Shown here: positions 1 to 44,971 of the stretch, piece after piece
Position numbering within the stretch: position 1 is the stretch's first letter
Layout of the letters: every line of letters starts with the position of its first letter
Assembly: GCA_022562295.1 (NCBI GenBank)
Contig: JADFPO010000018.1
Span: 1 to 44,971 of the forward strand
Direction of reading: 5' to 3'
Origin: Gemmatimonadota bacterium
GTDB taxonomy: Bacteria > Gemmatimonadota > Gemmatimonadetes > Gemmatimonadales > GWC2-71-9
DNA length: 44,971 bases
Notes under the pieces: generated by a model
The model's database searches: none
Seen by the model: the letters and a program-made list of their open reading frames with translations, nothing else
Told to the model about the DNA's origin: nothing
Translations under genes and position numbers: made by a program

Positions 1-999
1 GAGCCGGGCGGCTATTTTGACACCGACAACCTCATTTCCAACGAGACATCGTATCTCCACGTGATGGGCAAGATGAGGGAGATGGGGGTGAGTGGTGGCG
101 CATATCTCGGTGTCGGGCCGGATCAAAATTTCTCCTATGTGGCGCAGATCCGTCCCACCATCGCGTTCATGATCGACATCCGGCGCGACAACCTGCTGCA
201 ACACCTTCTCTTCAAGGCGTTGTTCGAGTTGTCCGACAACAGAGTGCACTACCTCGCTATGTTGTTCGGGCGGCCGGTGCCGGAAGACGCCGCCGCGTGG
301 GAATCCCGCAGCATCCGGGATCTGGTGGAATACATCGACGGCATTCCCTCCGAGGAGGCGAGCGTCGCGTCGTTTCGGAAGGCGATCGCGGCGCGGGTTG
401 CCGACTTTGGCTTCCCGCTGAGCGACACGGATCTGCGGACCATCAGGCGGTTCCACGACACGTTCATTCGCGCGGGCTTGGGGCTGCGCTTCAATTCGTT
501 CGACCGGGCGCCGCAGCCCTACTATCCTACCTTCCGGCAACTGCTCCTCGAGACGGACCTCACCGGCAAGTCCGCCAACTATCTCGCCCGTGAAGACGAC
601 TTCCGCTTTCTCAAGTCGATGCAGCAGCGCGATAGGATCGTGCCGGTTGTCGGCAGTCTCGCGGGGGATCATGCCGTGAGGGCGATCGGTGCTTACGTGG
701 AGGAGATGGGCGAGCGCGTATCGGCTTACTACACGTCGAACGTCGAGTTCTATGTGATGGGTGACGGGAGCTTCGATCGGTTTGCGGACAACATCGCGGC
801 GCTGCCACGAGCCAAGCCGAGCGTCATCATTCGGAGCTACTTCGGCGGCAGGTTTCGCACGCGGCTTCCACAGTCGGTTCCCGGCTACTACAGCGTTCAG
901 TTACTGCAGACTCTACAAAGCTTCGCCGAGGAACACGAGGCAGGAAGGTTCCGTAGCTATCTGGACGTTGTCACCAAGCACTCGCTAACGCTTCGGTGA
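1..999 (+). CDS. LIC_10091-family-like protein, 5' end cut by window edge
   Basis: The reading frame is open from base 1 (reading EPGGYFDTDNLISNE) and ends at the TGA at 997-999, so the true start lies upstream of the window. At least 332 residues are visible. The sequence has the look of the LIC_10091 family, a group of conserved proteins with a methyltransferase-like fold: a GGYFDTDNLISNE segment, then GGAYLGVGPDQNFSYVA and IRPTIAFMIDIRRDN, where the acidic IDIRR strand resembles a nucleotide-binding strand. No signal peptide can be judged because the N-terminus is missing. The GTG/ATG pair at 61-66 is internal to the conserved block and is not the start. The biochemical role of the family is not firmly known to me. 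The next gene is on the opposite strand. Confidence 0.6.
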   Translation, partial: EPGGYFDTDNLISNETSYLHVMGKMREMGVSGGAYLGVGPDQNFSYVAQIRPTIAFMIDIRRDNLLQHLLFKALFELSDNRVHYLAMLFGRPVPEDAAAWESRSIRDLVEYIDGIPSEEASVASFRKAIAARVADFGFPLSDTDLRTIRRFHDTFIRAGLGLRFNSFDRAPQPYYPTFRQLLLETDLTGKSANYLAREDDFRFLKSMQQRDRIVPVVGSLAGDHAVRAIGAYVEEMGERVSAYYTSNVEFYVMGDGSFDRFADNIAALPRAKPSVIIRSYFGGRFRTRLPQSVPGYYSVQLLQTLQSFAEEHEAGRFRSYLDVVTKHSLTLR

Positions 1000-1036
1000 G
1001 GTGGGCGGGCGACCGCAGCCGCCCGCCCAATCAGTA

Positions 1037-1378
1037 CTAGCGTCGTTTGGCCCGCTTTACAGCCTTCCTCGCCCGTGTGGCGGTCTTGCGCGCCTTCCGC
1101 TTAGCCTTGCCTATGGCCTTCTTGGCTCGTTTGGCCGCCTTCTTCATCTTCTTCGTTCCGCGCTTTACGGCCTTGCGTGCCCGCTTGGCCGCCTTCTTGG
1201 CCCGCTTCGCGGTCGTGGCCGCCTTCTTCTTGGCGCGACCGACGGCTCGCTTCGTGCGTTTCGCCGTTTTCGTCGCTTTCTTCTTGGCGCGTCCCGCGGC
1301 TTTCCGAGCGCGCTTTACCGTTTTCTTGACCTTGCGCGCTGCGCGTTTGACTGCCTTGCGTACTCGTTTGGTTGGCAT
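1037..1378 (-). CDS. Possible internal in-frame gene: histone H1-like basic protein
   Basis: From the in-frame ATG at 1378 (MPTKRVRKAVKRAARK) the frame encodes 113 residues that are almost entirely Lys, Arg, Ala, Val and Thr, ending at the stop at 1037. Such proteins (Hc1/HctB-like, H1-like) bind DNA nonspecifically and compact the nucleoid. The separate start is supported by GAGGA placed eight bases before the ATG, a better ribosome site than anything seen before the cupin start at 1738. In most genomes such a protein is a free-standing gene, which suggests that loss of the upstream cupin stop could have created the longer frame. Whether one or two polypeptides are produced cannot be decided from sequence. 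Confidence 0.45.
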   Translation of the reverse strand: MPTKRVRKAVKRAARKVKKTVKRARKAAGRAKKKATKTAKRTKRAVGRAKKKAATTAKRAKKAAKRARKAVKRGTKKMKKAAKRAKKAIGKAKRKARKTATRARKAVKRAKRR

Positions 1379-1738
1379 TGAGCGTTTCCTCGCTGGAGAA
1401 GGGCTAGAATCCACGGCGCTTGCCGATGGGGCCATACCTACTAACAACACAAGTCGTACGCTTCCCTTATTACTAACACCATGACTCGCACCGGCGGGCG
1501 CCGATACGACGTGTCCGACTCCGACTAGGCGGGTCTCGTCGCCCACCACGAATTCACCCTGACCTTCGACGACATAATAGAACTTGTCCTGGTCGCCGTG
1601 TGTGTGGACCCGCTGGGTTTGTCCGGGATCGAGGCAGTTCAAACCGAGCAGCAAGCCGCCACCCTCGAACACCGTCGACTTGAACAGCTTGTCTGGGTTG
1701 GATCCGGTGTGTGCGCGGTAGTGCGAAAAGTTGGCCAT
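1037..1738 (-). CDS. Cupin domain protein with Lys/Arg/Ala-rich histone H1-like C-terminal tail
   Basis: The 233-residue frame starts at ATG 1738 (MANFSHYRAH). The open frame extends upstream to 1825 but only through a low-complexity repeat, so I do not include that part. Residues 1 to about 105 form a small cupin barrel: FEGGGLLLGLNCLDPGQ, then the HTHGDQDKFYYVVEG metal-binding region and a late GASHGV histidine. After a short Ser/Pro linker the sequence turns into more than 110 residues of KKAxKxAKRA-type repeats like the C-terminal tail of histone H1 or HctB-like DNA-binding proteins. An internal ATG at 1378 has its own Shine-Dalgarno-like GAGGA eight bases upstream, so the basic tail may also be made separately. 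The cupin ligand or substrate cannot be predicted. The fusion is read directly from the frame; DNA binding is inferred from composition. Confidence 0.6.
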   Translation of the reverse strand: MANFSHYRAHTGSNPDKLFKSTVFEGGGLLLGLNCLDPGQTQRVHTHGDQDKFYYVVEGQGEFVVGDETRLVGVGHVVSAPAGASHGVSNKGSVRLVLLVGMAPSASAVDSSPSPARKRSMPTKRVRKAVKRAARKVKKTVKRARKAAGRAKKKATKTAKRTKRAVGRAKKKAATTAKRAKKAAKRARKAVKRGTKKMKKAAKRAKKAIGKAKRKARKTATRARKAVKRAKRR

Positions 1739-1761
1739 CGATCGCGTTCCGGGTGTTGGCA

Positions 1762-1853
1762 GTGAGTCGTGAGTAGTAAGTCGTGAGTTGTGACTCCAGC
1801 TGGGATCAGAGCAAGCCGAGATCAATTACCGACTCACGACTAACAACTCACTC
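1762..1853. repeat. Intergenic palindrome built from the word GTCGTGAG
   Basis: The left side carries GTGAGTCGTGAGT (1762-1774) and AGTCGTGAGTTG (1779-1790), two variants of the same word in tandem. The right side carries their complement: ACTCACGACT at 1832-1841 pairs perfectly with 1779-1788, and CAACTCAC at 1844-1851 pairs with 1783-1790. The element sits just upstream of the cupin gene start at 1738, in the gap before the Ycf46-like gene. It could form a hairpin with alternative registers. It is too short and simple for an insertion sequence. It resembles in design, not in sequence, the palindromes at 32964-33043 and 36488-36551. Confidence 0.55.
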
Positions 1854-1905
1854 CTCCTCAAACAATACGAGCCATACCACGGTTATGCTAGCCAAAGGGC
1901 GCCAG

Positions 1906-2583
1906 CTAATGCACGTTCACGAACCGTCCGCGTGCGGTCTCACGTAGCCGTGCGATGTCTTCGTGGCGGGAGGTTGAAAGCGGAACCGTGTGATCGAGCT
2001 CCTCGAGAATGATGTCGGTGTTGAGCGCCACCTTGGCATAGAGCGCGCGATAGAGCGAAGCCACGGTCGCCTGCTCGATTTCGGCGCCGCTAAAGCCGTC
2101 TGACGCGGTCACCAGGCGGTCCATATCGAATTCGCGTGGGCCGGGGAGCGCCAAGTCGAGGTGAACGGCGTGATGTGCGATGTCGTCCGGCAGTTTCAGT
2201 GAGTGGCCGGAGAGGACAATCGTCGCCGGCCTCCCGGAAAACGCCTGCGCCACCTCGCGGAACTGGCGAGTCACGGACGGTTTCGTCAGATGATTGCCAA
2301 GGTCCATCAAATGGAAGACGCCGTTGATCGTGAGATCCGCGAGATGTCGGAGAAGACCATCCGGCGCGGTGGTGCCGTGGATGGGATGGGATCCGGGTCG
2401 GCGCACGAGACCCTGGGTGATCGACCAACCAAACACCGGAAGATGCAACTCGGCCGCTACGGCGTCCACTAGGCTTACGACGCGATGCTCTTCCACCGTC
2501 TCGATGGCCACGACCGGATGGAACGACAGGATGAGGGTCTTGAGGTCGTGGATGGTGGAGGGTGAGGGAGAGAGGGAGGGCAT
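1906..2583 (-). CDS. Ycf46-like protein lacking the AAA+ ATPase core
   Basis: This encodes 225 residues from ATG 2583 (MPSLSPSPSTIHDLKTLILS). Residues 10 to about 145 match the N-terminal region of Ycf46-type AAA ATPases: HPVVAIETVEEHRVVSLV near the start, then a segment ending ATIVLSGHSLKLPDDI and LDLALPGPREFD. The sequence then passes directly to the C-terminal lid of the same family, SDGFSGAEIEQATVASLYRA, followed by TVPLSTSRHEDIARLRETA. The roughly 250-residue centre of a normal Ycf46 protein of about 500 residues, with Walker A, Walker B and sensor motifs, is absent, with no frameshift or stop at the junction. It should therefore not hydrolyse ATP. The start is uncertain: it lies in a low-complexity GA-rich run with no clear ribosome site. 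It may be a decaying gene or a stable regulatory remnant. Confidence 0.6.
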   Translation of the reverse strand: MPSLSPSPSTIHDLKTLILSFHPVVAIETVEEHRVVSLVDAVAAELHLPVFGWSITQGLVRRPGSHPIHGTTAPDGLLRHLADLTINGVFHLMDLGNHLTKPSVTRQFREVAQAFSGRPATIVLSGHSLKLPDDIAHHAVHLDLALPGPREFDMDRLVTASDGFSGAEIEQATVASLYRALYAKVALNTDIILEELDHTVPLSTSRHEDIARLRETARGRFVNVH

Positions 2584-2615
2584 TGGGAATGGTGATAAGT
2601 GAGATAGGGATAGGG
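2551..2615. repeat. Low-complexity G/A-rich word repeat
   Basis: The plus strand reads as a chain of GGTGAGGGAGAGAGGGAGGG-type words, followed by GATAGGGATAGGGA. No clear pyrimidine-rich right arm is present. It overlaps the likely 5' end of the Ycf46-like gene, where on the minus strand it encodes the Ser/Pro-rich start MPSLSPSPS. It is grouped here with the other word-repeat elements in the window because of its composition only. Confidence 0.4.
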
Positions 2616-2963
2616 ATGTATTGCCGACCGTCCTGTGCGCCGCCATTCAGCGGCCGCGCTCTCCCACCTACTGTGCCCTTCGGGCCCTTGTGTGCTCCAC
2701 CTGGGCCTGGAGCGGGGAATCCGCATGCTGCCACAGCACGACGAAATCGGCATGTACCCGACGGCTCAGTCGATCTCCCCCCAGCGCCTCGCGTGGAAGA
2801 ATACGGGAAGACATGGGGCAGGGCCAGAGAACCTCGAGGGCCTGCAAGTTACAGGCGCGCAGGGGTTTCCGCGGATTTGATCTTGATACTCGAACCGGAA
2901 GACCCATTATTGGAGGGCGTAGCAGTGGGCCGTCACGGCTCGATTCCCAAGGGAGGAGGTCCT
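2584..2963. other. 380-base divergent intergenic region, no convincing gene
   Basis: This stretch separates the minus-strand Ycf46-like gene from the plus-strand GGDEF gene. Reading frames cross it on both strands, including the upstream extension of the GGDEF frame, but their translations are Pro/Arg/Ala-rich with no family resemblance and no ribosome sites. I therefore read it as a promoter-containing gap. The last bases, GGGAGGAGGT at 2951-2960, are the ribosome-binding site of the GGDEF gene. I see no structured RNA. Confidence 0.5.
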
Positions 2964-4364
2964 ATGGGCACCATCGTGGTCCTTCTGGCGGGTTCCGCCG
3001 GAGGCATGGTGCTAGGTGCGCTGGGGTACGCCTGGGTCCGGAAACGGCGTATCCGCTCTGAAGTTCTGCCGGCGGACGTGCATCACGTCCTCGAACTGCT
3101 GCGTCGCGTTCACCGAGCGGCCGCCGCCTGCGTCGTGACGCAGACGGGCGATCCGGTGTGGTCAAAAGTCGAGCCAGGTCCGCCGTTTCAGGCCCTCGAA
3201 GACACTGCAGAATCCGCTCGCCAGGCGCTGCACGACAGTGGAGAGCACACCCAGCAACAGCCGAGCGGCATCGTGGCCCTTGGAGATGGGCGTTTGGGGA
3301 TCGCGGTGTTGTTCGCCACGGGCGATGTCGAAGAGCGGGTCGTCCGAAGCACTTTGGACGACCTGCACCGAATGCTCGCGGATTTCCAACTTGCGCGTCG
3401 GCGGGAAATTGGAGTGCTCGAGGCTGCGACGGGCACCCCGGAATGGCTCACCCCCGACACCGTAGAGGGGATTGGGAGTGAGTTGGTCGAAGCGCTGCGC
3501 GAGCTGACGGCGCGGCCCGTCGCGCTGGTGATACGTGACCCTACCGTAAATCAAGCCACGGTGGTAGCCGTGTCGGCCGGAGCGGACCGGCGGTTGTTGG
3601 GCTTGGCGGTCGACCCCGAGTCGGTTGTCGGCCGGGCAACGATCGGCGATCTCACGGCCGCCGGCGGGGGCGACGATTTGTTCGGCCCCACACGGCAGAG
3701 CCGCCGGGAGCGCGAGCATGAGGGAATCGCGTTTTCCCTCCGAGACGGTACGCGGACGGTGGGCGCGCTCGTCGTGTTCTGCGCGATCGACATGTTGAGC
3801 GCTGAGACGAGCGCCCAAGTGAAAGAACTCGTCGGCGATGCGGGCCCGCTGTTGGCTCGAGCCGTGGCCGTATATGCGGAGCGGTTCCGCGTGACGACGG
3901 ACGAGTTGACGGGCCAGCCCAACCGGCAAGGGCTGAAGGACGCGTTGCGAGATTACGTTGGTGGGGCGTGCTCGCTCGTGAGCGTTCAGATCGATAATTT
4001 CGGTGACCTCGATCCTCCCGCGGCCAATGCGGCACTGCAGCACGTAGCTCGTGTGTTCCGGAACATTCTCCGAGACTACGATGTTCCGGCCCGGGTCGAC
4101 AGCAACGAGTTTGCGCTCTTCTTGCCCGACACGCCGTCGGCTCGAGCCCGCGACGTGGCCGAGCGGATCCGCAGCGCGTTGAGCGAGTCGACCTTGGAGT
4201 GGGCGGGTGAGAAGCAGGTGATCACATGTTCGTTTGGGGTCGCGTCCGTACCTGAGTCGGCGGCGAGCACGGAGGCTCTCTCGGAGGCCGCGAGCACCAC
4301 GCTCACCGACGCGAAGAACCGCGGCGCCAATCAACTCCTGTTGGCGGAACCGCTTTCTAGTTGA
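2964..4364 (+). CDS. Membrane-anchored protein with GAF-like region and degenerate GGDEF domain
   Basis: The start is ATG 2964, set by a strong ribosome site (GGGAGGAGGT, 2951-2960), giving 466 residues. Residues 3-22 (IVVLLAGSAGGMVLGALGYA) form one membrane helix followed by positive VRKRR, so the rest should be cytoplasmic. A middle region of about 200 residues looks like one or two GAF-type sensory domains. The C-terminal 170 residues are a diguanylate cyclase fold, beginning TTDELTGQPNRQGLKDAL and ending in a CSFGVA strand. The signature GGDEF loop reads DSNEF (residues 379-383, bases 4098-4112), losing both glycines and the metal-binding acid, so cyclase activity is unlikely. It may bind GTP or c-di-GMP or act as a partner protein. 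A lipoprotein gene follows 85 bases downstream. Confidence 0.75.
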   Translation: MGTIVVLLAGSAGGMVLGALGYAWVRKRRIRSEVLPADVHHVLELLRRVHRAAAACVVTQTGDPVWSKVEPGPPFQALEDTAESARQALHDSGEHTQQQPSGIVALGDGRLGIAVLFATGDVEERVVRSTLDDLHRMLADFQLARRREIGVLEAATGTPEWLTPDTVEGIGSELVEALRELTARPVALVIRDPTVNQATVVAVSAGADRRLLGLAVDPESVVGRATIGDLTAAGGGDDLFGPTRQSRREREHEGIAFSLRDGTRTVGALVVFCAIDMLSAETSAQVKELVGDAGPLLARAVAVYAERFRVTTDELTGQPNRQGLKDALRDYVGGACSLVSVQIDNFGDLDPPAANAALQHVARVFRNILRDYDVPARVDSNEFALFLPDTPSARARDVAERIRSALSESTLEWAGEKQVITCSFGVASVPESAASTEALSEAASTTLTDAKNRGANQLLLAEPLSS

Positions 4365-4449
4365 CCCCCGCTCGTTGATCGCGCATCCTCCTCGAAGCTG
4401 CGCTCCCGTCACGGGTAGCGGCGTTACACCAAACACGTGATACTACCGT

Positions 4450-4935
4450 ATGCGAGATAACGCCAGGATGACGCAAATTGGCGTCACGATTTTGACTCTG
4501 CTTGTTGCAGCGGGCTGTTCCATCTTCAGTGTCGACAACAAAGATTACCAGTTGTCACTCGACGACAGTCGCAGTCGTTGGGAAGGCAGCGGGATCACCG
4601 ACTATACGATGCTGTTTCAACGACTGAGCAGCTGCATCATCTGCCAGCCAAACGATCTCATCGCGGTCAAACTGACCGTGCGCGGCGACACGATTCGGGA
4701 GGTGTTCGACATAGCGCAGGATCAGCTGTTCACTGACTTTACGCCCGGCATCTTCCTCACGGTCGATGAGCTATTCGACTTCATTCAAGACGCCATCGAT
4801 GTGGACGCCGCCGAGATTGACATCTCGTACGACAACACCTTGGGTTATCCCATCGATATTACCGTGGATATCAGTCGCAGGTTCTTCGGCGATGAGACGT
4901 CGTTTCAGGTGCGAGAGTTCACTGAGCTGAACTAA
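4450..4935 (+). CDS. DUF6174-type lipoprotein
   Basis: This is a 161-residue protein with a lipoprotein signal: a hydrophobic run ILTLLVAAG followed by Cys23, so it should be lipidated and anchored on the periplasmic face of a membrane. The mature part has the pattern of DUF6174 proteins: an opening ITDYTMLFQR, a Cys pair in SSCIICQP, a VKLTVRGDTI strand, TVDELFDFIQDAI, and a late ISYDNTLGYPIDITVD. The role of this family is not known to me. ATG 4450 and ATG 4468 are both possible starts and both leave the signal intact. A stand-alone transcript is plausible, since the neighbours are spaced 85 and 159 bases away. Confidence 0.7.
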   Translation: MRDNARMTQIGVTILTLLVAAGCSIFSVDNKDYQLSLDDSRSRWEGSGITDYTMLFQRLSSCIICQPNDLIAVKLTVRGDTIREVFDIAQDQLFTDFTPGIFLTVDELFDFIQDAIDVDAAEIDISYDNTLGYPIDITVDISRRFFGDETSFQVREFTELN

Positions 4936-5094
4936 CGTAGGCACGATCCCACCCGTTCGGTTCTTGCTCGAGTCTTCCCAACCCCCGGTACCGACAGGCT
5001 AACTTGTTTGATGATGCCTTGGCTAAGGCCGGGATACGTTCGTGTCCAGGAAGGCCAAGTTGACACCGGCATGCGTCCAGAGCGGGAAGCGAAG

Positions 5095-6735
5095 ATGAGT
5101 ACGCCCGAGACCGAACAAATAACCGGCGAACAATTGCTGCGCGATCCCAAGCGCAACAAAGGCACCGCATTTACCGAACGCGAGCGCGACGCGTTGGGCG
5201 TCCGAGGTCTGTTGCCGCCACGGGTTTTTTCACAGGAGGAACAACAGTATCGAATTCTCGAGAACCTCCGTAGAAAGAACACCAGTCTCGAGAAATACGT
5301 TTTTCTCACCGGTCTCCAGGACCGCAACGAAGCGGCGTTCTATCAAACAGTCATAACCAACATCGAAGAGATATTGCCGATCATCTACACGCCGACCGTC
5401 GGCGAGGCCTGTCAGGAGTTTGCCAGGATCTTTCGCCGGCCGCGCGGGATGTTCGTGTCGGCCGCCGACCGGGGACGGATCGCCACGCTGCTGAGGAATT
5501 GGCCACGGCCCCACGTGGCCGTCGTCGTCGTGACTGATGGGGAGCGCATTCTCGGCCTCGGTGATCTCGGCGCGAACGGAATGGGTATTCCGGTTGGGAA
5601 GCTGTCCCTCTACACCGCATGCGCGGGCATCCACCCGTCCGCGTGTCTTCCGGTGATGCTAGACGTCGGAACGGAGAACACCGCTCTCAGAAAGGACCCG
5701 CTGTACTTTGGCTTGGATCAGCCACGGTTGCGCGGTGCCGAGTATGAAGATCTCGTCGAGGAGTTTGTAACGGCGGTGAACGAGGTGTTCCCGGGCGCAC
5801 TGATTCAGTTCGAGGATTTTGCGACCCGCAATGCTGTGCGCTTGCTGGAGAAGTATCGCGACCGGATCTGCATGTTCAACGATGACATTCAGGGAACGGC
5901 CGCCGTGACGCTGGCCGGCCTGCTCTCGGCCGCGAGGATCACGGGACAGGCGTTGCGCGAGCAGAAAATCGTGTTTCTCGGGGCAGGGAGTGCGGCGACC
6001 GGAATCGCAAATCTCATCGTGGCAGCACTCGGGCAAGACGGCGTAGACGAGGCCACCGCGCGCGCGCGCTGCTGGTTCGTCGATTCGAAGGGACTTGTGG
6101 TAAAGTCGCGCGACGATCTAGCGGAGCACAAGCGTCCCTATGCGCATGATCACGAGTTTCTGCCGGATCTGCAGACGACCGTCGCCGAGTTGCGTCCGAC
6201 CACGCTGGTCGGCGTGTCGGGTCAGCCGGGGACTTTTACGCAGCCGGTGTTGAGGATGATGGCCGAGGCCAATGAGCGGCCCATCGTGTTTGCGCTGTCG
6301 AATCCCACCTCCAAGTCGGAGTGTACCGCGGAACAGGCGTACCGGTGGACGGACGGGCGGGCCGTGTTTGCGAGCGGGAGCCCATTCGATCCCGTCGAGC
6401 TGGACGGCCGGAGGCATGTGCCAGGCCAGGGAAACAACGCCTATGTCTTTCCCGGTATCGGGCTCGGTGTCGTCGTCGCCGGAGCGCGGCATGTTACGCG
6501 TGAGATGTTTTTGGCGGCGGCACGCGTACTGGAGGGCGAGGTCACGCAAACATCACTGGACGAAGGATCGGTCTACCCGCCTTTCAACCGCATCCGCGAC
6601 GTGTCGGCTGCGATCGCGGCCGAAGTGGTCCGGGTGGCGTGTGCTGGGGGTCTTGCGACGAAACAGGTGCCCGACGACGTGCTCGGCCATGTTCGGGCGC
6701 AGATGTACGACGCGAACTATGAGAGCTACGTCTAG
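5095..6735 (+). CDS. maeA: NAD-dependent malic enzyme
   Basis: This enzyme oxidatively decarboxylates malate to pyruvate, generating NADH and linking the TCA cycle to pyruvate. From ATG 5095 (MSTPETEQ) it has 546 residues, close to the long MaeA/SfcA form. The catalytic tyrosine region YTPTVGEAC, the lysine in PVGKLSLYTACAG, and the metal-binding stretch EDFATRNAV followed by FNDDIQGTAAV are all present. The nucleotide fold shows FLGAGSAATGIANL. The open frame runs on upstream to 5008, but that part is not conserved in type, and GGGAAGCGAAG before 5095 fits a ribosome site. It stands alone between a lipoprotein gene and a minus-strand peptidase gene. The NAD rather than NADP preference is inferred from the family length class. 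Confidence 0.9.
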   Translation: MSTPETEQITGEQLLRDPKRNKGTAFTERERDALGVRGLLPPRVFSQEEQQYRILENLRRKNTSLEKYVFLTGLQDRNEAAFYQTVITNIEEILPIIYTPTVGEACQEFARIFRRPRGMFVSAADRGRIATLLRNWPRPHVAVVVVTDGERILGLGDLGANGMGIPVGKLSLYTACAGIHPSACLPVMLDVGTENTALRKDPLYFGLDQPRLRGAEYEDLVEEFVTAVNEVFPGALIQFEDFATRNAVRLLEKYRDRICMFNDDIQGTAAVTLAGLLSAARITGQALREQKIVFLGAGSAATGIANLIVAALGQDGVDEATARARCWFVDSKGLVVKSRDDLAEHKRPYAHDHEFLPDLQTTVAELRPTTLVGVSGQPGTFTQPVLRMMAEANERPIVFALSNPTSKSECTAEQAYRWTDGRAVFASGSPFDPVELDGRRHVPGQGNNAYVFPGIGLGVVVAGARHVTREMFLAAARVLEGEVTQTSLDEGSVYPPFNRIRDVSAAIAAEVVRVACAGGLATKQVPDDVLGHVRAQMYDANYESYV

Positions 6736-6793
6736 GCCGTAGCCCTGGACGGCTGCCGGCGCAAAAGGGGCGCCAGCAGCCGCTGCCGCTTCA

Positions 6794-8077
6794 TCAGGCA
6801 GAGACCGTACCGAATGGATCCTCAAGCGACGGGCTTTGCGGCGTCATTAACTCAGCGCCGTCCTCCGTGATGACCATGTCGTCTTCGAGACGCACGCCAA
6901 ATTCCCCCGGTAGGTAAATCCCGGGCTCGTCGCTGAACGTCATTCCGGGAGCGAGCGGCAGCGTGTTCCCCCGCACGAGATAGGGCCATTCGTGGCCGTC
7001 CATGCCCATCCCGTGACCGACGCGGTGGGTGAAATACGTGTAGTCGGGTCCATAACCCGCGTCCACGATGACTCTTCGCGCGGCCGCATCGACGGCCTGG
7101 CACTCGACGCCAGGCCGCGCTGCACGGAGTGCCGCGGTTTGCGCTTCCAATTCGATCTCGAAGACCCGTTTCATCTTGTCGCTAGGCCGCCCGAGTACGA
7201 ACGTGCGGCTGATGTCCGACCGGTATCCCTCCACGCCGCACCCGCCGTCGATCAGCAGGATGGAGCCCTCGCGGATCACCTGTGGAGTGACCGAGCCGTG
7301 AGGCAGCGCGGAGAACTCCCCGACTTGCACACCAGCGCCACCCGCAAACCCCAGGCGTTGGTGGGCAGTCGAGACCAGGTTTCGGAAGTCGTTCTGGGTC
7401 ATGCCCTCGTCGAGAGCGTGGTATGCGGCCTCGTACGCCTTCAGGGTGACCGTCGAGGCGAGACGCATCAACTCCAGCTCGTGCGCATCCTTGACGGTGC
7501 GGCATCCGGCCGTCACCGGCGTCGCGCTGGCAAGTGTGAGGGCCGGTGCCGCCGTGCCGACGCGGTCGCTGAATGCGAAACGCACGGTTTCCTCGATGCC
7601 GAGCCGCCCGGCGCTGAGCCCCCGAGCTCGCAGTCCCCCGGCGACTAGCCGGTACGGACTCTCGTGCTCTTCCCACGCGAGCACCTCGGTGGAGTCGAGC
7701 GGCCCTGACGCGAGCTGCTCCCGAGTCCGTTCCTCTTCGAACGCCGGAGTCACTACGAAAGGTTGCGCGCTGACGGGAAGGATGACCGCAAAGAGCCGCT
7801 CGCTCAGTCCCCAACGCACGCCCGTGAAGTACTCCAACGACGTTCCGCCGGTCAGCATCATGCCGCTCAGGGAATTCGCTCTCATCAGGCGGCGCGCTTT
7901 TTCGATGCGGCCCCGCCGCTCATCGGCGGAGATGGGTGTCGCCAGTTCGCTCATGGACTCGAGGTTGGCTATCGAATCCGCCAGGTTGTCGTCTGCGGTC
8001 GCCGCCCGTCCGCTGGTGCAGGCCGTGCCGGCGGCAGCAAGGGATGAGGTCGCTAGGAACTCGCGGCGTGATAGCAT
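6794..8077 (-). CDS. Tat-exported M24 family metallopeptidase (Xaa-Pro peptidase type)
   Basis: From ATG 8077 the 427-residue protein begins MLSRREFLATSSLAAAGTAC, a twin-arginine signal (SRREFL) with a possible lipobox at the Cys. It should be exported folded. The M24 'pita-bread' metal ligands are visible in order: two Asp in DGGCGVEGYRSDISRTF, His in HRVGHGMGMDGHE, Glu in FSDEPGIYLPG and Glu in VRLEDDMVIT. The N-terminal half is a creatinase-like domain. Such enzymes remove the N-terminal residue preceding proline; dipeptidase (PepQ-like) activity cannot be excluded. The frame continues upstream to 8173, but the Tat motif fixes the start. A small membrane protein gene lies upstream in the same direction. 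Confidence 0.85.
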   Translation of the reverse strand: MLSRREFLATSSLAAAGTACTSGRAATADDNLADSIANLESMSELATPISADERRGRIEKARRLMRANSLSGMMLTGGTSLEYFTGVRWGLSERLFAVILPVSAQPFVVTPAFEEERTREQLASGPLDSTEVLAWEEHESPYRLVAGGLRARGLSAGRLGIEETVRFAFSDRVGTAAPALTLASATPVTAGCRTVKDAHELELMRLASTVTLKAYEAAYHALDEGMTQNDFRNLVSTAHQRLGFAGGAGVQVGEFSALPHGSVTPQVIREGSILLIDGGCGVEGYRSDISRTFVLGRPSDKMKRVFEIELEAQTAALRAARPGVECQAVDAAARRVIVDAGYGPDYTYFTHRVGHGMGMDGHEWPYLVRGNTLPLAPGMTFSDEPGIYLPGEFGVRLEDDMVITEDGAELMTPQSPSLEDPFGTVSA

Positions 8078-8178
8078 GATCGACTCCGTGGTTTGGATGT
8101 GTCTGATCCGAGTGGAAAATATGGTGCCGTTGGCAAGTGCCGTGCGAGATGGGAGCTTTGCCCCGCCCGGCAAACGGT

Positions 8179-8412
8179 CTATTCCCCGGCGCGCAGGCGC
8201 TCCCGCTCTTGCTGTTGCTGAATCAACCGTTCGGCGAACTCCAGCCGTTCCTCGAGATCCAACACGCGGTCGTCCATCTGATGCAGGAGATCGAGGTCGG
8301 CGTCGTTCAAGCCGGCTGCCGGCACGCGACCCGCCAGCCGGTCGGCCAGGGCTTTTCCGATCGGGCTTTTGACGATGACCATCACCATTAACAACAAGAA
8401 AAGAGCGCTCAT
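8179..8412 (-). CDS. Small membrane protein with coiled-coil tail
   Basis: The 77-residue protein starts MSALFLLLMVMVIVKSPIG, one N-terminal membrane helix. It ends in a charged heptad-like stretch (LHQMDDRVLDLEERLEFAERLIQQQ) typical of a coiled coil. The architecture recalls PspB-like phage-shock proteins but I cannot assign it to that family with certainty. It lies 101 bases upstream of the M24 peptidase gene on the same strand and may be cotranscribed. The coding status is supported by the coherent helix plus coiled coil rather than by homology. Confidence 0.55.
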   Translation of the reverse strand: MSALFLLLMVMVIVKSPIGKALADRLAGRVPAAGLNDADLDLLHQMDDRVLDLEERLEFAERLIQQQQERERLRAGE

Positions 8413-8511
8413 GAGCTATGGAAGGTAACTACTGGGGGAGCCGCGGGGGAACGTCCTTGACGGCTGTAGATCCGGAGCCGCGTCATCGGTCACAAGCCGG
8501 TGCCGAGCACA

Positions 8512-9258
8512 CTACCGACCGCCGGTCATCTTTCGGAAGAACCGCCGCAGCGGGTCGTACGCCTCGTCGACAACGCGTTCCTTCAAGGGAATGATTGCGT
8601 TATCGGTGATAGTAATGTTTTCGGGACACACGTTCGTGCAGCACTTGGTGATGTTACAGTAGCCGATTCCCTGGTCCGTGCGGAGAGCCTCGAGTCGGTT
8701 CTCGGTGTCGAGCGGGTGCATCTCGAGCGCGGCCACGTGAACCAAAAACCGCGGTCCGATGAATCCGTCGAACAGCTGGTGCTCGCGCAGCACGTGACAC
8801 ACGTCTTGGCACAAGAAACACTCGACACACTTACGAAACTCCATGACGCGATCGACATCGCTCTGCGCCATGCGCCACGTCCCGTCCTCGGCGTCAGGGG
8901 GCCGGGGCTTGAACGGCTTGATTCTCTTCTTGATCTCGAAGTTCCACGAAACATCTGTCACGAGGTCCTTCACCAAGGGGAATGCCTTCATCGGGTGCAG
9001 TGTGACGGGTTTTTCCAGCGGTAGTTCATTCAAGCGCGTCATGCACATCAGCTTCGGCACTCCATTCACCTCTGCCGAACACGACCCGCACTTACCCGCC
9101 TTGCAGTTCCAGCGCACAGCGAGGTCGTTGGCTTCGTCTGCTTGAATCTGGAGAACGGCATCCAGCACGACCATTCCTTCGGACACCTCCGTGGTGTAGT
9201 CGCGTAACTCGCCCCCGTCCGCGTCCCCGCGCCAAATCCTGAACGTGGCCTTCGCCAT
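8512..9258 (-). CDS. sdhB: Succinate dehydrogenase/fumarate reductase iron-sulfur subunit
   Basis: This is the electron-transfer subunit that carries electrons from the flavin of SdhA to quinone. The 248 residues hold all three cluster sites: the plant-type [2Fe-2S] site at Cys52, Cys57, Cys60 and Cys72 (CKAGKCGSC), the [4Fe-4S] site CVECFLCQDVC at 144-154, and the third site CNITKCCTNVCP around 201-211. The ATG at 9258 overlaps the TAA of sdhA (TAATG), implying translational coupling. It is the last gene of the sdhCAB set. The short ferredoxin-type domain and gene order resemble the Sdh1-type enzymes of mycobacteria more than the four-subunit proteobacterial enzyme. Confidence 0.92.
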   Translation of the reverse strand: MAKATFRIWRGDADGGELRDYTTEVSEGMVVLDAVLQIQADEANDLAVRWNCKAGKCGSCSAEVNGVPKLMCMTRLNELPLEKPVTLHPMKAFPLVKDLVTDVSWNFEIKKRIKPFKPRPPDAEDGTWRMAQSDVDRVMEFRKCVECFLCQDVCHVLREHQLFDGFIGPRFLVHVAALEMHPLDTENRLEALRTDQGIGYCNITKCCTNVCPENITITDNAIIPLKERVVDEAYDPLRRFFRKMTGGR

Positions 9259-11069
9259 TACTTCATCTCCTCGATGATCGCCCGGAGTTCCGCAGGCATC
9301 TCTCGTTTGGGCTCGCGTGTCAGAGCCATCGAGCCATCGGGGTGCTTCGTGATGACGGTATTCAGATTGCCTTCCGATTCATCCTTCTCGGGGTGGTCTT
9401 CCCGAAAGTGTGCACCGCGACTCTCCTTTCGGGTTATCGCCGATCGGGCGACGGCTTCCGCAACGGTCAGCAGGCTGTGCAGATCGAGAGCCGTGTGCCA
9501 CCCTGGATTGTACACTCGGTTGCCGTTGACGCTGACGCGCTGGGCGCGGTCGCGGAGTTGCTGGATGCCGTCCAGCGCCCGTTGCATGTCTTCCCCCGTG
9601 CGGACGATCCCGACTTGGTCCTGCATCATGTCCTGCAGCGCATTCTGAATCTGATAAGGACCCTCACCGCCCACTCGCTCGAACGGGGCCAGCGTCGCGC
9701 GACCGGCTTCCTCCACCTGGGCGTCGTTAATCGTCCCGGCCCCGCGCTCCTTCGCGAACCGCGCCGCATGCACGCCCGCCCGATTGCCGAACACCAAGAG
9801 GTCGGACAGCGAGTTGCCCCCCAAACGGTTGGCGCCGTGCAGACCCGCAGCGCACTCACCCGCCGCAAACAAACCAGGCACGGTGGACATCTGGGTGTCG
9901 GCGTCCACGCGAACGCCGCCCATCACATAGTGCGTGGTCGGGCCGACCTCCATCGGTTGCTCCGTGATGTCGAGATCCGCCAGTCGCTTGAACTGGTGAT
10001 ACATGCTCGGGAGCTTCTTCTTGATGTGTTCGGCCGCCTTGGGCATCCTCTCCTTGATCCAGGAGATGTCGAGAAATACGCCTCCGTGCGGACTCCCTCG
10101 ACCTTCCTTGATCTCGCGCACGATACATCGTGCGACGTGGTCGCGTGTGAGGAGCTCCGGCGGACGCCGCGCATCGCGATCGCCCTGGGTGTAACGCCAT
10201 CCCTCGTCTTCGCTGTCCGCGGTCGAGCTCACGTAGAGCGGCGGGATGTCGTCGAACATGAATCGGTGTCCGTTGGCGTTCCGCAGCACGCCGCCTTCGC
10301 CACGTACGCCCTCGGTGACCAGGATGCCACGCACGCTCGGCGGCCACATCATGCCCGTTGGGTGGAACTGTATGAACTCCATATCGATGAGTTCGGCACC
10401 CGCATCGTATGCGAGCGTGTGTCCGTCGCCCGTGTATTCCCAGCTGTTGCTCGTGATCTTGAATGCCTTCCCGATGCCGCCCGTGGCCAGCACGACCGCC
10501 TTGGCGTGAAACACCTTGAGGTGCCCCTTCTCGCGGTCGTATGCCAGCGCACCCACCACGCGTTCCCCGTCCTCGAGGAGTGTGATCACGGTACACTCCA
10601 TGTGGACATCCATTCCTTGGTGGACACCGTAGTCTTGCAGGGTCCGGATCATCTCCAGTCCGGTGCGGTCTCCCACGTGCGCAAGCCGCGGGTACGCGTG
10701 CCCGCCGAAATTGCGCTGTAGAATTCGGCCGTCGTCGGTGCGGTCGAACAGGGCTCCCCACGCCTCCAGCTCGCGCACCGTGTCCGGCGCCTCTTTGGCG
10801 TGTAGCTCCGCCATGCGCCAGTTGTTGAGATATTGGCCTCCACGCATCGTGTCGGCGAAATGAACACGCCAATTGTCGCGGTCGTCCACGTTCCCGATCG
10901 CCGCCGCCACGCCTCCCTCGGCCATCACGGTGTGGGCCTTGCCCAGCAGCGACTTGCACACCACGCCCACCGTGGCGCCCTCCGCCGATGCGGCGATGGC
11001 GGCGCGGAGGCCGGCTCCCCCGGCGCCGATGATCAGCACGTCATGTTCATGGATCTGATGTTCCGACAT
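9258..11069 (-). CDS. sdhA: Succinate dehydrogenase/fumarate reductase flavoprotein subunit
   Basis: The catalytic subunit interconverts succinate and fumarate at a covalently bound FAD. The start is ATG 11069, which overlaps the TGA of the upstream anchor gene (TGATG), giving 603 residues. The frame extends to 11273 but that part is the anchor gene read in another frame. The dinucleotide motif VLIIGAGGAGLRAA is at residues 11-24, and His46 in GKAHTVMAEGG is the expected FAD attachment histidine. The substrate region includes MEFIQFHPTG, and the C-terminal domain has RGAHFREDHPE. With sdhB and sdhC it forms a membrane-bound complex II on the cytoplasmic face. The direction of catalysis is not readable from sequence; the aerobic context favours succinate oxidation. 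Confidence 0.92.
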   Translation of the reverse strand: MSEHQIHEHDVLIIGAGGAGLRAAIAASAEGATVGVVCKSLLGKAHTVMAEGGVAAAIGNVDDRDNWRVHFADTMRGGQYLNNWRMAELHAKEAPDTVRELEAWGALFDRTDDGRILQRNFGGHAYPRLAHVGDRTGLEMIRTLQDYGVHQGMDVHMECTVITLLEDGERVVGALAYDREKGHLKVFHAKAVVLATGGIGKAFKITSNSWEYTGDGHTLAYDAGAELIDMEFIQFHPTGMMWPPSVRGILVTEGVRGEGGVLRNANGHRFMFDDIPPLYVSSTADSEDEGWRYTQGDRDARRPPELLTRDHVARCIVREIKEGRGSPHGGVFLDISWIKERMPKAAEHIKKKLPSMYHQFKRLADLDITEQPMEVGPTTHYVMGGVRVDADTQMSTVPGLFAAGECAAGLHGANRLGGNSLSDLLVFGNRAGVHAARFAKERGAGTINDAQVEEAGRATLAPFERVGGEGPYQIQNALQDMMQDQVGIVRTGEDMQRALDGIQQLRDRAQRVSVNGNRVYNPGWHTALDLHSLLTVAEAVARSAITRKESRGAHFREDHPEKDESEGNLNTVITKHPDGSMALTREPKREMPAELRAIIEEMK

Positions 11070-11872
11070 CAGAAGATCCTCCAGTCGGTCCAGATCCCCA
11101 TCGAGCACATGCGGACGTAAACATCCGAAAACCCAACCCAGACCAGGCTCATCCAGGCAAACAGCATGTGGCGCTGGTTGAGACACCCGACGCAGCTGTA
11201 CGCGGTGCGCCGCATCGGGCGCTTGGAGAGATGGTCGAAGCGGCCGCCCACCAAGTGGCGGAGCGAGTGACACCCCAGCGTATAACCGCTCAGTAACACC
11301 ACGTTCGTCGCCAGCACTAGCGTGCCAATTCCCATCCCGAACGTGGTCTCACCCGTCACCGCGTTTTCGAACCACAGGGCGTTCCAGACATCGGTTGACA
11401 GGATGACGAGAAAACCCAGAGCAAGGTACATGAAGTACCGATGGATGTTCTGCAGGATCAGAGGAAACGAATTCTCACCGCGGAACCGCTTGCGAGGCTC
11501 TCCGACCGCGCAGTTGGGGGGGTCGGCCCAAAACGCTTTGTAATACGCGCCGCGGTAGTAGTAGCAAGTCAGGCGAAACCCCACCGGGACCCAAAGAATC
11601 AGGAACGCCGGCGACCACGGGAGCCAGCTGAACCACCACGCGGGCTTGGGGCCGAACAAACTGTGCGGTGAGTCGCCGAACAGCTCGGGCGAATAGAATG
11701 GCGACAAATAGGGGCCGAAATGGTAGTGCTCGCCCTGAAAAGCCGCCCAAGTCGAGTACAGGATGAATGCGCTCAGGCCAAAAAACACGGTGGTGGGTTG
11801 TAGCCACCACGCGTCACTGCGGGCGGTTTGCCCAAAGCCGTCCGTCTTCAACGAAATCGTCGCGTGCGTCAT
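11069..11872 (-). CDS. sdhC: Succinate dehydrogenase membrane anchor, Sdh1-type
   Basis: The 267-residue protein has about five membrane helices, for example PTTVFFGLSAFILYSTW, WSPAFLILWVPVGF, YLALGFLVILSTDV and IGTLVLATNVVLLSGYTLG. Several histidines in or near helices (NIHRYFMY, GCHSLRHL) could ligate heme or approach quinone. It is longer than ordinary SdhC or SdhD and resembles the single fused anchor of mycobacterial Sdh1 (Rv0249c type). It also has extra aromatic/periplasmic loops, such as GEHYHFGPYLSPFYSPELFG. It is the first gene of sdhCAB and its stop overlaps the sdhA start. The 227 bases upstream contain the likely promoter, but I could not identify a clear one. Confidence 0.82.
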   Translation of the reverse strand: MTHATISLKTDGFGQTARSDAWWLQPTTVFFGLSAFILYSTWAAFQGEHYHFGPYLSPFYSPELFGDSPHSLFGPKPAWWFSWLPWSPAFLILWVPVGFRLTCYYYRGAYYKAFWADPPNCAVGEPRKRFRGENSFPLILQNIHRYFMYLALGFLVILSTDVWNALWFENAVTGETTFGMGIGTLVLATNVVLLSGYTLGCHSLRHLVGGRFDHLSKRPMRRTAYSCVGCLNQRHMLFAWMSLVWVGFSDVYVRMCSMGIWTDWRIF

Positions 11873-12099
11873 GAGTACGGGGGTGAAGTGAAGAGATATT
11901 CCAGTCGCAGCGTAGAATACGGTGAGACCGCGGTCAGGGCCAGTGGCGTTTGCTGAGGAGCGTCATCGCACGCGAGCGGGCGCGCGTCGAGGACGGTGCG
12001 GCCGTGCAGTACGGTCAATGCGCCATTAGCCGTGCGCAGAGCCGGGGCGGGGCGAACGTCGCGCAACTGCGGTCATGGGATGGATCGCCCTGCGGGTAT

Positions 12100-13386
12100 T
12101 CAGTCCTGCCACTTCCCGCCGACGCAGGTTCCGGCTATGGCCTCGTTTCCGGTACCGAACACGAACGCTTCCAACAGCGTCGTTTCGTCGCATCCTTGCA
12201 AGGATGGTGCGGACAAGTCGATGGCGACCAAATCAGCCCACTTCCCAGGCCTGATGGCGCCGGCGTCAACGCCGAGCGCCCGCGCGCCGTTTTCCGTCGC
12301 GATGCGTATCAGGGCCCGTGCGGTGCTTCCCTCAGCGTCGGTGTAGACGCCTCTCGTGTAGTTGACGACCCGCTGGCCGAACTCGAGCCACCGCATTTCT
12401 TCGGTCATGCAGATCCGGGCGTTGGAATCGGTTCCCAGGGTGACGCGCGTTGCGAGATCTCGCTCGGCAGGCAGCGCGGGAATCCCGTCCCCCAAGCTCC
12501 CCTCGGTCAGCGGGCAGACGCACACGGTGCCGCCGTTGTCGATGAACCGCTCCATGTCTTTGGGGGTCGTATGCGTACAGTGCACCGCCGTGACATTGGT
12601 CATGGTGCTCAGGGCGCTGTTCAAGACGGCCATCGGAGGTTTGCCGTACGAGGTGATGGCGTCGTCGATTTCCTTGCGTTGCTCCTCCACGTGCATGTGG
12701 AACGGCAATCCGCGTCGAATCGACTCCTCGTGAAGGTCAACGACGTCGTCCAACTTCGCAGCTCGTATGCTGTGTACCACCACGCCAAGACTTTGTGTCC
12801 GGGTATCGAGCATACCGGCCAGCTCGCTCATCCGCTCCCAATACACCTCCGGAGACGCGACGCGAAACCGCTGCTGCGCAGGCTCGAGAGGTTGGCCGAT
12901 ACCACCCGTCTTGTAGAACGCGTTCAACAAGACGATTCGCACATTGGCGCTGGCTGCCGCTCTCAGCACCGCCCCATCGAGCGCGAAATCTTCGCCGTCG
13001 CCTGAGTGGTGGAAATAATGGAACTCGCCCACAGTTGTGATACCTGCCGCGCGCATTTCCCGAAAGGCCTGCAGACTCAGGTCGTAGAACGACTCCTCAT
13101 CGAGTTCCCGAACGAGGCCGTACATGGCCTCCCGCCAGGTCCAGAAGGTGCCGGCGCCATCGGGAAACTGCTCGCCCACACCCCGAAGCCCCCGTTGAAA
13201 TGCGTGGGAGTGGCTGTTGACCAGGCCGGGCAGCAGTGCTTGCTGGTGTAGACGCTTGGTGGGAGTCAGACCGAGTCGTCCGATGTCGGCGATCCGGCCG
13301 TCGGGGTCGATGACGACCTGGATCCCTTCCTCGAACTCCGCGCCGGTCCAGGTCAAGTCGCCCTGCACGACCTCAGTTTCGGTCAC
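12100..13386 (-). CDS. hutF: Formiminoglutamate deiminase-type amidohydrolase (HutF-like)
   Basis: This 428-residue protein is of the amidohydrolase superfamily. HutF converts N-formimino-glutamate to N-formylglutamate and ammonia in histidine degradation. The family hallmarks are NSHSHAFQRGLRG (His59, His61 metal ligands) and FWTWREAMYGLV. Later come HMHVEEQRKEI, the VHCTHT histidine and the Asp in TLGTDSNARI. It ends the minus-strand series thrC, amidase, M20, hutF, starting seven bases after the M20 stop. No hutH, hutU or hutI gene is present here, so the histidine-pathway role rests on family resemblance alone and related guanidino or formimino substrates are possible. Confidence 0.78.
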   Translation of the reverse strand: MTETEVVQGDLTWTGAEFEEGIQVVIDPDGRIADIGRLGLTPTKRLHQQALLPGLVNSHSHAFQRGLRGVGEQFPDGAGTFWTWREAMYGLVRELDEESFYDLSLQAFREMRAAGITTVGEFHYFHHSGDGEDFALDGAVLRAAASANVRIVLLNAFYKTGGIGQPLEPAQQRFRVASPEVYWERMSELAGMLDTRTQSLGVVVHSIRAAKLDDVVDLHEESIRRGLPFHMHVEEQRKEIDDAITSYGKPPMAVLNSALSTMTNVTAVHCTHTTPKDMERFIDNGGTVCVCPLTEGSLGDGIPALPAERDLATRVTLGTDSNARICMTEEMRWLEFGQRVVNYTRGVYTDAEGSTARALIRIATENGARALGVDAGAIRPGKWADLVAIDLSAPSLQGCDETTLLEAFVFGTGNEAIAGTCVGGKWQD

Positions 13387-13393
13387 GGGACGA

Positions 13394-14542
13394 TCACTTC
13401 GGTGTGAGACAGTGCCGCTCGATCACGCGCTCCACCAGTTCGCTTCCGCGCCGCATCTCCGAAATCGGGATCGATTCGTTGGGCTTGTGGGCGACTTCGA
13501 TCGAGCCCGGTCCCCAAATGACGCACTCCAGGCCCATCGTTTGCAGCCACCCCGCGTCCGTCGCATACGATGCGCTGTGGGTGTCGGCTTGCTCGACCTG
13601 CTGACACGCGGTGCGATAGATGTGTGCCTGGTCGTCGAGGAGCATTGGCGGGCTCTCGCAAAGCACTTGCATGTCGTAGTGCGAATCCCCGAGCGCATTG
13701 TCCAGCGCGGTGCGGATGCGGTCGAGGATCGGCGTGGCTTCCATCCCCGGCAACAGGCGGAATCCCGCGTGCAACTCACAGTGATCGGGAACCACGTTCA
13801 CCGCCACGCCGCCGCCCACCTGGGCTACGTTCAACGGCACGTAGGGAACCTCGGGGAAAAATTCTCGGTGTTCCGGTGTCTCCTGCTCGAGCTCTCGACG
13901 CAAATCTGCCAGCGCGACGATCATGCGCCCAACGGGTTCGATGGCATTGACCCCCAGGTGAGGATACCCGCTGTGCGCCGGCACGCCCTCGACGGTGAAG
14001 CGCAGGTTCACGTGCCCTTTGTGCATGCGGATGACGCGAAGCGAAGTCGGTTCCCCGATGATCGCGCTGCGCGGCAGCGTTTCGGCGTCAGGCCATGTGT
14101 CCGCAAGGTGCTTGGCGCCGATCGTGCCGACCTCCTCATCGTACGTGAACACGAGCACGAGCGGATACAAGAGCTTGGTGAGATCCAGTCGGGCGGCCGC
14201 GTTGGCGGCGATGGCCAGGAAGCCCTTCATGTCGCTGCTTCCACGACCGGCCAGTGCGTCGCCGGTTTCGGCCAGCGCAAATGGATCCGACAACCATCCC
14301 TCCTCGTCAGCGGGCACGACATCCATGTGTCCCGAGAGGACGAGCCCGTTTCGGTGTTCGTCCGTGTCTGGCCCGAACGCGATAACGACGTTGGTCTTGG
14401 TGCCGTCCGGCGACGGATTGCGTTGGATGCCCACTCCCGGGCGGTCGAGATACTCACACAGGAAATCCGCGATGGGCAGGTTGCTGTTGCGACTGACGGA
14501 GTCGAAACCCACCAGCTGCCTCAGCAGCTGCTGGTCATTCAT
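13394..14542 (-). CDS. M20 family deacylase, acetylornithine deacetylase-like
   Basis: The 382-residue protein resembles ArgE, a two-zinc M20 amidohydrolase that removes N-acyl groups from amino acids. Metal and catalytic residues are visible: His72 and Asp74 in SGHMDVVPA, Asp104 in GRGSSDMKG, and the Glu136-Glu137 pair in TYDEEVGT. The dimerisation lid starts near RMHKGHVNLRF, and a late histidine is in EVAHKPNESI. It lies immediately before hutF in the same direction, which raises the possibility that it deacylates N-formyl- or N-acetyl-glutamate-like compounds rather than acetylornithine. No other arginine biosynthesis gene is present. The substrate assignment is therefore open. Confidence 0.8.
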   Translation of the reverse strand: MNDQQLLRQLVGFDSVSRNSNLPIADFLCEYLDRPGVGIQRNPSPDGTKTNVVIAFGPDTDEHRNGLVLSGHMDVVPADEEGWLSDPFALAETGDALAGRGSSDMKGFLAIAANAAARLDLTKLLYPLVLVFTYDEEVGTIGAKHLADTWPDAETLPRSAIIGEPTSLRVIRMHKGHVNLRFTVEGVPAHSGYPHLGVNAIEPVGRMIVALADLRRELEQETPEHREFFPEVPYVPLNVAQVGGGVAVNVVPDHCELHAGFRLLPGMEATPILDRIRTALDNALGDSHYDMQVLCESPPMLLDDQAHIYRTACQQVEQADTHSASYATDAGWLQTMGLECVIWGPGSIEVAHKPNESIPISEMRRGSELVERVIERHCLTPK

Positions 14543-14587
14543 GCATGACTGTCGTGGAGTGTTGTTCGTTGCATGCCGTCGCCGATC

Positions 14588-15400
14588 TCACGATAGCTCA
14601 TCCTCGGAGACGGGTAGGTCTTCTACGTAGCAGGGGTACTCGCGCTTGGCATGCGCCGATACCGATCGGTAGATATCGGCCGCCACCACGAGCTCGTCCG
14701 CCGACGTTTCGGCGATCACGACTCCGGAGGGATCGACGATCCAACCCAGTCCTCCGAAGTCGATTCCCTGTTCCTCGCCGGCCCGGTTCGAACTCGCGAC
14801 ATAGCATCCGGACACGACCGCTGCCATTTGAACCGCGGTCCTCCACCGATGGAGCGTGGACACCGGGGTGGCTCGCGGTACCACGATCAGGTCTGCGCCG
14901 GAGCGACCGTAGTGACGGGCCCACTCGTTGAACATGATGTCGGTACAAATGAGAAAGGCGACCTTCAGGCCCCCCACCTCGGCGATCTCGAACTGGCGCT
15001 GCCCTCCTTCGAACCACTGCGTTTCGTGCCAACCTTCTTCGTTCGGGAAGAACTGTTTGGTGTGGACGGGTGACGTGCCGGGGCCGCCCTCCCATACGAA
15101 ACCCTCGTTCACGCTGCTTCCTTCCTCGAAGGTCGGATGGCTTCCAAACACCACCGAGGCTCCCAAGTCGCCGTAGTGCCCAATGCCCTGCTCGTGCAGG
15201 CGCTGTACCGAGAGTAGATCATCAAACGAAGGTTCGGCCCGCGCGCACAGCCACGGCCCGAATGGCATCTCGTTGAGGAGGAACATGTCCGCCTTCACAG
15301 CGCGTGCGTCTGCGGCAAGCGCCTGCCAGCCTTCATCGCCTGGCGTCATGACGACGGGTGCCTCGCAGACGGCGAGTCGGACGGGGCCTTCGGTGTTCAC
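14588..15400 (-). CDS. Carbon-nitrogen hydrolase (nitrilase superfamily amidase)
   Basis: The start is GTG 15400, which overlaps the TGA of thrC by the four bases GTGA. This gives 270 residues; the frame upstream of it is only thrC in another phase. The Glu-Lys-Cys triad of the superfamily is visible: Glu44 in LLNEMPFGPW, Lys115 in HTKQFFPNEEGW, Cys152 in FLICTDIMFNEW. The family hydrolyses amide or carbamoyl bonds in small molecules. The FFPNEEGWHE loop differs from omega-amidase and from N-carbamoylputrescine amidase as I know them, so the substrate is unknown. The tight coupling to thrC and the nearby M20 and hutF genes suggest amino-acid-derived amides. Confidence 0.8.
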   Translation of the reverse strand: MNTEGPVRLAVCEAPVVMTPGDEGWQALAADARAVKADMFLLNEMPFGPWLCARAEPSFDDLLSVQRLHEQGIGHYGDLGASVVFGSHPTFEEGSSVNEGFVWEGGPGTSPVHTKQFFPNEEGWHETQWFEGGQRQFEIAEVGGLKVAFLICTDIMFNEWARHYGRSGADLIVVPRATPVSTLHRWRTAVQMAAVVSGCYVASSNRAGEEQGIDFGGLGWIVDPSGVVIAETSADELVVAADIYRSVSAHAKREYPCYVEDLPVSEDELS

Positions 15401-16452
15401 AGTTTCAAGACCTTTCGAACCGCGTCGATATTTGCTGGTGCGCTGACCGGCTCCGGACACACGTCCGTGATGGCGGAAGGATCTTTGAGCCCGTGGCCGG
15501 TCAGCGTACACACTATAACAGATGGGACCGGTATTTGGTCGGTGCCACACACCTTTTGCAGGCCGGCGACGGCGGCGGCCGAGGCCGGCTCGGCGAACAC
15601 CCCCTCGGAGGTGGCCAGCAGACGCTGCGCGGCGAGGATCTCTTCATCGGTGACGCAGCCGATCATGCCTCCCGATTCGTCGCGCGCGGCCTCGGCCCCG
15701 TTCCAGCTCGCCGGGTTGCCAATGCGAATCGCCGTGGCCAGTGTCTCCGGGTTTCGCACCGGCCTCCCCTGGACGAGCGGCGCGGCGCCCGATGCCTGGA
15801 ATCCCATCATCCTTGGTGTGCCGCTGGTGATGCCCGCCTCGTGATACAGGCAATATCCCATCCAGTACGCCGTGATGTTGCCCGCGTTGCCCACGGGCAA
15901 GAAGTGGTAGTCGGGGGCCCGGCCGAGCGTGTCGCATATCTCGAATGCCGCCGTCTTCTGACCGTGGAGGCGGTACGGATTGATCGAGTTGACGATCGTC
16001 AATGCATGCTGCTGCGCAATGGCTGAGACCATCTCGAGGGCTTGGTCGAAATTGCCCTCGATGGCTACGATGCGCGCACCGTGCAGCAGCGCTTGGCTCA
16101 GCTTGCCCAGCGCGATCTTGCCTTTTGGAATGAGGACGTAGGCTTCCATACCCGCCTGCGCCGCGTAGGCGGCGGCGGAGGCCGAGGTGTTGCCGGTGGA
16201 GGCACAGATGATGGCACGGGAGCCTTCCGCCGCCGCTTGGGAGATGGCGACGGTCATGCCCCGGTCCTTGAAGGAACCGGTGGGGTTGGCGCCTTCGACC
16301 TTCAGATACAGGTCGCCCGATAGGCCAACGGCTTGTGCCAATCGGGGGGCTGGCAGGAGCGGTGTGTCGCCCTCGAGCAGCGTGACGGCCTTCACGTCCG
16401 AGCCGAGCGGAAGATGCGGTCGAAACTTCTCGATCACGCCCTGCCACTTCAC
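15397..16452 (-). CDS. thrC: Threonine synthase
   Basis: This PLP enzyme converts O-phosphohomoserine to threonine, the last step of threonine synthesis. The 351 residues begin MKWQGVIEKF and show TLLEGDTPLLPAPRLA. Lys62 in NPTGSFKDRGM is the Schiff-base lysine. The phosphate-binding loop is in SVGNAGN-like form (PVGNAGNITAYW), and IICASTGNTSASAAAYAA matches the family. The length fits the short bacterial class. It is the first gene of a four-gene minus-strand run; the following amidase gene overlaps its stop. The divergent 236-base gap to the purine permease gene should hold promoters for both directions. Confidence 0.92.
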   Translation of the reverse strand: MKWQGVIEKFRPHLPLGSDVKAVTLLEGDTPLLPAPRLAQAVGLSGDLYLKVEGANPTGSFKDRGMTVAISQAAAEGSRAIICASTGNTSASAAAYAAQAGMEAYVLIPKGKIALGKLSQALLHGARIVAIEGNFDQALEMVSAIAQQHALTIVNSINPYRLHGQKTAAFEICDTLGRAPDYHFLPVGNAGNITAYWMGYCLYHEAGITSGTPRMMGFQASGAAPLVQGRPVRNPETLATAIRIGNPASWNGAEAARDESGGMIGCVTDEEILAAQRLLATSEGVFAEPASAAAVAGLQKVCGTDQIPVPSVIVCTLTGHGLKDPSAITDVCPEPVSAPANIDAVRKVLKL

Positions 16453-16688
16453 GGACAGTCGATGACCGGGTCCGGACCTTTGGGATGGATGCGCAGCATC
16501 CGGAAAAGATATGCCGGGGTCTCGATGCTCGGCAGTGTTGTGTGTGCTTTGCCTTCGATGGTCTCTCGTTGTGTAACACTAGCGACGTCCCCTTACCTCC
16601 GCTCAGGCGACCGACGAACTTTTGGAGGACACGCGAGGACCTGAGAGGCTGGCGAGTGACAAGACCCAAAGGGCGGGTTGGTTGAGTG

Positions 16689-18101
16689 ATGATTCGTGAT
16701 TTCTTTCGGCTTGCCGAGCACGACACCGTGTTGGGAACCGAGATCGCCGCGGGCGTGACGACCTTCCTCACCATGGCTTACATCATCTTTGTACAGCCGG
16801 CGGTGCTGTCGGGGTCGATGTTGGGGATTGACACCGGCATGGACGCCGGCGCCGTCACGACCGCCACATGCCTGGCGGCGGCATTGGCCACCGCTGTCAT
16901 GGGACTGTTCGCCCGGTATCCCATCGCGCTTGCCCCGGGGATGGGCCAGAATTTCTTCTTCGTGGTGACCGCCATACCGGTGGCCGCGGCCGCCGGGGTA
17001 GCGGAGCCGTGGAGGGCCGCGCTCGGAGCCGTCTTCGTTGCCGGGATGCTTTTTCTGTTGTTATCGCTCCTCGGCGTACGCAAGCAGTTGCTCGAAACCG
17101 TGAGCCCGAGCATGAAACAGGGGATCGCTGTGGGCATCGGTCTGTTCATTGCGTTCATCGGGCTTCGTAACGGGCAACTGATCTGGGCGGATCCCGCCAC
17201 GGCCGTCCGGTTAAATCCGGTCCTCGCTTCGCCCGACACGCTCGTGTTTCTCATCGGGTTCCTCACAGGCGCCGTACTGCACGCCCGCCGGGTGGTGGGT
17301 TCGATCATGTGGGGCATGGCCGCTGCACTTGCGGCAACCTTAATCTTCAAGGCGGTGATTCCACTGCTCCCGACCGGCATGGCCGACTCCCCCGCGCTGG
17401 CGGGATCGTTGCTGGCGACACAGTTCAAGTTGGCCGACGGCCTGGTTGCCGTGCCACCGTCGCTCGGCCCCACGTTCCTGCGGATGGACATCGCGGCGGC
17501 GCTCACCGGCCCGATGATTCCGGTCGTCATCATGTTCTTGTTCATGGACGTGTTCGACACGATGGGCACGCTGATTGGTGTCGGCACGCAGGCGGGCCTG
17601 ATGCGCGACGGCAAGTTGCCACGCGTCGAGCGGGCCATGCTATCAGATGCTTTGGGAACGGTGGCGGGCGCAGCCCTGGGGACGAGTACGGTTACGAGCT
17701 ACATCGAGAGCGCGGCGGGTGTAGAACATGGCGGGCGAACCGGCCTTACGGCCGTCACGGTTTCGGTGCTGTTCCTGCTAGCGCTCTTTTTCTATCCGGT
17801 CATCGCCATGGTCGGAAGCTATCCGCCCATCACGGCGCCGGCCCTGGTGCTGGTTGGGGTCATGATGGCGCGCAACGTCACGCGCATGGAGTGGTCGGAT
17901 CTCACCGAAGCGATCCCGGGATTCCTCGTCATGGTCGGCATTCCCTTCTTCTACTCCATCGCCGACGGCATTGCCCTGGGGCTCGTCACATATCCGGTGG
18001 TCAAGTCGTTGGGGGGGAAGGGTCGGGACGTGAGTGCGGGGATGTGGTTGCTGGCCGCGCTGTTGGTGGTGTACTACGTTGCCGTGCGGACTACCGTTTA
18101 G
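16689..18101 (+). CDS. NCS2 family purine permease (AzgA-like)
   Basis: This cytoplasmic-membrane importer of nucleobases is predicted to take up adenine, guanine or hypoxanthine with protons. From ATG 16689 it has 470 residues and about 12 to 14 hydrophobic segments. AzgA-branch signatures are present: TEIAAGVTTFLTMAYIIFV near the start, PGMGQNFFFV, FMDVFDTMGTLIGVGTQAG, and TSTVTSYIESAAGVEHGGR. A GTG three bases upstream is an alternative start. It faces the esterase gene tail to tail, three bases apart. Its substrate class complements the purine nucleoside genes at 34-37 kb, although they are 15 kb away. Confidence 0.88.
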   Translation: MIRDFFRLAEHDTVLGTEIAAGVTTFLTMAYIIFVQPAVLSGSMLGIDTGMDAGAVTTATCLAAALATAVMGLFARYPIALAPGMGQNFFFVVTAIPVAAAAGVAEPWRAALGAVFVAGMLFLLLSLLGVRKQLLETVSPSMKQGIAVGIGLFIAFIGLRNGQLIWADPATAVRLNPVLASPDTLVFLIGFLTGAVLHARRVVGSIMWGMAAALAATLIFKAVIPLLPTGMADSPALAGSLLATQFKLADGLVAVPPSLGPTFLRMDIAAALTGPMIPVVIMFLFMDVFDTMGTLIGVGTQAGLMRDGKLPRVERAMLSDALGTVAGAALGTSTVTSYIESAAGVEHGGRTGLTAVTVSVLFLLALFFYPVIAMVGSYPPITAPALVLVGVMMARNVTRMEWSDLTEAIPGFLVMVGIPFFYSIADGIALGLVTYPVVKSLGGKGRDVSAGMWLLAALLVVYYVAVRTTV

Positions 18102-18104
18102 CAG

Positions 18105-18761
18105 TTACGGCCCCTTGGCGATGGCGAGGAGGGTGTCCCTGTCCATCCGATGTCCGCCGTCAAACGAGAGTTGACGGGCCTCAACTCCGTGTGCTTCGAG
18201 CCGCTCCTGTTGCTCTGCCAACTGCGCGGAGGTGATGGACTTGTCGCGAGTTCCGTATACCAGGGTCAAGTCGAGGGCTCGGAGTCTTCTGAACCCTTCG
18301 CGCGACCTGAACTCCGGTGGCATCAGTTCAGCCCAAAGAACGAGGTGTTCTGCATGTACGGTTCCGTGAGCGATCCAGCGGGCCGCCGTCGCGACGCCCT
18401 GTGAGAAGCCGAGTACGAACACGTCCACTGCGTCACGATCCACGCGCTCGAACACGTGAGTGTAGAGCGACTCCAGATAGGCCACGTAATCGTCGATCTC
18501 GTTCAGTCGGTCCTCACTCGTCATCCACGACGCGCCGATCTCCCGGTGTGCCGCATCCCGATAGAAGCGCGAGAGGCCCTCGGCGGCGACGATGAGCCGC
18601 GTGCCGTCGTTCAAGACCCCAAAGTGATCGAGAAATTCGTGCGCCAGCTGTCCGTACCCGTGACATGCGAACCACACCTGGGCCAAGCCGTGGTGGGGTG
18701 TCCCCAAGGTCACGTAGCGTGCCGTGCGTTCGATCTTGATGTGATGTTCGCGACGCTCCAT
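18105..18761 (-). CDS. Alpha/beta hydrolase, carboxylesterase/phospholipase-like
   Basis: The 218-residue serine hydrolase has the nucleophile elbow VLGFSQGVATAARW, an Asp candidate in LVYGTRDKSITS and the catalytic His in SFDGGHRMDRD. The oxyanion region is HGYGQLAHEFLDHF. The layout matches the small YpfH/carboxylesterase family (about 220 residues) acting on short acyl esters or lysophospholipids. There is no signal peptide, so it should be cytoplasmic. The physiological substrate is unknown. It is convergent with the permease gene and lies upstream of nothing obviously related. Confidence 0.78.
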   Translation of the reverse strand: MERREHHIKIERTARYVTLGTPHHGLAQVWFACHGYGQLAHEFLDHFGVLNDGTRLIVAAEGLSRFYRDAAHREIGASWMTSEDRLNEIDDYVAYLESLYTHVFERVDRDAVDVFVLGFSQGVATAARWIAHGTVHAEHLVLWAELMPPEFRSREGFRRLRALDLTLVYGTRDKSITSAQLAEQQERLEAHGVEARQLSFDGGHRMDRDTLLAIAKGP

Positions 18762-18889
18762 CGTCGAATCGTAACGTGCGCCCGCGGGGTCGGAAAGGAG
18801 GTCGCGATGATGAGGTGCGGAGTGAAAAGATTTTTGTGCGTCCGGGGGACGGCCTGCTTTGATTTGTGCTGTTGCAGGATTAGGTGTGG

Positions 18890-19375
18890 CTAGCCGAGTT
18901 CATCTCCGGCCAAGTCGTGAAGCGTCTGCAGTTTGAGAATCTTGAATTTTCTAGTGCCCATCGGAAGCCGAGCCTCCGTCGTTTGGCCGACCTTCTTGTT
19001 GATCAGGCAGCTTCCGAGGGGTGACGCGACCGAGATCTGTCCCAGATCGAGGTCCATGGCGTCGGCGATTACCAATTCGAACGTTTCGTCTTCCTTGGTT
19101 GCCATGTCGCGCACGACCACACGGGACCCCAAACCCACTCGATCCGTCGGAATCTTGGACATGTCGATCTGCGACAGTTTGGTGAGGCGCTGAGTAAGAT
19201 GTCCCAGACGCCCTTGCACGAATTGCTGGCGCTCGAGGGCGGCGTGGTAATCGCCGTTTTCCTTCAGGTCGCCCAGGGCAATGGCCTTCTCCAAGGCCTC
19301 CGGCAGGGTCACGGTCAGCTCGTGAGTGAGGGTTTGGACCTCGGCCTGGAGCATTTTGATGACTTCCGCAATCAT
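18890..19375 (-). CDS. greA: GreA/GreB family transcription elongation factor
   Basis: The 161-residue protein rescues backtracked RNA polymerase by stimulating transcript cleavage. The N-terminal coiled coil carries the acidic tip region LGDLKENGDYHAALERQQFVQGRL, matching the GreA pattern. The C-terminal FKBP-like domain includes VGLGSRVVVRD and SVASPLGSCLINKKVGQ. The N-terminus is about ten residues shorter than in E. coli GreA. ATG 19354 (MLQAEVQTL), with GGAAG ahead of it, is an alternative start. It is a single gene between the esterase and proline dehydrogenase genes. Since GreA-fold paralogs are common, it may be a second copy rather than the housekeeping one. Confidence 0.85.
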   Translation of the reverse strand: MIAEVIKMLQAEVQTLTHELTVTLPEALEKAIALGDLKENGDYHAALERQQFVQGRLGHLTQRLTKLSQIDMSKIPTDRVGLGSRVVVRDMATKEDETFELVIADAMDLDLGQISVASPLGSCLINKKVGQTTEARLPMGTRKFKILKLQTLHDLAGDELG

Positions 19376-19445
19376 GATTCAATCTTACCCCATCCGCGGC
19401 CGGCTGTCAGCAGGCTGTTGGTGGTTTCGGCTGAGTCGGCCAGTC

Positions 19446-20378
19446 TCATCGCCACAACATGCTTCTCAGTACGAACCCGACATTTGCCGGCCGTTCGGCC
19501 AGCCGACGCACATACCATGCGAACCACGCCTCGCCGTAGCTGATCAACACCCGCATGGGAACGCCGGCGGCGGCCAGCCGAAGGTGCTCCCGTCGCCGGA
19601 TGCCGTATAACATCTGAATCTCGTACGTATCCTTTCCCCATCCCCTCTCCACGGCGTGTTTTTCGAGCTGGGCCAGGAGTGCGGTGTCGTGAGTCGCGAT
19701 TCCCGGCTTCACCGGTGCGCCACGAGCGGCATGTTCGCCGAGTTTGATCGCAAGGTCCAGAAACGCGGCATCCACGTCGCGCTTACTGGCCATGGCGACG
19801 CTGGGCGGTTCCTGGTAGGCGCCTTTGACCAAGCGGATTGTGCTGCCCATCGCCAGCAAGTCTTCAAGATCTTTGGGCGTGCGGTGGAGATAGGCTTGCA
19901 AACACACGCCGACGTTGTCGTGCTTTGAGCGGACCTCGTTGTGGATCTCCAGCGTAATGTCGACGTAGTTCGAACCCTCCATGTCGATCCAAACGACGTT
20001 GTTCGTCGTTGCAGCATGTGAGACCAATTGTTCGAGTTGCGAGACGGTCGCGGCTCGGTCGATATCAAGTCCGAGTTGCGTGAGCTTGACCGATATATGA
20101 GGGCGCGGTTGCAGATCGCGTGCCTCATCGAGAACGGCGAGGTAATGTTTGGTTACCTGCTCGGCCTCAGCCATTGACGACACGTTCTCGCCCAGTTGGG
20201 TGACTACCGTCGCTATGTGGTGTTTCGCCAAATCGCGTGCGGCGCCCAAGGCCGAGCCAACATCCTCCCCGGGGATGAATCGAGACACGGCTTTCTTTGC
20301 GAAACGGCGATGGCGGAATTGGTTTTCGATCCACCGGTTCCGGGAACACCACAACAGCGTGCTGCGGGCGATGCCCAT
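19446..20378 (-). CDS. putA: Proline dehydrogenase
   Basis: This FAD enzyme oxidises proline to pyrroline-5-carboxylate and passes electrons to quinone. The 310-residue length fits the monofunctional ProDH class, not the large bifunctional PutA. Family motifs are visible: a GENV segment, HISVKLTQLGLDID, VWIDMEGSNYVD, VCLQAYLHRT, RLVKGAYQEP, GIATHDTALL, and the C-terminal YEIQMLYGIRRREH with VLISYGEAWFAWYVRRLAERP, which holds the substrate-binding arginines. No pyrroline-5-carboxylate dehydrogenase is in the window, so the second step must be encoded elsewhere. The 158-base gap to the divergent MscS gene holds both promoters. Confidence 0.9.
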   Translation of the reverse strand: MGIARSTLLWCSRNRWIENQFRHRRFAKKAVSRFIPGEDVGSALGAARDLAKHHIATVVTQLGENVSSMAEAEQVTKHYLAVLDEARDLQPRPHISVKLTQLGLDIDRAATVSQLEQLVSHAATTNNVVWIDMEGSNYVDITLEIHNEVRSKHDNVGVCLQAYLHRTPKDLEDLLAMGSTIRLVKGAYQEPPSVAMASKRDVDAAFLDLAIKLGEHAARGAPVKPGIATHDTALLAQLEKHAVERGWGKDTYEIQMLYGIRRREHLRLAAAGVPMRVLISYGEAWFAWYVRRLAERPANVGFVLRSMLWR

Positions 20379-20536
20379 GGACGGCTCCTGCGTGATGTGG
20401 TAGTGAGAGACGCGCGGCTAAGATAGAGCAATACCTGGCAATACGCGAGTCAGCCTATTGCTTGCGGCCGCGGTGTCTCGGTAGCTTAGCGTGCGTGATG
20501 TTCGGGAATTCTTGCTCTTAGACAATCCGGTGTAAG

Positions 20537-21829
20537 ATGATAGGCCTGCCCATGAATCAAGCGCCGCCTGATACGACCGCCGCGAGCGCGGTTACGACGG
20601 TGGCGGATTGGCTGAACGCGTATCCGACGGTCGCGACGGCTCTGGCCCTGACCGCCATGATCCTGTTGGCTTGGCTCATGGATGTCGTGGCGAAGCAGAG
20701 AATTCTCGCCGCCATCTCCTTGGTCGTAAAGCGCACGAAGTTCGCGTGGGACGACGAGCTACTCGAGCACCGTGTGTTCGAGCGTTTCGGGCGCCTCGTG
20801 CCGGCGCTCGTGATCTATTTTGGGATTCCCGTTGTGCCGGGAGTCGGGCCGGAGGCGGAGGCGTTCATCCGGCACGTCGCGGCGGCGTTCATGGTGGCGG
20901 TTGTGGTGCTGGCCATTGGAGCATTGTTGACGGCCGTCAACGACATCTACGAGCGCTTCGAGATGGCGGCGCACCGTCCGATCAAGGGCTACCTCCAGGT
21001 GAGCAAGATCGCGGTGTATGTGTTGGGAGCGGTCGTGGTCCTAGCCACGCTGATGAATCGGTCGCCGCTCATCTTCTTGAGCGGTATCGGCGCGATGACC
21101 GCCGTCCTCATGCTGGTCTTCAAAGACACGTTGCTTTCCCTCGTGGCGAGCATCCAGCTCATGAGCAACGACATGGTCCGCGTGGGCGACTGGATCGAGA
21201 TGCCGAAGTACAATGCAGACGGGGATGTGATCGACATCGCGCTACACACCGTGAAGATCCAAAATTGGGACAACACGATCACGACGGTCCCGACGTCCAA
21301 GTTCATTGAAGACTCCTTTAAGAACTGGCGAGGCATGTCGGAGTCGGGTGGGCGACGCATCAAACGCTCCATCTGGATCGACAAGGGTACGATCCGATTT
21401 CTCTCGGACGAGGAGATCACTCGATTCAAGCGCTTTGCACTGCTGCGGGACTACATCGAGCAAAAGCAGAAAGAACTGAGAGATTACAACGAAGCCCTGG
21501 GCGGCGAGCCGGGTGATGTCAATATGCGTCGGCTCACCAATATTGGGACGTTCCGAGCATACATCCTCAACTACTTGAAGAACCATCCCAAGATCCATCA
21601 GGAAAAAACCTTGATGGTGCGCCAGCTCGCCCCCACACCGCACGGCATTCCGCTCGAGGTGTACGTCTTCACCAACGACACTGCGTGGAGTGTGTACGAG
21701 GGCATCCAGGCGGATATCTTCGAACATGTGATGGCGCTCGTCCCGGAGTTCGGACTGCGGTTATTCCAGAATCCGACCGGTGCCGACTTCAAGAAAGTCT
21801 TTAGTTCCGAGACGCCAGCGGGCGCGTAA
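20537..21829 (+). CDS. Mechanosensitive ion channel, MscS/YbdG type
   Basis: This 430-residue membrane protein releases solutes on hypo-osmotic shock. About five helices lie in residues 30-200, the last being the pore-lining helix around LIFLSGIGAMTAVLMLVFKDTLLSLVAS. The MscS beta domain follows, with MVRVGDWIEM and IQNWDNTITTVPTSKFI. The C-terminal part has an insertion (residues about 285-340, including EQKQKELRDYNEALGGEPGD) typical of the YbdG/MscM branch rather than canonical MscS. ATG 20552 is an alternative start. TAAGAT at 20533-20538 could be a -10 box, in which case translation would begin at the second ATG, but this is weak. Confidence 0.85.
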   Translation: MIGLPMNQAPPDTTAASAVTTVADWLNAYPTVATALALTAMILLAWLMDVVAKQRILAAISLVVKRTKFAWDDELLEHRVFERFGRLVPALVIYFGIPVVPGVGPEAEAFIRHVAAAFMVAVVVLAIGALLTAVNDIYERFEMAAHRPIKGYLQVSKIAVYVLGAVVVLATLMNRSPLIFLSGIGAMTAVLMLVFKDTLLSLVASIQLMSNDMVRVGDWIEMPKYNADGDVIDIALHTVKIQNWDNTITTVPTSKFIEDSFKNWRGMSESGGRRIKRSIWIDKGTIRFLSDEEITRFKRFALLRDYIEQKQKELRDYNEALGGEPGDVNMRRLTNIGTFRAYILNYLKNHPKIHQEKTLMVRQLAPTPHGIPLEVYVFTNDTAWSVYEGIQADIFEHVMALVPEFGLRLFQNPTGADFKKVFSSETPAGA

Positions 21830-21898
21830 CGGTCGGGACCAACTCGCCTCGCAGCTCGCCTCCTCACACGGTGCCGAGGCAACGTGAGAGGGACGGCG

Positions 21899-22600
21899 AT
21901 GTTGGCGGGGCGTCACATGTGTCGTCGGGTGTTCATGACCACTGTCTACGAGACGATCAGAGTCCGGAACGGTCGGCTACCGTTCATCGACCGTCACATA
22001 GAGCGGCTCCGAGGGGGCTGTGCGGCCGTCGGCATGCCTCCCCCGAAGGCCCTCGGCGCGCGCCTCGATGAGCTGGGGCTCGGGGATCGGCCCGATCGTG
22101 CGCTGCGGGTGGAGTGGGATGGTTCCACGCTCGACATCTCGGAGCGCCCGGTGCCGAGCACCGCCCCCCTAGCTCTCGTCACTTCGTCAGTGCCACACCC
22201 CGGCTATGCGGTGAAGACGACTGCCAGGACGGCGTTCGAGCAGGCGCAGGCCGAGGCACGCCAAAATGGCGCCGATGAAGGATTGCTCCTCACCGCGGAC
22301 GGCGCCGTAGCCGAAGGCACCTTGTTCGCTATCTGCTGGTTCGAAGGAGCTGTCCTACGCGTCCCGTCCCTCGACCTCGGCATCCTGCCCAGCATTGGCC
22401 GCGATCGCGTGATCGAGCTTGCCGGACAGATAGGGCTCGACGTCGAGCCAGGCTGCTTTGCCCGAGAGCTATTGGAAGGCCGGCCCGCGTTCATCACCAC
22501 GTCGGTGCGGGGCGTGGTCGGCGTTGCGATGCTGGATGGGGTCAGGGTTCCGCACGACCCGCGGATCAAGCAGCTGCGCGACGCATTCTGGCCGTCGTAA
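21899..22600 (+). CDS. Class IV PLP aminotransferase (aminodeoxychorismate lyase/branched-chain type)
   Basis: This is a fold-type IV PLP enzyme of about 233 residues. Recognisable pieces are the start VYETIRVRNGRLPFIDRHIERL, the probable Schiff-base lysine in GYAVKTTARTAFEQAQ, and GADEGLLLTADGAVAEGTLFAI. A PGxxR-like stretch LPSIGRDRVIELA and a late FITTSVRGVVGV are also present. Family members include branched-chain aminotransferase, D-amino acid aminotransferase and PabC; the short length favours PabC-like or an orphan member. ATG 21899 is chosen because GAGAGGGA lies just upstream; ATG 21935 would also keep the whole domain. No pabA/B is adjacent, so the substrate is unresolved. Confidence 0.72.
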   Translation: MLAGRHMCRRVFMTTVYETIRVRNGRLPFIDRHIERLRGGCAAVGMPPPKALGARLDELGLGDRPDRALRVEWDGSTLDISERPVPSTAPLALVTSSVPHPGYAVKTTARTAFEQAQAEARQNGADEGLLLTADGAVAEGTLFAICWFEGAVLRVPSLDLGILPSIGRDRVIELAGQIGLDVEPGCFARELLEGRPAFITTSVRGVVGVAMLDGVRVPHDPRIKQLRDAFWPS

Positions 22601-22812
22601 CCAGGCGAGATTCCTGCTAGCCTGCCGGAGCCAGCCAGCACGTGAATCCCAGGGGTGGGATGCGCCGTAGGGTTTGGAGGCGGGTCGCCCTGGCGAAACA
22701 CGCCGGCCATCCAGTTCAAGACATTTTGTCTGGTGCCAAAGAGTAAGCCACCGCAGGCCTGGGCGGCATACGCCGGGTTGCCATGCGGCCACTCAGAGAG
22801 AGATGTAGCGAT

Positions 22813-23637
22813 ATGAAGACTGTTTCAGAGCTCACACTCGTGGCGGTTGCCGCCGTCTTGACTGCGGGACCGTCCGCCGTCGCAGCGCAAGACGAGGATT
22901 TCGAATGGAGCGGCACGATAGCCCGCGGCGATGTGATAGAGATCAAAGGGGTGTCCGGCAACATCTGGGCGACACTGGCGTCGGGGAGTCGGGTGGAGGT
23001 CGTCGCTAGGATGCACGGTCGCCGGCGGGACTTTGACGACGTCCACATCGAGGTGGTCGAAGACGACGACGGCGTGACCATCTGCGCGATGTATCCCATA
23101 CGCCGCGGACGGCGGCGTCATAACTCTCGCCGCGGGCCGAATGAGTGCGAACCGGGCGGCTGGCACGACCTCAACATCCGGAATACCGACGTCGAGGTTG
23201 ACTTCGAGGTTCGGGTGCCCGCCGGCGTGCGGTTCGTCGGTCGCACCATATCGGGCAACGTCGAAGCCGAGGGATTGGACTCCCACGTCCTGGCGCGCAC
23301 AGTGAGTGGCGACATCTACGTCAGCACGTCGGATCTGGCGGACGTCTCGACGGTGAGCGGGTCGATCGAAGCCGAGATGGGGCGGGCAGATTGGCGGGGC
23401 GATCTCGAATTCGCGACGGTGAGCGGCGACATCACGCTTTCGTTTCCAGATAATCTCGCCACCGAAGTGGAGTTCGAATCACTGTCCGGTGATATGGACT
23501 CGGACTTCCCTATCTCCATCCGGAGCCGCAGCAATCGATGGATCGGCGGGCACATCCGGGGTACCATCGGCGACGGCGGCCGCTCCCTGTCGATAAAGAC
23601 GCTGAGTGGAGACCTGTGGCTGCGGCGGGCCCGATGA
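22813..23637 (+). CDS. Exported DUF4097 family protein
   Basis: From ATG 22813 (after GGAGAGAGATG) the 274-residue protein has a signal peptide, MKTVSELTLVAVAAVLTAG, ending near AVAAQ. It should be periplasmic or surface-exposed. The mature part is a DUF4097 right-handed beta-helix-like repeat with recurring VSGxI/ISGNVEAE, TVSGDIYVS, TVSGSIEAE, TVSGDITLS, SLSGDMDSD and TLSGDLWL turns. A very basic insertion with one Cys (RRGRRRHNSRRGPNECEPGG, about residues 97-116) interrupts the second repeat region. Proteins of this group often sit with ECF sigma factors or anti-sigma genes, but none is adjacent here. The function is unknown. Confidence 0.75.
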   Translation: MKTVSELTLVAVAAVLTAGPSAVAAQDEDFEWSGTIARGDVIEIKGVSGNIWATLASGSRVEVVARMHGRRRDFDDVHIEVVEDDDGVTICAMYPIRRGRRRHNSRRGPNECEPGGWHDLNIRNTDVEVDFEVRVPAGVRFVGRTISGNVEAEGLDSHVLARTVSGDIYVSTSDLADVSTVSGSIEAEMGRADWRGDLEFATVSGDITLSFPDNLATEVEFESLSGDMDSDFPISIRSRSNRWIGGHIRGTIGDGGRSLSIKTLSGDLWLRRAR

Positions 23638-23681
23638 TCTCGCCTGGGTGACCCGACCAACCGATCGTCACGCCGAGATTT

Positions 23682-23710
23682 AGGTCGTGGGGGCGTCGTC
23701 TCCACGACCT
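23682..23710. terminator. Hairpin downstream of the DUF4097 gene
   Basis: AGGTCGTGG at 23682-23690 pairs perfectly with CCACGACCT at 23702-23710 around an 11-base loop, 45 bases after the stop at 23637. No long T tract follows, so it may be a weak or factor-assisted terminator, or an RNA-stabilising structure. Confidence 0.4.
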
Positions 23711-23770
23711 CTTGCGTTCCTCACACATCGACACGACCGCTCTTCGGTCGGGGCACGTTTGGTGCCCAAG

Positions 23771-23799
23771 TTGACCGTGACCGTGCCCTAGGCTACCAT
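23771..23799 (+). promoter_or_regulatory. Candidate sigma-70-type promoter of the cox operon
   Basis: TTGACC at 23771-23776 and TACCAT at 23794-23799 are separated by 17 bases, 85 bases before the coxB start. The -35 box matches the consensus at five of six positions and the -10 at four of six. It is the best-looking promoter in the 246-base gap. No operator is evident. Confidence 0.45.
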
Positions 23800-23883
23800 T
23801 TGCCGGGGCGTTGCGGGCCGTGGTCGAGTGTCACCACCGTGACCCCGTAATAATCGCTTTTCCGCAATAGGATTCACCGCGCC

Positions 23884-24930
23884 ATGATTCGATATCGGCG
23901 GTCCGCCCTTCGGGCGAAGCCGCTTGTCATGCTGGCGTTCGCAGCCCTCCTCGCCGGCGCGGTGGGATGCCAAGGACCGTTTCCGCAGTCGACCTTCGAC
24001 CCGACTACATCGTTTGGCCGCGATCTCGCCGGCCTGTTTGGGCTGATCTTCTGGTGGGGGGTGGGCGTCTTTGTCGTGGTCGAGGTAGGCGTCGTGTACG
24101 TGTTGATCAGATTCCGCGCCCGGCCCGACGGGGAGCAGCCCGTGCCGATCCACGGGCACACGGCGTTGGAGATTGCATGGACCCTGGCGCCGGCCATGAT
24201 CATCGTGTTCATCGCCGTGCCGACCATTCAAACCATTTGGCGTGATGCCGGACCAGCCGCCGACAACCCACTGGAGGTCCAAGCCATCGGTCACCAGTGG
24301 TGGTGGGAGTTTCGCTATCCCGAGTACGGCATCGTAACGGCGAACGACCTGCACCTGCCGCAGGGTCGCGCGGTAACCGTTCAGCTCACGTCGGCGGATG
24401 TCATCCACAGTTTCTGGGTGCCCCGTCTGGGCGGGAAACGCGACATGTTGCCGGGCCGCAACAATCGGCTGTCGTTCACCCCCGATTCGGTCGGGGAGTT
24501 TCTCGGGCAGTGCGCCGAGTTTTGCGGATTGTCGCACGCCAACATGCGGTTCCGGGCCATCGTCCATACGGCGGACGACTTCGCCGCCTGGGTGGCTGCG
24601 CAAAACAGTCCGCACGCGTCTGAGGATTCGCTGAGCACCCTCGAGCAGCAGGGCCTCGCCGCGTTTCGCGCGGTGCGCACCCCGGCCTCGAACTCCTGCA
24701 TAGCCTGCCACGCGATTCAGAACGTGTCGTTCGGTGTGTTAGGACCGAATCTCAACCATGTGGCCGGCCGATCGACGCTCGCCGCCGGCGTATTGAACAA
24801 CACAGCCGAGGACCTTGCGGCGTGGTTGAGGGATCCCGCGGCGATCAAGCCCGGCAGCTTGATGCCGACGATTGGTCTCTCCCAGCAGGAGATCACCGCG
24901 CTCGTGGCATATCTCCGGAGTCTGAGATAG
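23884..24930 (+). CDS. coxB: Cytochrome c oxidase subunit II with fused cytochrome c domain
   Basis: The 348-residue lipoprotein-like subunit takes electrons from cytochrome c at a binuclear copper site. A signal with Cys29 after LLAGAVG suggests lipidation, followed by two membrane helices (about 50-76 and 99-118). The WHQWWW-type segment GHQWWWEF and the CuA ligands are complete: His175, Cys210, Glu212, Cys214, His218, Met221 (CAEFCGLSHANM). The C-terminal 90 residues add a heme c domain, Cys272-Ile-Ala-Cys275-His276, with Met327 as probable axial ligand, as in caa3-type oxidases. It is the first gene of coxBACD, ending two bases before coxA. Confidence 0.95.
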   Translation: MIRYRRSALRAKPLVMLAFAALLAGAVGCQGPFPQSTFDPTTSFGRDLAGLFGLIFWWGVGVFVVVEVGVVYVLIRFRARPDGEQPVPIHGHTALEIAWTLAPAMIIVFIAVPTIQTIWRDAGPAADNPLEVQAIGHQWWWEFRYPEYGIVTANDLHLPQGRAVTVQLTSADVIHSFWVPRLGGKRDMLPGRNNRLSFTPDSVGEFLGQCAEFCGLSHANMRFRAIVHTADDFAAWVAAQNSPHASEDSLSTLEQQGLAAFRAVRTPASNSCIACHAIQNVSFGVLGPNLNHVAGRSTLAAGVLNNTAEDLAAWLRDPAAIKPGSLMPTIGLSQQEITALVAYLRSLR

Positions 24931-24932
24931 CG

Positions 24933-26756
24933 ATGGGCGCGCCCGCCGCCACGGCTGGCTCGGTTGCGGGTGCTCATGGTGCGGCCGACGCTCGCTCTGG
25001 GGTGTGGGGTTGGATCACCACCACCGATCACAAGCGCATCGGCATCCTCTATGGAGTCACCGCGTTTTTCTTCTTCTTGCTCGGGGGACTCGAGGCGCTG
25101 CTGATTCGTCTCCAATTGGCGCGGGCCGACAACACATTGATCGGCGCGGAGACCTTCAACCAACTCTTCACGATGCACGGCACGACGATGGTGTTCCTGG
25201 CCATCATGCCGATGTCGGCTGCGTTCTTCAACTTCATCATCCCGCTCCAGATCGGAGCGCGGGACGTCGCCTTCCCACGACTCAATGCCTTCAGCTACTG
25301 GGTGTTCCTGCTCGGCGGACTGTTTCTCAACTCCAGTTTCTTATTCGGCGCGGCGCCTGACGGGGGATGGTTTGGGTATGCGAACCTGACGTCGATCCAG
25401 TACTCACCTGGAATGAACATCAGCTTTTGGGCGTTGGGGCTCCAGATCCTCGGCATCGCGTCGCTCGCCGCGGCTTTCAATTTCATCGCAACGATCATCA
25501 ACATGCGGGCCCCCGGCATGAAGCTGATGCGCCTACCCGTGTTCACGTGGATGAGCTTCATCACGCAGCTCATCGTGGTCGCGGCGTTCCCGGTGATCAC
25601 CGTGGCGCTGGTGTTCTTGATGTTCGACCGGATGTTCGGCACGACGTTCTTTTCGGTCGCGGCGGGGGGGGACGTGCTTCTCTGGCAACATCTCTTCTGG
25701 TTGTTCGGGCACCCGGAAGTCTACATCCTGATTCTTCCGGCCATGGGGATGGTGTCGGAAGTTCTCCCGACCTTCTCGCGCAAGCCGCTGTTCGGGTATC
25801 CGGTGATCGTGTATTCCGGCATGCTCATCGGCGTGATCGGATGGGCCGTGTGGAGCCACCACATGTTCGCAACCGGCATGGGACCCATCGCCGATTCTTA
25901 TTTTTCGTCGGTGACGATGCTCATCGCGATCCCGACCGGGGTGAAGATCTTCAACTGGATTGCGACGATGTGGGGAGGCCAGATCAGGCTCGCCACGCCG
26001 ATGCTGTTTGCCGTCGCCTTCATCATCTTGTTCACCATCGGCGGTATTTCCGGCGTCATGCACGCGTCTCCGCCGACCGATCTCCAGCAGACCGACACCT
26101 ATTTTGTGGTCGCGCACATTCATTACGTGCTGTTTGGCGGCGCCATCATGGGAATCTTCAGCGGGATCTATTACTGGTGGCCGAAGGTGTTCGGCCGGCT
26201 GCTGGACGAACGTCTTGGCAAATGGCACTTCTGGTTGGTGTTCATTGGAATGAACGTGACGTTCTTCCCGATGCATCTCATCGGCCTGCTCGGCATGCCG
26301 CGCCGGGTGTATACCTACGGTCCGGAGCTTGGGCTGGAGCAGATGAACCTGGTGTCGACGGTCGGTGCGTTGCTGCTCGGGTTCTCGATGTTGATCATGG
26401 TCTACAACTTCTGGTGGTCGTCCAAGCACGGCGAGATCGCCCAAAACAACCCGTGGGGCGCGGCGACGCTCGAATGGGCGATGTCCTCGCCGCCGCCGGT
26501 GTACAACTTCAGCGTGATTCCTGAGGTGAGGAGCCGGCTGCCGCTCTGGACGGTTGGGGGAGTGACTGAGATTCCGGACGTGCCGCCGGAACCGGTGCAC
26601 GTGCCCGGCGGCTCGTACTGGCCCGTAGTGGCCGCCGTGGGGATTCTGGTGTTTTTCATCGGGGCACTAGTGCAATCGTTGTGGCTTGCCGTTGGTGGTG
26701 TGCTGGTGCTGGTCGTGAGTGTGTTCAAATGGGCTTTCGAGCCCTTCGAGATGTGA
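24933..26756 (+). CDS. coxA: Cytochrome c oxidase subunit I
   Basis: This is the catalytic subunit of the heme-copper oxidase, reducing oxygen to water and pumping protons. From ATG 24933 (MGAPAATAG) it has 607 residues with about 12 to 14 helices. The longer open frame to 24822 only overlaps coxB. Key residues include the low-spin heme His in TMHGTTMVF, the CuB ligand and cross-linked Tyr in GHPEVYILILPAMG, the WSHHMFATGMG histidine pair, and heme ligands in DTYFVVAHIHYVLFGG. The Tyr in HPEVY and the K-channel YSGM place it in the A family. The opening WITTTDHKRIGILY is typical of Bacillus- and actinobacterial-type subunits. Confidence 0.96.
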   Translation: MGAPAATAGSVAGAHGAADARSGVWGWITTTDHKRIGILYGVTAFFFFLLGGLEALLIRLQLARADNTLIGAETFNQLFTMHGTTMVFLAIMPMSAAFFNFIIPLQIGARDVAFPRLNAFSYWVFLLGGLFLNSSFLFGAAPDGGWFGYANLTSIQYSPGMNISFWALGLQILGIASLAAAFNFIATIINMRAPGMKLMRLPVFTWMSFITQLIVVAAFPVITVALVFLMFDRMFGTTFFSVAAGGDVLLWQHLFWLFGHPEVYILILPAMGMVSEVLPTFSRKPLFGYPVIVYSGMLIGVIGWAVWSHHMFATGMGPIADSYFSSVTMLIAIPTGVKIFNWIATMWGGQIRLATPMLFAVAFIILFTIGGISGVMHASPPTDLQQTDTYFVVAHIHYVLFGGAIMGIFSGIYYWWPKVFGRLLDERLGKWHFWLVFIGMNVTFFPMHLIGLLGMPRRVYTYGPELGLEQMNLVSTVGALLLGFSMLIMVYNFWWSSKHGEIAQNNPWGAATLEWAMSSPPPVYNFSVIPEVRSRLPLWTVGGVTEIPDVPPEPVHVPGGSYWPVVAAVGILVFFIGALVQSLWLAVGGVLVLVVSVFKWAFEPFEM

Positions 26757-26757
26757 C

Positions 26758-27357
26758 ATGACCACGACGGCACTCGCACACCACACGAGCACGGGTCAGG
26801 ACACTCGGAAGATCGCTTTCTGGACCTTCATAGGGTCGGAGTGCATGCTGTTCGGCACGCTCATAGCGACCTACCTCTCGTATGAAGGCAAGAGTGTTAC
26901 CGGACCTACGCCTCAGGAGATCCTCAACATCCCGGTGACATCGGTGAGCACCTTTGTCTTGTTGATGTCCAGCTTGGCCATGGTGCTGGCTCTCACGGCT
27001 GTAGTTCGAGGGGACAAACTCCAGACGAGGTTGTGGCTCACGGCGACTGTGGGGTTCGGCACGATGTTTTTGGCGTTCCAGTACTACGAATTCAACAGCT
27101 TCGTTGCCGAAGGCCTGACGATCTCGACGAATCTATTCGGATCAACGTTCTTCGTACTGACCGGGTGTCACGGCCTGCACGTGCTGATCGGCGTCATATG
27201 GCTGACCACCCTCTTGATTCTCTCGTGGCGAGATCAGTTGGGTCCGGAGAAGGCGATGAACGTCGAAATCGCAGGACTCTACTGGCATTTTGTCGACGTC
27301 GTGTGGATTGTGATCTTCACGGTCGTGTACTTGATTCAGCGGGGACCGGTGGCATGA
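26758..27357 (+). CDS. coxC: Cytochrome c oxidase subunit III
   Basis: The 199-residue membrane subunit has five helices, starting at ATG 26758, one base after the coxA stop. Family patterns include KIAFWTFIGSECMLFGTLIATYL, QYYEFNSF, the STFFVLTGCHGLHVLIGV helix with its conserved GxHGxHV, and the C-terminal GLYWHFVDVVWIVIFTVVYL. The subunit stabilises the oxidase and helps proton uptake into subunit I. The five-helix length matches the short form found in caa3/bo3 operons. Its stop overlaps the coxD start (ATGA), so all four genes are translationally linked. Confidence 0.94.
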   Translation: MTTTALAHHTSTGQDTRKIAFWTFIGSECMLFGTLIATYLSYEGKSVTGPTPQEILNIPVTSVSTFVLLMSSLAMVLALTAVVRGDKLQTRLWLTATVGFGTMFLAFQYYEFNSFVAEGLTISTNLFGSTFFVLTGCHGLHVLIGVIWLTTLLILSWRDQLGPEKAMNVEIAGLYWHFVDVVWIVIFTVVYLIQRGPVA

Positions 27358-27671
27358 GCGAAGACACCGTCACAAAACCCCCCCACGCTCATCCGAGCGT
27401 CCGGACCTACCTAGCCATCGCGGCCATTCTGACAGGCATTACGGTCGTGGAGGTGGCGATGTTTTACATTCCCGCCATCAGCGCAACGGCGGCTCTCGCG
27501 CCTGTCCTGCTGGTATTGTCCGCCGCGAAGTTTGCCCTGGTGGTGATGTTCTTCATGCACCTGAAGCCTGACAGCAAGATCTTCACTATCATCTTTACGG
27601 CGCCGCTCCTGCTGGCTGGACTAATGATCCTGGCCCTGATGACGCTGTTGGGCGCTTGGTGGCTGGGGTGA
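27354..27671 (+). CDS. coxD: Cytochrome c oxidase subunit IV (CoxD/CyoD-type)
   Basis: The 105-residue protein starts at ATG 27354, overlapping the coxC stop by four bases. It has three membrane helices: TYLAIAAILTGITVVEVAMFYI, APVLLVLSAAKFALVVMFFMHL and FTAPLLLAGLMILALMTLLG. The FALVVMFFMHLK motif with the conserved HL is diagnostic of the prokaryotic subunit IV family, which assists assembly of the oxidase. It is the last gene of the operon; the stop is followed 20 bases later by a strong terminator. Confidence 0.9.
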   Translation: MSEDTVTKPPHAHPSVRTYLAIAAILTGITVVEVAMFYIPAISATAALAPVLLVLSAAKFALVVMFFMHLKPDSKIFTIIFTAPLLLAGLMILALMTLLGAWWLG

Positions 27672-27691
27672 CGAGAAGTGGCGCCGAGCGC

Positions 27692-27734
27692 CCACGCAAA
27701 AGGCCCCCGGTTGGTGCGGGGGCCTTTTGCGTGG
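27692..27734. terminator. Strong bidirectional intrinsic terminator between coxD and the HtrA gene
   Basis: CCACGCAAAAGGCCCCCG (27692-27709) and its perfect complement (27717-27734) form an 18-bp stem with a seven-base loop. The A4 run in the left arm and T4 run in the right arm make it symmetrical, so it can end transcription of the cox operon on the plus strand and of the protease gene on the minus strand. It lies 20 bases after coxD and 47 bases beyond the stop of the convergent gene. Confidence 0.88.
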
Positions 27735-27781
27735 CACGCTCGGGTTGAGCGTGGCCGCGCACACTAGCGCAACGAACCGCG

Positions 27782-29311
27782 TCAGTTGGAGCCGGCTCGG
27801 AACCTCACGACTCTCGTTCGCACGGGCCTGGTGCCGAGCAGCGCCGTGCGCACCGAAATGATCTGCCCGGGTTTCACGTCTTCGAGTGCGGCAATGAGGT
27901 CCTGTTCGGTCCGCACGCGCTCGCCCTCGACATGCGTGATGATCTCACCCGGCAAGAGATAGTTCCGCGCGGGTCCCTGTGGGTCGATGCGCCGGATCCG
28001 CAAGCCGGCGTACCGCCGTGGCAGGCCTTCGCGGGCCAGCCGGTTGGCGGTGACTTCTTCGAGAGTGACCCCGAGCTTGTCGTCAAACCCGCTCCGTCCC
28101 TCTTCGACCGGCTGTTCGACGTGGGTCGCGAGTTGCTGGTCGGGCTCGGCTTCGATCAGCGTGACCGTGTGGGTACGGCGCTCGCCTCCTGGCCGTGCGA
28201 CCGTCACGTCCACCCGATCTCCAGGCTTGCGGAAACCGACCACCTGTTGCAGCTGCCCGGTGTAGCTCACCGGCTCGCCGTCCAACTCGATGATCACATC
28301 GCCAAGGCGCAGCCCTGCCCGCTCGGCCGGGCTGTTTTCGCGGCTGTAGGAGTCGATGCGCACGCCGTAAATCGAGTCGAGCCCGACGTATTCCGCATCA
28401 TAGGCCGTCGCGTCCTGTATGCTCACGCCGAGGATCGCACGCGTGACCCTACCGGTGGCGATCAACTGTTCGCCTACGGTCCGCGCCAAGTTGATCGGAA
28501 CCGCGAAGCCGTAGCCGATGTTTAACCCGGATTGACTGGCGATGGCAGAGTTCACGCCGATCACCTGACCGCGGATGTTCACCAACGGCCCACCGGAATT
28601 GCCGGGGTTGATCGCCGCATCGGTCTGAATGAAATCCTGGATCCGGTAGGTCTGCTCCGTCTGCAGGCCGTTGAGGACACGTCCCTTGGCGCTGACGATG
28701 CCCGCAGTGACGGTGAACGAAAACGCTTCGCCGAGCGGGTTGCCGATCGCGAGGGCCCACTCTCCAATCCGCACCTCGTCCGAATTGCCGAGGGATGCCG
28801 CGACGAGACCAGTCGCGTCGATCTTGATGATCGCGATGTCGGTATTGGGATCCCGGCCGACAAGGGTTGCGTCAAACACACGCCGGTCGAGCATCCGCAC
28901 CGTTATCCGGTCGGCGCCCTCGACCACGTGGTTGTTGGTGATGATATAACCGTCTTCCGAGATGACGAAGCCGCTGCCGGTTCCACTGCGCGGTTGCCGC
29001 GGTTGGTTGCGGAAAAAGTCGTCGAACCGGTTGTTCCTTCCGGGGGTCGACCTCGGGCTGTCCGACTCGGCTCGGATGAACACCACGGCTGGCCGTACCG
29101 CCTCGACTACCGCCGCAAAAGCCTCACCCAGGTCGGCCGCCGGCTGGGCCGCCGGTATGGACGCGGGCGGAGTCGTGTTTATTACGACGGGCCGGCGCTG
29201 CTGTGCCTCGCCGATTCGCGGAAAATTGACGGCGCCCGCGAAAGCCACCGCCAGAACGATCGTCACCGCGACCAGAAAGCTAAACTTCAACCAATCTCGT
29301 GTGCGTGTCAT
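27782..29311 (-). CDS. HtrA/DegP family periplasmic serine protease
   Basis: The 509-residue protein has an N-terminal signal or anchor helix (FSFLVAVTIVLAVAFAGAV), then a trypsin-like domain with the complete triad: His128 in ITNNHVVEG, Asp158 in NTDIAIIKI, Ser239 in NPGNSGGPL. Two PDZ domains follow, roughly 300-390 (AGLRLGDVIIELDG) and 415-505 (LLPGEIITHVEGERV). It degrades or refolds misfolded envelope proteins. It lies downstream of dnaK on the same strand, 127 bases away, which fits a stress-response neighbourhood, though no shared promoter can be shown. DegP, DegQ and DegS cannot be told apart here. Confidence 0.92.
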   Translation of the reverse strand: MTRTRDWLKFSFLVAVTIVLAVAFAGAVNFPRIGEAQQRRPVVINTTPPASIPAAQPAADLGEAFAAVVEAVRPAVVFIRAESDSPRSTPGRNNRFDDFFRNQPRQPRSGTGSGFVISEDGYIITNNHVVEGADRITVRMLDRRVFDATLVGRDPNTDIAIIKIDATGLVAASLGNSDEVRIGEWALAIGNPLGEAFSFTVTAGIVSAKGRVLNGLQTEQTYRIQDFIQTDAAINPGNSGGPLVNIRGQVIGVNSAIASQSGLNIGYGFAVPINLARTVGEQLIATGRVTRAILGVSIQDATAYDAEYVGLDSIYGVRIDSYSRENSPAERAGLRLGDVIIELDGEPVSYTGQLQQVVGFRKPGDRVDVTVARPGGERRTHTVTLIEAEPDQQLATHVEQPVEEGRSGFDDKLGVTLEEVTANRLAREGLPRRYAGLRIRRIDPQGPARNYLLPGEIITHVEGERVRTEQDLIAALEDVKPGQIISVRTALLGTRPVRTRVVRFRAGSN

Positions 29312-29438
29312 AGAGACTCGTTCTCACCGAATGAGATTCCAAGAAAACGTTCGCTGCCTCAATACTAACTCCCATGCGCGGGGACGTGTTCCATTCGGCG
29401 TCGCCTCCCCGCGCATTGGATCTGTGGAACGATGAGCA

Positions 29439-31361
29439 TCAAGATTTCGCGTCGTCAACGATTTCGTAATCCGCCTCGACCACGTCCTCTTCTTTGGCGT
29501 CTCCCTCGGACTCCGAAACCTCCCCGTCGCCACTCGAGGCGCCACCTTCGGGGGTTGCCTCCTGTGCCTGGTGCATCGAGGCGCCGGCCGCCGAATAAGC
29601 CTGCGAGAGTTCCTCCAAGCCCTTGGCGATCTCCGAGTCCTCGCCGGAGCGGAGCGCCTGCTTGGCAATCTCGATCGCCCCGTTGAGCCGTTCCTTTGTC
29701 GCCTCGTCGAGGCGGTCGGCCCACTCCTTGGTGTTCTTTTCCACCTCGTACACCATCGCGTCGAGGCGGTTTCTCTCCTCGATGCTCTGACGCCGCTCTT
29801 TGTCTTCGGCAGCATGACTGTCGGCGTCCTTGACCATCCTATCGATTTCGTCGTCGGATAGGCCGGTGGATGCCTCGATCAGGATCTTCTGCTCCTTCCC
29901 CGTGGCCTTGTCCTTGGCCGAGACGTGGAGGATGCCGTTCGCGTCGATGTCGAACGTCACCTCGATCTGCGGCACGCCACGCGGCGCCGGTGGGATGCCC
30001 GTCAGTTGAAAGCGGCCGATGGTGCGGTTGTCCACCGCCAGCTCGCGCTCGCCCTGCAGGACGTGAATCTCCACCGTAGTCTGGGTGTCCTCGGCCGTCG
30101 AGAAGACCTCGGCCTTCTCGGTGGGGATCGTAGTGTTGCGTGCGATCAGGACGGTCGTCACGCTGCCCAAAGTCTCGATGCCGAGCGACAGCGGCGTCAC
30201 GTCCAGCAGCAGCACGTCCTTCACGTCTCCCGCCAATACGCCGCCCTGGATGGCAGCGCCGATGCCCACTACCTCGTCGGGATTGACGCCTTTGTTGGGC
30301 TCTTGTTTGAAAAAGTCCTTGACGATGTCCTGGATCTTTGGGATGCGGGTCGAGCCCCCCACCAGAATCACCTCGTCGATGGCCGATGGGTCGAGTTCGG
30401 CGTCCTTCAGCGCCTGTTTCATGGGAGGAATCGTCCGCTGCACCAGGTCGTCCACCAGTTGCTCGAACTTCGCCCGGGTCAACGTCACCGTGAGGTGCTT
30501 GGGTCCCGATTGGTCCGCTGTCACGAAGGGAAGGTTGATCTCGGTCTGTTGTCGCGTCGACAGCTCCATCTTGGCTTTCTCCGCCGCCTCTTTGAGGCGC
30601 TGGAGGGCCATCGCGTCCTGGGACAGATCGATTCCCTGGTCCTTCTTGAACTCCGTGACGAGCCAATCGATGATCTTCTGGTCGAAGTCGTCGCCGCCGA
30701 GGTGGGTGTCGCCGTTAGTGCTCTTCACCTCGAACACGCCTTCCGCCAGTTCCAGAATCGAGATGTCGTAGGTGCCGCCGCCCAGATCGAAGACGGCGAT
30801 CTTTTCTTCCTTCTTCTTGTCCATGCCGTACGCCAGGGCCGCTGCCGTCGGCTCGTTGATGATGCGCAAAACATCGAGCCCCGCGATCTTGCCGGCGTCC
30901 TTCGTGGCCTGGCGCTGCGAGTCGTTGAAGTAGGCCGGCACCGTGATGACCGCCTTCGTCACCGTGTGGCCGAGGTAATCCTCCGCCGTCTGGCGCATCT
31001 TCTGGAGCACCATCGCGGAAATCTCGGGCGGCGTGTATTTCTTGCCCTTGATTTCAACCACCGCGAGGTCGTGCTGGCCCGATCCGACAGGATACGGAAC
31101 CCGTCTGGCCTCCTCCTTGATCTCGTTCATCCGGCGGCCCATGAACCGCTTGATGGAAAAGACCGTATTCGTTGGATTCGTCACGGCTTGGCGTTTGGCG
31201 ACCTGGCCCACGAGCCGCTCACCGTCCTTGGTAAAGGCGACCACGGATGGTGTGGTCCGGCCACCCTCGGAATTGGGGATAACGACCGGGTCGCCACCCT
31301 CCATGACCGCGACCACAGAGTTGGTCGTTCCCAGATCGATTCCGATCACCTTGTCAGACAT
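29439..31361 (-). CDS. dnaK: Chaperone DnaK (Hsp70)
   Basis: The full-length 640-residue Hsp70 begins [21 protein letters not shown], with the ATPase signatures [16 protein letters not shown] and [14 protein letters not shown]. The linker [15 protein letters not shown] precedes the substrate-binding domain. The C-terminus is acidic ([19 protein letters not shown]). It binds unfolded peptides with DnaJ and GrpE, but neither gene is adjacent here. I looked for a CIRCE element in the 175 bases upstream and saw none, so heat control, if any, is by another route. GGAGT just before the start is a reasonable ribosome site. Confidence 0.97.
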
Positions 31362-31501
31362 CGCCGTGACTCCTTATGTAATGAATTGGATGCGCACACC
31401 CAGGCGTTAGTTGCAAACGCAAGCTGCGTACCACAAAAACCTGCCAAATTGACAGCTACGGAGAGGCCCTCAGGGCGAGCACCAACGCGGCATTTGTATG
31501 A

Positions 31502-31530
31502 TTGACTTGCACTTACGTGAATCTTAGGTT
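31502..31530 (+). promoter_or_regulatory. Candidate promoter of the rhomboid-BMC-nucleoside operon
   Basis: TTGACT (31502-31507) and TAGGTT (31525-31530) are spaced by 17 bases. The -10 box is weak. The ATG of the rhomboid gene begins only six bases after it and no ribosome site is visible, so a leaderless or nearly leaderless transcript is possible. An alternative start codon further downstream is not evident. Confidence 0.35.
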
Positions 31531-31536
31531 GCTCGA

Positions 31537-32298
31537 ATGTTCCCCTACAAGGACGACAATCCGACGGTACTGACTCCGTTCATGACGGTGGGCATCATCG
31601 CCGCCACGTCGGCCATCTGGATCCTGTACCAAGGGGGTGGTGCAGAGCCGCGCCTCTCTCAATCCGTGTGCGACCTCGGCGCGATTCCTGCCCGTCTGTT
31701 CGGCTACCCTGTCCAGGCCATCCTCACGCCGCGCGGTCCGGTGACTGTGTGCGGTGGAGTCGGGGGCGGGGCGTGGCATACCATCGTGTCTTCCGTGTTT
31801 CTCCACGGCGGTTGGTTTCACCTGATCGGGAACATGTGGTTCCTCTGGATCTTCGGAAACAACATCGAGGACGCGATGGGACCACGCCGCTTCGTGGCGT
31901 TCTACTTGCTTGCCGGGGTGCTCGCGGCGTTGGCCCAGATTTTCTCTGATCGGTCGTCTCCCCTGCCGCTGGTCGGAGCGTCCGGGGCCGTTAGCGCCAT
32001 CATGGGGGCCTACGTCGTGCTGTATCCCAAGGTTCGGGTCCACTCGATTCTGGTTCTTGGGTTCTTCATTACTCGGATCTCGCTACCGGCCTACGTCATG
32101 CTGCTGTATTGGGCGGCGCTCCAGATGGTAGGGTCGCTGGTCGGCGGACAATCCGCCGGTGGGGTGGCGTTTGTCGCGCACCTGGGCGGGTTTGCGGCGG
32201 GTGTCGTGATGATTAAGCTCTTCACGAAACCCGATCTTCTCGCTGCCGCACGGCGCCAGCCGCTCATGTTCACAACGAGCCAGCCCTGGCGGTATTGA
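31537..32298 (+). CDS. Rhomboid family intramembrane serine protease
   Basis: The 253-residue membrane protein has six or more helices. The catalytic dyad is present: Ser149 in LVGASGAVSAIMGAY and His215 in FVAHLGGFAAGV. HGGWFHLIGNMWFLWIFGNNIEDAMG is the conserved loop-1/helix-2 region with the oxyanion His and Asn. Rhomboids cut single-pass membrane proteins within the bilayer. It is the first gene of the run leading into the microcompartment vertex genes: its TGA abuts the GTG of the next gene with no gap. Why it would be tied to a nucleoside/BMC set is unclear; its partner may simply be a conserved neighbour. Confidence 0.9.
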   Translation: MFPYKDDNPTVLTPFMTVGIIAATSAIWILYQGGGAEPRLSQSVCDLGAIPARLFGYPVQAILTPRGPVTVCGGVGGGAWHTIVSSVFLHGGWFHLIGNMWFLWIFGNNIEDAMGPRRFVAFYLLAGVLAALAQIFSDRSSPLPLVGASGAVSAIMGAYVVLYPKVRVHSILVLGFFITRISLPAYVMLLYWAALQMVGSLVGGQSAGGVAFVAHLGGFAAGVVMIKLFTKPDLLAAARRQPLMFTTSQPWRY

Positions 32299-32589
32299 GT
32301 GTACTTGGCACGTATCGTGGGGACCGTGGTCGCGACCGTCAAGCAAGCCACCCTCAAAGGTCAGACACTCCAATGGATTCAGCCGATCGACGCGTCCCAA
32401 AACGATCGGGGGTCGCCAGTAGTGGCTGTGGATCCCATTGGACTCGGCCCGGGCGAATTGTGCTATTACGTCACCGCCAGGGAGGCGTCACTGACCTTGT
32501 GGGACACGTTTGCTGCGGTCGACGCGGCAATCGTGGGCAAGGTGGACAGAATCGATCTGGATGACGGGTGGGCCAGCGGGGAACGGTGA
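32299..32589 (+). CDS. EutN/CcmL-family BMC vertex protein (BMC-P), divergent copy
   Basis: The 96-residue protein starts at GTG 32299, directly after the rhomboid stop. MYLARIVGTVVATVKQATLKGQTLQWIQPID is the usual BMC-P opening, and DAAIVGKVDRIDL the usual closing strand. In the middle the family's glycine-rich hinge is changed to IGLGPGELCYYVTAREASLTL, lacking the ordinary GSSAR/GSAAR turn. It also carries an extra C-terminal DDGWASGER tail. BMC-P proteins form pentamers that cap the vertices of polyhedral microcompartments. This copy and the next gene (34 bases downstream) are probably paralogs with different positions or partners. Confidence 0.82.
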   Translation: MYLARIVGTVVATVKQATLKGQTLQWIQPIDASQNDRGSPVVAVDPIGLGPGELCYYVTAREASLTLWDTFAAVDAAIVGKVDRIDLDDGWASGER

Positions 32590-32622
32590 TACAGACACAA
32601 CGCCCCGGCCCCCGAAAGAACC

Positions 32623-32898
32623 ATGTATCTCGCTAGAGTCGTGGGAGACGTCGTGTCCACCCATAAGAACGATCGTCTGGTTGGGAAGAAACTGTTATTG
32701 GTACGGAAACTGGGCCTCGACGATGGTCCGGACGGATCCATTGAGGTCATCGCGCTCGACGTGGTCGACGCCGGTGTTGGCGACAAGGTGTTGGTGGTGC
32801 AAGAGGGATCATCGGCGCGCAAGATCTTCCAGGACGAGAAGATCCCCGTGCAGGCGGTCATCGTGGGCGTCGTCGACAGTGTGGACCTTCGGCCGTGA
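32623..32898 (+). CDS. EutN/CcmL-family BMC vertex protein (BMC-P)
   Basis: The 91-residue protein is a standard-looking BMC-P. It begins MYLARVVGDVVSTHKNDRLVGKKLLLVRKL, then has the hallmark hinge VVDAGVGDKVLVVQEGSSARKIF and ends PVQAVIVGVVDSVDL. Five copies would make the pentameric cap of an icosahedral shell vertex. The stop TGA overlaps the GTG of deoC (GTGA), coupling shell protein to enzyme production. Together with its divergent neighbour it is the main evidence that a microcompartment is involved. No hexameric BMC-H or trimeric BMC-T gene is found in this window. Confidence 0.92.
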   Translation: MYLARVVGDVVSTHKNDRLVGKKLLLVRKLGLDDGPDGSIEVIALDVVDAGVGDKVLVVQEGSSARKIFQDEKIPVQAVIVGVVDSVDLRP

Positions 32899-33779
32899 AC
32901 GAGCGGGAGATCGACGAACTGGCGCGCGCCGTGGTCGAACGCCTGGGAGTACCACCCGGATTTGGGGGAGGAGGGAGGAGGGAGGAGGGAGGAGGAATAC
33001 GGGGTGGTTGGGGGTGGCCCCCTCCCTCCTCCCCCCTCCCTCCGTCCGATATCACATTAGCCGGTCTGGTGGACCATACTCTGCTGGCAGCCGACGCGAC
33101 GCGAGCGGATATCGAGCGACTGTGTGATGAAGCGCTGGCGCATCGCTTCGCGGCGGTGTGCGTCAACGGCGGGTGGGTGTCGCTTTGTGCGGGGCGGTTG
33201 CTGGGCAGTGGGGTGAAAGTCGCCGCGGTAGTCGGATTTCCGCTCGGTGCGACGACGTCGTCCGCGAAGGCGTTCGAGGCACGGAATCTCGTCGACGAAG
33301 GGGCGGACGAGCTGGACATGGTTGCCCCGATCGGTCGCCTGCTCGACGGAGATTGGGACTACGTCGAAGCTGATATCTCGGGTGTGGTACGATCCTGCGG
33401 TGGGCGAATCGTGAAGGTCATTCTCGAGACGGCCGTCTTGACGCCCATTGAAATAGTGAAGGCATCGGCGTTAGCGAAGGAAGCCGGGGCGTCGTTCGTC
33501 AAGACGTCGACCGGGTTCCACGCGGCCGGCGGTGCGACCGTGGAAGCCGTGGCGCTGATGCGAGAGGCCGTGGGGAGGGGGGGAACCATCGGGGTCAAAG
33601 CGTCCGGCGGTATTCATAGCTGTGCCAGCGCGCTGCAGATGCTGGGCGCCGGCGCGTCGCGGCTTGGAACATCGTCCGGCGTATCGCTGGTCGAATGCAT
33701 CGGTGTCGATGCGCATCCATTCGACGACCTCGTAGCCCATCCGGCACGGCACGCAGCGGCGTGTAGATTTTGTGACTAG
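32895..33779 (+). CDS. deoC: Deoxyribose-phosphate aldolase with putative encapsulation peptide
   Basis: DeoC cleaves 2-deoxyribose-5-phosphate to acetaldehyde and glyceraldehyde-3-phosphate. The start is GTG 32895, overlapping the vertex-protein stop; 294 residues. The aldolase domain (about 52-294) is complete: Asp141 in DELDMVAPIG, Schiff-base Lys203 in FVKTSTGFHAAGG, and Lys235 in GVKASGGI. Ahead of it, residues 1-18 (NEREIDELARAVVERLG) form a short amphipathic helix like the targeting peptides of BMC cargo enzymes. It is joined by a Gly/Arg/Pro-rich linker (19-51) that ordinary DeoC lacks. The linker is encoded by a 15-bp palindrome with G-rich and C-rich arms. The inference is that it is cargo in a shell, containing the acetaldehyde. 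Confidence 0.93.
   Translation: MNEREIDELARAVVERLGVPPGFGGGGRREEGGGIRGGWGWPPPSSPLPPSDITLAGLVDHTLLAADATRADIERLCDEALAHRFAAVCVNGGWVSLCAGRLLGSGVKVAAVVGFPLGATTSSAKAFEARNLVDEGADELDMVAPIGRLLDGDWDYVEADISGVVRSCGGRIVKVILETAVLTPIEIVKASALAKEAGASFVKTSTGFHAAGGATVEAVALMREAVGRGGTIGVKASGGIHSCASALQMLGAGASRLGTSSGVSLVECIGVDAHPFDDLVAHPARHAAACRFCD
32964..33043. repeat. G/A-rich and C/T-rich inverted repeat inside deoC
   Basis: GGGGGAGGAGGGAGG (32964-32978) is perfectly complementary to CCTCCCTCCTCCCCC (33021-33035). Further GGAGG words follow on the left (to 32997) and CCTCC words on the right (33018-33043). The element is in frame and encodes the Gly/Arg/Glu then Pro/Ser linker of DeoC. The G arm could also form a quadruplex on the plus strand. 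Confidence 0.8.
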
Positions 33780-33817
33780 CCGTTAGCTTCACGGCCAGTG
33801 TTTACTCCCATCGGCTC

Positions 33818-34045
33818 ATGAACGAACAGGTCAAGATCTTCGTCAACGAACGCGGCGTTGAAATCCCGCCGGGCACGCCCGTCTCCGAAGCCGTCCGGGC
33901 GTTCGATGCGGCGCTGGGCGAAGCATTGCGTGCCGGTGCTGCGTACGTGACCGATGGGGTGGGCCGACGCATCGATGTCGCCAGCGTGGTGAACGAGGGA
34001 GCCATCCTTCGGGTCGTCAAGACCGCACGCCGTGTTGAGCGGTAG
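33818..34045 (+). CDS. Small protein with ThiS/MoaD-like (beta-grasp) look
   Basis: The 75-residue protein starts at ATG 33818. The opening VKIFVNERGVEIPPGTPVSEAVRAFD matches the first hairpin and helix of the ubiquitin-like ThiS/MoaD fold. It continues with AYVTDGVGRRIDVASVVNEGAILRVV, suggesting the remaining strands. It lacks the C-terminal Gly-Gly that sulfur carriers need, ending in KTARRVER, so a thiocarboxylate role is unlikely. It sits 38 bases after deoC and 12 bases before adenosine deaminase, inside the operon, so it may bind one of these enzymes or the shell. The family name is not known to me. Confidence 0.6.
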   Translation: MNEQVKIFVNERGVEIPPGTPVSEAVRAFDAALGEALRAGAAYVTDGVGRRIDVASVVNEGAILRVVKTARRVER

Positions 34046-34057
34046 CGCGGCGGCGTT

Positions 34058-35083
34058 TTGACGGTCACGAGAGAACTGATCCGACGATTGCCGAAGGCCG
34101 AGTTGCACGTGCATCTGGACGGCTGTCTCCGGCCTGCGACGATGCTCGAACTTGCCGAGGAGGCTGGCGTTGCGCTTCCAGCGAACGACGCCGAAGCGCT
34201 GGCCGAGGCCATGCTGGTGCGTCACGCCAACAGCGTAGAGGAGTACCTCGAGCGCTATCGGTACACGGTGGCAGTGTTGCAGACTCCGGCGGCACTCGAG
34301 CGTGTCGCGTACGAATTCGTGGTAGATGTCGCGCGGGAGAACGTACGCTACGTAGAGGTGAGGTTCGGCCCCGCCCTGCACGTCCCGGCGATGAGCTTGG
34401 CGCAGGCGATCGAGGCGCCGTTGGCGGGAATCAAGCGCGCCACCGAGGAGACGGGTACTCGCGTGTCGTTGATCGCCTGCGCGCTGCGAACGATGTCCCC
34501 ATCCATCTCGAACGACGTGGCACACGCGGCGGTGGACTATCGAGATGAAGGAGTGGTCGCCTTCGACCTGGCGGGTTCGGAGCGGGGGCATCCAGCTCGC
34601 GATCACGCGGCGTCCTTCCGATATGCCTCACGACACGGTCTTCACTGCACGTGTCACGCCGGGGAGGGAGACGGTCCGGACTCGGTTCGTCAGGCGCTGC
34701 ACGATTGCGGCGCCACGCGGATCGGTCACGGGACGCGCATCCTGGAAGACCCGACCCTCGAGAGGTACGTTTGCGAGCGTCGGATACCCTTGGAAGTGTG
34801 CCTATCCTCCAATGTGCACACCAGGACTGTCGAGGCAGCGGCGGCCCACCCGGTGCGGCGGTATATGGATGCCGGCTGCGTCGTGACTCTGAATACGGAT
34901 GGCCGTTTGATGGATGGCGTATCACTCACAGACGAATTGTGGATGGCCCATACGGAGTTGGGTTTCACCCGCGAGGAGATCGATCGAGTGATCGTGAACA
35001 CGTTCGAAAGCGCGTTCCTGCCGGATGGAGTGAAGACGGATCTAGTCGCGCAGGTAAAGAGAGAGCTGGGAGAGATATCGTGA
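34058..35083 (+). CDS. add: Adenosine deaminase
   Basis: The enzyme hydrolytically deaminates adenosine and deoxyadenosine to inosine and deoxyinosine. The start is TTG 34058 (MTVTRELIRRLPKAELHVHL), 341 residues. Zinc and catalytic residues are present: His17 and His19 (HVHLDG), His200 and Glu203 (CHAGEGDGP), His224 (IGHGTR) and Asp281. Where animal and E. coli enzymes read NTDDP, this one has NTDGRLMDGVSLT, the pattern close to actinobacterial ADAs (NTDNRLMSG). The stop overlaps the GTG start of the transporter gene. It supplies 6-oxopurine nucleosides to the phosphorylase encoded two genes later. A close homologue such as an aminofutalosine deaminase cannot be fully excluded. Confidence 0.9.
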   Translation: MTVTRELIRRLPKAELHVHLDGCLRPATMLELAEEAGVALPANDAEALAEAMLVRHANSVEEYLERYRYTVAVLQTPAALERVAYEFVVDVARENVRYVEVRFGPALHVPAMSLAQAIEAPLAGIKRATEETGTRVSLIACALRTMSPSISNDVAHAAVDYRDEGVVAFDLAGSERGHPARDHAASFRYASRHGLHCTCHAGEGDGPDSVRQALHDCGATRIGHGTRILEDPTLERYVCERRIPLEVCLSSNVHTRTVEAAAAHPVRRYMDAGCVVTLNTDGRLMDGVSLTDELWMAHTELGFTREEIDRVIVNTFESAFLPDGVKTDLVAQVKRELGEIS

Positions 35084-36462
35084 CGGTGCTGTGGTTGACC
35101 CAAGGGGCGGCTGATCAACTTGGTGCCGTGCGCGACGGGCTTGGAACGCCGCTGCTCGCCCGTCTCATGGGAGTGGTCGGCATCGCCACCATGATCGGCA
35201 TCGCTTGGGCTTTGTCGGCCGATCGGCGCAAGGTGAACTGGCGCCTCGTGGGCATCGGTGTAGCGCTTCAAGCCCTATTCGGTACGATCGTTTTGAAGAC
35301 CGCGTTGGGCCAGGCGCTGTTCGACGGCGTCAACACGGTGTTCGGTCAGCTTCTGGCGTTTACGGAACACGGCTCCCGTTTCGTATTCGGCAACCTGGTG
35401 CGAAACAACGTCCCGGTCGGCGGAGTGGTTGGTACGCCGGCCGACATGGCGCCACTTCAATCCACCGAGGTGTGGGCCAATACCGGCGCCTATTTCGCGT
35501 TCAGTGTCCTGCCCACGATCATCTTTTTCTCCTCCTTGATATCCGTGCTGTATTACCTCGGCGTGATGCAGAAGATGGTGGGCGGGATCGCGTGGGTGAT
35601 GCAACGGACGATGCGCACGTCAGGTGCGGAGACGCTCTCAGTGGCGGGAAACATTTTCGTGGGTCCAACCGAGGCCCCGCTGTTGATCAGGCCGTTCATC
35701 GGCAAGATGACCGAGTCCGAACTCAATACGGTGATGGTGGGCGGTTTCGCCACGATCGCCGGCGGCGTGATGGCGGCGTATGTGGGAATGCTCTCGCCCT
35801 ACTTTCCGGAGATCGCCGGTCACCTGTTCACGGCCAGCGTGATGAACGCTCCCGCCGCCTTGGTGATCTCGAAACTGCTCGTCCCCGAGGTGGGCGAACC
35901 GGCTACCACCTCTCGAACAAAACTCAAGGTCGAGCGGACGGAAACCAACGTCATCGAGGCCGCGGCGGCCGGTGCGTCGCAAGGACTGCAGTTGGCTCTC
36001 AACGTCGGAGCCATGTTGATCGCGTTTGTCGCCCTCCTAGCCATGGTCAACTTTGGGGTCGGCGCTGTCGGAGGCATGGTGGGGGCGGAGAGCCTGACGC
36101 TCGAAGCAATGCTCGGGTGGATGTTCGCCCCGCTGGTGTGGCTGATGGGCGTGCCGTGGAGCGATGCCGGTCTCGTGGGAAGCCTCATCGGCGTCAAAGT
36201 GATCGCTACGGAGTTCGTCGCGTATCTGCAATTGGCGGGGGTCCTGGATACGGCCGGGAGCTTGTCACCGCGCGGGTCGGTGATTGCAGTGTACGCGCTG
36301 CTCGGGTTCGCAAATATTCCCACGATCGCGATTCAGATCGGAGGAATCGGCGGGATAGCACCCAAACGCCGCGGAGATCTCTCGCGCCTGGGACTGAAGG
36401 CGATGGTTGGTGGCAATCTGGCGGCGTTCATGTCGGCGAGTTTGGCGGGCATGCTGGCGTAA
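35080..36462 (+). CDS. nupC: Concentrative nucleoside transporter (NupC/CNT family)
   Basis: The start is GTG 35080, overlapping the add stop (GTGA), giving 460 residues with about ten helices. CNT landmarks are visible: NVPVGGVVGTPADM, the substrate loop GPTEAPLLIRPFIGKMTESEL, GGFATIAGGVMAAYVGML, and the late GVKVIATEFVAYLQL followed by GFANIPTIAIQIGG. The usual signature is NEFVA; here the Asn, which contacts the ribose in characterised members, is Thr (TEFVA, 36190-36225). It imports nucleosides with sodium or protons. Extra length between helices 3 and 5 (NNVPVGGVVGTPADMAPLQSTEVWANTGA) is longer than in E. coli NupC. It feeds the add/PNP/deoC pathway. Confidence 0.9.
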   Translation: MTVLWLTQGAADQLGAVRDGLGTPLLARLMGVVGIATMIGIAWALSADRRKVNWRLVGIGVALQALFGTIVLKTALGQALFDGVNTVFGQLLAFTEHGSRFVFGNLVRNNVPVGGVVGTPADMAPLQSTEVWANTGAYFAFSVLPTIIFFSSLISVLYYLGVMQKMVGGIAWVMQRTMRTSGAETLSVAGNIFVGPTEAPLLIRPFIGKMTESELNTVMVGGFATIAGGVMAAYVGMLSPYFPEIAGHLFTASVMNAPAALVISKLLVPEVGEPATTSRTKLKVERTETNVIEAAAAGASQGLQLALNVGAMLIAFVALLAMVNFGVGAVGGMVGAESLTLEAMLGWMFAPLVWLMGVPWSDAGLVGSLIGVKVIATEFVAYLQLAGVLDTAGSLSPRGSVIAVYALLGFANIPTIAIQIGGIGGIAPKRRGDLSRLGLKAMVGGNLAAFMSASLAGMLA

Positions 36463-36487
36463 TGGCAACGGATGCCATGGACAAAGA

Positions 36488-36565
36488 AGGTGTCAGGTGG
36501 CAGGTGTCAGGTCCTTCACTATCAACATCAGCGACTGAAACCTGACACCTGAAACCCGTTTTTTT
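36488..36565. terminator. Palindromic repeat with T tract between nupC and PNP genes
   Basis: AGGTGTCAGGT occurs twice in tandem (36488-36498, 36502-36512). CAGGTGTCAGGT at 36501-36512 is perfectly complementary to ACCTGACACCTG at 36540-36551 (27-base loop), and T7 follows at 36559-36565. The layout can act as an intrinsic terminator or attenuator reducing readthrough into the PNP gene. It is also of the word-palindrome class seen at 1762-1853 and 32964-33043. Confidence 0.55.
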
Positions 36566-36599
36566 CTCTGATTCAGTAGCTATCCCGGGGACGCACGCG

Positions 36600-37400
36600 A
36601 TGAACGCGACGACGGCATTTCTCAGAGGACGAGTCGGATCGCGGGAGCCACGTGTCGGTATCGTGTTGGGGTCGGGACTCGGAGGCCTCGCTGACGCCGT
36701 CGAGGAATCGCTGGTAGTCCGCTATGCCGACATTCCCGGTTTTCCCGACTCGAGTGTCGCCGGACACAGGGGCGAGTTGGTCTTCGGGCGGATCGGTGAG
36801 ACGGAAGTCGTGTTGCAGGCCGGACGCTTCCACCTGTACGAAGGTCACGATCCTCAGACGGTCGTCTTGCCTGTGCGGACGTTCGCCGAACTCGGTGTCG
36901 AAACCCTGATCGTCACGAATGCTGCCGGCGGCATTTGCCCGACGTTCAGTCCTCCGGTTCTCATGCTGATTGCGGACCACATCAACCTGATGTGGCGGAA
37001 TCCATTGCTCGGACGGGTCGGGGCTGGGGAGTCACGTTTTCCGGACATGTCCGAACCATACTGCCCGTCGCTTCGGACGTTGGCGCGGCGGCGGGCTCTC
37101 GAGGTCGGCGTCTCGCTCGAGGAAGGCGTGTATGCAGGTGTGTTGGGCCCGAACTATGAGACGCCAGCCGAGATTCGCATGCTGAGCCGGCTGGGCGCCG
37201 ATGCCGTCGGCATGTCCACCGTGCCGGAGGTCATCGCTGCTCGTGCCAGGGGCATGAGGGTGCTTGGGATCTCTACGATCACGAATCTCGCCAGCGGGAT
37301 TTCGCCGTCGAAGCTGGATCATACCGAGGTTCTCGCTGCCGGTGCCGCGGTGACGAACTCGCTGGAGGCGGTGGTGCGCGGCGTACTCGGGGCGCCGTAG
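36600..37400 (+). CDS. Purine nucleoside phosphorylase (trimeric, 6-oxopurine type)
   Basis: PNP splits inosine, guanosine and their deoxy forms with phosphate, giving the base and (deoxy)ribose-1-phosphate. The 266 residues show VGIVLGSGLGGLADAV, VAGHRGELVFGRI, GRFHLYEGHD, VTNAAGGI, the substrate loop VLGPNYETPAEIRML, VGMSTVPEVIAARA and ISTITNLASGI. The Glu of NYET and Asn of ITN correspond to the two residues that select 6-oxopurines in trimeric PNPs, fitting a place after adenosine deaminase. ATG 36600 is chosen; ribosome site weak. It is separated from nupC by 137 bases with a palindrome. A phosphopentomutase to link it with DeoC is not in the window. Confidence 0.93.
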   Translation: MNATTAFLRGRVGSREPRVGIVLGSGLGGLADAVEESLVVRYADIPGFPDSSVAGHRGELVFGRIGETEVVLQAGRFHLYEGHDPQTVVLPVRTFAELGVETLIVTNAAGGICPTFSPPVLMLIADHINLMWRNPLLGRVGAGESRFPDMSEPYCPSLRTLARRRALEVGVSLEEGVYAGVLGPNYETPAEIRMLSRLGADAVGMSTVPEVIAARARGMRVLGISTITNLASGISPSKLDHTEVLAAGAAVTNSLEAVVRGVLGAP

Positions 37401-37460
37401 GCATGGCGGTCAGTCTGTGGGCCGGCACGGCACGGTTGTCCGCCTGCCTGTCCCCACTAG

Positions 37461-37485
37461 TGCAACCTTCTCAACCCGTGCTGTG
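37461..37485 (+). promoter_or_regulatory. Possible ECF-type autoregulated promoter
   Basis: TGCAACCTTC at 37461-37470, with an AAC core, and TGTC at 37482-37485 are spaced about 15 bases, like the AAC and CGTC blocks of many ECF promoters, 46 bases before the sigma gene. It is a pattern match only, without a second copy in the window to support it. Confidence 0.3.
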
Positions 37486-37530
37486 TCCCACAATCAGAAC
37501 CAAATGCTTTGACCCCAGCCGTGGAGTGAG

Positions 37531-38073
37531 GTGGACGAGCCGGAACTGATCTCCCGGGTTCGACGGGGGGACGCCGTTGCAGAGCGTGAGCTGTATGAGG
37601 CGCATGTGGACCGCGTGTATCGACTGGCCTACCGAATGGCCGGGGACGACGTGCTGGCTCAGGATATCACCCAGGACACGTTCATTCGGGCCTTCGACCG
37701 GATCCACGACTTTCGAGGCGACTCGGCCTTCGGGACGTGGCTCCACGCGGTGGGGAACTCCGTGGCCCTCAACACGCTGCGCAAGGTGAAGCGGTTTCGC
37801 TCGCGGGAGGCAGATCTGGATGAGGCGCGGGCGGTCGGCGATGCGACGTTGGAAGCCGAACCGGATCTCCGGGCGCGGCTCCGCGCGGCGATAGACGACC
37901 TGCCGCACAAGTATCGGGTGGTGTTCATCATGCACGATGTCGAGGGGTACAAGCATCACGAAATTGCGGAGAGTTTGGGAATGCCAGTGGGGACTTCGAA
38001 GGCGCAGTTGTCGAGAGCCCGGGCTAGGCTCAGGGAATCCTTGGCGGAATTTGCCCAGGAGTGGGTGTCATGA
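37531..38073 (+). CDS. ECF RNA polymerase sigma factor
   Basis: The 180-residue sigma-70 family member has only regions 2 and 4. Region 2 runs from LYEAHVDRVYRLAYRMAGDD through AQDITQDTFIRAFDRIHDFRGDSAFGTWLHAVGNSVALNTLRK. Region 4 has LPHKYRVVFIMHDVEGYKHHEIAESLGMPVGTSKAQLSRARARLRE with the helix-turn-helix. The start is GTG 37531 after GGAGTGAG. The stop overlaps the ATG of the next gene, a membrane protein in the position of an anti-sigma factor. The three HEAT genes beyond are probably its regulon or its signal-sensing partners. Confidence 0.92.
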   Translation: MDEPELISRVRRGDAVAERELYEAHVDRVYRLAYRMAGDDVLAQDITQDTFIRAFDRIHDFRGDSAFGTWLHAVGNSVALNTLRKVKRFRSREADLDEARAVGDATLEAEPDLRARLRAAIDDLPHKYRVVFIMHDVEGYKHHEIAESLGMPVGTSKAQLSRARARLRESLAEFAQEWVS

Positions 38074-38714
38074 CGGACGAAAAGTTCACGGAATTCATCA
38101 AGAAGACGGCTCAGGATTACAATCGGCCGCCTGAGGCGCCCCGGGCCGAGATGTGGGCTCGGATCGAAGCGGTGCGGGCAAAGCGTCGCGGCGAGCGGGA
38201 ACTCGAGCGTCAGGCCAGGCCGTGGCTGCGTTGGGGGCTCGCGGCCGCGGCGGTGTTGGCGGTCGGCATCGGGATCGGTCGGCTCATGGCGCCGCCGAAC
38301 AGCAGTGTGACCTCCACGGCCGTCGCTGCGGCGGCGGATGTAGCTCAGCCCGACGGGCTCGTGTTCCGGGTGGTTGCAACGGAATACCTGGCGCGCACGG
38401 ATGCATTCCTTTCTCTGTTTCGCGTGGAAGCGAGACTCGGAACGGCCGACCTCCAAGTGGCCGATTGGGCTCGTGAGCTGCTGACCACGGCGAGGTTGAT
38501 GATTGACTCTCCAGCGGCGGAAGATGCGATGCTGCGAGAGCTGTTGGAGGACCTCGAGCTGATACTGGTGCAGATCGCTCAGTACACGTCGGGCGAGAGC
38601 AGCGCCGAACTGGATTTTATCGAACAAGGACTCGAAGAGCGTGGCGTGTTGCTTCGCCTCCAGGCCGCCTTGGCCATAGGCGATCACGCAGGCTTTGCGC
38701 AAGGAGCTATCTGA
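38070..38714 (+). CDS. Membrane-anchored anti-sigma-like protein
   Basis: The 214-residue protein starts at ATG 38070, overlapping the sigma factor stop (ATGA). The N-terminal 50 residues are charged and cytoplasmic (MTDEKFTEFIKKTAQDYNRP, then EMWARIEAVRAKRRGEREL). One membrane helix follows near 53-72 (WGLAAAAVLAVGIGIGRLM), then a periplasmic helical domain of about 140 residues with no Cys. It lacks the HxxxCxxC zinc motif of the common ZAS anti-sigma domain. The role is inferred from position and topology: bind the sigma factor until a periplasmic signal arrives. Its stop overlaps the start of the first HEAT gene (TGATG). Confidence 0.7.
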   Translation: MTDEKFTEFIKKTAQDYNRPPEAPRAEMWARIEAVRAKRRGERELERQARPWLRWGLAAAAVLAVGIGIGRLMAPPNSSVTSTAVAAAADVAQPDGLVFRVVATEYLARTDAFLSLFRVEARLGTADLQVADWARELLTTARLMIDSPAAEDAMLRELLEDLELILVQIAQYTSGESSAELDFIEQGLEERGVLLRLQAALAIGDHAGFAQGAI

Positions 38715-40270
38715 TGTCTGTGATATACTTGAGAGCCGCCGCCGTCTTCGTAGCGGCTACGGCACAGCCGCTGGCGGCACAGGTCGTCGGGTACCCCCTG
38801 GAGGCGGCCGCGGCCAGGTTGGAGGTGGCCATGAGCTCGTTGTCAGCTGTGGCCTCGGTGCTGGACGTGAGACAGATGTCACTCCGGGCATTCGCTCCGA
38901 ATATCGCGGCGGCCGAGCTGTCGTGGTCGACGGTCGGCCCCAGGCTTGCTGCCATGCGGTACGCGCAGGGGTTTCCTGCCCTGACGGTGGCCCGCGGCTC
39001 GAACGAATGGTTCCCTCAAGACACGGCGGATGCCGTGTATCGGAGGGCACGCACAGCCTTCAATGGTCGCAAATACCGAGAGGCGATCGAACTGTTCGGA
39101 GCGCTGCGCAACCAGTACCCCCAGTCCCGTTACGTGCCGCAGGCGATGTACTACGAAGCGTTCGCTTTGTCACGACTGGAGACCGAAGCTTCCTACAGAA
39201 CTGCGCTCACGGTGCTGGATCAATACCGCTCGCGGTTTCCGCGAGAGTCGAGTTCGGATGTCGAACAGTTGTACATCCGCATCCAAGGGCAATTGGCGCG
39301 ACGTGGGGATTCCGAAGCGGCGGCCGCGGTCGCCGCCCGGGCAGCGGAGTTGGCCCCGGGACCCGTAATCGTTGGTGCGGCGACGCGCGGGGCGCAGTCG
39401 CGGGCCGAGGACGACGTTCGGATGCAGGCCTTGAACGCCCTGATGCAGATGAACGCCGAGAACGCGATGCCGATTCTACGAGACGTTCTTGCCAACAAGG
39501 ACCCGGATCGGGTGCATCTCCGTCGGCGCGCCGTGTTTCTGGTGGCGCAGAAACGCACTGCGGGCAGGGAGGAAATCCTGTTGGAGGCGGCCCGTAACGA
39601 CCCGGATCTCGAGGTGCGCGAGCAAGCTGTGCAGTGGCTCTCGCAAGTTCGCACGGATCGGGCGGTGGCCGCACTGGATTCTATCCTACAGACAGCCACC
39701 GAGCGTTCTCTCCAGGAGAAGGCGATCTTTGCACTCTCCCAGCACCGTAGCGAGCGAGCCGGCGAGATCCTGCGTGCATATGCATTGCGAAGGGACGCGG
39801 ACGTCGAGCTTCGGTCATATGCGATCCAGTGGCTCGGCCAAAGCCGGGGCAACTCGGAGTTCTTGCGGCATCTCTTTCCACAGTTGGAGAACGGCGATCT
39901 AAAGGAACGAGCGCTGTTCGCCCTGTCGCAGCGCCGCACAGAGGAGAACGCGCAGTTTCTCTTTGGCATTGCCATGGATGAATCGGAAGACATACGCATG
40001 AGAACGCGCGCCCTGTTCTGGATGGGTCAGATGCGCGGTGTGAATCAAGATCTCTACACCCTGTACGACCGCGTCGACAACCGCGACATGAAAGAACAGC
40101 TCATTGCGGTGTACGGTCAGCGGCGGCGCGACAGCCTCGCGGTCGATCAGCTCATCGCCATCGCGCGGAACGAGCAGGATACCGAGCTTCGCGGCAAGGC
40201 CATTTTCTGGCTCGGCCAATCCCGCGATTCGCGGGCGATCGAAGTCCTTCGAGAGATCATAAACCGATGA
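38714..40270 (+). CDS. Exported TPR/HEAT-repeat protein, nine-repeat member
   Basis: The 518-residue protein has a signal peptide (LRAAAVFVAATAQPLAAQ). Residues about 105-200 form TPR-like helices (AVYRRARTAFNGRKYREAIELFGALRNQYP). From about 228 to the end there are some nine HEAT-like units of 31-33 residues. They alternate in the first helix between A(I/L)(F/Q)W(L/M)xQ and AxFALSQ: VREQAVQWLSQ, LQEKAIFALSQ, LRSYAIQWLGQ, LKERALFALSQ, MRTRALFWMGQ, and finally LRGKAIFWLGQS. HEAT solenoids bind proteins; no catalytic motif is seen. The stop overlaps the second HEAT gene by ATGA. It is probably periplasmic. Confidence 0.85.
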   Translation: MSVIYLRAAAVFVAATAQPLAAQVVGYPLEAAAARLEVAMSSLSAVASVLDVRQMSLRAFAPNIAAAELSWSTVGPRLAAMRYAQGFPALTVARGSNEWFPQDTADAVYRRARTAFNGRKYREAIELFGALRNQYPQSRYVPQAMYYEAFALSRLETEASYRTALTVLDQYRSRFPRESSSDVEQLYIRIQGQLARRGDSEAAAAVAARAAELAPGPVIVGAATRGAQSRAEDDVRMQALNALMQMNAENAMPILRDVLANKDPDRVHLRRRAVFLVAQKRTAGREEILLEAARNDPDLEVREQAVQWLSQVRTDRAVAALDSILQTATERSLQEKAIFALSQHRSERAGEILRAYALRRDADVELRSYAIQWLGQSRGNSEFLRHLFPQLENGDLKERALFALSQRRTEENAQFLFGIAMDESEDIRMRTRALFWMGQMRGVNQDLYTLYDRVDNRDMKEQLIAVYGQRRRDSLAVDQLIAIARNEQDTELRGKAIFWLGQSRDSRAIEVLREIINR

Positions 40271-41418
40271 CGGCCATCCTGTTTCGGGCTTTGTGGTTGG
40301 TGACGGGTGCGCTCGCGGTCGGCGGGCCGCTGGCCGCCCAAACGATCGCGCAACGTGTGGGAGAAGTGCGCGATGGCCGCGTGCGCATGAGTTTCGCCGC
40401 GCGGGAAGGCGTGTGCGGTTGGGGCGAAGGCGGGCGCACCGTCAACCATCGGTGGCGGTCGGACGATTGGGAAAACGCCTGCGAGGGAGGGCCCGTGCGT
40501 GTGGTCATGCGTATCCAGAGCGGCGTCCCCACGGACCTCGACACCTACATCGGTGGCCGCTGGCGGACCCGCCCCGACGTGACCGATCTCGGCGACATGC
40601 CGGCCCGCGAGGCTGCCGAGTATTTGCTTGGCCTCGCCGAAGATTTCGACGACGACGTCGGGAAAGACGCCATCTTCCCGGCGGCCATGGCGGACAGCGT
40701 GACGGTGTGGCCCGATCTCGCACGCATTGCGCAAAACGACTCCCGTCCACTCGATATCCGGAAGCAGGCGGTCTTTTGGATCGGGCAGGATACGGATGAC
40801 GGTGCGGCGGATGTGCTGGGGGACATTCTCGACTCGTCATTGGAACACGAGATCCGGGAGCAGGCCATCTTCGCGCTGTCCCAACACGACAGCGATCGCT
40901 CGACCACGGTGTTACGCGATTTCGCCGCGTCGCGGCGCGAATCACGCCGGCTGCGGGAGCGGGCGATTTTCTGGTTGGGACAAGAAGGCGATGAGGACGC
41001 GGCGGAGTTTTTGCGCAACCTGTACAGGGAAACGTCCGAAAAGGATCTCAAGGAACGCATCCTCTTTTCGCTGTCTCAGATGCGCGAGGTGGGCAACGAA
41101 CAATGGTTGCTCGGTATCGCGAGCGACGCCGAGGAGTCGATGCAGCTGAGAGAGAGGGCGATCTTCTGGACCGGCCAGACGCCGAACTCGACGGCGGAAC
41201 TGGTAGATTTGTACGATCGAATGACCAACGCCTCGCTCCGCGAGCGCCTCATCTTTGCCCTCTCGCAGCAGCGGCGCGACCCGGAGGCGATGGAAAAATT
41301 GATGGATATCGCGCGCGGCGATCCGGATCGCGAGCTGCGGGGGAAGGCGATGTTTTGGCTAGGACAGTCTCGCGATCGGCGAGCAGCGGATTTCCTGGCG
41401 GATCTGATCAACCGATGA
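40267..41418 (+). CDS. Exported HEAT-repeat protein, seven-repeat member
   Basis: The 383-residue protein has signal peptide FRALWLVTGALAVGGPLAAQ. Residues 28 to about 140 are a distinct domain: IAQRVGEVRDGRVRMSFAAREGVCGWGEG, then ENACEGGPVRVVMRI and DTYIGGRWR, with two Cys (in GVCG and ACEGGP) likely to pair. The C-terminal 220 residues hold seven HEAT units that strictly alternate FWxGQ and F(A/S)LSQ (AVFWIGQ, AIFALSQ, AIFWLGQ, ILFSLSQ, AIFWTGQ, LIFALSQ, AMFWLGQ). The N-terminal domain is shared with the next gene. Stop and start overlap by four bases. Function unknown; protein binding in the periplasm is the natural inference. Confidence 0.85.
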   Translation: MTAILFRALWLVTGALAVGGPLAAQTIAQRVGEVRDGRVRMSFAAREGVCGWGEGGRTVNHRWRSDDWENACEGGPVRVVMRIQSGVPTDLDTYIGGRWRTRPDVTDLGDMPAREAAEYLLGLAEDFDDDVGKDAIFPAAMADSVTVWPDLARIAQNDSRPLDIRKQAVFWIGQDTDDGAADVLGDILDSSLEHEIREQAIFALSQHDSDRSTTVLRDFAASRRESRRLRERAIFWLGQEGDEDAAEFLRNLYRETSEKDLKERILFSLSQMREVGNEQWLLGIASDAEESMQLRERAIFWTGQTPNSTAELVDLYDRMTNASLRERLIFALSQQRRDPEAMEKLMDIARGDPDRELRGKAMFWLGQSRDRRAADFLADLINR

Positions 41419-42176
41419 CGACGACCCGCTGGAGCTGGAAGACCGCGTTGGTGGTGGTCGGGTTCGCAGCCTCAACGGGCGCGGCCCAGGCACAGACGGT
41501 CGCCGAAAGAGTGGGCGCGGCGCCAGATGGAAAAATTCGCATGACGTACGCGGCGCGACCGGGCGTTTGCGGGAACGGCCCAAATATCAACACCGGGCGT
41601 GGTGACAATGCGGATTGGGAGTGGGAATGCGAGCCCGGCCCAGTTCGAGTCGTACTTACCAAGTCAGGTGGCGAAGTCACGCGCGTGCACACCTATGTGG
41701 GTGGTGGGTGGCGTGCCGCCTCGCGCGTTGCCGACCTGGGGACGGTGTCGGCGTCGGAGGCGGCCGAGTACTTGACCGGTTTGGTACGAAGCGGAGGAGA
41801 TCGCGCGTCGCGTGATGCCGTTATGCCAGCTTCCATCGCCGACAGTGCCGTCGTGTGGCCCGCGCTAATCGATGTGGCGCGCGACGCCAACCGGCCTCGC
41901 CGGACTCGGCGCGTTGCCCTGCAGTGGGTGGGGATGGCGGCGGGAGACGTTGTCACCGACGGCCAGATGGTCGTAGACGACGCAGATCGCGAAACGCGCG
42001 AACAGGCCGTATTCGCCGTATCACAGTTGCCGAAGGATGAAGGTGTCCCTTTGCTGATCGAGGTCGCCCGTTCCCATCGCGATCCGCAAGTCCGTCGTAG
42101 GGCATTGTTCTGGTTGGGCCAATCGGGAGATGCTCGCGCCATCGACCTGTTCGAAGAGTTGCTGCGCGGTCGCTGA
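41415..42176 (+). CDS. Exported HEAT-repeat protein, three-repeat member
   Basis: The 253-residue paralog of the preceding gene has signal peptide ALVVVGFAASTGAAQAQ and the same N-terminal domain: VAERVGAAPDGKIRMTYAARPGVCG, then ECEPGPVRVVL and HTYVGGGWR, with the two Cys conserved. Only about three HEAT units remain: VALQWVGM, AVFAVSQL and ALFWLGQSGDARAIDLFEELL. The first is poorly conserved. It is the last gene of the sigma-factor operon. The declining repeat number along the operon (nine, seven, three) suggests duplication followed by repeat gain or loss. Confidence 0.82.
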   Translation: MTTTRWSWKTALVVVGFAASTGAAQAQTVAERVGAAPDGKIRMTYAARPGVCGNGPNINTGRGDNADWEWECEPGPVRVVLTKSGGEVTRVHTYVGGGWRAASRVADLGTVSASEAAEYLTGLVRSGGDRASRDAVMPASIADSAVVWPALIDVARDANRPRRTRRVALQWVGMAAGDVVTDGQMVVDDADRETREQAVFAVSQLPKDEGVPLLIEVARSHRDPQVRRRALFWLGQSGDARAIDLFEELLRGR

Positions 42177-42253
42177 CCGTCGTCCACGCTTCCCTATCGA
42201 GATGCGCCGGGAGGGAGTACTTTCGCGCGTTTCGACAGGAGAGGGGGTGGTTC

Positions 42254-42685
42254 TTGAACCAGCCACCGACACAGCAGGTCACCCAACGTGCCGCCAAGAT
42301 GATGCACGCCGCACTCTTCGCGGGCGTGTTGGTGATATTCGCGTTTCTCTCCGCCATGAGACTGGTGGCCGACCCCAGCGTGACCACAGGGCTGGCCCTC
42401 ATCCTCCGCTACGCGGGCCTCGCGCAGCTCATAGTGATCGGTATCGTGATCTTTCGCATCCGAAATCGTATTCCTGCGTTCGGTGGTGGTGACGATATCG
42501 ACGGGTGGTGGGCGATGAGCGGTCGCGCGGTCGTCTTGACCTGGGTGTTGTCTGAGGCTACGGCGACGCTTGCCGGGGTCATCTGGTTCTTGACGGCCGA
42601 TCCGGCGATGCTTGTCGTCATCGTCGCCGCTTTGGTGTTGCTGTACCGGTTGCGCCCGTGGGTCTGGACCGCACCAGAGAGTTGA
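42254..42685 (+). CDS. Four-helix membrane protein of unknown function
   Basis: The 143-residue protein begins at a TTG at 42254, preceded by GAGAGGGGGTGG. Four hydrophobic segments are clear: ALFAGVLVIFAFLSAMRLV, GLAQLIVIGIVIFRI, RAVVLTWVLSEATATLAGVIWFL and AMLVVIVAALVLLYRL. A short cytoplasmic-looking loop RIRNRIPAFGGGDDIDGWW lies between helices 2 and 3. I recognise no family with certainty. It follows the HEAT operon by 77 bases and may be on the same transcript, but has its own ribosome site. Confidence 0.6.
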   Translation: MNQPPTQQVTQRAAKMMHAALFAGVLVIFAFLSAMRLVADPSVTTGLALILRYAGLAQLIVIGIVIFRIRNRIPAFGGGDDIDGWWAMSGRAVVLTWVLSEATATLAGVIWFLTADPAMLVVIVAALVLLYRLRPWVWTAPES

Positions 42686-42996
42686 TTCCTCCCCCTGTAC
42701 GGGGTTTGCCCGGATGAGGTGCGCGTCGTGGTCTAGCGGTCGTGCGGCAGGCTTCCTCGAGGCGACCGAAAATACGCGAACGGTGTGTACTGCATGAAAT
42801 TCGACACGCGGGACATGTAGCTGTCCGCGTGTCGTTCTACGTGACGGGCCTATGACTCTTGTCGTTTTCCGGCTCGCATCAAAGGTTCCATGGTGGCCGT
42901 GGCGCCATCGGGCGAACCGCGTTAACGTTGGCGTGTGGGAGAGGCTCGACCACTGGGTTGGTTCTTATGATAGACTCGAAGACGCGGCTGCCATAC
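42686..42996. other. 311-base intergenic region with one hairpin
   Basis: No convincing gene is seen between the small membrane protein and the porin-like gene. The upstream extension of the porin frame (from 42859) is not signal-like and is left out. The hairpin at 42802-42834 probably ends upstream transcription, and the porin promoter should lie between it and 42997. I could not pick a promoter with confidence. Confidence 0.5.
42802..42834. terminator. Hairpin, likely terminator-like
   Basis: CGACACGCGGGACA (42802-42815) pairs with TGTCCGCGTGTCG (42822-42834), with one bulged G and a six-base loop. TTCTAC follows, which is not a full T tract. The position suits the end of the preceding transcript. 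Confidence 0.5.
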
Positions 42997-44241
42997 ATGA
43001 ATCTCACCAAAACGCTTGGTTGTCTCTGCTTCTTTTCCGGGACCTTCTGCACGCTCGTCGAAGCGCAAGGGAACATCCGTATCAGTGGATACGGCAACAT
43101 GCACTACATGGACCACGACGGCACCGCCGACCTCGTCGGCCAGCCTCGCCTCGATGACAGCTTCTTTCAGATCCGCGAATTCTCGCTGTTCTTCGACGTC
43201 GCCATCACCGATGGCATCGTGGCGTCCACGGAAATCGAGGCCGGCAACAACGGGACGACATACACGGCCAACTATGCCTACGTCGATGTGCAGGCAACGC
43301 CCCACCTGAGCGTGCGAGCTGGGAAGATCCTGGTCCCCTTCCTGTCATATAACGAGAACAAAGCGAGCTTCCGACAGCACCTCATGAGTCAGCCGTTTAC
43401 TGCCTGGAATTTGTCACCGGTCAACGGCGTCGCCATCAATTTCAGCGGCTTCGGGTGGTCTGACGCGGGTGTCGTCGTGGACTGGAACAACGAACTGGGC
43501 GAGTGGGGGCTGTTCGACGTGAAGCTCGCGGTCATCAACGGACTGGGGTCCAACTCGAACGTTCTCGACGACAATACGGTGCAACTCGCCGCTGGCGCGA
43601 TGACACCGACGGTGCGTCCCAGAGACGGACTGATTCAGAACGAGACGGCAAACGGGTTGCGCGACAACAACAACGACAAGGCGACCGTGGTGAAGCTCAG
43701 TCTCCATCCGCTCGGGCTTCTGGCCGACGCGGGGTTCTCGTGGTATCGGGGAAAGTGGAACCCGTCCGGCACCAAGGATCTGAACATGTTCGGGGGACAT
43801 CTGAACGTTCTGCAACGGAACTGGACGCTGAAAGCCGAGTACGTCATTGCCAAGGTCGATCAAGACGCCGGAATCGATCCTGTCGCCGCCGCCGGGTTGA
43901 CGGGGCCTGCGGCCTTGAACACGAGCACGGGCGATTACAGCATGACCGCTTGGTACGTCGAAGGCTCGGTCGTTCCGGTTCGTGACAGGAACGACCGCTA
44001 TTGGAGGCTCGTGGCCCGATACGATGACGTGGATACCAACGATCAGATCGCGTTTACGCCGTTTGATCGCGGTCGGATCACGCTAGGCACGGAGTTCCAG
44101 TTTGCCGCGAATACACGCGTTCGATTCGAATGGCAACGGTCCGAGCTCGATGACTTCGCGAATGCCCCCGGACCGTACGTGGCGGCCGGTGGCGAGAAGT
44201 CAATCCAGATGGTGATGGCATCCATGATCTTTGCTTTCTGA
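42997..44241 (+). CDS. Outer-membrane porin-like beta-barrel protein
   Basis: About 414 residues from ATG 42997, with a signal peptide (LGCLCFFSGTFCTLVEAQG). ATG 42967 is an alternative. The mature protein starts with a strand IRISGYGNMHY, and alternating hydrophobic and polar strands run to the end: REFSLFFDVAITDGI, YAYVDVQATPHLSVRAGKILVPF, AGVVVDWNNEL, VVKLSLHPLGLLADAGFSWYRG, RYWRLVARYDDV, and a C-terminal MASMIFAF. The terminal Phe is typical of outer-membrane barrels recognised by the BAM complex. VRAGKILVPF and SLSPVNG-like text resembles phosphate-selective porin (OprP/O) type proteins. The solute is unknown. The next gene starts two bases after the stop. Confidence 0.75.
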   Translation: MNLTKTLGCLCFFSGTFCTLVEAQGNIRISGYGNMHYMDHDGTADLVGQPRLDDSFFQIREFSLFFDVAITDGIVASTEIEAGNNGTTYTANYAYVDVQATPHLSVRAGKILVPFLSYNENKASFRQHLMSQPFTAWNLSPVNGVAINFSGFGWSDAGVVVDWNNELGEWGLFDVKLAVINGLGSNSNVLDDNTVQLAAGAMTPTVRPRDGLIQNETANGLRDNNNDKATVVKLSLHPLGLLADAGFSWYRGKWNPSGTKDLNMFGGHLNVLQRNWTLKAEYVIAKVDQDAGIDPVAAAGLTGPAALNTSTGDYSMTAWYVEGSVVPVRDRNDRYWRLVARYDDVDTNDQIAFTPFDRGRITLGTEFQFAANTRVRFEWQRSELDDFANAPGPYVAAGGEKSIQMVMASMIFAF

Positions 44242-44243
44242 AC

Positions 44244-44846
44244 ATGCGATTCTTCGGGAGGCGTGCCTGCAATCAACCGAGACGGTTGCCTACGGGGGCG
44301 GCGAGGCGCAGTCTGTGGGTCCTGCTCAGTTGTGTGGCTGCTGCAACTCTAGTCGCCCCGCTCACGGCCCGGCAAATAGACGTGTACGTGGTCTTTGGGG
44401 GGGGTGATCGGGACGTCAGGGACGAGTTGTTAGAGGCGCTTCCAGACGGACTCTCGGTGCGATCCTACAACTCGAATCTGCTCGCTCTCGCCGATTATTC
44501 TGGCAAGCAGAAGGTGCTGTCCAAGTTGGAGACCGCGCGGGTCGTCGTGATCCTCAGCGAATCTGCGCTGGAGTATTTGCAGGGGCGCCTTGCCGGAACA
44601 GACCTCGTGATCGTAAGAAGTGTCAGCACCGCACTAACGTCCGATGGTCACACACTACACGTCTTGACGAGCGGGACCGATGTGAGTGCCCTCGGCCGCT
44701 CGCTGAACACACTTGCGGTCGGGGCGTTGGCCGACTTGGCCGATGAGGCTCGTGTGCGGACCGCCGATGTCGTGTTCATCGACGAGGGCGCGATCGGGCT
44801 GGGCCGGGGCGTCGCTCTGGTCATTCAGAGAATAATCGGAACCTGA
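44244..44846 (+). CDS. Exported protein of unknown function, substrate-binding-like
   Basis: The 200-residue protein starts at ATG 44244, just after the porin stop. The N-terminus is rich in Arg, followed by a hydrophobic segment (SLWVLLSCVAAATLVAPLTA), so it is exported or anchored. The mature part alternates strands and helices: IDVYVVFGGGDRDVRDELLEAL, ARVVVILSESALEYLQGRLAGTDLVIVRS, HVLTSGTDVSALGRSLNTLAVGALADLADEARV, then VVFIDEGAIGLG. This is the layout of a Rossmann-like half of ABC-type substrate-binding proteins, but the family is not recognised. With the porin it could form an uptake pair, or serve a downstream sensor outside the window. Confidence 0.6.
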   Translation: MRFFGRRACNQPRRLPTGAARRSLWVLLSCVAAATLVAPLTARQIDVYVVFGGGDRDVRDELLEALPDGLSVRSYNSNLLALADYSGKQKVLSKLETARVVVILSESALEYLQGRLAGTDLVIVRSVSTALTSDGHTLHVLTSGTDVSALGRSLNTLAVGALADLADEARVRTADVVFIDEGAIGLGRGVALVIQRIIGT

Positions 44847-44904
44847 CCGGCGCCCCGCGCTGGTCCCACCGGCGTCAGCACCCCTGCATCAGGGACGCCC
44901 GATC

Positions 44905-44941
44905 CCGCCGCGCCGCTGCGAGCCGCAACGCGGCGCGGTGG
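44905..44941. terminator. GC-rich hairpin at the end of the window
   Basis: CCGCCGCGCCGC (44905-44916) pairs with GCGGCGCGGTGG (44930-44941), eleven Watson-Crick pairs and one G-T, with a 13-base loop. It lies 58 bases after the last stop. There is no T tract, so factor-independent termination is uncertain. Confidence 0.45.
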
Positions 44942-44971
44942 CGCTGCAATCAACCGGTCGTTAGACCCACC

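What the first reader, a model, noticed from the sequence alone, without database searches (positions are those of the whole stretch)
31537..37400. Vertex-only microcompartment gene set embedded in a purine deoxynucleoside catabolic operon
Two BMC-P vertex genes are coupled by overlap to deoC and followed by add, a CNT transporter and a 6-oxopurine PNP. The set spells out uptake, deamination, phosphorolysis and aldol cleavage of purine deoxynucleosides. Known DeoC-containing BMC loci (sugar-phosphate-utilising types) carry hexamer and trimer genes; this one has none, nor an aldehyde dehydrogenase or phosphotransacylase. Either it is a satellite of a shell locus elsewhere, or vertex proteins here build something else. 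Basis: gene calls seen directly; shell function known for the family; the system is inferred.
Basis: partly seen in the sequence, partly recalled or inferred. Interest (0 to 1): 0.85.

Follow-up and report, generated by a model that had tools for sequence, protein, structure and literature searches.

The report
Satellite of a nucleoside-eating microcompartment
The two "corner" genes are one scattered piece of a protein-shelled bacterial organelle that probably breaks down the sugar of DNA building blocks; its wall genes only seem absent because the genome assembly breaks where they should lie.

Summary
The genes are real: two BMC-P vertex genes (P1, P2), deoC overlapping P2 by 4 nt, a small ORF, add, CNT and PNP. 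"Vertex-only" is not. The own assembly has no BMC-H hit, but it has a third BMC-P behind deoB-cdd and a PduL gene whose contig ends inside the gene. In 11 of 12 dispersed-type relatives with the shell locus on hand, one of the same genus, BMC-H, BMC-H and AldDh lie directly upstream of pduL (G097 differs). G038, also without BMC-H, has its contig cut inside pduL too. So the window holds a satellite of a metabolosome split over three loci: P1-P2-deoC (here with purine genes), deoB-cdd-P3, H1-H2-AldDh-pduL. DeoC has an N-terminal helix and disordered linker; a profile of DeoC N-termini ranks PduL N-termini above all other proteins tested, suggesting a shared encapsulation signal. P1, P2, P3 are orthologous to the triplet of compact SPU-type loci. 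Elsewhere (KSB1 and others) P2-deoC often sits with a phosphomutase and PyNP. Closest known: FRAG BMCs (function unassigned), HO satellites (two BMC-P plus aldolase), SPU. New variant of a known kind; likely a deoxynucleoside metabolosome. No experiment shows it.

The parts
31537..32298 (+). rhomboid-family protease gene; upstream neighbour, possibly first gene of the transcript but not a pathway part
   Evidence: PF01694 114.5 bits; upstream of P1-P2-deoC in 10 of 12 complete locus-1 loci
32299..32589 (+). P1: BMC-P vertex protein, GTG start directly after the rhomboid stop
   Evidence: PF03319 75.5 bits; matches solved BMC-P chains 4i7a and 5v74; P1 clade 99/95
32623..32898 (+). P2: BMC-P vertex protein
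   Evidence: PF03319 89.1 bits; 4i7a 57.9 bits; P2 clade 96/94
32895..33779 (+). deoC, deoxyribose-phosphate aldolase with N-terminal encapsulation-type helix; GTG start overlaps the P2 stop by 4 nt
   Evidence: TIGR00126 249 bits; AlphaFold model m654fe3c3688b matches solved deoxyribose-phosphate aldolases
32895..33050 (+). coding region of the DeoC helix (residues 3-17) and the disordered linker that contains the (GGGAGGA)n array at 32966-32995
   Evidence: helix 3-17, pLDDT under 50 at residues 24-45; tandem repeat
33818..34045 (+). 75-aa beta-grasp-like protein of unknown role, directly before add
   Evidence: no Pfam or NCBIfam match; conserved in G173 and G104; predicted fold: highest TM-score among the 50 rows shown is a TGS domain, 3hvz (0.70), top row by E-value is SUMO1
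34058..35083 (+). add, (deoxy)adenosine deaminase
   Evidence: PF00962 333 bits, TIGR01430 316 bits
35080..36462 (+). CNT-family nucleoside transporter, overlaps add by 4 nt
   Evidence: PF07662 248 bits, PF01773, PF07670; TIGR00804 417 bits, under its cut-off of 442
36600..37400 (+). purine-nucleoside phosphorylase (inosine/guanosine type), 137 nt after CNT
   Evidence: PF01048 174 bits; PRK08202 347 bits

Best explanation
The locus is a satellite of a bacterial metabolosome whose genes are split over three chromosomal places in this lineage (Gemmatimonadota, inferred from the named relatives). Locus 1 (this window) makes two of the three vertex pentamers (P1, P2) and the signature enzyme DeoC, and here also the nucleoside transporter, purine deaminase and phosphorylase. 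Locus 2 (contig C25) makes phosphopentomutase DeoB, cytidine deaminase and the third vertex protein P3. Locus 3 makes two BMC-H wall proteins, the aldehyde dehydrogenase AldDh and the phosphotransacylase PduL; in this assembly only the pduL end survives, at the end of contig C183. Proposed working: nucleosides are imported (CNT), deaminated (Add, Cdd) and phosphorolysed (PNP) in the cytosol; DeoB turns deoxyribose-1-P into deoxyribose-5-P; this enters the shell, where DeoC, carried in by its N-terminal helix, splits it into glyceraldehyde-3-P and acetaldehyde; AldDh and PduL convert the trapped acetaldehyde to acetyl-CoA and acetyl-phosphate. Shown here: gene identities, gene order in relatives, the contig break, the predicted helix-linker architecture of DeoC and its similarity to the PduL N-terminus. 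Inferred: that a shell forms, that DeoC is inside it, cytosolic placement of the other enzymes, and the direction of flux.
For: Own genome: three PF03319 genes, the third behind deoB-cdd on C25; PduL at C183:10328-10855 with the 10,915-bp contig ending inside pduL, about 85 residues missing, and the C-terminal half of YbgC plus HEAT/cyclophilin downstream as in relatives. Relatives: H1-H2-AldDh-PduL in that order in 11 of the 12 dispersed-type genomes whose BMC-H locus was fetched, including same-genus G173. Co-occurrence in 150 phylum genomes: PF03319 in 17, PF00936 in 14, all 14 among the 17 (Fisher p 3.8e-17, not corrected for relatedness). G038, also without BMC-H, has its PTAC domain starting at base 82 of its contig, in a frame open from base 1. 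The AldDh query finds G173 (714 bits) but nothing in G000. P1-P2-DeoC in 12 of 12 complete loci; Cdd directly before P3 in 13 of 13 dispersed loci, DeoB before Cdd in 11 of 13. P2 is followed within about 1 kb by deoC in 29 of 35 genome-contig loci of several phyla (some are the same genomes as above). Shared N-terminal signal: a profile of 15 DeoC N-termini ranks 5 of 5 correctly started PduL N-termini (E 1.6e-5 to 0.016) above every other non-DeoC protein among 364 entries (next 0.17). Predicted DeoC: helix 3-17, disordered linker, barrel domain. P1, P2, P3 are each one clade shared with compact SPU-type loci (13 of 20 genomes used).
Against: DeoC of the same-genus genome G173 lacks the N-terminal extension, so encapsulation of DeoC is not universal in this genus; G173 is also 7% contaminated. 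G097, dispersed in loci 1 and 2, has BMC-H with a different AldDh and no PduL match in the stretch. Single helices are mostly not significantly amphipathic against shuffles: 5 of 15 N-terminal helices of DeoC and PduL below 0.05, and 1 of 4 AldDh C-termini. BMC-H and AldDh of G000 itself were never seen; a real loss with the contig end falling there by chance is not strictly excluded. The gene on the other side of the gap (metallophosphoesterase) was not found in G000 (no positive control). The purine genes accompany the locus in only 3 of 12 stretches. Nothing here shows that a shell forms.
Confidence: 0.87

Rival explanations
1. Vertex-only system: the genome really lacks hexamers and the BMC-P proteins form a soluble pentameric scaffold or metabolite-binding ring for DeoC.
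For: 0 PF00936 matches in a 94.6% complete assembly; G038 (95%) has three BMC-P and no BMC-H; DeoC and P2 are tightly coupled.
Against: All 14 BMC-H genomes of the phylum sample are BMC-P genomes; the same-genus G173 has two BMC-H; the only two dispersed-type genomes without BMC-H both have contigs cut inside pduL, beside where AldDh and BMC-H sit in relatives; pduL, the enzyme of the shell locus, is kept.
Confidence: 0.04
2. Degenerating satellite: the shell locus has been lost or is decaying in this lineage and P1-P2-deoC is a remnant whose enzymes work as an ordinary cytosolic deoxynucleoside pathway.
For: G172 of the same genus has neither PF03319 nor PduL; only the C-terminal half of YbgC is matched behind pduL in C183; DeoC of G173 lacks its extension; the DeoC linker of G000 is a low-complexity repeat.
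Against: All three BMC-P frames are open and fall in their orthologous clades; DeoC keeps its N-terminal helix and D141, K203 and K235, invariant in 16 aligned sequences; PduL keeps its PTAC domain at 203-204 bits.
Confidence: 0.07
3. Bystander operon: the shell pair plus deoC is a BMC satellite, but the purine genes next to it are merely adjacent and the real substrate is free deoxyribose or another sugar phosphate.
For: Add-CNT-PNP within the fetched stretch in only 3 of 12 locus-1 loci; PNP is separated by 137 nt with a hairpin.
Against: The order deoC-ORF75-add-CNT-PNP is kept in G173, and CNT-PNP follow deoC in L127; cdd and deoB accompany P3, and outside Gemmatimonadota a phosphomutase and PyNP often accompany P2-deoC.
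Confidence: 0.2

Closest known systems
FRAG BMC types (Sutter et al. 2021, PMC8217296; passages read)
   Same: Shell genes scattered over several places; BMC-P triplet; reported from Gemmatimonadetes, Ignavibacteriae and relatives, Planctomycetes and candidate phyla.
   Different: The paper says most FRAG genes are remote from known enzymes and lists FRAG1-7 among loci without an obvious aldehyde-generating enzyme; here BMC-P genes are in tight order with deoC, cdd, deoB and, in this genus, add-CNT-PNP. Whether these loci are FRAG by the paper's own models could not be tested.
HO-type BMC satellite (Haliangium ochraceum; same paper, passages)
   Same: [quoted passage not shown] P3 of this genome is closest among solved chains to 5v74/6mzx (that this is the H. 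ochraceum shell protein is recalled).
   Different: H. ochraceum has one BMC-H and three BMC-T (PMC4207490, passages); of the 11 genomes here with locus 3, 10 have two BMC-H and no BMC-T, and G104 has one BMC-T besides.
SPU metabolosome (Axen et al. 2014, PMC4207490; Sutter 2021; passages)
   Same: DeoC, AldDh, PduL, proposed catabolism of DNA sugar; already reported in Gemmatimonadetes single-cell genomes. The compact locus of G020 has RpiB, DeoC, AldDh, BMC-T and TIM (AldDh and DeoC by blast to Pfam-tested relatives); the same genes match by tblastn in G120 and G125, in G050 without TIM in the stretch, and in G131 from inside BMC-H onward, where the contig starts.
   Different: Dispersed loci lack RpiB (own RpiB is elsewhere, C71), lack BMC-T in most genomes, are split in three, and carry nucleoside enzymes.
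Classical deo/nucleoside salvage operons (recalled)
   Same: DeoC, DeoB, PNP or PyNP, Cdd, Add and CNT complement.
   Different: No shell proteins and no N-terminal extension on DeoC in the classical systems (recalled).

Membership tests
BMC-P vertex family (PF03319) | PF03319 domain over curated cut-off in an open frame | tested here: met
   P1 75.5, P2 89.1, third copy 103.5 bits against cut-off 25
BMC-P vertex family (PF03319) | Forms pentamers that cap shell vertices | not testable with these tools
   only sequence matches to solved BMC-P chains
[quoted passage not shown]
   no PF00936 in the own assembly; by that paper's definition this is a satellite locus
FRAG BMC | Shell genes in several separate genomic places | tested here: met
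   separate places in relatives with all three loci on hand, e.g. G015, G104, G173
FRAG BMC | BMC-P triplet | tested here: met
   three genes in 16 of 17 phylum-sample genomes with any, three separate clades; whether they fall in the paper's gray and orange clades was not tested
FRAG BMC | Shell-protein types as scored by the catalog's own models | not testable with these tools
   models and supplements not held
HO satellite | Two BMC-P genes with a pfam01791 aldolase | tested here: met
   P1, P2, DeoC with PF01791 57.4 bits
HO BMC | H. [quoted passage not shown]
   10 of the 11 relatives with locus 3 have two BMC-H and no BMC-T; G104 has one BMC-T
SPU metabolosome | DeoC-type aldolase in the locus | tested here: met
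SPU metabolosome | RpiB (PF02502) in the locus | tested here: not met
   the one own RpiB is on C71, not on C141, C25 or C183
Metabolosome core | AldDh and PTAC encoded with the shell | tested here: inconclusive
   PduL present at a contig end; AldDh not found in G000 although the same query finds it in G173; both beside BMC-H in 11 of 12 dispersed relatives
Encapsulated cargo | Terminal helix joined by a flexible linker, shared with other cargo | tested here: met
   absent in G173 DeoC; single-helix amphipathicity mostly not significant; targeting itself untested

The most novel reading that the evidence does not exclude
The scattered, functionally unassigned FRAG-like BMCs of Gemmatimonadota, KSB1, Calditrichota, Neomarinimicrobiota and Zixibacteria are one kind of organelle, a deoxynucleoside metabolosome. 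Its vertex genes have been placed in the substrate operons (P1-P2 with DeoC and purine genes, P3 with DeoB-Cdd) while walls, AldDh and PduL are elsewhere, so that closing the shell depends on nucleoside supply.
Probability: 0.2. Interest if true: 0.75.

Novelty: new variant of a known kind. Interest (0 to 1): 0.52.

Why it matters
The 2021 catalog leaves FRAG BMCs without a substrate and names them among loci lacking an obvious aldehyde-generating enzyme. Here, loci of that description are tied by conserved gene order to deoC, cdd and deoB, and in other phyla to a phosphomutase and pyrimidine-nucleoside phosphorylase, with a probable shared cargo signal on DeoC and PduL. That makes a concrete substrate (deoxynucleosides, perhaps from dead biomass) testable. 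It also shows that a 'vertex-only' genome can be an assembly artefact: two separate assemblies break inside the same gene, pduL.

Tried and rejected
Vertex-only reading: rejected because of the pduL contig end and the same-genus BMC-H. Hydrophobic-moment test of single N-terminal helices: weak; the profile test was done afterwards. Search for the metallophosphoesterase flank in G000, to bracket the gap from the other side: no match, no positive control. A first AldDh search of G000 had no positive control; one search supplied one (G173 714 bits; G038 only a weak partial match, 28% identity). C-terminal extension of BMC-H2 looked Rho_N/SAP-like to me, but 8 of 8 segments had no Pfam match up to E 5. 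Promoter and terminator scan: uninformative (0 promoters against 1.3 expected; 8 terminator-like sites on both strands against 4.0). Two small ORFs taken for cytidine deaminase in L132 and L148 proved to be YgbA_NO and 23S_rRNA_IVP. Literature: no paper holds BMC-P, deoxyribose, microcompartment and nucleoside together; 'bacterial microcompartment' with 'nucleoside phosphorylase' gave 2 papers seen as listings only; 'nucleoside' has 0 occurrences in the main texts of both catalogs; further searches were read as listings. Subscription papers, preprints and supplements were not searchable. In one search three PduL proteins stood twice among the 364 entries, the five top rows are DeoC proteins that the profile was built from, the G029 PduL entry had a wrongly early start so that its true N-terminus was not tested, G097 DeoC scored weakly (0.63), and the two compact-type DeoC entries (L063, L064) do not appear in the listing. 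The layout of each genome (dispersed or compact) is my reading of the map.
Full report
What is in the window. The interval holds rhomboid (31537-32298), P1 and P2 (EutN/CcmL family, 32299-32589 and 32623-32898), deoC (32895-33779), a 75-aa ORF (33818-34045), add (34058-35083), a CNT transporter (35080-36462) and PNP (36600-37400). P1 starts at the base after the rhomboid stop, P2 is 33 nt further on, deoC overlaps P2 by 4 nt and CNT overlaps add by 4 nt; PNP is 137 nt away behind a hairpin-forming repeat. DnaK and DegP lie divergently upstream.

Are the vertex genes alone? The own assembly (3.79 Mb, 210 contigs, 94.6% complete) has no PF00936 match. It has three PF03319 genes: the pair in the window and one on contig C25, where it directly follows cytidine deaminase and phosphopentomutase. 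In a phylum sample of 150 genomes, 17 have PF03319 (16 of them three genes each) and 14 have PF00936; all 14 are among the 17. A family search of 102 genomes added three more genomes with PF03319, all three with BMC-H, among them G173 of the same genus, which is 94% complete and 7% contaminated. So 17 of 20 BMC-P genomes have BMC-H; the exceptions are G000, G038 and G009.

Why the exceptions. In 11 of the 12 dispersed-type relatives whose BMC-H locus I fetched, the hexamers sit in the order BMC-H, BMC-H, AldDh, PduL with a divergent metallophosphoesterase before them, followed by YbgC except in two stretches that end at a contig end (Pfam identities from G104). The twelfth, G097, has BMC-H and a different AldDh, without a PduL match in the stretch. 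G000 has PduL on C183, and that 10,915-bp contig ends inside pduL, leaving out about 85 N-terminal residues; downstream come the C-terminal half of YbgC and the HEAT/cyclophilin gene as in relatives. G038 has its PTAC domain at bases 82-612 of its contig, in a frame open from base 1, so it is cut on the same side. An AldDh query finds G173 at 714 bits and nothing in G000. Both contig ends are G+C-rich linker sequence. I conclude that BMC-H and AldDh of G000 lie in an assembly gap. G009 (84% complete, 600 contigs) has its BMC-P genes on a 5.2-kb contig and stays unresolved.

Layout. By my reading of the map, 14 of the 20 genomes are of the dispersed layout and six of a compact one. Dispersed: P1-P2-deoC in 12 of 12 complete loci (in a 13th, G171, the contig ends after P2), next to DnaK in 11 of 12 and with rhomboid upstream in 10 of 12; Cdd directly before P3 in 13 of 13, DeoB before Cdd in 11 of 13. 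The purine genes add-CNT-PNP with the 75-aa ORF follow deoC in G000 and G173 and lie a few kb off, inverted, in G104 (3 of 12 stretches); CNT-PNP also follow deoC in L127. Compact (G020): TetR, RpiB, DeoC, an unknown protein, BMC-H, P3, AldDh, BMC-T, P1, P2, TpiA, i.e. the published SPU set. A tree of 39 BMC-P proteins from 13 of the 20 genomes puts P1, P2 and P3 each in one clade shared by both layouts (99/95, 96/94, 97/89; the P1 and P2 rows of G097 are long).

Beyond the phylum. A scan of one genome per species with an alignment of P2 gave 35 loci titled Gemmatimonadota, KSB1, Calditrichaeota, Neomarinimicrobiota, Zixibacteria, Planctomycetota and others; several are the same contigs as above. 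P2 is followed within about 1 kb by deoC in 29 of 35 (of the six misses one ends right after P2). Among the 19 loci that neither bear a Gemmatimonadota title nor resemble that layout (L123 and L125 resemble it), a PGM/PMM-type phosphomutase precedes P2 in 11 and pyrimidine-nucleoside phosphorylase follows deoC in 6 (Pfam on L136 and L147). So a phosphomutase accompanies these shell genes in two unrelated forms (DeoB here, PGM/PMM there), which fits the step deoxyribose-1-P to deoxyribose-5-P. In KSB1 locus L136 the P2-deoC-PyNP group and two BMC-H genes lie within 7 kb.

Cargo signal. DeoC of G000 has a predicted N-terminal helix (residues 3-17), a disordered linker and a barrel domain that matches solved deoxyribose-phosphate aldolases; D141, K203 and K235 are invariant in the 16 aligned sequences (their catalytic role is recalled). 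N-terminal extensions of this kind are in 10 of 11 dispersed DeoC proteins read, with starts chosen by eye, and a divergent one in G097; G173 lacks it. A profile built from 15 DeoC N-termini and run on the N- and C-terminal 45 residues of 364 protein entries puts the five correctly started PduL N-termini directly after the DeoC proteins it was built from (E 1.6e-5 to 0.016; next unrelated 0.17). Two unrelated enzymes sharing a terminal helix is what a common encapsulation peptide predicts (definition in PMC8217296, passages). Single-helix amphipathicity against shuffles was mostly not significant.

How it probably works, and what is not shown. Import and base removal in the cytosol, mutase to deoxyribose-5-P, then DeoC, AldDh and PduL inside the shell, acetaldehyde being the trapped intermediate. 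Gene identities, order, the contig break and the shared helix are shown; shell formation, placement of enzymes and flux are inferred from established BMC biology.

Relation to print. The catalog of Sutter et al. (PMC8217296; passages read, not the supplements) describes FRAG BMCs (BMC-P triplet, scattered, in Gemmatimonadetes among others, function unknown), HO type I satellites with two BMC-P and an aldolase, and SPU loci for DNA sugar. Axen et al. (PMC4207490; passages) named SPU partly from Gemmatimonadetes single cells. 'Nucleoside' does not occur in either main text and my searches found no paper tying BMCs to nucleoside phosphorylases. The finding is therefore a new variant of a known kind, of interest because it offers a substrate for a BMC class that lacked one.

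Noticed in passing
window 32964-33047: The DeoC linker is encoded by a perfect (GGGAGGA)n array followed by a C-rich inverted copy. Contig C183 ends in similarly G-rich pduL linker, a plausible cause of the break.
   Followed up: partly
window 33818-34045: 75-aa ORF before add, predicted beta-grasp-like, conserved in G173 and G104 but without a family in Pfam or NCBIfam.
   Followed up: partly
L056:8159-8362, L060:7467-7655, L114:1396-1599, L136:14376-14582: The second BMC-H has a C-terminal extension of about 65 residues of unknown fold; 8 of 8 segments tried had no Pfam match.
   Followed up: partly
L136, L140, L142, L144, L147, L148, L149: DeoC linkers of several loci outside Gemmatimonadota carry Cys-rich motifs such as CNWCWVCPDC or CRLCRD, possibly metal- or cluster-binding.
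   Followed up: no
L074:9862-10068: Only the C-terminal half of the YbgC thioesterase is matched after pduL in the own genome.
   Followed up: no
L094:7770-8468: DeoC of same-genus G173 lacks the N-terminal extension and is short at the C-terminus.
   Followed up: partly
L147, L148: Neomarinimicrobiota loci have a citrate-lyase alpha-subunit gene (CitF; in L147 also an HpcH/HpaI-type protein) downstream of P2-deoC.
   Followed up: no
window 38714-42176: Three neighbouring frames of one related cluster downstream of the ECF sigma factor gene (37531-38073), shared with G104; they look like HEAT-repeat proteins by eye, not tested here.
   Followed up: no

What the first reader, a model, noticed from the sequence alone, without database searches (positions are those of the whole stretch)
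32895..33051. Encapsulation-peptide-like helix on the N-terminus of DeoC
Residues 1-18 (NEREIDELARAVVERLG) form an amphipathic helix followed by a non-conserved Gly/Pro-rich linker before the aldolase core. This is the architecture of cargo-targeting peptides in Pdu and Eut enzymes. Ordinary DeoC starts near the segment equivalent to residue 52. Helix and linker are seen directly; targeting is inferred from known cargo design and the adjacent vertex genes.
Basis: partly seen in the sequence, partly recalled or inferred. Interest (0 to 1): 0.72.

Follow-up and report, generated by a model that had tools for sequence, protein, structure and literature searches.

The report
Shell-targeting tag on DeoC aldolase
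A bacterial enzyme that splits DNA-derived sugar carries at its front end a short helix that also occurs on two partner enzymes and very probably loads it into a protein-shelled organelle, which suggests what this so far unexplained organelle of Gemmatimonadota does: break down deoxyribose from dead DNA.

Summary
Confirmed and largely upheld. DeoC (GTG 32895-33779) starts with the helix MNEREIDELARAVVERL (AlphaFold helix 3-17), then a disordered stretch, then a normal aldolase core. It overlaps the second of two BMC-P (vertex) genes. In 17 of 18 Gemmatimonadota DeoC genes linked to this BMC (three families) the same helix type is present. A profile trained on DeoC helices alone, slid over 35,954 windows of neighbouring proteins, ranks three PduL N-termini 1-3 and two BMC aldehyde dehydrogenase C-termini 6 and 10: one tag on three unrelated enzymes. 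The third BMC-P lies behind deoB in every genome checked. DeoC is thus probably the aldehyde-making cargo of a scattered (FRAG-like) deoxyribose metabolosome. BMC-H and AldDH are missing from this assembly probably because PduL sits at a contig end. Encapsulation itself is inferred, not shown.

The parts
32299..32589 (+). BMC-P (EutN/CcmL) vertex protein 1, 96 aa
   Evidence: PF03319, E 5e-21
32623..32898 (+). BMC-P (EutN/CcmL) vertex protein 2, 91 aa; its stop overlaps the DeoC start (GTGA)
   Evidence: PF03319, E 2.8e-25; coordinates
32895..33779 (+). DeoC, 2-deoxyribose-5-phosphate aldolase with N-terminal tag, 294 aa; the only close DeoC found in the genome
   Evidence: PF01791 E 2.2e-15; DERA structures E 1e-59; single match in G000
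32895..32948 (+). encapsulation-peptide-like segment, residues 1-18 MNEREIDELARAVVERLG; helix residues 3-17
   Evidence: AlphaFold helix 3-17, pLDDT about 85; conserved in 16 further orthologs; same profile found on PduL and AldDH
32964..33043 (.). (GGGAGGA)n inverted-repeat element read in frame as the Gly/Pro-rich linker; arms 32970-32995 / 33018-33043
   Evidence: RNA fold -65.6 kcal/mol, z -2.55
33060..33776 (+). aldolase core of DeoC (from about residue 56)
34058..35083 (+). adenosine deaminase, same strand downstream (nucleoside catabolism context)
   Evidence: PF00962 E 1.9e-99
36600..37400 (+). purine nucleoside phosphorylase family, same strand downstream
   Evidence: PF01048 E 4.4e-51

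Best explanation
The N-terminal helix of this DeoC is an encapsulation peptide (EP). DeoC is the aldehyde-producing cargo of a bacterial microcompartment whose genes are scattered over at least three loci in Gemmatimonadota: [BMC-P, BMC-P, deoC], [deoB, BMC-P] and [BMC-H, BMC-H, aldehyde dehydrogenase, PduL]. The helices of DeoC (N-terminal), PduL (N-terminal) and AldDH (C-terminal) bring the three enzymes together and to the inner face of the shell. [quoted passage not shown] AldDH and PduL turn acetaldehyde into acetyl-CoA and acetyl-phosphate while the shell holds the aldehyde. Shown: gene order, predicted helix and disordered linker, shared motif, co-occurrence. Inferred: shell binding, encapsulation, substrate and flux. 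In this genome the linker has been overwritten by a repeat element that kept the reading frame, consistent with a linker that needs only to be flexible.
For: Helix 3-17, disordered 25-42, confident core. 17 of 18 BMC-linked DeoC proteins in families f1-f3 start with the same type of helix, behind the BMC-P genes. A profile from DeoC helices alone scores 13 PduL N-termini at mean 17.9 against -15 for shuffles, 0 of 20,000 permutations of the set reaching it; among 35,954 windows of proteins of these loci the top three are PduL residues 2-18, and AldDH C-termini rank 6 and 10; a linker and C-terminal helix-like tail ends AldDH in all 13 genomes where it could be read. In all 18 genomes with a readable third BMC-P of this type it lies directly behind deoB. 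BMC-less relatives have DnaK-rhomboid-deoC without the BMC-P pair, and most lack the helix. Among 80 DeoC loci of named organisms, BMC-P in the locus goes with EP-like extensions in Holophagaceae, Spirochaetes, Chloroflexi and a Gemmatimonadetes MAG. PduL of G000 lies 60 bases from the end of contig C183, which explains the missing AldDH and BMC-H. EP definition and SPU/HO precedent: PMC8217296.
Against: No localisation or binding data. G034, same genus with BMC-P, BMC-H and PduL, has a DeoC without helix and linker, so the tag is dispensable there or was lost. G033 (95% complete, no BMC genes) still encodes the helix behind a ribosome-binding-site-like sequence. BMC-H and AldDH were not found in G000 itself. 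BMC presence changes only about three times on the DeoC tree, too few for a significant test of association. The hydrophobic moment of the single window helix is marginal (p 0.051).
Confidence: 0.84

Rival explanations
1. The helix is a cargo-clustering (condensation) tag that binds the helices of PduL and AldDH rather than the shell; encapsulation follows indirectly.
For: Same helix type on three enzymes; published EPs of Pdu form bundles and condensates by themselves (PMC12339742) and co-aggregate (PMC7221423).
Against: Not exclusive of shell binding; binding of the PduL EP to grooves between shell hexamers is reported (PMC11157265).
Confidence: 0.3
2. The helix is an ordinary N-terminal extension of DeoC in this bacterial group with a non-BMC role (stability, oligomerisation).
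For: BMC-less G033 and G051 keep helix-like starts, with weak possible relics in G043, G044 and G053.
Against: Most BMC-less orthologs at the same place (rhomboid-deoC) lack it; scores there are at most 5.2 against 27-39; it does not explain the same motif on PduL and AldDH; BMC-less G033/G035/G050-G052 nest inside the BMC-bearing clade.
Confidence: 0.1
3. In this particular genome the tag is already non-functional: a decaying microcompartment, with the DeoC linker overwritten by a repeat and BMC-H and AldDH lost.
For: No BMC-H and no BMC-type AldDH in the assembly; linker replaced by repeat element; same-genus G034 lost the helix; C-terminal Tyr of orthologs missing.
Against: All three BMC-P genes are open; PduL is cut by a contig end exactly where AldDH and BMC-H are expected; the helix of G000 scores 36, among the highest.
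Confidence: 0.12

Closest known systems
Encapsulation peptides of Pdu enzymes (PduP, PduD, PduL)
   Same: 15-20 residue terminal amphipathic helix plus flexible, poorly conserved linker on an enzyme core, found on several enzymes of one BMC (definition from PMC8217296 and PMC11157265)
   Different: Here on DeoC; AldDH carries it at the C-terminus; no experiment yet
SPU (sugar phosphate utilisation) BMCs, Axen 2014 and Sutter 2021
   Same: DeoC-type aldolase with AldDH in a BMC, proposed use of DNA debris
   Different: SPU loci hold shell and enzyme genes together and share pfam02502 (RpiB); here they are scattered and no RpiB gene was noticed beside them; AldDH EP is C-terminal
HO (Haliangium ochraceum) BMC satellite locus
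   Same: [quoted passage not shown] some pfam01791 aldolases with an EP-like extension (PMC8217296)
   Different: No BMC-T in most genomes here (G032 has one, with a PduS-like protein); different phylum; type not tested with shell-protein HMMs
FRAG BMCs (Sutter 2021)
   Same: No main locus, three BMC-P, reported in Gemmatimonadetes, occasional proximal AldDh
   Different: FRAG has no assigned signature enzyme; here EP-tagged DeoC is a candidate

Membership tests
Encapsulation peptide | 15-20 residue amphipathic helix at a terminus of a cargo enzyme | tested here: met
   Helix 3-17 in the model; moment 0.58, p 0.051 against shuffles, 0.27-0.66 in DeoC orthologs of BMC genomes
Encapsulation peptide | flexible, poorly conserved linker to the core | tested here: met
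   Residues 25-42 pLDDT <50; linker 35-73 aa, poorly alignable between families
Encapsulation peptide | same type of helix on other cargo enzymes of the same BMC | tested here: met
   PduL N-termini and AldDH C-termini found by a DeoC-helix profile, in relatives; in G000 itself those parts lie beyond a contig end
Encapsulation peptide | necessary or sufficient for encapsulation | not testable with these tools
   needs localisation experiments
   Lost or degenerate in most, but kept in weaker form in G033 and G051
DeoC/LacD aldolase (PF01791), DERA | profile match and match to solved DERAs | tested here: met
   E 2.2e-15, 1.4e-59 to 8qps
FRAG BMC | shell genes in several separate places without a locus holding both BMC-H and BMC-P | tested here: met
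   G086, G032, G087, G034: BMC-H, BMC-P pair and third BMC-P on different contigs; in G000 BMC-H not seen
FRAG BMC | BMC-P triplet with the clade pattern of Sutter 2021 | tested here: inconclusive
   three BMC-P in nearly all; clade assignment not tested
SPU BMC | pfam01791 aldolase plus pfam02502 RpiB in the BMC locus | tested here: inconclusive
   aldolase yes; RpiB not noticed beside the genes, not searched for by profile
HO BMC | HO-type AldDh and double-stacked BMC-T shell proteins | not tested
   two-domain BMC hits absent from most f1 genomes of this type, but type-specific HMMs not available

The most novel reading that the evidence does not exclude
The scattered BMCs of Gemmatimonadota, filed as FRAG with no known signature enzyme, are deoxyribonucleoside metabolosomes whose signature enzyme is the EP-tagged DeoC beside two of the three BMC-P genes, fed by DeoB beside the third; and lineages that lost the organelle keep decaying tags on DeoC as molecular fossils.
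Probability: 0.6. Interest if true: 0.65.

Novelty: new member of a known kind. Interest (0 to 1): 0.52.

Why it matters
The 2021 BMC catalogue leaves the function of FRAG-type BMCs open and says that no signature enzyme is obvious. A tag shared by DeoC, PduL and AldDH, with deoC and deoB each beside shell genes, gives a specific prediction (deoxynucleoside use through encapsulated acetaldehyde) that one localisation or growth experiment can test, and shows how cargo can be assigned by its tag when the genes are scattered. The BMC-less relatives offer a natural series of tag decay after organelle loss.

Tried and rejected
Alternative downstream start codon: rejected, none between the helix and the core. 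'No shell because no BMC-H': taken as an assembly gap, since PduL ends at the contig edge and same-genus G034 has BMC-H, AldDH and PduL in one row. Linker as a conserved spacer: rejected; orthologs of f1 and f3 share a D-x-[SA]-W-R-[MG]-P motif that G000 lacks, and its linker is repeat DNA. Independent-pairs test of BMC against helix: only 2-3 pairs, cannot reach significance. dN/dS of the short helix: 0.11 in f1 (one usable pair), 0.4-0.5 in f2 and f3, too few sites to weigh. A comparison with the Salmonella PduP 18-mer was left out because its letters were only recalled; the passages searched did not print it. Modelling of the helix in complex with shell proteins was not possible with single-chain prediction.

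Full report
WHAT IS THERE. The window is contig C141 (44,971 bp) of a 3.79 Mb genome, 94.6% complete; the named relative with the same gene arrangement is a Gemmatimonadetes MAG (L110). On the + strand lie rhomboid (31537-32298), two EutN/CcmL vertex genes (32299-32589, 32623-32898), deoC (32895-33779), a small unnamed ORF (33818-34045), adenosine deaminase (34058-35083), a nucleoside-transporter-like ORF (named by eye from its sequence, not tested by a profile) and a purine nucleoside phosphorylase (36600-37400). deoC begins with GTG inside the stop of the second vertex gene.

THE HELIX AND LINKER. AlphaFold with 20 homologous rows gives helix 3-17 (first two 10-residue blocks: mean pLDDT 85 and 83), disorder at 25-42 (<50) and a confident core. 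No start codon is available between helix and core except a GTG inside the helix and one inside the first core strand. Of 72 DeoC loci from other organisms without BMC-P, 68 have a start codon within 15 residues of the core, so the extra 50 or so residues are unusual.

THE LINKER OF THIS COPY IS A REPEAT ELEMENT. Bases 32964-33043 are tandem GGGAGGA heptamers facing an inverted copy (26-nt arms, 92% complementary), found nowhere else in the window. The 15-mer GGAGGAGGGAGGAGG occurs at seven places of the genome; the longer motif is common in G000, G033, G056 and G084 but absent from most of the family. Other copies lie in gaps or at gene ends, sometimes extending reading frames (L006, L008, L011). 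In orthologs the linker is 39-73 aa and different in sequence; f1 and f3 orthologs share a D-x-[SA]-W-R-[MG]-P motif that this copy lacks.

ORTHOLOGS WITH THE MICROCOMPARTMENT. In the family 9 of 102 genomes have BMC-P, and the same genomes apart from G000 have BMC-H; in the phylum sample 34 of 395 have BMC-P. In f1, f2 and f3 the order is DnaK, rhomboid, BMC-P, BMC-P, deoC (in G401 the two BMC-P are about 11 kb apart, and in G032 and G382 part of the row was not seen in the stretch). Seventeen of 18 such DeoC proteins start with M-x-x-x-[EL]-[IL]-x-x-[LI]-A-type helices or the one-residue shorter f2 form; G034 has lost helix and linker. In most f2 and f3 genes a purine-rich, ribosome-binding-site-like stretch precedes that start.

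THE SAME TAG ON OTHER ENZYMES. The BMC-H locus of relatives runs BMC-H, BMC-H, aldehyde dehydrogenase, PduL. A position-specific profile from the 17 DeoC helices scored 13 PduL N-termini at mean 17.9 (shuffles -15.2, sd 7.2; none of 20,000 permutations of the set reached it). Slid over 35,954 windows of predicted proteins of these loci, its three best windows were residues 2-18 of three PduL proteins, and two AldDH C-termini came 6th and 10th. The cores belong to different families (PF06130, PF00171, PF01791), so the shared helix is best read as a common address. AldDH ends in a linker and such a tail in all 13 genomes where it could be read (judged by eye beyond the two that the profile ranked).

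WHY G000 SHOWS NO BMC-H. Its PduL is at C183:10328-10855 of a 10,915-base contig, minus strand, cut on the N-terminal side where AldDH and BMC-H are expected; a BMC-type AldDH is not found elsewhere. I take this as a gap in the assembly.

DEOXYRIBOSE CONTEXT. In all 18 genomes with a readable third BMC-P gene of this type, it lies directly downstream of deoB, phosphopentomutase (the name rests on homology to one ORF of L041, read by eye as DeoB, whose N-terminal 110 residues match the Metalloenzyme superfamily only weakly). With PNP and adenosine deaminase in the window this spells deoxynucleoside to deoxyribose-5-phosphate to acetaldehyde plus glyceraldehyde-3-phosphate (established DeoB/DeoC biochemistry, from general knowledge).

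G033 and G035 (same genus) and G050-G052 have no BMC-P or BMC-H, and G033, G035 and G051 have no PduL; where seen, their deoC lies directly behind rhomboid. G033 keeps MSEYEIDDVARAVVADFRKR with GGAGGG upstream, G051 keeps MDRAELDRITARVLQEWGG; G035 is degenerate, G050 and G052 have none. Profile scores are 5.2 (G033), 0.1 (G051), -1.2 (G035), -6.2 (G050) and -27.6 (G052), against 27-39 in BMC genomes (which trained the profile; their leave-one-out scores average 26, lowest 15). On the DeoC tree all five nest inside the BMC-bearing f1 clade (branches 97/91 and 95/82). Loss of the organelle followed by decay of the tag explains this best, but with about three changes of BMC state the association cannot be tested for significance.

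KNOWN BACKGROUND. PMC8217296 defines EPs and describes SPU BMCs with DeoC, a satellite locus of HO BMCs with two BMC-P and an aldolase, EP-like extensions on some pfam01791 proteins, and FRAG BMCs (scattered, BMC-P triplet, in Gemmatimonadetes, no obvious signature enzyme). PMC4207490 reported a DeoC-bearing SPU locus in a Gemmatimonadetes single-cell genome. I found no paper that assigns DeoC to the scattered type, though supplementary files could not be read and subscription journals are not held.

VERDICT. The tag is a new member of a known kind; its value lies in what it says about an unexplained BMC class.

Noticed in passing
window 32964-33043; L004-L017, L250-L261: A dispersed (GGGAGGA)n inverted-repeat element in G000, G033, G056 and G084; at several places it extends the ends of reading frames, and in deoC it sits inside an interdomain linker in frame. 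A change of heptamer copy number would shift the frame.
   Followed up: partly
window 33750-33776: Orthologs in BMC genomes end in H-x3-C-(x)n-C ... Tyr; G000 ends HAAACRFCD without the terminal Tyr (G033, G034 and G051 lack it too). A C-terminal Tyr is catalytic in E. coli DERA (recalled, not tested).
   Followed up: partly
L072 6773-7470: G034, same genus and with BMC genes, has a DeoC without helix, linker and tail, starting right at the BMC-P stop.
   Followed up: partly
L041 7911-9744 and 17 other loci: Third BMC-P gene directly downstream of deoB in every genome of this type checked.
   Followed up: yes
L079 7872-9807: G032 has an additional locus with a two-domain BMC-T and a PduS-like protein.
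   Followed up: no
window 33818-34045: Small ORF after deoC (75 aa, ThiS-like by eye), also present in G033 and G034; no Pfam match.
   Followed up: no
L062, L063, L227, L229, L231: Other Gemmatimonadota carry a different, contiguous SPU-like locus whose DeoC has another N-terminal helix (LDEKTLERVIEQITHEVL).
   Followed up: partly
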